Part shown: one piece after another, positions 1-35,191 of the stretch
Position numbering within the stretch: the first letter of the stretch is position 1
Layout: each line of letters opens with the position of its first letter
NCBI GenBank assembly: GCA_019186965.1
Contig: JABARV010000007.1
Location: forward strand, 1 to 35,191
Direction: 5' to 3'
Origin: Turneriella sp.
Lineage (GTDB): Bacteria > Spirochaetota > Leptospiria > Turneriellales > Turneriellaceae
DNA: 35,191 nucleotides
Notes under the pieces: model-generated
What the model was told of the DNA's origin: nothing
Databases searched by the model: none
What the model saw: only the letters and a program-made list of their open reading frames with translations
Translations under genes and position numbers: made by a program

Positions 1-68
1 AATAAATCGGCAAAGTTAAGCGTTACCATTTGATATTGCTCTGTTACGGGTTCTTTATAGCGTGCCAT
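1..68 (-). CDS. Partial transposase N-terminus (putative)
   Basis: Only the first 22 codons are visible. They read MARYKEPVTEQYQMVTLNFA and continue with Asp-Leu before the window edge. The opening resembles the N-termini of IS1182-type DDE transposases, which often begin MARYK followed by a short polar stretch. No catalytic residues can be checked. The position next to an apparent IS end and a truncated host gene supports the call. It could also be an unrelated small gene. Confidence 0.4.
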   Translation of the reverse strand, partial: MARYKEPVTEQYQMVTLNFADL

Positions 69-124
69 AATATTACCAATACATAGATTCAAAAAAAAGT
101 CAAGTCGGGTTTTTCAACAGGCTC
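1..124 (-). mobile_element. End of an insertion sequence (IS1182-like?), cut by window edge
   Basis: A leftward reading frame starts at ATG 68 and runs off the window. About 45-55 bp behind that start lies the motif TTTTTCAACAGGCTC (about 110-124), which looks like the terminal inverted repeat of a transposon, although its partner end is outside the window. Immediately after it begins cysteine synthase homology that lacks its normal N-terminal half. Together these suggest that an element inserted into a cysteine synthase gene. The family assignment rests on recall of similar transposase N-termini and repeat ends and is tentative. Confidence 0.5.
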
Positions 125-126
125 AC

Positions 127-792
127 TTGGTTGCCCCTGCGCCTTTTTCAAATCCTAATAATTATTACCATATTGCGAAAAGAACGGCAGAAGAAATTTC
201 GGGAGCGTTTTGGGCAAACCAATTTGAAAATACTGCGAACGCCGACGCGCATTATTACGGCACAGGTCCCGAGCTTTGGGATGCATGCGGAGGTAAAATA
301 GATATTTTCGTTGCTTCTGCAGGAACCGGCGGAACAATTGGCGGAATTACCAAGTACCTTTCGGAAAAAAATCTACATACCCAATCGTACCTTGTAGACC
401 CTACAGGCTCGGGACTTTTTTCGTATATCACGACGGGAGAGTTTAAGGCGGAAGGAAATTCTATAACCGAAGGGATTGGGATAAACCGTCTTACCCAAAA
501 CTTTGCACAGGCGAAACTTAAAGGGGCAATCCAGGCATCGGACCAAGAAGCGATTGACCTTTGCCACTACCTAGCTAAACGCGAAGGGCTCTTTTTGGGA
601 AGCTCTGCCGCTTTAAACGCCGCAGGTGCTTTACGCCTTGCAAAGGGGGCACCCAAAGGCGCGACAATTGTAACCATTCTATGCGACGGGGGAGCGCGTT
701 ACCAAAGCCGCCTTTACAACACAACGTGGCTTCAAGAAAAAAAACTTTTGCCGCGTACAGTCGATGGAGCATGGTACAGTGCGTTACCGTAG
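127..792 (+). pseudogene. Cysteine synthase / PLP beta-family remnant, N-terminus missing
   Basis: The 221-residue frame matches the C-terminal two thirds of O-acetylserine sulfhydrylase/cystathionine beta-synthase-type enzymes. Visible landmarks are the NPNNY segment near the start, WANQFENTAN, the glycine-rich PLP-phosphate loop SAGTGGTIGG and the late GSSAALN motif. Family members are usually about 310-340 residues, so roughly 100-130 residues are absent, including the lysine that forms the Schiff base with PLP. The first codon used here is an arbitrary TTG with no ribosome site. The frame is open upstream to position 61, but that stretch is IS-like sequence. It converges on rppH, whose stop is 10 bp away. 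The product, if made, should be catalytically dead. Confidence 0.75.
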
Positions 793-801
793 AGGTGTAA
801 A

Positions 802-1302
802 TTATTTTTTTTCTAAAAAACGCGCTATCTCTGGTAGAAAAATTTTCTCAAGCGTAGCGTAGATTTCTTTTTTAAAAGGAACAATTTGGTTTGTTGCCTC
901 CGCCATAGGTATAAAATTTACGCGGGCAAATTCTTGCGTGTGCGTCGTTAAAATGGCGTCTGCCAAGGGATGGTCCCAGTACGCAAGATGCCATTTTTGC
1001 ATTTGGCCGCGGTAGAAATCTGTCATGCGCGGGATAACTAGCTCGGGGGGGAAATCGTAGTACATGTAGTCGGGCGCCTCGTAAAGGAACTGTGCATCTT
1101 TTATTCCTGTTTCTTCTGCAAGTTCACGGTGTGCCGCTACGCTAAAATCTTCCCCTTCGTCGACGCCCCCTTGTGGGTATTGCCATTTCCCTGGATTATC
1201 AAGGCGTTCACCGACTAAGACTAACCCTTTTTTGTTGAAGACAACAATACCCACATTGGGCCTATAAGGGAGGGTTAAACGGTCAAGGGGTGGTGTCTGC
1301 AT
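802..1302 (-). CDS. rppH: RNA pyrophosphohydrolase (Nudix, RppH-type)
   Basis: This 166-residue protein opens with the YRPNVGIVVFN segment typical of RppH/NudH. It carries a complete Nudix box at residues 45-67: G45, E51, R59-E60, E63-E64 and G66 are all in place (pattern GX5EX7REUXEEXGU). WQYPQGG just before the box is the RppH-style substrate region. RppH removes pyrophosphate from the 5' triphosphate end of mRNAs and so starts RNase E-dependent decay; some relatives hydrolyse diadenosine polyphosphates. Length is normal for the family. It stands alone, convergent with the cysteine synthase remnant. The assignment to RppH rather than a generic Nudix hydrolase rests on the N-terminal motif. 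Confidence 0.88.
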   Translation of the reverse strand: MQTPPLDRLTLPYRPNVGIVVFNKKGLVLVGERLDNPGKWQYPQGGVDEGEDFSVAAHRELAEETGIKDAQFLYEAPDYMYYDFPPELVIPRMTDFYRGQMQKWHLAYWDHPLADAILTTHTQEFARVNFIPMAEATNQIVPFKKEIYATLEKIFLPEIARFLEKK

Positions 1303-1459
1303 GCGCGATACTATACGCTTAGTAAAGTCCCGTCAATAGATTTTTATCCTTTCCAATGTATAGAAGACGAAAGAAAAATGGTTTACAGAGGTAGTCCTGC
1401 GTTAGACTCAAGCAAAAGGTAGTAAAAAACCTACTTTGGAAACTTTTTAAGGAGACTTT

Positions 1460-1981
1460 ATGAAAAAGATTTTAGCTTTAACCGCTGCAATGGCAATTTC
1501 GTCAGCAGCTTTTGGTGCGAACGTGAAGGCGAGTAAGTTTGGTGTAGATTTTAGTTATGCAAATCAGTTGCCTACGCTCGGAGTAATGTGGCATGTAACC
1601 GATATGATTGCATTGCGCCCATCGTTGGGGTTTAGCAGCACAACAACTGACCCTAACACAGGTTCAACGACAGTATTAAATTTTGGTATTGCAGTACCCA
1701 TTTATTTGGCAAATTTTAATGCATTAGATTTGTATGTTGCGCCCGGCTTTACGTACAAATCTACGAACACTAAACCGGCAACAGGCTCTTCTACAACTGC
1801 CTCAGATATCGGTGTTACTGCAGCGCTCGGCCTTCAAGTAAAAGTTACTGACCAGTTGCACCTTTTTGGTGAAATGGGTCTTGGCTATACAGGCTCCAAT
1901 AACGGTGGTAGCCCTGCTGCAAAATCAACTGTGATTGCAACTGGTACTACATCTATCGGCGCAACTTTCTACTTCAACTAA
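1460..1981 (+). CDS. Small outer-membrane beta-barrel protein
   Basis: The product has 173 residues. The start is well defined: AAGGAG lies seven bases before the ATG. A signal peptide, MKKILALTAAMAISSAAFGA, is followed by alternating hydrophobic/polar strands (for example DLYVAPGFTY, LHLFGEMGLGY) and an aromatic C-terminus, GATFYFN, as in OmpW/OmpX-like eight-strand barrels that are recognised by the BAM complex. No catalytic motif is visible. The gene is monocistronic and followed by a strong intrinsic terminator at 2007-2050. It shares its style with the barrel at 13459-14088 but is clearly not a copy. Function is unknown. Confidence 0.7.
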   Translation: MKKILALTAAMAISSAAFGANVKASKFGVDFSYANQLPTLGVMWHVTDMIALRPSLGFSSTTTDPNTGSTTVLNFGIAVPIYLANFNALDLYVAPGFTYKSTNTKPATGSSTTASDIGVTAALGLQVKVTDQLHLFGEMGLGYTGSNNGGSPAAKSTVIATGTTSIGATFYFN

Positions 1982-2006
1982 TTTAGCCACGTAGAACACG
2001 CTTTCT

Positions 2007-2050
2007 GCCCATTATCGGATGCGCAAGCATCCGTGGTGGGCTTTTCTTTT
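2007..2050 (+). terminator. Rho-independent terminator after barrel gene
   Basis: Inner arms CGGATGC and GCATCCG pair around a 3-nt loop and are extended by GCCCA/TGGGC outer arms. TTTTCTTTT follows directly. It lies 26 bp past the stop of the barrel gene. Confidence 0.85.
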
Positions 2051-2088
2051 AGTTTGGCATCCTCCATCTTATTTAGCATATATACCTC

Positions 2089-2382
2089 ATGTTGCTTTCG
2101 ATGGATAGCCTCACAATCTACCGCCGCTTAAAGTCGAGCAAAATGCCCGAGAAGGCCGCAAAAGAAGTCGCAGATATCCTTACCTCAATTCGCGACAACG
2201 AATTGGCCACTAAACCGGATTTAGAAACTGCACGACAAGCTCTCAAAAACGATGTTGAAATCGTAAAAGCACAATTACAAACAGAAATCGAAAAATCCAA
2301 AAATGCGCTCATTATGTGGATTGCCGGTCTCATGGCTGCACAAACGGCGGCAACGGTTACTCTAATAAAGCTATTGCGTTAA
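2089..2382 (+). CDS. DUF1640-like coiled-coil protein with C-terminal TM helix
   Basis: This 97-residue protein has an N-terminal polar segment (YRRLKSSKMPEKAAKEVADI), an ELATKPDLE motif and a heptad-like coiled coil (VEIVKAQLQTEIEKSK). It ends with one membrane helix (ALIMWIAGLMAAQTAATVTLI). This is the architecture of small DUF1640/CCDC90-like bacterial proteins, which carry the same ELATK-D element; their role is not established. ATG 2101 (MDSLTIY) is an equally good start, as no ribosome site distinguishes it from 2089. The 3' end overlaps the convergent TPR gene by 4 bp. These genes often occur as stand-alone units near mobile or stress loci, which matches the lack of partners here. Confidence 0.7.
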   Translation: MLLSMDSLTIYRRLKSSKMPEKAAKEVADILTSIRDNELATKPDLETARQALKNDVEIVKAQLQTEIEKSKNALIMWIAGLMAAQTAATVTLIKLLR

Positions 2383-4328
2383 GGTTCTACTTTCAAAACC
2401 ACTGTATCGCCGGCCTTTAGGTGGTTGGTTGCGTTTGGAACGTTGCTTTTTGCTTCCAGAATATCAAAATCAGCACGTATAACTTTAAATTCACGCGTAT
2501 TTCCCATTTTGTCGAAAATGGCGAGGGTTGTGCCTTTAGAAATCCTGTCCCGTTTCCCTGTATTTACTAAAATAGATTCTCCATCTTGTATGCGTAAAAT
2601 ATTGGCGCTTAAGGGGGCGTTTTTAAAAACAAAAGTAGCTAACCGTACCGACGCTTTACTCAAATAGTTGCGCCCTTCTGCTTTAAAATTTTCGAGTGCA
2701 ACACGAATTCCCGAATCGGCGTCGACAAGCTCTGCTTCTACAGAGATGCCGTGGCGGGTTTCTGTGAAAAAACCTGTTAGTACAAGCCCAAGCGTACGGC
2801 GCCTAAAAGGTTGGATGTTTTCTTCGGCGTCTATAGCCGTTTTGTACGTTGTTTTTAGGATGCGTAGGTTCTCAGGAGTAAAAATTTGTGCCTCGGGTAA
2901 ATTTACCATTTCGCGAGAAATCGAGCGTACACGCCCGTAGTCTTGCAGTGCCACCCGTGTCCTGTCAGAAAGCGCGACGCCCCCTAAAGGGTGGTCGTGC
3001 AGTGGATCTTTTGTACGGAAAGGGTATACATGGATGGGAACGGGGTTTTTATTATGTTCCGGGGTAGGAAATCCTTCTTTAACGTACCAAATACCGCGGC
3101 GCTCGCTTTCAAACTGCTCAACCCTCTCGCGTGCCTCGCGGCTTTGTGTCGCGCCGCGTAAGAAAAAGAGTTCGTCCGACAACCTTTCATAATCTTTTTT
3201 GCGGCGGAAATACTGGGTTAAATCTTCGTGTACGGCGATATACGCAGGGAAAAGGAATTCTGCCCAACGCAAATTTTCTAAAGCAAAGGCGTCGCTATTT
3301 TCGCGCATTGCACGTTTTGCAATTTGGTAGTGGTAACGCGCTGCTTTTGTAAGTATAGGATGCTCGCGCCTCTGGTTTAAGGAAAGGCGCAAAAGTTCTT
3401 CTTGGTGTCGGGTAAGGTCGTCGTCCTCGTTGCGCCGTAAATAGGCGTTCAGGTATTCTTCCGCGCCATTAGCATGGCAAAGCGCGTAGACAACGACTAC
3501 GCTGCGCATTTCTTTTTCGGTTTGGATAAGTTTGTTTAAGTAGTCGCTCGCTTCGTTGCATTTTCCTGTAACTGCCAAAAGTTGCGCGAGCATTAAATTA
3601 ACCGACAGGTTTTGCGGGTTGTTTGAATACGCGTGCCGCAACGCGTCTAATGCACGTAGAGCAGCGTCGCTTTCGAGAGAAAATATTCCGCTTGGGGTAT
3701 CTTTAAAGAAGGCGTCGATACGCGCACGGGCGATAGCGACAGCAAGTTCGTTATTTTCAGGAATGAGGGATTGTATTTTTCTAAACTCGTCCTCTGCTTT
3801 TTGGAACTGTTTTAGTTTCAAATAAAGCCCAGCAAGCCGTACACGCGTTTCGGTATGCCCCGGGTTGTTACGTAAAATACCGTCGATTTTACGCTTTGCT
3901 AAAGCGTATTGCCCGTTATCGATAAGCACCTGTGCGCGTAAGGAGTCTGCGTCGGAGTTTAGCCGTTTTTTGTTTTCAACGGTACTAAGGCATTTTTCAA
4001 ACGCAGCGTTGTTTTTAAGTTTTAGTTCAATACGTGCGCACAAAATAGCGGCTTTGTCGTTTTCTGCATCTAAACGAAGCGCCTTTTGGATTAATTCTTC
4101 TGCGCTTTTAGTCTCGAGAGAGTCGTTCAAAATTTGCGAAAGTAGAATTAACGCCGGCACGTAATTTCCGTTGCGCCGTAATGATTCGCGTGCCATGTCA
4201 CTTGCGCGTATAGTGTCGCCTTTAGTAGCAAGCTTTACCGCTTCGTCGTAATAGTACTGCGCGGAGTTTGGCGCTGCAAAGCGTGTTGCGGCAAAAGTAA
4301 AGAGTAAAAGGACAAAGAATTTTTTCAT
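2379..4328 (-). CDS. Secreted TPR-repeat protein
   Basis: The 649-residue product begins with a signal peptide (MKKFFVLLLFTFAATRFA). Tandem TPR-like helices fill roughly residues 22-400 (for example NNPGHTETRVRLAGLYLKLK, and NPQNLSVNLMLAQLLAVTGK). The C-terminal third is a mixed alpha/beta region ending in a small beta domain (RISKGTTLAIFDKMGNTREF, then AGDTVVLKVEP). That ending resembles the FlgT C-terminal fold, but this is only a visual impression. The start codon overlaps the stop of the upstream VWA gene as ATGA, so the two are probably translationally coupled and function together in the periplasm. No enzyme motif is visible. A scaffold or assembly role for an envelope complex is plausible but unproven. 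Confidence 0.7.
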   Translation of the reverse strand: MKKFFVLLLFTFAATRFAAPNSAQYYYDEAVKLATKGDTIRASDMARESLRRNGNYVPALILLSQILNDSLETKSAEELIQKALRLDAENDKAAILCARIELKLKNNAAFEKCLSTVENKKRLNSDADSLRAQVLIDNGQYALAKRKIDGILRNNPGHTETRVRLAGLYLKLKQFQKAEDEFRKIQSLIPENNELAVAIARARIDAFFKDTPSGIFSLESDAALRALDALRHAYSNNPQNLSVNLMLAQLLAVTGKCNEASDYLNKLIQTEKEMRSVVVVYALCHANGAEEYLNAYLRRNEDDDLTRHQEELLRLSLNQRREHPILTKAARYHYQIAKRAMRENSDAFALENLRWAEFLFPAYIAVHEDLTQYFRRKKDYERLSDELFFLRGATQSREARERVEQFESERRGIWYVKEGFPTPEHNKNPVPIHVYPFRTKDPLHDHPLGGVALSDRTRVALQDYGRVRSISREMVNLPEAQIFTPENLRILKTTYKTAIDAEENIQPFRRRTLGLVLTGFFTETRHGISVEAELVDADSGIRVALENFKAEGRNYLSKASVRLATFVFKNAPLSANILRIQDGESILVNTGKRDRISKGTTLAIFDKMGNTREFKVIRADFDILEAKSNVPNATNHLKAGDTVVLKVEP

Positions 4329-6454
4329 GGTATAAAATATCCGTTTAAATCAAGCCCGCGCCGTTCACGAAAACGCGCCATTACACGCAAGTCGACGTAT
4401 TGCCCGCGCACCTGTTTTTTCATTTTGCTCTTGTATCCCAACAAATAACGGACTTCGTTTTGCGAACGTAAGATATTTTCAATTTTGGGATCAATTTCTA
4501 GTGCACGGTAGTACATACCGCCGGTTTTTTCAGCGAGTTCTTTAAGGGTATCGCGTGCGTCGCTTGTGTAAGCAGGGTTCTCAAAGCTTACGACAAAAAT
4601 AGGAATATGGTTTGCGCGTGCATAATCTATAATCCGTACCTTAGTATACGGATTGAGTGCGTCGTCGTCCATTCCGCCGTCGGTGATATAAAGCACTGCG
4701 CGTTTCCCCTCTTTGTTTAATAAATCGCTTAAGGAATCGTAAAGCGCAGCGCTTGCTGTTTTCAAAGGCTTTTCTGTCAAAAAATCTGGGTTCAATCCTG
4801 TTCGAATCGACTTGAGGAGGGCCAAGCGCGAGGCGGTAAAGTCGCTTTCGCGGCGGATATCTTCGCCGTGCGTTAAGATTTCAAAGCGATCTTTTTCGCG
4901 TATTTTGGTAAAAATGTGGTCGAGAACCCATGGTAGTTGGGTCTCGTAGTCTTTCATGCGCGTGCTTCGAGAAACAAGGATTGCCATTTGTAAAATATCT
5001 TCAAACTGGCTAAGGTACGCCGTATCCAAATTTCCTACGGGAGCATCGTTTTCTAAAACTTTAAAATCTTCTGCTTTAAGCTCTGTTAAATAATTTGTTT
5101 TTCCCGCGCTTGCTCTATTTTTTTCGCCTGTCGCTACGGTAACATAAATTCCTATAATAGGAAATTTTGCAGCATTTACTTTTTCGACATGCAAATAGAG
5201 TGGGGCAAATTTTTCGCTTTGTGGAACAAACTGTATAACTTCGCTTGCTCCGTAGTCCGCGACGTATAAATTACGGAAAGCATCGAAAGAAGCTGCATAC
5301 GCTCGTGCAAACTCGACAAAGCGCCCTTCGTTGTTACGGTAGCCTTTAAGTGTGTCTAAAATTTCGCCCGCAGTGTTCATTTTTAAAATTCCTGCGCTCT
5401 CGTCTGCAATAAGAAATACGCTCTCGTCATCGTCCCATTCAATGTGGCGTGGCTTTTTAAGTTCGCGGGGAGAATATTCTGCGACAATACTGCCGTAGCG
5501 GTCGAAGTGTGTAACGCGTCCAGCGGTGGGTTCGGTAATCCAAATCGCGTCTTCGTTACACCACACGCCAAAAGGCGATACCAAACTATCTACATCCTGT
5601 GGCCTTTGGATTTCTGCAATAAAGGCGCCGTTGTCTGCAATACGCTGGAGCCGATTGTTTTCTGAATCGGCGACGATAAATTCTCCCTTGCGGTGGCATA
5701 ACCCTGCGGGTGCGCGAAATTCTAACTGTCCGCTGCCCGATTTTCCAATTGCTTTTGGATTAAAAAAGTATGAGAAGAAGAGGGGAGCCTTTTTCTTAAG
5801 CCGGTGTATTTTATCCTCTTTAAAATCTGAAATCCAAACTTCATCTTCGTTTTGCGCAAACGCCATTGGGTAGCCAAGTTTTCCAGAAATACGGTGTTGG
5901 TTTTCAACAGGCTCGCCTTGTGCAGAGTACGATACCATGCTTCCAATATCAAAATTCCCGAGCGAAAGTACGGCGAATCTGTCGGGGTTAATTAACCCTA
6001 CAAATGTTGGCCGGTTGTAGCGGTAGCCTTGCGTGCGCGGCAATACGCGCAAGAACTCTGTTGCTTTCACCGTTTGGTTTTCATCCACTGAAGAGAGCGC
6101 TTCAATGCGATTTTTAAGAGTAAGGTCGTGCGGCATTGTACGCGCTAATGCTTCGTATTCATCGAGGGCGTCGCTCAATTGTCCTGAAAAATAATATGCT
6201 TCTGCAAGAAAGCGGCGTGCCCAATGGAACTGCGGATTTATGCGTAACGCTTCTGAAAGTTTTTCTACAGCCGCGTCAAATTTGCGGTCTTGAAAAAGAA
6301 GCCAACCTTTTTGGAATTCTTCGTCAGCTTGGTTTTGCCTAATCCCCAGTGCGGGGGCAAAAACTGCATACGCAACGGACGCAGCAAAAATTATTCCGAG
6401 CGCAACAAAAAAAAATCGGAACCTACGGATAAATGAGGCACTATATTCTGCCAT
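4325..6454 (-). CDS. TPR - NHL propeller - VWA envelope protein
   Basis: The 709-residue product has an N-terminal membrane anchor or uncleaved signal (about 10-33) and TPR helices (about 43-110). An NHL/SMP-30-like beta-propeller follows (about 150-415), with repeated units such as FIVADSENNRLQRI and NLYVADYGASEVIQF. A VWFA-related domain ends it (about 460-690), announced by EDFKVLENDAP and retaining YITDGG. The usual MIDAS signature DxSxS is replaced by SRSTR at 495-499, so the metal site is probably lost. The protein is coupled by ATGA to the TPR gene downstream and sits 77 bp below the GHKL-like ATPase gene. The architecture suggests a periplasmic protein-protein interaction scaffold. 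No specific function can be assigned. Confidence 0.75.
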   Translation of the reverse strand: MAEYSASFIRRFRFFFVALGIIFAASVAYAVFAPALGIRQNQADEEFQKGWLLFQDRKFDAAVEKLSEALRINPQFHWARRFLAEAYYFSGQLSDALDEYEALARTMPHDLTLKNRIEALSSVDENQTVKATEFLRVLPRTQGYRYNRPTFVGLINPDRFAVLSLGNFDIGSMVSYSAQGEPVENQHRISGKLGYPMAFAQNEDEVWISDFKEDKIHRLKKKAPLFFSYFFNPKAIGKSGSGQLEFRAPAGLCHRKGEFIVADSENNRLQRIADNGAFIAEIQRPQDVDSLVSPFGVWCNEDAIWITEPTAGRVTHFDRYGSIVAEYSPRELKKPRHIEWDDDESVFLIADESAGILKMNTAGEILDTLKGYRNNEGRFVEFARAYAASFDAFRNLYVADYGASEVIQFVPQSEKFAPLYLHVEKVNAAKFPIIGIYVTVATGEKNRASAGKTNYLTELKAEDFKVLENDAPVGNLDTAYLSQFEDILQMAILVSRSTRMKDYETQLPWVLDHIFTKIREKDRFEILTHGEDIRRESDFTASRLALLKSIRTGLNPDFLTEKPLKTASAALYDSLSDLLNKEGKRAVLYITDGGMDDDALNPYTKVRIIDYARANHIPIFVVSFENPAYTSDARDTLKELAEKTGGMYYRALEIDPKIENILRSQNEVRYLLGYKSKMKKQVRGQYVDLRVMARFRERRGLDLNGYFIP

Positions 6455-6531
6455 GAAAGATGAGACATAATCCCATGGGGGCGGCCGTTCGTCAAGTGTA
6501 TTCTGCTATTGGAATTGGCGCATGATGCTCC

Positions 6532-7248
6532 TTAAACACTTGCCACTACGTCGTGCGGGCGTAACCTTTTAGGGATGTAATTTTCGTGCAAAGGAATTTC
6601 AACACGTGCGATGGTTTCGTTTTTGAAGTCTGTCGAAATAGACAGCGCATGCGGATCGATTGACGAAGATTTAAGCGCCATAAGGCTTAAAATTATACCT
6701 AACCCCGCACCCTCTGTTTCATCGACGTTTTCCATCATAAACTCGGAGATATCTTTACAATCCATTGCTTGGCGTAGTTTTTCGCGCACCCGCATCTCTT
6801 CTATTTTAGACATGGCTAGATTGTTTTTGACTTCGATGATGATGCGATCGGCATCAAAATCGAATACGGTTTGCACGTTAAGGCTTGCCTGTTTCGCTTT
6901 TGTCCCGTACTCAAAAGGCATGGTTTCGCTAATTGCCTCACGGAAAAGGCGCATACCGCGTTCGTAATCAGCCGGATTTTTAACATCGAGATTATTTTCA
7001 AGAAAAAGTAGTCGTTTAAAATTCGCTTTTGCCGCGTTGACTGTAAGCTCTTTAATAAGCATCGCAATTGCAGAGGCAAGCTCTGGCCTTGAAAATTGCG
7101 TGAGGACACGTTTGATAAAATGGCGCATAAAAAACTCGGTAACAGGAATAAATCCGTACGCTTTAACAATAAGGCGCTCGTTTGAGGCGACAACTTTTTC
7201 AACGGCATCCAAAATTTTATCGGAAAGTACGATAGGTCTTTCAGGCAT
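6532..7248 (-). CDS. Stand-alone GHKL (histidine-kinase-like) ATPase-domain protein
   Basis: In 238 residues there is an N-box-like motif, IKELTVNAAKAN (65-76), and a G-box-like motif, EGAGLGIILS (179-188). These are the two ends of a Bergerat ATP-binding fold. The middle G1 motif is degenerate (VKNNLAM, about 140-146, in place of DxGxG). No phospho-accepting histidine, receiver or membrane segment is seen. Stand-alone proteins of this kind act as anti-sigma-like kinases or regulatory ATPases, and I recall similar conserved proteins in spirochaetes. It begins the minus-strand group that continues with the VWA and TPR genes, so it may regulate or energise that module. This is inference. Confidence 0.65.
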   Translation of the reverse strand: MPERPIVLSDKILDAVEKVVASNERLIVKAYGFIPVTEFFMRHFIKRVLTQFSRPELASAIAMLIKELTVNAAKANFKRLLFLENNLDVKNPADYERGMRLFREAISETMPFEYGTKAKQASLNVQTVFDFDADRIIIEVKNNLAMSKIEEMRVREKLRQAMDCKDISEFMMENVDETEGAGLGIILSLMALKSSSIDPHALSISTDFKNETIARVEIPLHENYIPKRLRPHDVVASV

Positions 7249-7267
7249 AGTCTGGGCATTTTAAAAA

Positions 7268-7299
7268 ATATAGTAAAAATGTACATTCATTTACTATTT
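7268..7299. promoter_or_regulatory. AT-rich inverted repeat in divergent intergenic region
   Basis: ATAGTAAA (7270-7277) and its complement TTTACTAT (7290-7297) face each other across 12 bases. They lie between the divergent GHKL-like ATPase gene and rluD, 20 bp from the ATPase start. The size and spacing would suit an operator for a dimeric regulator of either gene. No -35/-10 pair was clear enough to call. Confidence 0.25.
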
Positions 7300-7384
7300 A
7301 TCTTTACCAAAAACTCTATACAGCGTGTCGAAGTTGTAGAAAATTTTTTTTAAGAAACTTTGGCGAGACTTTGGAAAATCCTAA

Positions 7385-8353
7385 ATGGAATTACGTAAAA
7401 TTAGCTTAACGTTACCTGCGGGTATAAGGCTTGATAAATTTCTTTTCGACGCTTTGAACGAAAAAGGAGAAGGTTTGTCTCGTTCGCGTATACAATCGCT
7501 TATTGAAGAGGGTAACCTTTTAGGGTTAGGTGCGGCAAAAACAAAGCCATCGTATAAAGCCAAAGAACCCGTCGCGATAGAAATCCACCTACCTTCGGCC
7601 AAAGAGGTGGCGCTAAAGCCGCTGAAACTTAAAATTCCTGTTTTGTACGAAGATAAATATTTAGCCGTCGTGCATAAGCCGCAGGGGATGACAGTCCACC
7701 CGGGGGCGGGAACGGCTGATGATACTTTGGTGCATGCTCTCCTCCACAATATCGATACACTTTCGCCGAGTAAAGACAGGCCAGGGATTGTGCATCGCCT
7801 CGATAGGGAGACCGAAGGCGTGATGCTCATCGCAAAAACAGAAGGTGCGCGCGAAAGGCTTTCTGAAGCTTTCGCCGAACGAAAAATTTCAAAAACGTAC
7901 GAAGCGCTTGTTTGGGGAAAAGTTACGCTTCCCAAAGATGTGTCGGGATTTATTTGGCGCGACATCCACGACAGAAAAAAAATGCGTTTTGGAGAAAATA
8001 TTCCAGAGCGCGTAAAGCGTGCACGTAGTGCAGAACTTCTCATCGAAGAAGAAGAGCCGTTAAAACATGCAACACGCCTAAAAATTAAACTTATTACGGG
8101 GCGTACGCACCAAATACGCACGACGTGTGCGTACTTTAATGCCCCTATTATTGGCGATACGCTTTACGGTAAAGACGTTGAAAAAATAAAACTTTATAAA
8201 TTGCCGAAAGCAACGCAGCAAAAAATTTTTTCAGGCGGCATGATGCTCGTCGCACGTTCGCTTACCTTTACGCACCCGTTCCTTAAAAAAAAACTTACCT
8301 GTTCAATCGACTTACCCGAAAAATTTTTGCTTCTTAGGGATGCACTGGGATAA
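7385..8353 (+). CDS. rluD: 23S rRNA pseudouridine synthase (RluD-type)
   Basis: The 322-residue enzyme has an N-terminal S4 RNA-binding domain (RLDKFLFDALNEKGEGLSRS, about 15-34) and the RluA-family catalytic domain. The catalytic motif IVHRLDRETEGVMLIAKT places the nucleophile at Asp140. GRTHQIRTTCAYFNAPIIGD is the conserved C-terminal motif. RluD makes pseudouridines in helix 69 of 23S rRNA; the S4 domain and length fit RluD better than RluA. A second family member without an S4 domain is encoded at 29374-30192. It overlaps or abuts the sulfatase gene, whose probable ATG (8355) follows the rluD stop by one base, so they are likely cotranscribed. Confidence 0.85.
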   Translation: MELRKISLTLPAGIRLDKFLFDALNEKGEGLSRSRIQSLIEEGNLLGLGAAKTKPSYKAKEPVAIEIHLPSAKEVALKPLKLKIPVLYEDKYLAVVHKPQGMTVHPGAGTADDTLVHALLHNIDTLSPSKDRPGIVHRLDRETEGVMLIAKTEGARERLSEAFAERKISKTYEALVWGKVTLPKDVSGFIWRDIHDRKKMRFGENIPERVKRARSAELLIEEEEPLKHATRLKIKLITGRTHQIRTTCAYFNAPIIGDTLYGKDVEKIKLYKLPKATQQKIFSGGMMLVARSLTFTHPFLKKKLTCSIDLPEKFLLLRDALG

Positions 8354-8354
8354 A

Positions 8355-10363
8355 ATGGCGGGTGGATTGAAAAAAATACAACCATTACTTGTTCCTGTGT
8401 TTTTACAATTACCTTGGTATATCGTAATTTTTAGTATTGCGCGTTTTGCAATGTATGTTGCTTTTGTAAAAGATGCTACACACGTCTCTCGTGACGATTT
8501 TCTTACGTTGTGGTTAACGGGGCTTCGTTACGATTTACGCATAGCAGCTTCGGTGGGGCTTGTACTTTTGCTTTTTGGAGTTCTGTCACTAATTCCATGG
8601 AAGAGGTGGCGTGCTATTTTAGTTAGAGCGATTCCTTTTTTAAGTGGTATAATTTCTTTTTTCGTTATTTTTTTAACAATAGCAAATTATTTTTACTACC
8701 AAACATACCATACACATATCGATATATTTGCCTTTGGAATAATAAACGATGATACAAAAGCTGTTCTTATCAATATGTGGGATGATTATCCTATTGTTTG
8801 GGTGTTTTTTGCAACGGTAATTTTATCGTTTGTAGGTTATTTACTGGGGCGAGTAAAAAATATTGATGTGCCGTACAGCTCTCGCGAAAAGATCACCAAA
8901 AATATTGTAGTCTCTATCTTTGTTGTGTTGCTCCTTTTCTCTTTAGCACGTGGTAGTTTTGGACTCTTTCCTTTTGATCGCGATACTGCACCCATGCCAC
9001 AAGACGGAGTCCTGAACCGCTTAACTCCTAATGCTATTATGGCGTTGGGATGGGCGATTCAAGATTATAAAGATGATCGTGATTTTATTGTAGTCAAAAA
9101 TTCTGAGAAAGAATCACTTCTTAAAAAAATTGGATATCGCTTCACTTTATAAACGAACGAAGAAAAATTTGTGGCTTGCTAAAAATCCGCCGCATGTTGT
9201 TTTCAATTTTATGGAAAGTTTTGGGAGTAATGTTCTTGTGTTAGATAAATTTCCAGAAAATAATCTTTTGGGGAGTTTAAGAGATGCTTTCCAGAAAGAT
9301 TTCGTCTTTGAACGGTTTGTTTCCGAAGATAATGGTACTGCACCATCTTTGGCGGCACTTTTTTTTAACAGTACTTCGCATAACATTAGCCATAATTCAG
9401 CACAAAAAGTCGTACTCAAAGATACTCCTTTCAAAGTTTTTAAGAGTCGAGGCTACCAAGTAATTTTTATATCCCCCGGCAATTTAATGTGGCGTAATTT
9501 GGCAAATTATTTGCCGCTCCAAGGGGTAGACAAAGTTTTTGACCAAAATACACTCATGAAATTTTATCCCGAGTCGAAAAAAGAATTAACACCTTGGGGT
9601 TTGCCGGATGAATATGCGTACCGGTTATCTTTTCAACTACTTGAAGAATCCAGAGAACCGCTTTTCCTCGTTGTTTTAACAGTGACAAACCATCCACCGT
9701 ACGTTGTACCAAAACATTATACCCCATACCCTGTAAAAATAACGGAAGAGGTAAAGGCGCACATCGAAGGAAGCGAAGAAGAAAAGTTACAAATTTTGCG
9801 TACATTCCAGTATGCATCTGACGCATTTGGACAATTTATCCAACAAGTTAAAAAGTCACCCTTTAAGAAAGAAAACACTCATCGCTGCTACAGGGGACCA
9901 TTCGCTGCGTCGAGTAAAAGCATACCTCCCTCAGGAGTTAGCTTTAGATAGGGCGGTTCCATTTTATCTTTATGTACCACCAGAGGTTCAACAGCATACC
10001 GAGCTTAAGTATGCACCTTTACGCGTAGGTTCGCATAAAGATATTTTTCCAACATTGTTTTCATATTCTTTGTCGAATACAGAATATCTTGCATTAGGGG
10101 GGAGAAATCTTTTAGCGCGGACGGATGATACTTCTTATGCATTTGGGTATAATTCTACCTTGTGGATTCACGATTCTGGTGTATATCCTTTAAACGTGAA
10201 CGGTAGAAAGTACGCATGGAAAGATAAGCGCTCGCTTTATGTTTTGGAGAAAAGTTTTCCCGTAGAAAAAAAACAGCAAGAAAAAATATTTGCCTATCCT
10301 GCTCTTTTGCGTTGGCACACCAATGCAATGGTTAAGGGAACTATTGAAAATCCAGTTCAATAA
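8355..10363 (+). pseudogene. LTA-synthase-family sulfatase / phosphoglycerol transferase, two frame breaks
   Basis: Three consecutive frames together give one protein of about 670 residues. The first (to 9152) holds five membrane helices and the segment FGIINDDTKAVL typical of Gram-negative LtaS-like proteins. The second (about 9127-9951) starts the periplasmic sulfatase domain, with FNFMESFGSNV and NGTAPSLAALF, where the threonine should be the nucleophile. The third (about 9866-10363) has TLIAATGDHSLR and VGSHKDIFPTLF. The breaks lie at an A7 run (9123-9129) and in a purine run near 9869-9880; in each case removing one base restores the frame. Such enzymes transfer phosphoglycerol or phosphoethanolamine to envelope glycans. 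ATG 8355 is preferred because GGGA precedes it. Sequencing error, pseudogenisation and slippage all remain possible. Confidence 0.75.
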
Positions 10364-11461
10364 TCCATGCGGTAATGGATGGAAAGTGAAGCGATTGCAG
10401 CGATAATGTTGGCAAGGTTTCCCGCAATTAGGGGGTGTATCGTACCACTTTCACCAAAAGCAGTACCGAAATACATCAAGAAAAAATAGATAATGGTAAA
10501 AATCATCGAAACAGCGATGCTCGTTGCAGCATTACCTTTTTTAAGACGGCCGCCTACCATCCCGCCTAAGAAAACAATAAAAAAACAAATAAGAGGATAA
10601 CCCGCATGCCAAAAAAATTCTGTGAGAAATACCGCATACTCTCCCCCCAATTCTTTGCGCTTTTGGTATAAATCATATACATAAAAAATAGAGCGTTCTT
10701 CTGAATCACGGTCGATATAGAAATTACGAAAAGATTTCATTGTTTCGGGAAGAGGAAGAAAAAGATTTGTATACGTTTTTGTTTCAAGGTACGCCCCTTG
10801 CGAATTGAAAAGGGACATTCTGGCGTTTACAAAATTCCATAGGTGAGATTTTCCATCAGCAGAAATTGCTTTATCGGCGTCAACCATCCGTGATACGATT
10901 CCTTCGGAATTGAGTTCGAGTAAATGGAAGCCCATGAGAGTGTTTTCGTACCACGCACCATAACCAATTGTGTAATACCGGTTATCGAAGCGCAAGGTTA
11001 AATCGTCGCTATACGTGTATTTTTTAAGCCTCGCCGCAGGCCCCTTGTCACGCAAGATATAGCTAATATCGACTGCTTTATACGCAGAAGGATACGCCAC
11101 GTACTCGTTAAACAAAAAAAAACGCAACCGAAAGGAAAATAGAAAAAATGAAAAGCGGGCGTAAAATACGCTTGAAAGAACGCCCTGCAGCCATAATTAC
11201 CGTTAGTTCAAAATGGCGGTTGAATTGTGCAATGGTGAACGCTATGGCAAACATGAGCGCAGGAGGAACGATAAACGTCACGAACGATGGGCTTACGACG
11301 GTATAATACTGTACAAGAAGCCACGTACCGTGTGTGTTACCCGCAAACATTTTAAGCGAGTCGATTATTTTAACGATGACTGCAAGGCCAAAAAGGAGTA
11401 AGAGTGTCCCTACAAAGGTTTTAAGGAACGATTTGAAAATGTACCTGTCGAGGATATCCAT
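10357..11461 (-). pseudogene. LptF/LptG-family LPS export permease, frame break at a T9 run
   Basis: The N-terminal frame (11461-11108) begins MDILDRYIFKSFLKTFVGTL, the YjgP/YjgQ opening, and looks nearer LptG than LptF. It carries three membrane helices and ends FLSVAFFFV. The C-terminal frame (from about 11127 down to 10357) resumes with FFLFNEYVAYPSAYKAVDIS and ends in three further helices. The join lies in nine T residues on the coding strand; eight would make the gene continuous, about 367 residues, the normal length. The family exports LPS from the inner membrane with LptB. It follows pgi by 33 bp and overlaps the sulfatase gene tail to tail by 7 bp. LptD is encoded in the same window but not beside it. 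Confidence 0.8.
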
Positions 11462-11494
11462 TAGAGGCTTTGCGTATTAGTCGAGTGGAGGCTT

Positions 11495-12742
11495 TTATAA
11501 ATCGAATACAGGGTGTACCGCTTCATCGACACGTTCACCGCGTAACAATTTTTTACAAATTATTTTACCTGCCTCGACGCCGGGTTGGTCGAACGGGTTT
11601 ACCTCCCACAGGTAGCCCAAGTACGAAACAACATGCATCCAAAAGCAAAACCAACGCGCCATTTGTGCTTCGCCGATGTCGCCTAAAATATATTCTGCCA
11701 CGGGGCGCTCTTTTGCAGAAAGGGCAGCTTCGATGCTACGCATTTGCGCGGTTAAAATTTGGCTAAGCGATTTATCTGCATAGTCGCCACGCATATCGGG
11801 GGGAACAAGCGTGTCGCGGCTTCCGTAGCTTTCGGTGTGGATAAAGCAGTGCAAGTGGTTATTCGACGCTTCCATAAAATACTGCAATAGCGAGTGTTGG
11901 TCTTCTGGTCCTTGGACAACCATGGGGAGCGCTGCGATGTGCGGTTTTTTCCCCAAAGATTCTGCCCAAAGTTGCACAAGCCAGCGTCCCCAAGGAACAA
12001 GGTCAGCGGCGTATACCCAAAACGCTACGCCGGTAAAGCGTGCGGCGAATAAATTGTAAAAGTGTATCGCTGTTTGCTTCGCGACGTTTTCTGCGACGGG
12101 GATTGCAAGTTCCCATTCGGCGTTTGCTTCGGCGAAGGCGGTTAAAAATGCTTTCACGTTATAATCGACGAAGAGTGCGGGCATCATACCTACGGGGGAA
12201 ACAATGCTAAAGCGTCCTCCCAGGGGTTTGGGTATAAGGAATGTATTTTTTTCGTTTGCGCCTAAATCTTTAACTTGGCCTATTTCACTCGTGACAAAAA
12301 ATTCGGGAAGCCCCGGGAAAAATTGGCGTAAGAGCGAAAGGTTTGCGCGGGTTTCGAGGGTTGTACCCGATTTAGAAACAACCAGCACCGCAGCTTGTTT
12401 TTTTTCGGCGATTTGCGCGATGTGTTGCATCGACATGGGGTGGGGGCCTTCCCAAAAAATGAGCCTATCCGAATGGGGTACGGTGAGCGCTTTAAGCGCG
12501 ATACCCCCCAGGGAAGATCCGCCGATACCAATGACGATTAAATTGTGTATGTCGATTTGCCTAAGCTCGGCAGCCCATTTTTCAATGGGACCGAGCGCGT
12601 CGGCTTTCATGTATTCTGTGGAAAAAGCTGCAGGCCATTTTTTACCTCCGGCGTGCATAAGCGTATCGAGCTCGTGCGCCCTATCCAGCGATTGCCAGTT
12701 CATCCAAGTTTTGTTTGCAGAAAAGCGGGTTAATTGTGCCAT
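11495..12742 (-). CDS. pgi: Glucose-6-phosphate isomerase
   Basis: The enzyme interconverts glucose-6-phosphate and fructose-6-phosphate in the cytosol. From ATG 12742 (MAQLTRF) it has 415 residues, near the short bacterial type of about 450. Family signatures are present: IGIGGSSLGG at the phosphate-binding loop, SKSGTTLETRANL, LGGRFSIVSPVGMMPA (PROSITE-type signature 1) and NPFDQPGVEAGK (signature 2). The frame is open further upstream to 12949, but that extension overlaps the yciO-like gene and lacks homology, so 12742 is chosen. It lies 46 bp after the yciO-like gene and 33 bp before the Lpt permease gene on the same strand, probably one operon. Confidence 0.93.
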   Translation of the reverse strand: MAQLTRFSANKTWMNWQSLDRAHELDTLMHAGGKKWPAAFSTEYMKADALGPIEKWAAELRQIDIHNLIVIGIGGSSLGGIALKALTVPHSDRLIFWEGPHPMSMQHIAQIAEKKQAAVLVVSKSGTTLETRANLSLLRQFFPGLPEFFVTSEIGQVKDLGANEKNTFLIPKPLGGRFSIVSPVGMMPALFVDYNVKAFLTAFAEANAEWELAIPVAENVAKQTAIHFYNLFAARFTGVAFWVYAADLVPWGRWLVQLWAESLGKKPHIAALPMVVQGPEDQHSLLQYFMEASNNHLHCFIHTESYGSRDTLVPPDMRGDYADKSLSQILTAQMRSIEAALSAKERPVAEYILGDIGEAQMARWFCFWMHVVSYLGYLWEVNPFDQPGVEAGKIICKKLLRGERVDEAVHPVFDL

Positions 12743-12788
12743 GTGTGTATTTCGGCGTGTGGTGCCTGTTGTAAAGTATTTTGGGTTT

Positions 12789-13406
12789 TCAATTATGGAA
12801 TACTCCTTCGGGGTGAATCCCCAAACCTTCGCGCACAAGCGTGGGTGGCCATGTTCGCACGTCGATAATGGTCGAGTACACGCCGCCAATTTGGCCGCAA
12901 TGCACCACGGCGTCGACGCGGCTTTCGTAGCGCTCCGCAAGGCTTTCAAAATCGTGCATATTTTCGGGGGGCATGTCGAGCGAACTTCCCAAAAGCGGTA
13001 AATCGAGCTCGTTTAAAACAGCGGCAATGAGGGGATGTTCAACTATGCGGATTCCCACCGAGTTTTGTTTTGTGACTGTGTAGTGGGGTAGGCTTTTGGC
13101 CGCGTCAAAAATGAGGGTGTATGGGCCGGGAAGGATTTCTTTGAGGAAACGAAACACTTGGTTACCCTGCGAACGCACGTATGTGCTCATTTGCGAAAAA
13201 TCGCGGCAATAGAGGGTGAGCGCTTTATTTTTGGGCAACTCCTTGATACGCTGTATTTGCGTAACGCTTTCTTTATTTTGTGCGAGGGTTACAAATGCAT
13301 AGACGGTGTCTGTGGGCAAAACCAAGAGCCCTTTATTTTTGAGGAGTTGAACAAGCTTTCTAACGAGACGCGGTTCAGGATTTTCTGCGTGTAGGTAGAA
13401 TTTCAT
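12789..13406 (-). CDS. Sua5/YciO/YrdC-family protein, YciO-like
   Basis: The 205-residue protein aligns by eye along its full length with E. coli YciO, which has about the same size. Landmarks are FYLHAENPEPRLV at the start, LPTDTVYAF, RIKELPKNKALTLYCRD, PGPYTLIF, VGIRIVEHPLIAAVL and DVRTWPPTLVREGLG near the end. The family binds ATP, threonine and bicarbonate to make threonylcarbamoyl-AMP for tRNA t6A37. YciO-type members are paralogues whose role in t6A synthesis is less certain than that of TsaC/Sua5. It is the first gene of a minus-strand group with pgi and the Lpt permease. A strong hairpin lies just upstream at 13414-13456. Confidence 0.8.
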   Translation of the reverse strand: MKFYLHAENPEPRLVRKLVQLLKNKGLLVLPTDTVYAFVTLAQNKESVTQIQRIKELPKNKALTLYCRDFSQMSTYVRSQGNQVFRFLKEILPGPYTLIFDAAKSLPHYTVTKQNSVGIRIVEHPLIAAVLNELDLPLLGSSLDMPPENMHDFESLAERYESRVDAVVHCGQIGGVYSTIIDVRTWPPTLVREGLGIHPEGVFHN

Positions 13407-13413
13407 GAATTAG

Positions 13414-13456
13414 TTTTTCATTTTTGTGCGCTAAGCGCACAAAAATGAAAAAAAAA
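13414..13456. terminator. Long perfect hairpin, probable bidirectional terminator
   Basis: The left arm TTTTTCATTTTTGTGCGC (13414-13431) and right arm GCGCACAAAAATGAAAAA pair perfectly around TAA, with further A/T residues outside. Transcripts on the minus strand end in a U-rich tract past the GC-rich core, as expected for a terminator of the barrel gene at 13459-14088. The core GTGCGC-N3-GCGCAC recurs at 21439-21453. Confidence 0.75.
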
Positions 13457-13458
13457 TT

Positions 13459-14088
13459 TTAGAGCCAGAGCATTGCGCCAAGAGATATACGCCAGCCGCT
13501 GGAGTTCATGTCAGCAGCAGAAACACCTGCGTTTTTCATTGTATCGGGAATTGCGGCCTTCAATGATGCCCACTGGATACCGCCTTCAGCAAAGACATAC
13601 AATGTTGGTATTATTTTATACGTTAAGCCAAAAATAGTATGCCCGCCCAAGCCATAATAGACAGCATCATCTGTTTTAGAAACTCCGCTTGCCATGTACT
13701 CTGTTTTAGCAGTATTACCTTCATATCCATAACCAAAACGGACATACGGTGTGAGTGAAATCAAATTACCAATAATATCCGCATAGACAACAAGCTCTCC
13801 ACCTGCGCGTAAATGTTTCGTTGAAGGTGATGCCGATGGGCCGCCTGAAAGGGAAGCGTAATCAAAATAAGGGCCAGCGCCAAAGGTGACAAGCATTGGC
13901 AAGCCAACAGTAAAGCGTGCGAAGCCACCAAAGCCAGTACCAGCATACTTTGTTTTTGGGTTTGATGAGCCTTGCTCGTACGAAACAGACTGGTAGTTGC
14001 CCTGTACCCCTAATTGAAATATCGAGAAAGCGGGTGCTGTGAAAAGCCCCATTGCCAAAAAGGCAAGAGTAAGTTTAATTTTTTTCAT
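13459..14088 (-). CDS. Outer-membrane beta-barrel protein
   Basis: The start at 14088 is fixed by GGAGG six bases upstream and a signal peptide (MKKIKLTLAFLAMGLFTAPA). The mature part is rich in alternating strands with Gly and aromatic residues (QLGVQGNYQSVSYEQG, FGGFARFTVGLPMLVTFGAG, LYVFAEGGIQWASL) and ends GWRISLGAMLWL, a barrel-type C-terminus. The length, 209 residues, suits an eight-strand OmpA/OmpX/OmpW-like barrel. No specific ligand or enzymatic motif is visible. It is transcribed divergently from the large surface protein at 14238 and ends in the hairpin at 13414-13456. Function is unknown. Confidence 0.7.
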   Translation of the reverse strand: MKKIKLTLAFLAMGLFTAPAFSIFQLGVQGNYQSVSYEQGSSNPKTKYAGTGFGGFARFTVGLPMLVTFGAGPYFDYASLSGGPSASPSTKHLRAGGELVVYADIIGNLISLTPYVRFGYGYEGNTAKTEYMASGVSKTDDAVYYGLGGHTIFGLTYKIIPTLYVFAEGGIQWASLKAAIPDTMKNAGVSAADMNSSGWRISLGAMLWL

Positions 14089-14182
14089 AATCCTCCATGG
14101 CAAAAGCCATTGTATTGATATATATACGTTTAGAAGCGAGTAAGCCGGTCAACCAAAAGTTGTAAAGTTATACTTTTTGGCC

Positions 14183-14210
14183 TTGTACTCTGCCAACAAA
14201 GTATTATATA
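14183..14210 (+). promoter_or_regulatory. Possible sigma70-type promoter for the large surface protein
   Basis: TTGTAC (14183-14188) and TATATA (14205-14210) are separated by 16 bases and lie 27 bp upstream of the ATG at 14238. GAGG follows at about 14229, suitably spaced as ribosome site. The match is reasonable, but the region is AT-rich and chance is not excluded. Confidence 0.35.
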
Positions 14211-14237
14211 AGGAAGAATTATACCAACGAGGTTGTT

Positions 14238-17200
14238 ATGCGCCACTCAATAAAACTAACTACGCTTTTGCTCTTTACCTTTTTCGTAGGGGTATACTGT
14301 GGGGGGCGTGCCGACAAAGCGAAAACCGATAGCGGCATTGTGGGGACGGGGGAGGTGAGTAGTGCGCCACAGGTGAACACAATAACGCCTGCCAATAACG
14401 CAACAGGGGTTTACACAGATGCAACCATAAAGATTACTTTTAACACGCAAGTCGATGTATCGTCGGTCACGCTGACCACGAATACAACGTGTACAGGGTC
14501 AATCCAAGTAGCGACGGATAGCAGCTTTTCAACCTGTGTGCCAATGGATCAAAGCGTGCAGCAGTCGGGTACGCAAATCACCGTGCGTGCAGCAAGCCTG
14601 TGGACGGTATCGGCGCAGTACTATATCCGCATCACGACAGCGGTTAAGAACACGGGTGGCACGCAAATGGCAGCGCAGTATTCTAGCACATTTACCACGG
14701 GCACCACGTTTTCTCCTCTCTCGGGGGAATTTGGTTCGGATTGTTCTTCTGGTATAAATACGATGGCAGATGTAAGAAGTGCTGCGAACGGCGCCCCAGG
14801 CTTAAACCTTTCTGTACCCAATTTAACCGTCACCGCTATCGATAAAGATAGCTATTTTTACGTGCAAGCTTCGGGAGCCACAGGCCCTGCTGTGTTAATA
14901 CGCGATACTGCGCATAAGGCATCGGCGTTGGGGCTTCAAGTGGGCGATGTTGTTTGTTTAACCGTCGACGAGCGCGATGATTACAATAACTTACAACAAG
15001 TTAAAACGATTACCGCCATCAAGAAGACGAACGCCGGCTCAACACTTGCAGCACAAACCATCAGTGGGGTGGTGAATAACGACGACTACGAGGCAGAACT
15101 CGTTAAAGTCGCGGGTACGCTGACAACGAAATCGACAACCTTGGCCGGTGGGGGGTATAACCATGTCATCACGTATGGCGGCAACACGCTCACCATCCGT
15201 GAAATGGACGGTTCGGGAAAACTGACGAATTTTGTCCAAGGACAAGACATTGAAGTGACGACAGTGGTGTCGCAGTATAGCACGGATTACCAACTTTACG
15301 TGGATAGCTCCGTCGGCACTGTGAAAGAATGGACGGGGGGAACTTTTAACGTATCGGGAGCGTCGTCCACAAGCACAACCGAGGTGAAATTGACTTTCAA
15401 CAATCTCCCCGATGCGGCAGCGCAAACGGCAGGCAATTACACTGCGGATAATGGCCTTACCATTTCGGCAGTTTCTGTTTCGGGGGTTACAGCAACGCTC
15501 ACGACATCTGCGCAAACCACGGGGACAACGTACACGGTGACTGTCACCAACGTGAAACGCCAAGCCGATAATGCCGCTTTAACGACAAACAATGCTGCGT
15601 TCACCGGTTTCTTGCCACCTGCCTCCTTTACAACGGGGCAAGTGGTCATCAACGAGGTGCATGCAGCCCCTTCGGGGGCCAGTGCAGAGTTTATCGAACT
15701 TTACAATACAACGGCGAGCGCAATTTCTCTAAAAAATGCAACGCTTTGGTATAAAGCTGCCGGAAGTGCTCCCAGCCAGTCGGTAACGCTCAGTGGCAGT
15801 ATTCCTGCAAACGGCTATTACACTGTATTGGCTTCGTCGATTGCCTGTGGTGGAACAACACAAGTTGGGTTGGGTACCATTACAGGACTGAGCAACTCAG
15901 CAGCGGGTGTTGTACTCACTGTGGACGGCACGAAGCCCACTGCGACAACCGATACAAACATCCGTGATGTGGCGCAATGGGGTACAAATTCAATTAACTG
16001 GGGTGAGGGAGGTACAACGGGACCAGCGCCGAGTAGCAATAAATCGGTTTCGCGTGCGCCCAATGGTGTCGACACGAACAACACCTCGAACGATTTTATT
16101 TTAAGCAGCGCGGCAGACGGCACTTGCGGCGCCAACAACTGGGCTGGTGACGTTACGGCACCGACGGTATCGAGCACCGTACCCGCCAACGCTGCAACAG
16201 GCGTTGCGGTTTCATCGACACTCTCAGCCACTTTTTCTGAGTCGATGCAGGTTTCCAGCGTGAGCACGACAAATTTTTACTTAGTACAGGGCGCATCGTG
16301 TGCGGCAACACCGATTACAGGCGCAATTACGCCTTCTACACTCAATACAGTGTTTTCTTTCCCTTCGGGAACTTTGAGCGCAAGCACACAGTATAGTTTG
16401 TGTATAAAAACGGGAGTTAAGGACGTGGCGTTAATAAGCCTTGCAAGTGATGTTGTAAGTACTTTCACCACGGCAGCACCCGACATAACCCCACCCACCG
16501 TCGCGAGCGCAAACCCCGCCAACGGTGCAACCGGCGTTGCGTTAAGCCCTTCGGTGAGCGTCACTTTTGATGAAGCGATGGATGTCGCCACGGTAAACTC
16601 TGCCTTTACCGTAAAAGCCACCAACTGTTCGGGTGCAACGGTTTCTGCGGGTACACCCACTGCCAGCAACGGCAACAAAACTTTTACGTATGCGTTAAGC
16701 GGCTTAACCGCAAGCACGGGCTATGCCTCTTGCGTGACGACAGGAGCCAAAGACGTGGCGGGTAATGCGCTGGGGTCGGCGTACAGCGCAACGTGGACAA
16801 CCGGCACGGGGGGACAAAATTTTGCTATTCAAGATGGCGGCTTTGAAGCTGGAACAGACGGCGTTCAGCCAACGGGTTGGACTGGTGTTGTTGGAGCAAC
16901 TGTTTCGTCCGCAGACGCTCGTACAGGAACAAAATCTTTACTTTTCAGTTCTAATCCTGGTGGAAATTCAACCGCATTTGATATTCCAAATAGCCTAAAA
17001 AATGCAAGGGGCGGTAATACTAAATTGGTCTTCTGGGTTAAAGGAACCGCTGATAAAGCACTTGTATTTACTTTTAATGGTACAAATACTGGACAACGTC
17101 GCTGTGGCCCAATTACAACAAGTGATATAATCGCTAGTAATAGTAGTGCATACGGTGGGCCAACAGGTGAAATAAATACAGCAGGTGCATGGCGAAAGTG

Positions 17201-17318
17201 TACAATTGATCTTACATCAATTATTGCTGATTTTGATGCGGCGAATCCTATTCGACTCAGGGTAGGTAGTTCAGGTAATTACAATGTCTACCTCGATGAT
17301 TTTGAATTTGAGCCATAG
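14238..17318 (+). CDS. Large mosaic surface protein: Big_5 repeats, lamin-tail domain, C-terminal sugar-binding-like module
   Basis: The 1026-residue product starts with a hydrophobic signal (MRHSIKLTTLLLFTFFVGVY) followed by Cys21; the lipobox is not canonical, so lipidation is uncertain. Module order: Big_5/SbsA-like Ig domain (about 45-155, TPANNATGVYTDATIKITFN), an OB-fold-like domain (about 165-265, TVTAIDKDSYFYVQ), a second similar stretch (to 365), an Ig-like domain (370-455) and a lamin-tail domain (465-575, VVINEVHAAPSGASAEFIEL). Two more Big_5 domains follow (640-755 and 757-862, each opening PPTVASANPANGATGV or similar). A C-terminal jelly-roll-like module (about 870-1026, FAIQDGGFEAGTDGVQPTGW) ends it. 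The last 500 bp are noticeably more AT-rich than the rest. It probably acts as an adhesin or matrix protein on the cell surface; this is inference from domains. Confidence 0.75.
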   Translation: MRHSIKLTTLLLFTFFVGVYCGGRADKAKTDSGIVGTGEVSSAPQVNTITPANNATGVYTDATIKITFNTQVDVSSVTLTTNTTCTGSIQVATDSSFSTCVPMDQSVQQSGTQITVRAASLWTVSAQYYIRITTAVKNTGGTQMAAQYSSTFTTGTTFSPLSGEFGSDCSSGINTMADVRSAANGAPGLNLSVPNLTVTAIDKDSYFYVQASGATGPAVLIRDTAHKASALGLQVGDVVCLTVDERDDYNNLQQVKTITAIKKTNAGSTLAAQTISGVVNNDDYEAELVKVAGTLTTKSTTLAGGGYNHVITYGGNTLTIREMDGSGKLTNFVQGQDIEVTTVVSQYSTDYQLYVDSSVGTVKEWTGGTFNVSGASSTSTTEVKLTFNNLPDAAAQTAGNYTADNGLTISAVSVSGVTATLTTSAQTTGTTYTVTVTNVKRQADNAALTTNNAAFTGFLPPASFTTGQVVINEVHAAPSGASAEFIELYNTTASAISLKNATLWYKAAGSAPSQSVTLSGSIPANGYYTVLASSIACGGTTQVGLGTITGLSNSAAGVVLTVDGTKPTATTDTNIRDVAQWGTNSINWGEGGTTGPAPSSNKSVSRAPNGVDTNNTSNDFILSSAADGTCGANNWAGDVTAPTVSSTVPANAATGVAVSSTLSATFSESMQVSSVSTTNFYLVQGASCAATPITGAITPSTLNTVFSFPSGTLSASTQYSLCIKTGVKDVALISLASDVVSTFTTAAPDITPPTVASANPANGATGVALSPSVSVTFDEAMDVATVNSAFTVKATNCSGATVSAGTPTASNGNKTFTYALSGLTASTGYASCVTTGAKDVAGNALGSAYSATWTTGTGGQNFAIQDGGFEAGTDGVQPTGWTGVVGATVSSADARTGTKSLLFSSNPGGNSTAFDIPNSLKNARGGNTKLVFWVKGTADKALVFTFNGTNTGQRRCGPITTSDIIASNSSAYGGPTGEINTAGAWRKCTIDLTSIIADFDAANPIRLRVGSSGNYNVYLDDFEFEP

Positions 17319-17375
17319 AAATTGTAGCTCTAAATCCTTTTGCAATTAAATATTGCCATTGATTCTTAATTTGTT

Positions 17376-17413
17376 TCCTCGTAGCCACGCACTAAAGTGC
17401 GTGGCTACGAGGA
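17376..17413. repeat. Perfect 17-bp palindrome
   Basis: TCCTCGTAGCCACGCAC (17376-17392) pairs fully with the sequence at 17397-17413 around a TAAA loop. It lies between the convergent large surface protein and DUF2442 genes. There is no U-tract on either strand, so it resembles a REP-type palindromic repeat more than an intrinsic terminator, though it may still protect or end transcripts. Confidence 0.7.
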
Positions 17414-17414
17414 A

Positions 17415-17654
17415 CTACTTTAGTAGGCTTTCTATCGAAATATCTTCATCAATATCAGGCCAGTGGATACCAATGCCTTTACCGATAAGGCGCCAATTTT
17501 TGCGTTTTTCATCAGTTGCATGCGCTAATCGTGGAAACCATTCTAAAGGCACGCTTATTTTTCGACCGTCTTCAAGAGTGACGTGTAACAAGAACTCATC
17601 GCAGAAAACATCGCTTGCTAAGTTAGTTTTTTCAATTGTGGTTAAAGAATTCAT
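17415..17654 (-). CDS. DUF2442 protein (partner of DUF4160)
   Basis: From ATG 17654 (MNSLTTIEK) the product has 79 residues; GGAGG lies six bases upstream, which favours this start over the in-frame one at 17690. It carries the DUF2442 features: a strand-rich first half with FLLHVTLEDGRKISVPL, then EWFPRLAHATDEKRKNWRLI and GIGIHWPDIDEDISIESLL. It overlaps the end of the DUF4160 gene by 23 bp, so expression is coupled. DUF4160/DUF2442 pairs are common in accessory regions and are often treated as putative toxin-antitoxin-like modules. I know of no solid biochemical role. Confidence 0.8.
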   Translation of the reverse strand: MNSLTTIEKTNLASDVFCDEFLLHVTLEDGRKISVPLEWFPRLAHATDEKRKNWRLIGKGIGIHWPDIDEDISIESLLK

Positions 17655-17874
17655 ACCATTCCTCCTTAAATTCAAGATGATTATCCTCAATTAGCTTTCT
17701 TAATTTATTGAGTTCAACTGCAGAATATCCATTTGACCTTGCGAGTTTTATTTCCGGTTCAAGCCAAAATTTAGCGTGTTTATCAGCATTTTCTATATGG
17801 ATATGTACTGGTTCATCATTCTCTTTACTAAAAAAGAAAAACCTGTTGCCAGCAATTCGCTTAATTGTAGGCAC
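17632..17874 (-). CDS. DUF4160 protein (putative TA-like partner)
   Basis: The 80-residue protein starts with GTG (MPTIKRIAGNRFFFFSKEND). It shows the DUF4160 hallmark: a short beta hairpin followed by EPVHIHIENADKHAKFWLEP and a C-terminal helix pair (SAVELNKLRKLIEDNHLEFK, ending WYEFFNHN). The HIH motif is near-invariant in the family and looks like a possible active or metal site, but no activity is established. It is the first gene of a two-gene unit with DUF2442. Its upstream region leads toward the B12 riboswitch, from which it is transcribed divergently. Confidence 0.8.
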   Translation of the reverse strand: MPTIKRIAGNRFFFFSKENDEPVHIHIENADKHAKFWLEPEIKLARSNGYSAVELNKLRKLIEDNHLEFKEEWYEFFNHN

Positions 17875-18004
17875 AAAATGAGTCTTTTTATTTACTTTTT
17901 AGCGGTCAAGTTTTATTCTTATTTGCTGTGCCCCCTGGGCGTGCGAACCTGTGCGCCAACTCGCGCAGCTATGAGAAAACCATTCCGGTTGACATACTAT
18001 CTCA

Positions 18005-18310
18005 GAGCTATGCTTTGCAATGTGGGCTGCCCTAAGCCGCTCACAAAGAGGAAGTCTGGGGAGTGTTTAAAAAATCACCTACGACGCGAAAACGCGTACG
18101 CCGAGCGCTACGAGATTTGTAAAGCCAAATCTCGTAGCTGTTTTCGCTTTGTAGCCGTGCCTGTGCAGCACGGTTCGTGACTTTTTAAACACTCCCCTAC
18201 TGGTGAAAATCCAGCGCTGACCCGCAACCGTAATAGTTATCATAAACACCCCCTAACGGGGGTGTTTATGATGCCTTTAGCCGGGAACTCTTGCCGATAT
18301 GCCCCGAGGA
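18005..18310 (+). promoter_or_regulatory. Cobalamin (B12) riboswitch, aptamer split by an insertion
   Basis: The B12-box core is visible: CTGGTGAAAATCCAG, GCTGACCCGCAACCGTAA and AGCCGGGAACTCTTGCC (18280-18296). The preceding AGGAAGT element (about 18049-18055) normally lies a few bases before the GGTG strand but is here separated from it by the palindromic element at 18058-18197. The variable arm 3' of the GTAA is a perfect 15-bp hairpin (18239-18272). It ends about 75 bp before the lipoprotein ATG at 18385, whose AAGGGGG ribosome site (18374-18380) could pair with GCCCC near 18301, giving translational control. It should switch off the B12-uptake genes when adenosylcobalamin is plentiful. 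Confidence 0.85.
18058..18197. mobile_element. 140-bp MITE-like palindromic element inside the riboswitch
   Basis: The two ends are 21-bp inverted repeats with one mismatch, beginning GGGGAGTGTTTAAAAA on the left and ending TTTTTAAACACTCCCC on the right. The interior is also self-complementary: CTACGAGATTTG (18108-18119) pairs with CAAATCTCGTAG (18126-18137), flanked by a 15-bp arm with 12 matches and a small CCGTGC/GCACGG hairpin. It has no ORF. No target-site duplication longer than 2-3 bases is evident. The RNA should fold as one extended rod. Confidence 0.7.
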
Positions 18311-18384
18311 CACGGGCATGAGGCGAAACGCCGCTCGAAAAATATTTTCCATTTCGGTGGCAAGCGGGCTCCTAAGGGGGCTGT

Positions 18385-19341
18385 ATGAAAATACAACAAA
18401 TCGCGCTTGTCTTTATGGCAACGCTCATCGCGCATTGTGCGCAAATCAACAAAGAAGAAATCGCAGGAGAAACACCTGCCACAACCAATCCAGGTGGCGG
18501 AGGCGGGGGTGGGGGGACATCCACCTTGAACGCGCAACTGGCGACGGGAGTCGTCGACGCTCCGTGCAACGGCCACACCGGCGACGGCTGCCAATCGTCG
18601 TTTAGCGACCCAACCAAAGTGACAAGCGGCGTCAAAGGCGCAGGCTGGGGCTCTGGTTCATTCGATGTCTATTCAATCTCTGAAAGCACCGCCGACGGTG
18701 GTAAATACGCAACGCTCATTCTCGACTGGCAGGGTGGGACAGTAAAAAATGTTCCAGGGTTGGATTTCATCGTGTACGAAAATGCCTTTGAGTATGCGGG
18801 TACATACGGCACGCGTTTTATGGATTTGATTATTGTGAGCGTCAGCCAAAACAACACCGACTATTGCGGATGGCCTGTGGAATACAAAGGCAAAAAAGGA
18901 AGCGATAGCTTGGCCGATTTCCAAAACGGAAGCTTGACGGGGGATAAAAATGCCTACTCCAAGTGGCCAGAGGCATGGATACACTTTGCGGGAAAATCCC
19001 CGACGGCGTGGAACAAAGACACCAACCCCATGAGCTACGACGATTTATTCGCCACCAAGACCACCGAATATTACAACACTGCAACGCCACCGGTGCTGAT
19101 GTATTCGCGCACCGACCTCAAGGGCGGCGGCGATGGATTCGATTTAGATAATTTGACGACCGATGCCGCCACCTGTACTGCAACTGTGTTGAACAATATT
19201 GTCACCAACGGCTTTAAGTACATAAAGCTCCAAGCGGCGCGTAGCCTTATTAACCCCGATACCAGCGCTCTTTATCCGCACGAGGCGATATCGAACGGGC
19301 CCGATATTGACGGTGTCTTGGCGCGGCACGTTGTTCCGTAG
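18385..19341 (+). CDS. B12-regulated surface lipoprotein (FENAF/GGDxFDL-type)
   Basis: The 318-residue product has a lipoprotein-type signal ending LIAHC (Cys18) and a short linker with eight glycines (about 37-44). A single globular domain follows. Its recognisable landmarks are GSFDVYSISE, LDFIVYENAFEY, MDLIIVSVSQNNTDYCGWPV and GGGDGFDLDNL, then GFKYIKLQAARSL. I recall these as the hallmarks of a family of cell-surface proteins usually annotated only as such. As the first gene after the cobalamin riboswitch, followed by the TonB receptor, it is probably an outer-leaflet lipoprotein that assists B12 capture. A B12-binding role is inference from the regulation. Start is the ATG preceded by AAGGGGG. 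Confidence 0.75.
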   Translation: MKIQQIALVFMATLIAHCAQINKEEIAGETPATTNPGGGGGGGGTSTLNAQLATGVVDAPCNGHTGDGCQSSFSDPTKVTSGVKGAGWGSGSFDVYSISESTADGGKYATLILDWQGGTVKNVPGLDFIVYENAFEYAGTYGTRFMDLIIVSVSQNNTDYCGWPVEYKGKKGSDSLADFQNGSLTGDKNAYSKWPEAWIHFAGKSPTAWNKDTNPMSYDDLFATKTTEYYNTATPPVLMYSRTDLKGGGDGFDLDNLTTDAATCTATVLNNIVTNGFKYIKLQAARSLINPDTSALYPHEAISNGPDIDGVLARHVVP

Positions 19342-19363
19342 AATTTTTTTTGGTTGGGTTGGT

Positions 19364-19414
19364 AGAGACACACCTTGCAGAGACGCGCTACAGCGCGTCT
19401 TAACGTGTGTCTCT
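19364..19414. repeat. Composite palindrome between B12 operon genes 1 and 2
   Basis: Outer arms AGAGACACAC (19364-19373) and GTGTGTCTCT (19405-19414) enclose a perfect inner hairpin, AGACGCGC-TACA-GCGCGTCT (19381-19400). It begins 22 bp after the lipoprotein stop and ends just before the receptor's first ATG. It resembles GTAGAGACGCG-type dispersed palindromes found in several bacterial genomes. Confidence 0.7.
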
Positions 19415-19417
19415 GTA

Positions 19418-21379
19418 ATGTTGGTGGCGTTGGGGTTATTGAACGCAATCTACGCCGAAGATGTCCCCGCCAAAAAAATTAAAACACCTATCCGCCTTAT
19501 TTCGCACGGGGAAAATAAAACCGCCGGAAACTACCGCGTCATTCCTCTCGAAGATTCTACCGACGCCTCGCTTTCGGATAGAACGTCCGATGTATTGCAG
19601 CGGCAAACCGGCGTTGAAGTGAACCGTGCCGGCGCACCGGGGACACAAAGTATTTTGGGGATCCGTGGCTCCAACCCCGATCAAGTGGAATTTTTTTTAG
19701 AAGGCGTGCCTCTCCCCAAGCCGTACAACGCGCCGCTCAATTTAGAAATATTGCCGCTTGCGCTTTTTCAGTCGGTCGATATTTTCCCGTCGTTTGTACC
19801 ATCGCATTTACCCGCAACCAATTTCGGCGGTGCGATGGATTTTCGCGTGCGCCGCTCTAAAGGAGATACTCCTGAGTATTTAACCGAGTTACGTTTGACG
19901 TCTCTTTTGGGCTCTTCGCTTTCGCTGGCGCGGGTGAGCAGGTTGGGGTTACACTTTGCGAGCGCAGAAAATAGCCAAAACTATTACCGCTATAAAAGCG
20001 ACAATGGAACGAGTGAAAATTTAGCCGACGATAAAATACTCTACCGCACCAACGAAGATTTTAGCCGCTTTGGCTATACCGGTTTTATGGACGCTAAAAT
20101 ACACGCGTGGACCATCAAAGCTCTTTTGGATATAAGCCATGCCAACCGCGGACTTCCCGGCGTGGCGAGTGCGCCGCTTTCAGCCGTGCGTAAAGTAGAC
20201 ACCCGCGCCTCGGTAGCACTGACTCTCGAGCGCAAGATTGGGGATGCGCAAAAATTATCTTCGTTCGTTTCCACAACGCTGGAGAAAACACGCATCGACG
20301 ATCCAAAAACCGAACTTTTTTTTTCCCGCTCGCAGGAGTCATTTGCACCACAGGCGTTGGCAGGCGTTTCGTATGCAATCGGTTTAGAAAGTTTCGATGC
20401 CTCTTTCAACATCCGGGGAAGTACGCAGTTTTTATTTTTGAACGAAAATAAAATTGCCGAACGAAAACGCGCCGATGCTGCCACATCTTTTTCGTACGAT
20501 ATACGCTACGTGCGTTTGGCAGCGCAAGGGGGATTGAGTGCGAACGAGGACAATGCATCCGCAGGCGCGTTTTATGGCACGGGGGATAAATATTTTTACG
20601 GTACGGGACTTAACGCATCCGGAATTTTTACCCTAAGACCTCTTGCGTGCCTTTCTTTTTTCCAAAACAAAAATTTTAGTGACGAAATTTTGGAACTCTA
20701 CGCGCAAGCCTCAAGTGCGTATCGGGATCCGTCGCTCTATGAACGCTTTGGCGACAACGTGTTTGTCACCGCCTCTGAAAAATTAAAAAGCGAAAACGCC
20801 ATCACCAACGCCGCAGGTGTAAAAAGCAGTTTTGGGTGTGTTTGGGGTTTTACATGCTCGCTGCGTAGCGAAGGGTACGTCACCGGCGCACACGACTATA
20901 TCATCTTCACGCAAAATTCGTCGCGCACACTCATTGCAGTCAATGCATCGAGCGCACAAATTTGGGGAGTTGAAAACGAACTGCTCTTTGATAAACCGGA
21001 GGTGTTTATGTTTTCGTTGCGGTACTCGTACCTTGATGCAAAGGACTATGGAAAAATTCCCTACTACCAAGATAAGTATTTACCATTCCGTCCCCGCCAC
21101 CACGCGTACATAAGCGCAGCGTGGACGTATCGTTCATTACGCTTCTTGGCTTCTTTAGATTACCGAGGCGCAGTTTTTCGTGACCGGTACAACAGCTACG
21201 CGTATTACCTTCCCTCGAAGACTCTCGTGGATTTAGGCGTTGAGTATTCATTTGTGCGTGCAGCAAAGCACACTTTAACTTTTACCGCGAAAAATATATT
21301 CGATAACACTGAGGTCGATTTAATTGGGTATACAGTCCCCGGAAGGTATTTCGTATTCAAATGGATGGCAACATGGTAA
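19418..21379 (+). CDS. TonB-dependent receptor, BtuB-like
   Basis: This outer-membrane gated channel has an N-terminal plug (SDVLQRQTGVEVNRAGAPGT, LGIRGSNPDQVEFFLEGVPL, NFGGAMDFRV) and a beta-barrel ending with FVFKWMATW, an aromatic C-terminus. From ATG 19418 it has 653 residues. This start leaves an unusually short uncharged signal (MLVALGLLNAIYA), so the true start may be TTG 19331, which would give a charged n-region and read through the hairpin at 19364-19414. The frame is open back to 19307. Substrate is inferred as cobalamin, because the operon is under a B12 riboswitch. Import energy would come from TonB-ExbBD encoded elsewhere. The third gene starts at or just after its stop. Confidence 0.82.
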   Translation: MLVALGLLNAIYAEDVPAKKIKTPIRLISHGENKTAGNYRVIPLEDSTDASLSDRTSDVLQRQTGVEVNRAGAPGTQSILGIRGSNPDQVEFFLEGVPLPKPYNAPLNLEILPLALFQSVDIFPSFVPSHLPATNFGGAMDFRVRRSKGDTPEYLTELRLTSLLGSSLSLARVSRLGLHFASAENSQNYYRYKSDNGTSENLADDKILYRTNEDFSRFGYTGFMDAKIHAWTIKALLDISHANRGLPGVASAPLSAVRKVDTRASVALTLERKIGDAQKLSSFVSTTLEKTRIDDPKTELFFSRSQESFAPQALAGVSYAIGLESFDASFNIRGSTQFLFLNENKIAERKRADAATSFSYDIRYVRLAAQGGLSANEDNASAGAFYGTGDKYFYGTGLNASGIFTLRPLACLSFFQNKNFSDEILELYAQASSAYRDPSLYERFGDNVFVTASEKLKSENAITNAAGVKSSFGCVWGFTCSLRSEGYVTGAHDYIIFTQNSSRTLIAVNASSAQIWGVENELLFDKPEVFMFSLRYSYLDAKDYGKIPYYQDKYLPFRPRHHAYISAAWTYRSLRFLASLDYRGAVFRDRYNSYAYYLPSKTLVDLGVEYSFVRAAKHTLTFTAKNIFDNTEVDLIGYTVPGRYFVFKWMATW

Positions 21380-21395
21380 AGCCCCACCCCCTACC

Positions 21396-21457
21396 CCCCT
21401 CCCCACGGTGTAGGGAGGGGAAACTCTTTTTCAAATTTGTGCGCGTAGCGCACAAAA
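21396..21457. repeat. Two hairpins at the receptor/propeller junction
   Basis: CCCCTCCC (21396-21403) pairs with GGGAGGGG (21413-21420). Then ATTTGTGCGC-GTA-GCGCACAAAAT-like arms (about 21435-21457) form a second palindrome sharing its core with 13425-13439. Both sit in the open frame upstream of the lipoprotein signal peptide; translated, the first gives the proline-rich PHPLPPSP typical of dispersed intergenic repeats. Confidence 0.65.
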
Positions 21458-22566
21458 TAAGCATATTATTGTCGCTCTCTCTTTTTCTATTCTCCTGTGC
21501 AGATTTTTCGCGGCCACCAAAACCCGACGCGCCGGCAAGCGGTGTTATCCTTGCTGTGGGTTCCGATTTTTCGACGGGGTTTTTGAGCGCCGTTCATCCC
21601 ACCACGTACAAAGTGTCGCGGGACATTGTGCCTCTCTTTAACGACTCGCTTGCGTATTACAACGCGCTCGATCAAGCCACGTACGTTGTGCAGCGTTTGG
21701 GTTCCGATGCGCTCCGTAAACTGCAGAACACCACCGACTACTTAACCGCGTACGAAAAATCGGTGGGGGTGCAAGCAAATCCGCAAGACTTGGCGTTTAT
21801 GCCGTCGGGGCAGATGGCTCTCACACTCTACAACCGTAACAGCATACAAATATTAAACCGCAGCAACGGAAACTTAGTGGCAACGGTTGACTTGTCGTCC
21901 TTCGCGGACGGTGATGGTTACGCGGAAGTTTTTGCCGTCGCGTACGTTGCGGGTGCGCTTTATGTAACGCTGCAACGGTTAAACCGCACCGCCACCGATG
22001 CGACATGGCCGCCCTGGGGGGATAGTTATCTTTTGAAAATTGACGCCACCAATTTTTCCCTTTTGAAATCGACCCTTCTTACGCATTCAAACCCCGTTTC
22101 ACGCCTGCACCATAACGCGGCACGTAACTCGCTCATTTTTGCCGCCCCCGCAAAATTTTATTTTGACGCAGCACTCGACGGCGCATGCTTGGAGTACGAC
22201 CTCACTACCGATGCGCTACTCACTCCACCCATTACCGAGGCGCAAGCGGGGTTTGAAATTTCCGATTGTGAAATCCGTGGCGATGGCAGCGGGGTTCTTT
22301 TGGGGAACAATTTGAGCCGTGACAGTGTTCTTGCGCTTTTCGATAGCACGACGCATACGGTGACTCATGTCGCGGCCAGTTTGTCTTCGACGAACGGCGG
22401 TTATTTTTCTAATTTTCTTTTGCACTCGAACGGCAAGGTATACTTAGCCGACCGCAACATCTATGCACCCGGCATCCGTGTTTTTAGCGGGGTGGGATTA
22501 ACCGAAGAGACCACGCACGCCATTTACACGGGACTCCCCCCGTTTCAACTTACCGAGGTGCCGTGA
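21439..22566 (+). CDS. B12-regulated lipoprotein with beta-propeller character, BtuG-like candidate
   Basis: From GTG 21439 the 375-residue product has a lipoprotein signal, MRVAHKISILLSLSLFLFSC. The open frame extends upstream to 21361, but that part encodes palindromic repeat sequence, so the later start is preferred; no clear ribosome site marks either. The mature protein shows repeated strand pairs like propeller blades: GVILAVGSDFSTGFLSAVHP, QDLAFMPSGQMALTLYNRNS, IQILNRSNGNLVATVDLSSF, AEVFAVAYVAGALYVTLQR and FLLHSNGKVYLADRNIY. In Bacteroidetes, BtuG is a surface beta-propeller lipoprotein that binds B12 tightly and sits on BtuB. Position, size and fold here suggest an analogous partner. 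Sequence identity to BtuG cannot be judged from this window. Confidence 0.65.
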   Translation: MRVAHKISILLSLSLFLFSCADFSRPPKPDAPASGVILAVGSDFSTGFLSAVHPTTYKVSRDIVPLFNDSLAYYNALDQATYVVQRLGSDALRKLQNTTDYLTAYEKSVGVQANPQDLAFMPSGQMALTLYNRNSIQILNRSNGNLVATVDLSSFADGDGYAEVFAVAYVAGALYVTLQRLNRTATDATWPPWGDSYLLKIDATNFSLLKSTLLTHSNPVSRLHHNAARNSLIFAAPAKFYFDAALDGACLEYDLTTDALLTPPITEAQAGFEISDCEIRGDGSGVLLGNNLSRDSVLALFDSTTHTVTHVAASLSSTNGGYFSNFLLHSNGKVYLADRNIYAPGIRVFSGVGLTEETTHAIYTGLPPFQLTEVP

Positions 22567-22593
22567 AGCAATGTTTTTCCATAGCTACAAGTG

Positions 22594-24663
22594 CTATTGA
22601 GTAATACCTTCTTCTTTTAAAAGAGATTCCTGTGCATTTATACGCGGTATTTTTTTCTCTACTTTTACATACGTTCCATCGCTTTGGAGGAAGTACGCGT
22701 TTGTATTATCGTCCATGTAAAGCGGAATAATGTTGTGCACAATTTTTTCTTTGAGTATTTTGTTTTCGACGGGAAACATGATTTCGATGCGGCGTAAAAA
22801 GTTGCGAGGCATCCAATCTGCGCTTGTAAGGTAGACCTCATTTTCGCCTTTATTGTGTGCGATAAGGATCCGCGAATGTTCTAAAAAACGGCCTACAATG
22901 CTGCGTACGGTTATATTTTCCGAAAGACCTTTTACCTGTGGGCGTAGTACACAAATTCCTCGGATAATAAGTTCAATTTTAACCCCTGAACAAGACGCGG
23001 CGTAAAGCTCATCGACAACGTCGCTATCGACAAGAGAATTCATTTTAGCGGTAATGTGCGCTTTGTTTCCAGATAATGCGTTTTCTTTTTCGCGGCGAAT
23101 AATTTCGATAACTTGTTTTTTAAGGTTTCCAGGCGCTGCGGATATTTTGCGTAAAGTCCCCAGTTTTGAAAATCCCGTAAGTGAATTAAAAAGGTGCACA
23201 ACGTCACGCGCAAAGCTTTTGTTTGCGGTTAAAATTCCAATATCCGTGTAGATGTGCGCCGTCGCAGCGTTGTAGTTTCCAGTCGAAAGGTGTACGTACC
23301 GCATAACCTTTGTACCTTCTTTACGGACAACAAGCGTCATTTTGCAGTGTGTTTTAAAATCGACGAGGCCATAAACCACATGCACTCCCGATTTTTCCAT
23401 TTGTTTGGCCCATTCGATATTAGTCGCTTCGTCAAAACGTGCACGCAACTCGACAAGCGCAGTGACTGCTTTTCCATTTTGCGCTGCGCGGATTAAAGAT
23501 TCAACAATGCGCGAATTATCGCCCGTGCGGTAGAGCGTCATTTTAATTCCTATAACAGCAGTATCGCTTGCAGCGTATGCAATAAAGTCTTCTACGTGCG
23601 TAAAAGTATCGAACGGATGGTGGAGCAAAATATCGCCACGGCGTATTGCCGCAAAAAAAGAATCTGCGTTTTCGTACGAAAAAACACGTTTTGGAAAAAA
23701 TGGGGTAAATGCCTTGGTTTGCAAGGTTTTGTTGTGGAGAAGGTCTTTGTGCGCGTAAAATGCAAAAAGGCTAGGAACACAGTATATATCGATATCTTCT
23801 ACATCGAGTGCATTTTTTAAAAGTAGATGGAGAAAATCGGGTATATGGCTATCGAGTTCTAACCGTACTACCTTTCCTTTCCCTCTTTGGCTTAATTCGC
23901 CTTGAACAGAATTAAGAATACTTTCGCTGTCTTCCTCTTCGAGGCTAAGGTCTGCGTCGCGTGTCAAACGAAAAGTATACGAATCGCTGATTTTAAACCC
24001 TTTAAAAAGTTTGGGTAAAAAGAACTTAAGAAATTTATCCGCGTGTACGTATACATCTGCCTTGCTACTTTCTGGCACACGAATAATTTTAGGTAGCGAA
24101 GGAGGAATTTGCAACAGAGCAAGAAATTTTTCAGAAGATTTTTTCTTTTTGCGTTGGAGCAAAATTGCAAGGTAAAAACCTAAGTTTGCAAGGTGGGGAA
24201 ATAGCCGTTCTTCGTCGATGGCAAGCGGCGTAAGTATGGGGAATACCTCTCGCGAAAAAAATCGGCCTAAGGATTTTATCTCATGCTTCTTTAGTGTTTT
24301 TGGATGGACTATATTTATGCCAATTTTTTGTAAAGGGTTATGGAATTCGTTTTCTATAATTTGCGTTGCCCTCTGGTAATATCCATGGACTGCGGCGTGT
24401 ATTTGCGACATCGTCTCTGCAGCATTTTCGTCCGCACCATTTACAAAAATTTTTTGTTTAACAGTAGGGACGCGTACCATGAAAAATTCATCCAAATTGG
24501 ATTGGCTAATTACAAAAAAACGGATTTTTTCTAAAAGTGGATTGTCGGTATTTTCTGTTTCTAAAAGGACGCGCTCGTTAAATTTTAGCCACGAAAGCTC
24601 ACGGCCAATATAGCGGGGGGGGGAGGCGTTTATTGTGTTGGTGTTTTGTAAAAAACTTGGCAT
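22594..24663 (-). CDS. ppk: Polyphosphate kinase 1
   Basis: This 689-residue enzyme makes polyphosphate reversibly from ATP. Family landmarks run in order: RELSWLKFNERVL near residue 21, QSNLDEFFMVRV (54-65), FPILTPLAIDEERLFPHLAN (141-160) and LLHHPFDTFTHVEDFI (347-361). The catalytic block then has VALIELRARF-like sequence at 402-410, FKTHCKM with the autophosphorylated His439, and RYVHLSTGNYN (455-465). The C-terminal domain contains LTSADWMPRN, typical of PPK1. Length is normal (about 690). It is transcribed toward the B12 operon, ends 28 bp from the propeller gene and is divergent from the ankyrin gene. Expression may respond to phosphate or stress, but no Pho box was identified. Confidence 0.95.
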   Translation of the reverse strand: MPSFLQNTNTINASPPRYIGRELSWLKFNERVLLETENTDNPLLEKIRFFVISQSNLDEFFMVRVPTVKQKIFVNGADENAAETMSQIHAAVHGYYQRATQIIENEFHNPLQKIGINIVHPKTLKKHEIKSLGRFFSREVFPILTPLAIDEERLFPHLANLGFYLAILLQRKKKKSSEKFLALLQIPPSLPKIIRVPESSKADVYVHADKFLKFFLPKLFKGFKISDSYTFRLTRDADLSLEEEDSESILNSVQGELSQRGKGKVVRLELDSHIPDFLHLLLKNALDVEDIDIYCVPSLFAFYAHKDLLHNKTLQTKAFTPFFPKRVFSYENADSFFAAIRRGDILLHHPFDTFTHVEDFIAYAASDTAVIGIKMTLYRTGDNSRIVESLIRAAQNGKAVTALVELRARFDEATNIEWAKQMEKSGVHVVYGLVDFKTHCKMTLVVRKEGTKVMRYVHLSTGNYNAATAHIYTDIGILTANKSFARDVVHLFNSLTGFSKLGTLRKISAAPGNLKKQVIEIIRREKENALSGNKAHITAKMNSLVDSDVVDELYAASCSGVKIELIIRGICVLRPQVKGLSENITVRSIVGRFLEHSRILIAHNKGENEVYLTSADWMPRNFLRRIEIMFPVENKILKEKIVHNIIPLYMDDNTNAYFLQSDGTYVKVEKKIPRINAQESLLKEEGITQ

Positions 24664-24711
24664 TAGACTATTTTTTTATTGTAAGCCTGTCGCATGCCGC
24701 TAAGCTGCGCC

Positions 24712-25464
24712 ATGGTCAAGAAACTTGTGTTATGTACGTTTTTCATTTCTCCTTACGCGATTTTTGCACAGCAATCAAACCCTCAAGAAGAATTGGAGTC
24801 TGCGGTTTACGCAAACGACGCAAAACGGATTAGGGCTGCGGTTAAAGCAGGTGCAAACCCCAACGGCGGTAATTATGCAGGGCATTTTTTGGGAATTGCC
24901 GCAAGTAATGGTAATTTACTCGCAGTAAAAGCTCTGGTTGATTTAAAAGCCGATGTCAATAAAGCAAGCTCAGGCGGATGGACTGCAGCTATGGGCGCCG
25001 CCGATAACGGCCACCTCAAAGTACTTAAATTTTTAGCGTCGAAAGGCGCGGATTTAAACGCTTCTACGCGGCAGGGACGCACTGTGCTTATGCGTGCTTC
25101 TTACCATGGCGAAGATAAAGTTATTGCATTTTTACTCAGTAAAAAGGTAAGCGTACATTCTACAGATTATAACGGTGTCACAGCGCTTATGCTCGCAGCA
25201 CAGGCAGGTCACTTAAGTACAGTAAAAATTCTTCTTAAAGCAGGAGCAGATAGAAATGCGCAAACACACGACAAAAGAACTGCGTTAAGTATGGTTAGTT
25301 TAATCCTCCAAGAAGATTCGCATACGAGTGGCGGTAATACAAAAAGTGAAATATATAAGCGCTATAAGCCTATAGAAGCGTTGCTTAAAGCGCGTACTCT
25401 TGGACCTGCAAAGGCCAAAAAGCCTGCAAAGGGCAAAAAGCGCAAAGCTAAAAAACACCACTGA
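24712..25464 (+). CDS. Secreted ankyrin-repeat protein with Lys-rich tail
   Basis: From ATG 24712 the product has 250 residues and a signal peptide (MVKKLVLCTFFISPYAIFAQ); an in-frame ATG at 24694 adds six residues and is less good. At least five ankyrin repeats follow (about 30-205), with consensus pieces such as AGHFLGIAASNGNLLAVKAL, GWTAAMGAADNGHLKVLKFL, RTVLMRASYHGEDKVIAFLL and VTALMLAAQAGHLSTVKILL. The tail is a low-complexity basic segment, AKAKKPAKGKKRKAKKHH, resembling histone H1-like C-termini. It is presumably periplasmic and binds other proteins; the polycationic tail could bind an anionic polymer. It is divergent from ppk, and its neighbours downstream are a small membrane protein and nadC. 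Confidence 0.82.
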   Translation: MVKKLVLCTFFISPYAIFAQQSNPQEELESAVYANDAKRIRAAVKAGANPNGGNYAGHFLGIAASNGNLLAVKALVDLKADVNKASSGGWTAAMGAADNGHLKVLKFLASKGADLNASTRQGRTVLMRASYHGEDKVIAFLLSKKVSVHSTDYNGVTALMLAAQAGHLSTVKILLKAGADRNAQTHDKRTALSMVSLILQEDSHTSGGNTKSEIYKRYKPIEALLKARTLGPAKAKKPAKGKKRKAKKHH

Positions 25465-25475
25465 GCGCTGCCGTA

Positions 25476-25889
25476 ATGGGTGTAATTTATTCAGTGAAAG
25501 ATAAATTTGTTGCATGGGCGAAAGCCGATGTACGTGCAATTTATGTTAAAGAAAAAATTTGGCCGCCGTTAGAAAAGTTTTTAATTTCGGGTCCCACGTT
25601 TATAGGGTTTCTATTGGGGCTTTGGCGGTACGAGCCTACGCACGAATACTTTGGAGTAGGCTTTCAATCTTTGGTAGTTTTTGTTTTGTATCTTGCAACC
25701 CTTACGTTTTTTCAAACGGTAGATTCACTCTTTTTGGATGCATTCCCAATAGTTTTAGCGTCAATCCGTTCACTTTTATCTGCAGCGTACCTTGCGGTTA
25801 CTTTGAAGCAATTTATAGAGTGGCGAAAAGGAAACGTAAAAATTTACACAGTGGTAAAAAATTTACGTAACCGTTTCCAAATTTCTTAA
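25476..25889 (+). CDS. Small membrane protein of unknown function
   Basis: The 137-residue product has an amphipathic N-terminal part (MGVIYSVKDKFVAWAKADVR) and three probable membrane helices: FLISGPTFIGFLLGLW, FQSLVVFVLYLATLTFF and AFPIVLASIRSLLSAAYLAV. A short cytosolic basic tail ends KNLRNRFQIS. I do not recognise a family. It starts 12 bp after the ankyrin gene and ends 6 bp before nadC, which points to a three-gene operon on the plus strand. No ribosome site is obvious before the ATG, in keeping with translational coupling to the ankyrin gene. Confidence 0.6.
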   Translation: MGVIYSVKDKFVAWAKADVRAIYVKEKIWPPLEKFLISGPTFIGFLLGLWRYEPTHEYFGVGFQSLVVFVLYLATLTFFQTVDSLFLDAFPIVLASIRSLLSAAYLAVTLKQFIEWRKGNVKIYTVVKNLRNRFQIS

Positions 25890-25894
25890 ACATA

Positions 25895-26830
25895 GTGTCC
25901 GAAAGCAAAAAAGGCAAAAATGCCGCCAACGATTTAGAAACTAAGCGTCAAGTTTATGCATCAGGTATTCCACACCTTCCCGATTTAGAAATACAAAGAG
26001 CCGTGCGTGTAGCTTTAGAAGAAGACAAGGCGGAGTTTGATGTAACTACGAACGCAATTTTTTTAGCACAACAAAATACACAAGGCCGTATTTTTGTAAA
26101 AAATGATTGTGTCGTTTGTGGAGTGCGTTTGGTAGAAGAGGCATTCCGCCATTTTAATCCAGCAATTACTCTTGAATTTTTGAAACACGATGGAGAAAAA
26201 TTAAAAGCGCAGGATACAATTGTTCGTTTTCAAGGAGATATACGTGGTGTATTGCGTGCTGAACGCGTTGCTCTTAACTTTTTAGCGTTTATGAGCGCTA
26301 TTGCAACGCGTACGCGTCGTGTTGTCGACATCGTGGCTCCTTACGGTGTACGTGTTTTAGATACACGAAAAACAATCCCTACGTTGCGGACTCTTTCTAA
26401 ATACGCTGTCGTCATGGGGGGTGGTTTAAACCACCGGCACAATTTAGCTGAAATGGGAATGATTAAAGATAACCATATTGCGGAAGCAGGTTCTGTGTCG
26501 AAAGCAATCAATGCTTTCCGTAAGCATGCTCCCAAAATTCCGTTGGAGCTTGAAGTTGATACAATAGAACAATTGGAGGAAGCACTACCGCTTAAACCCG
26601 ACATGGTACTACTCGACAATATGGATTCAAAAACGATGGCAGTGGCGACAAAGTTAATCCGCGAAGCAAACCAAAAAATGGGAACAAAAATTACTTCTGA
26701 AGCTTCGGGAGGCTTTAGCTTAGAGGCGATGGGACGTTTAGAAAATTCGGGTGTGGATTTTGTAAGCCTGGGATCAATTACCAACACGATTGAACCTCCC
26801 GATTTTAGTTTAGAAATTTTAACTACGTAA
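25895..26830 (+). CDS. nadC: Nicotinate-nucleotide pyrophosphorylase (carboxylating)
   Basis: This cytosolic enzyme converts quinolinate and PRPP to nicotinate mononucleotide, CO2 and PPi in de novo NAD synthesis. The 311 residues contain the family motifs in order: EFDVTTNAIF (about 47-56), RAERVALNFLAFMSAIATRT (121-140), VLDTRKTIPTLRTLSKYAV (154-172), HRHNLAEMGMIKDNH (180-194) and LELEVDTIEQLEEAL. The C-terminal EASGGF and SLGSITNT are also present. Length is slightly longer than the usual 280-300 because of a polar N-terminal extension from the GTG start (MSESKKGKNAAND). The start could lie a few codons later. No nadA or nadB is in the window. Confidence 0.93.
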   Translation: MSESKKGKNAANDLETKRQVYASGIPHLPDLEIQRAVRVALEEDKAEFDVTTNAIFLAQQNTQGRIFVKNDCVVCGVRLVEEAFRHFNPAITLEFLKHDGEKLKAQDTIVRFQGDIRGVLRAERVALNFLAFMSAIATRTRRVVDIVAPYGVRVLDTRKTIPTLRTLSKYAVVMGGGLNHRHNLAEMGMIKDNHIAEAGSVSKAINAFRKHAPKIPLELEVDTIEQLEEALPLKPDMVLLDNMDSKTMAVATKLIREANQKMGTKITSEASGGFSLEAMGRLENSGVDFVSLGSITNTIEPPDFSLEILTT

Positions 26831-26867
26831 GGTGCTAATGGCTTAAGTTGCGTATAGTTTTTTTAAG

Positions 26868-29342
26868 CTATCTTATTCCCGCATCGGTTGGGTTGTATCG
26901 GTAGAGTTCTGTATAAGGTAGACCAAAGCCATCCAAATCTTTAAGAGTAAAACTTATATAAATTGTTTGCTCTAAAAAACTTAAGCGGTCGCGTAAAGCG
27001 GCGCCGGTGTAAATTGTGCGTCTTCTTGCAGAGAAAGTAAGGCGAAAAAGCCAACGGTGTAAGTCGTGTTCGATACCTACAGCATAACTTTCCAAATTGA
27101 GGATGCGGTCTTTGCGTGATTTTTCGCTAAATGGATTTAACGATTCGACAAAATCGTCGAAGAACGGAACGTATGCGGGGCTTTTAGTTTGGTAGCGTTC
27201 GAATTGGTCGGCAAGCGAATTGATTGAAAGCCTAAGCCGCCATAAATTGTGAACGAGAATATCCGTCTCGAAACCTAAACGCAAGCTCGATTCAGCGATA
27301 TTGATAAAATTGTGGCGGTACGTAGACGTAACTTTAAACATTGAAAGCTCGCGTAGTAGCGGGAGGCGGTACCCGCCTACGCGGTAGTAAAATTGGAAAT
27401 CGTTGGTTTTCATTGTGTCGTATTGGATTGAGTACGCCGCAGCGTCTAAAATTCCAAGGCCGTTGAAATGGTTGTATTTGCGCTGGCTAAGCCCGTATAA
27501 GTTTACAGTAAAACCGCGGATAAAGTCGTAATTGGCTTCTGTACGCGCGACAAGGTCTGACCAGCGCTCCTGCTCTAAAATGGGGTAAGGGTATGCGCGT
27601 AGATCACGCGTCGCCATGAGCGAGAAAGACGCGTACGGGTTAAGGTCGGACATAAGAGAGGTTGTAACTGCTTGCATACGGTTGTGGCCAAACGTTAAAT
27701 CCATGCCTTGGTCGGCAAAGGAATAGCGCTGTGTATAAATTGCTTGCGCGTAAAAAAATGGATAGCCTATACGTAATGTATCGTTTGTGAAAAGGTATGC
27801 ATAACTTTGCCGCGCAAGCTCTTTTTGTAAAAGCGCGTCGTTTTGCGACGAATAACTATAGAGTAGGCCAACTCCTGCGGAAGGAATAAAATTTATCCAA
27901 GGAAGAAGACTAAAATAAAAACTTACTTGGTCGTACCCTTCGTTGCGCAAAAATTGGCGTACGGGCGTTGCGGTAATGTCTTTGTATTGCTGGCTCAACT
28001 GTGCGTTCAAGTTTACCGTGTTCATAATGCCACGAAACATACCTTCGTTTCCGCGCAAAAGGAAAGTCCTGTTTGAAAAAGTAATTTCGGGAGCCATATC
28101 GTAAATGGGCGAGTACTTGGACTTTGAATCGGGATCGGCTTGGTACCACAGGAGTTGCCGTTGTGCACGTACCTGCAATTGTGTATCTTTTCGCGTATAC
28201 GCAATGCCTGTTTCCCAGTTAAGTAAATTTTTTTGTATTGACAATTGGTTAAACCGCGGCCGGTAAAGCGCGTTTAAAGTCATGTCGGGTTCGTAGCGTT
28301 CGCCAAACTCCATTTCAAAATTGCGGTGCTTGTAGTGCTCGAAACGAACATACGCGCTTAAAGCGCTGTCATCTTTTTCGGAACGCTTCATTGTAGTTTT
28401 TATATCCGCTTTAATTTTATACCAAAAAAATTGAGTCGTACCGTAAGATCCGTCGAGTTGGCGTACCTGGTTTGTAATGTTGCCGTCTGGAGTTATTTCA
28501 CGCGCCTTGAAGTTCGCAATCGATGTGTTGATATTGTATTTTAAGGCAGATGTATCCTTTAAAAGGTTTATTCCGAGGAGGTAGCCTGTTTTTTCGTACC
28601 AGTCGAACATTATTTTTCCCGAACGTGGTTGCCACGCGCTATCTTCTTCAAGTGGATTTGAAAAGCGCCACGTATTTTGGAAAAAATTTCCTTTGGTAAG
28701 ATTGTTCCCGTACTGGGTAATTATTCCTGTTCCGATATCCGACTTGAGGATAAGCGGCCAGTAAAAAATTGGTGTGTGTCCCACGTAATACACGGCAGAG
28801 ATAGCGGCGATTTCGTTATTTTTGTAGAGCCACAACTTTTTGGCCTTGAAATAGTAGTGTGGATACTTTTCATTACACGAGGTAAAAAAAGCATCGCGAG
28901 CAATATAGCGGTTTGGTTCAACTTGTTTGATGGTGCTTCCCGATATGTAAAAAGGGTCAGCGACGGCTTTTGAAGAATACACAACACCTGCGCCGTGGTT
29001 ATTGTCGTAATAAAATTTTTCTCCTTGGAGCCGCGTTGTTCCGGATTCAAAAGACACACGGCCTTCGCCGAAAATCTCCCCTGTTTTTGTGTTCATTTTT
29101 ATTGTTTCTGCACGTAGAATTACATCTCCCGAGCGGACAATAATACCGCCGCGCAAAATAAAAACACCCTCTGTTCCTTCTGCAACAGTTACGTACTCTG
29201 CTTCGGAAGCGCGTAAAATCTCGATGGAGTTTTGTGGGGTTTCTTTAAGGGGGGCGGCAAAAAGGCGTGCAAAAGGCACAAAAAGGAAAAAAATACCCAC
29301 GAGAGCGGATACTCGGAGAATAGAAAAAATCCGCCTTTGCAC
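26868..29342 (-). CDS. lptD: LPS-assembly outer-membrane protein LptD
   Basis: LptD receives LPS at the outer membrane from the LptA bridge and inserts it into the outer leaflet. From GTG 29342 it has 824 residues with a good signal peptide (MQRRIFSILRVSALVGIFFL, then FVPFARLFA); an AGGA lies 8 bases upstream. The frame continues to TTG 29381, which lacks these features. An OstA/LptA-like jelly-roll domain follows (FILRGGIIVRSGDVILRAET, GEGRVSFESGTTRLQGEKFY), then the conserved SCNEKYPHYYFKAKKLWLY and TPIFYWPLI elements. A large strand-rich barrel extends to the C-terminus. It is downstream of, and nearly overlaps, the RluA-family gene. The Cys pairs of E. coli LptD are not evident. Confidence 0.88.
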   Translation of the reverse strand: MQRRIFSILRVSALVGIFFLFVPFARLFAAPLKETPQNSIEILRASEAEYVTVAEGTEGVFILRGGIIVRSGDVILRAETIKMNTKTGEIFGEGRVSFESGTTRLQGEKFYYDNNHGAGVVYSSKAVADPFYISGSTIKQVEPNRYIARDAFFTSCNEKYPHYYFKAKKLWLYKNNEIAAISAVYYVGHTPIFYWPLILKSDIGTGIITQYGNNLTKGNFFQNTWRFSNPLEEDSAWQPRSGKIMFDWYEKTGYLLGINLLKDTSALKYNINTSIANFKAREITPDGNITNQVRQLDGSYGTTQFFWYKIKADIKTTMKRSEKDDSALSAYVRFEHYKHRNFEMEFGERYEPDMTLNALYRPRFNQLSIQKNLLNWETGIAYTRKDTQLQVRAQRQLLWYQADPDSKSKYSPIYDMAPEITFSNRTFLLRGNEGMFRGIMNTVNLNAQLSQQYKDITATPVRQFLRNEGYDQVSFYFSLLPWINFIPSAGVGLLYSYSSQNDALLQKELARQSYAYLFTNDTLRIGYPFFYAQAIYTQRYSFADQGMDLTFGHNRMQAVTTSLMSDLNPYASFSLMATRDLRAYPYPILEQERWSDLVARTEANYDFIRGFTVNLYGLSQRKYNHFNGLGILDAAAYSIQYDTMKTNDFQFYYRVGGYRLPLLRELSMFKVTSTYRHNFINIAESSLRLGFETDILVHNLWRLRLSINSLADQFERYQTKSPAYVPFFDDFVESLNPFSEKSRKDRILNLESYAVGIEHDLHRWLFRLTFSARRRTIYTGAALRDRLSFLEQTIYISFTLKDLDGFGLPYTELYRYNPTDAGIR

Positions 29343-29373
29343 GTATTTTATCCTGTGGGCTAAAGACAGAGCG

Positions 29374-30192
29374 TCAAACAAAGTATAACTTGAACTGCCT
29401 CAAAAAATCGTCGCTTAAATAAAAAACACATGGCTTTTTCTGTGTGGGGTGCGTAAACTTTAGTCCTGCCGATACAAGCGCAATACATTCTTTGTGGGCT
29501 TTTAAACGTATACCACCATATTTTGTATCCCCCAAAATAGGCGCACCGTACGCTGCAAAAAGGGTGCGGATTTGGTGGAATTTTCCCGTTTCTATCGAAA
29601 CCTCATAGTCAAAAATACCGTCTGTAGCAGCAACAAGCCTTGCTGTAAGCACGTACAAAGAAGAATTAGGTGCGCTACTTTGGATGGCTTTAAACGTGCC
29701 CTCGTAGCCCTGTTTTTCCATAGCTCCCGTAAGGATTGTGCGCCCTTTTCCGGGAAGCTTTGTGCTTGTTAGCACACGGTATTTTTTCTCAAATTTTTGT
29801 AGCCGGATTTCTTCTGAAACACGCGCCGCCGCTTTCGATGTGCGTGCAAGCACCATAAGGCCAGAGGCGGGTCTATCGAGGCGGTGTACTGCCGCACAAA
29901 AAACATTTCCGGGCTTTTGGTATTTTTCTTTAAGGTATGCTGCAAAAATTTCGTTAACCGATAAGTCGTGCGTTTTATCTTTTTGTGATAAAATTCCTGG
30001 AGGTTTAAAAATGACTAAAAGGTGGTTGTCTTCGTACAGGATTAAAGGAGCAAGGGAAGAAACAATTTTATCTTTAGATAAAACGATTTTCGATATACGA
30101 GAGTACTCAAACCAATTTTTTGCCAAAAGCGTAGGCAATGTGTTAAATACATCCTCCACACCCCCAGATGAAAAAGCAAGATACGCGTCCAA
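29374..30192 (-). CDS. RluA-family pseudouridine synthase without S4 domain
   Basis: The catalytic motif AAVHRLDRPASGLMVLARTS puts the nucleophilic Asp at residue 106 of the longest frame. FKPPGILSQ and FHQIRTLFAAYGAPILGDTK are the other family signatures. No N-terminal S4 domain is seen, unlike the RluD at 7385-8353, so it is closer to RluA/RluC-like or TruC enzymes; the rRNA or tRNA target is unknown. The frame begins at TTG 30192 and overlaps the divergent RsmG-SpoU gene by 25 bp. A GTG at 30159 would avoid this overlap and is about as likely. It precedes lptD on the same strand and is probably cotranscribed with it. Confidence 0.82.
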   Translation of the reverse strand: MDAYLAFSSGGVEDVFNTLPTLLAKNWFEYSRISKIVLSKDKIVSSLAPLILYEDNHLLVIFKPPGILSQKDKTHDLSVNEIFAAYLKEKYQKPGNVFCAAVHRLDRPASGLMVLARTSKAAARVSEEIRLQKFEKKYRVLTSTKLPGKGRTILTGAMEKQGYEGTFKAIQSSAPNSSLYVLTARLVAATDGIFDYEVSIETGKFHQIRTLFAAYGAPILGDTKYGGIRLKAHKECIALVSAGLKFTHPTQKKPCVFYLSDDFLRQFKLYFV

Positions 30193-31685
30193 ACCAAATT
30201 TTAAACCCCAAATCTACCCATAGGGAAAAAAAGGATTTAAAAATTTTTCAAAAGAGAGAGCTACTCAGCCTTTTAAAGGATATTCCACAGGTAGACGCAG
30301 ATAAAATCGAAAAACTTTTATTCCATTGGCAAAAAATGCTCGAATCGGAAGACCGTACCGACCTTACGCGTCTAGAAAAAGCGCACGATATTGCGCTTAA
30401 ACACTATCTAGATTCTGCGTTGCCGTTAAAGTTTATAAAGTTGCCTTCGCCGCTTTTAGACATTGGCACAGGAGCAGGTTTCCCCGGGCTTGTGCTTAAA
30501 ATACTTTCTCCAGAAACACACGTTATTTTAGGGGAGGTACGTCCTAAAAGGGTCGAGTTTTTAAGAAGTGTTATCCGCGATTTAAAACTAACCCAAATTG
30601 AAGTGTTTGCGCACCGTATTGGGCCACAGTTTCCACTGGAGATACAAGGCGTTGTTACCCGTGCACTGGAAAGCGCGCGCGATACCGTGTACCGTGTTGC
30701 TCCTTTTCTTCCCCAAGGTGGAAAAATAATTTTGCTCAAAGGCCCCCGTGGCGAAGAAGAAATTGTGGATGTATCGCGTGAGTTTAATGACTTTAAGCAT
30801 AAAGAGACATTTAACTATACTCTTGCGCAAACCCACCACAAAAGGCAGCTCATTATCTTTGAGCGTGTTTTTGAAAAAGTACGGCAAAGTGGAGAAGTTG
30901 CTCGGTCTACTTTGCCTTCTAAGATAGGTACAAATAAAAAAACAGAAATTACTTCACGCGCAAACCCCGTATTCAAGATGCTCTCTTCCTTGGAAAATTC
31001 ACGGAGTATTGCGCGGCACGAAAAATACCTTGTAAGCGGGCAAAAACTGGTAAACGAGATAATCCACCGTTACGCTAAAAACGTACGTGCGCTTATCTTC
31101 GATGCTACAAAACAAGATTTAAGGATGGCTGCAAATTTTGAAATCTTTTCTCTTGCTCCTGCACTTTTTCGCGAAGTTGATTTTTTAGGCTCAAAAAATA
31201 CTCTTGCGCTTTTAAATCTCCCTAAGCTTGTAGAATGGAAAAAAGATACCATCCCTGGAATTACAGTTTTTTTGCCCTTCCAAGATCCGGGAAATTTAGG
31301 CGCTGCAATACGCTCTGCAGCGGCGTTTGGCGCAAAGCGCGTTGTGCTTCTTAAAGAAGCTTCTTCTCCTTTTTTGCCCAAAGCGGTGCGTGCTGCCGCC
31401 AATGCGCTTTTCGAGATTGAAATTTTGTACGGACCCAGCCTAACAGAACTTTTAACGATGCCTCTTGAGTTGTATAGGCTTGATGCAGCTAAAGGAGGAA
31501 AAAATATTTCAGAGATAAAATTTCCCAAAAGTGTAATGCTCGTCGTGGGGGTCGAAGGGTATGGCTTTATAGAAAAAGGACAAAGTATCCCTATTGAAAT
31601 TCCTATAACAAGTAAAGTTGAATCCTTGAATGCACAAGCAGCTCTTGCCGTTGCACTCTACGAAATTTCACGCCGCTTAACCTAA
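30168..31685 (+). CDS. rsmG: RsmG - SpoU/TrmH fusion: bifunctional rRNA methyltransferase
   Basis: One uninterrupted 505-residue frame joins two RNA methyltransferases. Residues about 25-235 are RsmG (GidB), which makes m7G527 of 16S rRNA: LLFHWQKML, the SAM loop LLDIGTGAGFPGLVLKI (96-112), EVRPKRVEFLR (123-133) and VVTRAL (162-167). A polar linker follows (about 236-265). Residues about 266-345 form a SpoU substrate-binding-like domain, beginning LSSLENSRSIARHEKYLVSG. Residues 355-505 are the SpoU/TrmH knot, with DPGNLGAAIRSAAAFGAKRV (373-392), VVGVEGYGF (459-467) and SLNAQAALAVALYEISRR (486-503). The second half should make a 2'-O-methylribose in rRNA or tRNA. ATG 30168 has no clear ribosome site. 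The downstream methyltransferase follows by 1 bp. Confidence 0.87.
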   Translation: MKKQDTRPNQILNPKSTHREKKDLKIFQKRELLSLLKDIPQVDADKIEKLLFHWQKMLESEDRTDLTRLEKAHDIALKHYLDSALPLKFIKLPSPLLDIGTGAGFPGLVLKILSPETHVILGEVRPKRVEFLRSVIRDLKLTQIEVFAHRIGPQFPLEIQGVVTRALESARDTVYRVAPFLPQGGKIILLKGPRGEEEIVDVSREFNDFKHKETFNYTLAQTHHKRQLIIFERVFEKVRQSGEVARSTLPSKIGTNKKTEITSRANPVFKMLSSLENSRSIARHEKYLVSGQKLVNEIIHRYAKNVRALIFDATKQDLRMAANFEIFSLAPALFREVDFLGSKNTLALLNLPKLVEWKKDTIPGITVFLPFQDPGNLGAAIRSAAAFGAKRVVLLKEASSPFLPKAVRAAANALFEIEILYGPSLTELLTMPLELYRLDAAKGGKNISEIKFPKSVMLVVGVEGYGFIEKGQSIPIEIPITSKVESLNAQAALAVALYEISRRLT

Positions 31686-31686
31686 A

Positions 31687-32544
31687 ATGCAAAGTGCAAA
31701 TATTTGTCCTCTTTGTAGCGCTAATGGATTTTTTCATTTAGAAAAAAAAAGTGAAAATGGAAAACTGTATAGAATACATACGTGTACGCATTGCACTCTC
31801 TGGTATATTTCTCCAATGCCTACTCCTAAAGAACTTATAAATCTCTACCAAGGAGAGTATTTTAAAAAGCGTACAGACCGTGGTTACGCCGACTATACGT
31901 CGGATAAAATTTATCGCTCTGTTATATCAACCCTTGAAAAAAATTTACGCGATTTAAATTTTTTTTCATGGGAAAAAAAATTAGATAAAAAAAATCTACT
32001 CGAGGTGGGCTGTGCGGCAGGGCACGCTGTTGAATATTTTTCCCGCCGTGGTTGGAATGCGTTGGGAATAGACATTGCGCAAGAAATGGTTGCTGCAGGA
32101 AAAGCAAAAGGACGCCCGCTTCTCTATGCAGATTTTCTCACACACGATTTTGGTAGTAGTCGGTTTGGTTTAATTACGCACTGGGCAACTTTGGAGCATT
32201 TGCCGCAAGCGGAGGAATTCCTGAAAAAAATGGCCTCGCTTTTATCCCCCCAAGGAAAAATCTTTTTAAGCACTTGTAACACGGGATACTTTGCGCGCCG
32301 GTATAAAAATATGTGGCGCTACCTCAATGTTCCAGAACACGTTTTTTATTTTAATAAAAAATCTCTGCGGCTTTTAGCGCAAAAATGCGGTTTGTACCTT
32401 ACGCATTCGTTTTCGTACGGTTCAGGTTATACTGCGCGTCCAGGTGCAGGATTTTTATACCGCTTAAAAAAGCGCGTTTTCGATTTTCTTGCACGCTACT
32501 TACACTTAGGCGATATGCTTGTTGTTTGTTTGGAGCGCAAGTAG
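31687..32544 (+). CDS. SAM-dependent methyltransferase with N-terminal zinc-ribbon-like motif
   Basis: The 285-residue protein starts with two CxxC pairs (CPLCSAN and CTHCTLW, about residues 7-37), likely to bind zinc. A class I methyltransferase domain follows: LLEVGCAAGHAVEYFSRRGW is the SAM motif I, GIDIAQEMV the acidic strand 2 and LITHWATLEHLPQ the motif near strand 4. This arrangement is common in proteins annotated as Methyltransf_23, often acting on sugars, lipids or polyketide-like small molecules; the substrate here is unknown. The ATG lies one base past the stop of the RsmG-SpoU gene, so they are cotranscribed. A nearby glycan-biosynthesis cluster that would define its role is absent. 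Confidence 0.78.
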   Translation: MQSANICPLCSANGFFHLEKKSENGKLYRIHTCTHCTLWYISPMPTPKELINLYQGEYFKKRTDRGYADYTSDKIYRSVISTLEKNLRDLNFFSWEKKLDKKNLLEVGCAAGHAVEYFSRRGWNALGIDIAQEMVAAGKAKGRPLLYADFLTHDFGSSRFGLITHWATLEHLPQAEEFLKKMASLLSPQGKIFLSTCNTGYFARRYKNMWRYLNVPEHVFYFNKKSLRLLAQKCGLYLTHSFSYGSGYTARPGAGFLYRLKKRVFDFLARYLHLGDMLVVCLERK

Positions 32545-32584
32545 AGTGAAAAATTAAGACCGTGGATAGCTTGTCTCAAAAACT

Positions 32585-34096
32585 TTAAGGGCCAGTGACG
32601 CAACGGACATAATTGTTATTAGCCTTGCCGTCGCCACCAGAGCCGCCATACGTGAAGTAGACACTCCACGCAAGACCAATGGAGGCAGCGTAGGTAGTCG
32701 ACGACCAAAAGCTGTTAGGACTTGTCGCAGGAAACGCCGTTGTGTTAATCGAAGGGCTGTCTTTGGTCCTGTCGACAATACTCATGAGTTCGTTTTTTGT
32801 AGGTAGTCGCCAATCGCTTTGACTGGCACGGGTTAAGTTTTCGCAATACGCAATGGCGTTTGCCCACGATAGTGGTGTCGAGATGCCAGTAGCGCAGTTT
32901 GTGCCGCTTAGGCCGTTGGAGCATTTTTCCCATAGCAAGTTTGTTCGGGTGTCGAGTACGGTATCTTCGGGTTGATTGCTGAAACTGGTTACTGAGCCTA
33001 CAGATGCGCCGGAGACACAGCGGATATAGTAGGCGTTTGACTTGTTGTCTGGAAGAGATGGAGCAGCATAAAAATAAACAAGCCACGCGGTTGCAGCGGA
33101 AGAAGCAGAGGCACTCGATGACCAATAGGGATTGTCGGTAAGCGTCGCGGGAAAATACACTGCGTCGATCGCTGGCGAAGACGTTTCTAAATAAAGTAAT
33201 GTCTCAAGTTCCATGCCCGTAGGGAGCCTCCAATCGGTGCGGCCTGCATATCCTGCGCCACTATTTACGGTGTTTAAGGCGGCGCATTGGCTAATTGCGT
33301 TGTACCATGTTAGCTGTGCCGCAGTACCAGTGTTGCAAGTTGCGCCTGTAAGTCCTTCGGAGCAAGTTTTCCATATAAGGCCTGTCGTGTTATCTTTTGT
33401 CGTATAGTCGCTTGTATATGTGGCGTGCTGCGTGGGGCCGGTGAAACTACGCGCGGAGGGTTTATTTACGTAGTGCGTATCTTGCCCTTGAGGGTAGCTT
33501 GTATTACCCACCCCGTATACCTGCGAGCAGGCGGCATCGGCCGTCCATTGAGAACCATCGTAATAGTAACAACTGGTTTGTCCCGTATCGGCGACGGCAA
33601 AAGTCATGGGACGGATTGCTGTGGAAAAACTACGCTGTACGGCGGTGGCAATGGTGTTTGAAAATTGATCTTTAAGCCCTGCTGCTGCAAGCGTATAACG
33701 AATTTGTGAGTTTTCGGGGAACTGGACCCAACTGAGGATAATTGTGAGCGTGTCGTTCGTGTGCGATGTAGTACTCCACGCAAATACGGTGCCAGTGTTG
33801 GTTATGTTTTCGTAATGGTTACCTCCGTCGGCCGTCCAAATTTCCGTCGTGAGCGACTGCGAAAGTGCCGTGTTCATGCTTTTACTAAAAACAAGTATAA
33901 TTTTTGCGCGGCAGGGATTTCCTGTGCAAGGCACGACACCCGTTGCTGCGTCTGCGGGGGTAGAGGAAACAAGGGTCGGCGGTGTTGTCTCGTCTTCAGA
34001 AAGCTCGTTTGGAGTTTTTGAGCACGAAAGCAAAAGCACAGAAACTAAAAATGTGCTTATAAAACCCATAAATTTTGGTAGGCTATGCTTTAGCAT
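32585..34096 (-). CDS. Lipoprotein with Big_5 domain and two DUF1566 (Lcl C-terminal) domains
   Basis: From ATG 34096 the product has 503 residues with a canonical lipoprotein signal (FLVSVLLLSC, Cys25). The frame is open to a GTG at 34114, which adds nothing useful. A Big_5-like Ig domain comes first (TPADAATGVVPC, then IILVFSKSMNTALSQSL). After a spacer with paired cysteines there are two related DUF1566 domains, with TDWRLPTGMELETLLYLE and SDWRLPTKNELMSIVDRT. Each ends in a WSS segment followed by YYIRCV or NYVRCV. DUF1566 modules occur in many secreted proteins of spirochaetes and proteobacteria, where they are thought to adopt a C-type-lectin-like fold; the function is unsettled. It is convergent with the methyltransferase gene. 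Confidence 0.82.
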   Translation of the reverse strand: MLKHSLPKFMGFISTFLVSVLLLSCSKTPNELSEDETTPPTLVSSTPADAATGVVPCTGNPCRAKIILVFSKSMNTALSQSLTTEIWTADGGNHYENITNTGTVFAWSTTSHTNDTLTIILSWVQFPENSQIRYTLAAAGLKDQFSNTIATAVQRSFSTAIRPMTFAVADTGQTSCYYYDGSQWTADAACSQVYGVGNTSYPQGQDTHYVNKPSARSFTGPTQHATYTSDYTTKDNTTGLIWKTCSEGLTGATCNTGTAAQLTWYNAISQCAALNTVNSGAGYAGRTDWRLPTGMELETLLYLETSSPAIDAVYFPATLTDNPYWSSSASASSAATAWLVYFYAAPSLPDNKSNAYYIRCVSGASVGSVTSFSNQPEDTVLDTRTNLLWEKCSNGLSGTNCATGISTPLSWANAIAYCENLTRASQSDWRLPTKNELMSIVDRTKDSPSINTTAFPATSPNSFWSSTTYAASIGLAWSVYFTYGGSGGDGKANNNYVRCVTGP

Positions 34097-34114
34097 GCTG
34101 CGTACTTTTGGCAC

Positions 34115-34327
34115 TTAAACAAGAAGTGTCAATGTTTTTTTAAATTAAGCTAAAAGGTGATTGGTGCGGGATAGATCAGGTGGGGTACCGTAATCCATTG
34201 GCGGCAAAAGCCTTACAATCCGAAAACAAACGGATTGCATCGCTTCTGGGAAAGAGCATTTTAGCGTCCACAAATTGGGCTGAGAACGTCTCACATAAGG
34301 GGTGTATCCCCAATACAAGGAGATAAA
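34115..34327. other. Intergenic region / leader with three small hairpins
   Basis: No ORF of note is present. Small inverted repeats are ATCCG-CGGAT (about 34216-34235), GAGAACGTCTC (about 34281-34291) and GGGGTGTATCCCC just before the Cys-rich gene's ribosome site. The GGCTGAGA string recalls the TPP riboswitch, but no other part of that motif is present. Confidence 0.4.
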
Positions 34328-34690
34328 ATGAAGAAAATGTTTCTCATTCTTGCGGCATCGCTTTTTGCGGTTGCAGCACTCTCAGCAAAAGGCGAGTGCC
34401 GAAGCGACAAGGAAAAACTTTGCGCAAGCATCAAAAAAGGTGACCACAAAGCAATGTGGCAGTGCATGAAAGAACACGAAGGTGAACTTTCAGACGCGTG
34501 TAAAAATCGGATTGGCCAAATTCGTGAAAAAAACCGCGCGATTAGAAAAGCTTGTAAGGCAGATTATAAAAAACTCTGTAAGAGCGAAAAACCCGGGCAA
34601 GGTCGTATCATCCGCTGCTTAAAAGAAAATGAAGCACAACTCAGCGAAACCTGCAAGAGTGCTTTGGCACAACCAGCACAAGTCGATTAA
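34328..34690 (+). CDS. Small secreted Cys-rich repeat protein (GLG1-like repeats)
   Basis: AAGGAGATAAA directly precedes the ATG. The 120-residue product has a signal peptide (MKKMFLILAASLFAVAALSA) and two copies of a Cys-rich repeat. The first reads CRSDKEKLCASIKKGDHKAM then WQCMKEHEGELSDACK. The second reads CKADYKKLCKSEKPGQGRII then RCLKENEAQLSETCK. The spacing C-x6/7-C, WQC or RC, and LS-x2-C is that of the cysteine-rich repeat first described in Golgi GLG1 and found in small bacterial periplasmic proteins. Eight cysteines suggest disulfide-rich structure, possibly metal-binding. It is monocistronic, followed by an 11-bp inverted repeat at 34705-34737. Function is unknown. Confidence 0.75.
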   Translation: MKKMFLILAASLFAVAALSAKGECRSDKEKLCASIKKGDHKAMWQCMKEHEGELSDACKNRIGQIREKNRAIRKACKADYKKLCKSEKPGQGRIIRCLKENEAQLSETCKSALAQPAQVD

Positions 34691-34704
34691 TTTTGTTCGA
34701 GTGC

Positions 34705-34737
34705 GTCCGAAGCGCAAAATGTTGGTGCGCTTCGGAC
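34705..34737. repeat. 11-bp inverted repeat after the Cys-rich gene
   Basis: GTCCGAAGCGC (34705-34715) and GCGCTTCGGAC (34727-34737) are perfect complements around 11 bases. No U-tract follows, so it is not a classical terminator, but its position 14 bp past the stop suggests a role in 3' end formation or stability. Confidence 0.55.
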
Positions 34738-35029
34738 AGTGTTGTCGGGCTTTCCTCAGGCAATGAAAGCGTGAAATTGCGCGAGTGCATAGCTGGATCC
34801 AATGTCTCAGGCTTTTACATTTATATTTCCGTACTACCCGCACCCACTCTAAATATGTGCATGTAGCACCGTGCAACTGCTTTTGATGCACCGCGCACGC
34901 TGCTGGGGATAACTATCCCTACGAGTAATTTTAGTAAAAAAAATCACAATTTTTTTGAAAAAACTGCATTTTTTTTCTCAAAAGTGAGAAAATTTGAGCC
35001 TTTTCTGGTATTTAATCTATAGAGGCACC
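34738..35029. other. Gene-free region
   Basis: No credible coding frame or known RNA was found. It contains a short palindrome, TTTTCTCA-AAAG-TGAGAAAA (34973-34992), and AT-rich tracts before the edge ORF that could house its promoter. The first part is moderately GC-rich and unremarkable. Confidence 0.5.
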
Positions 35030-35191
35030 ATGTTAAAAACATCAATCAGTCTACCATTAAATACTATTTCCACTTGGTCGAAAAACCGTTGGGAAATTAT
35101 GCAGATGCACACGCGTTTTTTGCGGTTTGCCGTGCGCAAGGCCGAATTTCGGCGCGGGGTGAAGCGGCTTTATAATCGCAGTAACGGAAAG
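35030..35191 (+). CDS. Partial basic protein, cut by window edge
   Basis: Fifty-four codons are open from ATG 35030 to the end of the window, beginning MLKTSISLPLNTISTWSKNR. The segment is rich in Arg and Trp (FLRFAVRKAEFRRGVKRLYN). I do not recognise it. It may be the N-terminus of a DNA-binding or transposase protein; the left edge of the window also ends in a mobile element, but that is weak support. Confidence 0.35.
   Translation, partial: MLKTSISLPLNTISTWSKNRWEIMQMHTRFLRFAVRKAEFRRGVKRLYNRSNGK

Follow-up and report, generated by a model that had tools for sequence, protein, structure and literature searches.

Palindromic and mobile repeats have been described within or next to structured RNAs in other bacteria. 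Rickettsia palindromic elements (RPEs) sit in tmRNA and in M1 RNA (Ogata 2002; review: PMC2229807). The trp leader of pneumococci has a BOX element between two T-box riboswitches, and RNA-seq suggests that regulation persists there (PMC3049150). Regulation by MITEs through riboswitches was still only conceivable in a review of 2024 (PMC10969869). Cobalamin riboswitches have variable arms at P6 (PMC9600662) and, in examples other than the one described here, a kissing loop between L5 and L13 promotes hairpins of the ribosome-binding-site type (PMC10653944). The open-licence papers searched contained no report of a repeat located within a riboswitch aptamer. To our knowledge, cobalamin riboswitches vary in their peripheral arms, chiefly P6, and not at the joint next to the ligand site.

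The window analysed here, i.e. the whole stretch of 35,191 nucleotides from Turneriella sp. (contig JABARV010000007.1), contains a cobalamin riboswitch at 18046-18384. It lies 5' of the genes for a lipoprotein of the LIC_13355 family, which is indicative of Leptospira relatives, and for a BtuB-like receptor. The riboswitch is split exactly at the joint between J3/4 (GGAAGT) and P4 by 144 bp, namely, a 140-bp palindrome and 4 bp. Read directly from the sequence, AAAGAGGAAGTCT is located at 18045-18057 and CTGGTGAAAATCCAGCGCTGACCCGCAACCG begins at 18200. A CTGG direct repeat flanks the insert at 18056-18059 and 18200-18203, and P4 is complete because this motif is repeated at both ends. A first-pass annotation of the locus had stated that all core blocks of a B12 riboswitch are readable. 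Sequence, relatives and fold confirmed this for P3 (AAGAG/CTCTT), J3/4 (GAAGT), P4, L5, P6 and P13/L13. Its interrupting element of 140 bp was correct for the palindrome, but the inserted length is 144 bp. The features of the leader and the two downstream genes are as follows.

18021-18045, forward strand: hairpin just 5' of P3, P2-like, from the fold.
18046-18050, forward strand: P3 5' strand AAGAG, pairing with 18288-18292 and supported by covariation in the leader alignment (A1).
18051-18055, forward strand: J3/4, GAAGT, from the alignment with relatives.
18056-18059, forward strand: left copy of the CTGG repeat, its last two bases being common to the element's GGGG; the 144-bp deletion is equivalent for starts 18056-18060.
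18058-18197, forward strand: 140-bp palindromic element, a branched rod and member of a dispersed-repeat family, from inverted repeats, fold, family alignment and a match of model R2 at 18059-18196 with 107.3 bits.
18198-18199, forward strand: TA linker from the element to P4, from the sequence.
18200-18214, forward strand: P4 hairpin CTGG-TGAAAAT-CCAG, the 5' strand being the right CTGG copy, from covariation, model R1 and fold.
18216-18225, forward strand: P5 and L5 (GCTGACCCGC), from the leader alignment and model R1.
18228-18284, forward strand: P6 (pairs 18228-18230 / 18282-18284) with a native variable palindromic arm at 18239-18272, from repeat scan, relatives and covariation.
18288-18292, forward strand: P3 3' strand CTCTT, from covariation and fold.
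18298-18320, forward strand: P13 hairpin whose loop CGAGGACAC is the candidate L13 partner of L5, from fold and relatives.
18360-18384, forward strand: AAGCGGG and the ribosome-binding-site hairpin GGCTCC/GGGGCT 5' of the start codon, with the same layout in L007.
18385-19341, forward strand: LIC_13355-family lipoprotein gene (NCBIfam NF033170, 196.1 bits, above the cut-off of 120).
19307-21379, forward strand: TonB-dependent receptor gene, BtuB-like (Pfam Plug; TIGR01779 with 63 bits, below its cut-off; best PDB match E. coli BtuB); the true start is possibly further in.

Both downstream reading frames are open. As read from the sequence, the L5 motif CCCG could pair with the L13 motif CGAGG, with one bulge, and P13 folds. 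P13 with its loop and the ribosome-binding-site hairpin match those of relatives. The leader contains a second palindrome at 18239-18272, which is the native variable arm of P6; relatives carry different palindromes at this place. This arm was a near-perfect palindrome in the window as well as in L007, L011, L013 and L036, with a sequence and length that differ for each relative, i.e. a fast-changing hairpin within a conserved aptamer. The same genome harbours a second, uninterrupted cobalamin riboswitch (L036, G000:C4:101189-101392) 5' of another lipoprotein-like reading frame. Elsewhere in the window, the reading frame 30168-31685 (505 aa) appears to fuse two RNA methyltransferases: its N-terminal half matches GidB (RsmG) and its C-terminal half SpoU methylase. 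Adjacent overlapping frames at 8340-9951 match DUF3413 and then Sulfatase, and at 10357-11461 a C-terminal part of LptF/LptG lies next to a second frame; each may be a gene split by a frameshift or sequencing error.

A search with the downstream protein in 61 genomes gave matches in 37 of them, the own genome counted. Leaders with a readable core had GGAA, four bases and GGTG, the sole exception being L024. Seventeen leaders were aligned (16 from relatives and the paralogous L036 from the own genome), and the joint was uninterrupted and constant in length in every one of them. The nearest relative, G006, has a syntenic gene order with a lipoprotein of 59% and a receptor of 54% identity; its leader (L007) lacks the insert. 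P3, P4, P5 and P6 were supported by covariation, with 95.4% of the cells paired. Two-sided changes were counted in 38 cells compared to 12.2 in shuffles, and the covariation score was 0.455 versus 0.165 for shuffled alignments and 0.06-0.19 for slid partners.

The effect of removing the segment was determined with a simple pair-aware profile of the core columns from the 17 leaders. The window scored 27.6 bits when read straight through and 88.5 bits without the 144 bp; the full sequence does not fit as well as the deleted one. Leave-one-out scores of the 17 leaders had a mean of 78 and a range of 48-89, inside which the deleted window falls. Among the starts and lengths tested, 144 bp was the optimum deletion, and the equivalence of the starts 18056-18060 is due to the CTGG at both ends. 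The first-pass annotation had proposed an insertion, and this is borne out by the absence of the segment in relatives, by the gain in score and by copies elsewhere in the genome. We regard the insertion itself as nearly certain.

A cmscan of the window with Rfam gave no match at gathering score. With relaxed settings, RF00174 matched only 18199-18286 (model positions 51-164) with 27.5 bits versus a gathering score of 31.5. This score is a weak criterion here because the uninterrupted leaders L007, L011 and L036 from the same genus are near or below it too (28.0-29.7 bits). Matches to mir-30, Phe_leader, GP_knot1 and RNAI in the relaxed scan were below gathering and were taken as chance. The clade model R1, built without the window, matched the window only from position 16 (positions 16-80, 47.9 bits); most uninterrupted leaders were matched over positions 1-88 with 59-82 bits.

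The inserted element has terminal inverted repeats at 18058-18078 and 18177-18197, 21 nt long and 95% complementary, in agreement with the 21 bp annotated before. Its folding energy was −73.3 kcal/mol compared to a mean of −35.4 for shuffled sequences (z = −11). Pattern, DNA and covariance searches revealed a dispersed family in the own genome as well as in congeneric ones. With model R2, 16 rows were obtained in the own genome, including reverse-strand echoes of the palindrome and short versions; eight were full-length at E ~1e-8 or better, the window included. G005 gave 27 rows, and G000, G005 and G006 are the copy-rich genomes; outside the genus, weak matches occurred in G016 of the same order only. 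The inspected copies are mainly intergenic, several of them right after a stop codon; at L091 and L098, the longest called reading frame overlaps the element.

A branched fold is common to 24 aligned copies, with 91.0% of the cells paired. Two-sided change was observed for 44 of 54 pairs and in 242 cells compared to 68 in shuffles, and the covariation score was 0.515 versus 0.149 (shuffled) and 0.07-0.09 (slid partners). These values come from an alignment fitted to the structure, which favours the structure; 17 pairs with two-sided change were already apparent when six copies were aligned by plain MAFFT. The terminal repeats vary in sequence between the copies while their complementarity is kept. 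Pairing, be it for an RNA or a DNA hairpin, is thus conserved over sequence since ends and helices change with compensation, and the family is notable for this in itself. The copy in the window is 65.5% identical to its nearest copy, the other own-genome copies in the alignment to about 83%. It retains 45 of the 54 consensus pairs, and a single 13-bp hairpin replaces the internal hairpins. As a separate observation, the members L002, L003, L041, L045, L058 and L091-L118, of ~140 nt and with strong covariation in all helices including the terminal repeats, may represent an undescribed structured repeat.

The element had been named a MITE. Two MITE traits are indeed present in the family, namely, dispersed copies and inverted repeats at the ends. 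A consistent target-site duplication was, however, not found across the 24 copies (CTGG at the window site), and no transposase was seen at the two solo-end loci listed. With covariation even in the terminal repeats and no consistent target-site duplication, it is not a textbook MITE. The element is a structured palindromic repeat, similar to ERIC or RPE, rather than a demonstrated transposase-dependent MITE.

Insertions at the joint are rare. In 48 genomes of the class, R1 yielded 77 matches, of which only those in the window and at G030:C1:275264-275335 were cut at position 16. In 393 genomes of the phylum, the window was the only match cut at the joint among the best 150 listed, and the G030 match ranks below these. 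R1 was used here instead of RF00174, whose phylum survey covers the best matches only and possibly leaves weak interrupted ones outside. In the G030 leader (L024, G030:C1, about 2814-2940, minus strand), also 5' of a LIC_13355-type gene, GGAAGT and GGTG are 44 nt apart, compared to two nt in relatives. Its minimum-energy fold consists of P3, two extra hairpins, P4, P5 and P6, with a stability no better than that of shuffles (z = −0.21). The 44-nt insert is single-copy in its genome and without visible relation to the window element. With two inserts that are unrelated to each other, the J3/4-P4 joint may be able to accept extra helices. An exact-motif scan of the genome contigs found no other joint insertions of 12-42 nt. 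Five candidates of 43-73 nt were rejected: four coincided with a regular cobalamin riboswitch in Rfam, L131 looked like one by eye, and all had a chance GAGGAA upstream. These scans require exact motif letters and missed G030, and are non-exhaustive in this respect.

The folding of the leader with the element was predicted. In the whole leader, the closing pairs of the rod had probabilities of 0.90-1.00. Folded without constraints, 18021-18300 had the native P3-P6 core as its minimum-energy structure, with the rod branching off from between J3/4 and P4 (gap 0.0 kcal/mol). When the element was left out, the energy of this core exceeded the minimum by 1.7 kcal/mol. The corresponding gaps in the whole leader were 2.0 kcal/mol with and 3.9 kcal/mol without the element. 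The expectation that the element folds out as a rod agrees with these predictions, in which the aptamer secondary structure of 18021-18300 stays the minimum-energy fold. As modelled, the element does not disfavour this secondary structure, the energies being silent on tertiary packing.

Tolerance of the element with retained B12 sensing appears to be the best reading, and loss of sensing its main rival. In the former, a palindromic repeat was inserted at the J3/4-P4 joint and the leader is probably still responsive to B12, maybe with altered affinity or kinetics. A dispersed repeat of ~140 bp, which presumably arrived by mobility, would have entered this joint in a riboswitch heading a B12-uptake-type operon. 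Through the 4-bp CTGG repeat left behind, neither the conserved J3/4 bases nor any part of the P4 5' strand would be lost. The transcribed element would form a self-paired rod of about −73 kcal/mol and exit via short CU and UA linkers, turning the four-way junction into a five-way junction. P3, P4, P5, P6, the L5-L13 kissing loop and the ribosome-binding-site hairpin should still be able to form. The aptamer may then fold round the rod and bind B12, upon which L5-L13 would form and translation stop. The rival reading holds that the element breaks the binding site and frees the uptake operon from B12 control, the rest being intact as the event is recent. An extra helix may indeed spoil binding at a joint that is constant in length in the 17 aligned leaders and next to J3/4, which lines the ligand site in known structures. 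Interrupted cases are just 2 of 77, and loss of the interrupted riboswitch could be bearable with the uninterrupted one at C4:101189-101392. Nevertheless, none of the core strands is damaged, nor are L5, L13 or the ribosome-binding-site hairpin, and P4 is complete through the CTGG repeat. This intactness may merely mean a recent insertion, but the diverged copy speaks against a very recent arrival; 65.5% identity versus about 83% would agree with an insertion that is old while the aptamer next to it has stayed intact. Inactivation is considered the less probable reading, but a serious alternative.

A more far-reaching proposal, which we put forward as speculative and unlikely, is that cobalamin riboswitch cores naturally accept insertions at the J3/4-P4 joint and that the covarying, dispersed palindrome has become a working fifth junction arm or processing site, i.e. 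a functional repeat-riboswitch chimera. That the rod was recruited and adds regulation, e.g. as RNase III site, pause or terminator site or aptamer-stabilising helix, is improbable. Long double-stranded rods are a type of RNase III substrate, and Correia elements are processed in this way (PMC10969869). Two terminator-like hairpins score within the element, but the terminator and promoter scans are near shuffled counts (3 versus 1.2) and support such a role poorly. The native core is the minimum-energy fold with the rod and 1.7 kcal/mol above it without, a difference that is small and within model error, and the insertion was not seen conserved in any other surveyed species. It is very improbable that the segment is a native riboswitch arm or the join an assembly chimera. 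Variable arms do exist in cobalamin riboswitches, though at P6 (PMC9600662), and the joint is free of such an arm in every other leader surveyed. Copies of the segment elsewhere in the genome argue against a native arm, and both the direct repeat and the optimum of 144 bp are in line with an insertion. The copy in the window has a sequence of its own (65.5% to the nearest copy), so a misassembly induced by repeats is unlikely.

The natural 144-bp insertion in an otherwise intact leader and the unrelated G030 insert at the same joint make the tolerance of the aptamer core directly testable. If the riboswitch still works, it would show how dispersed repeats can supply new helices to regulatory RNAs, and the joint would be a possible graft site for design.

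Compared to known systems, the leader resembles the cobalamin riboswitches of Rfam (RF00174, RF01482 and RF01689, clan CL00101) in its P3-P6 core, L5 CCCGC, P13 with L13, ribosome-binding-site hairpin and downstream genes of the B12-uptake type. It differs by the 144-bp insert between J3/4 and P4, which is present in none of the 17 aligned leaders. The element shares with MITEs, ERIC and other small repeats (PMC10969869) that it is short, dispersed, mostly intergenic and equipped with terminal inverted repeats and a stable stem-loop transcript. In contrast to these, its family has no consistent target-site duplication and its terminal arms vary with compensation. The closest precedents found are the RPEs in tmRNA and M1 RNA and the pneumococcal BOX between two T-boxes. 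Like the RPEs, the element is a palindromic repeat of ~100-150 bp within a structured RNA, presumed to be tolerated by self-folding. It belongs, however, to another repeat family in another phylum, and its host is a ligand-binding aptamer instead of tmRNA or RNase P RNA. The BOX element is likewise a mobile repeat in a riboswitch-controlled leader; it lies between two riboswitches, whereas the window element lies inside one aptamer.
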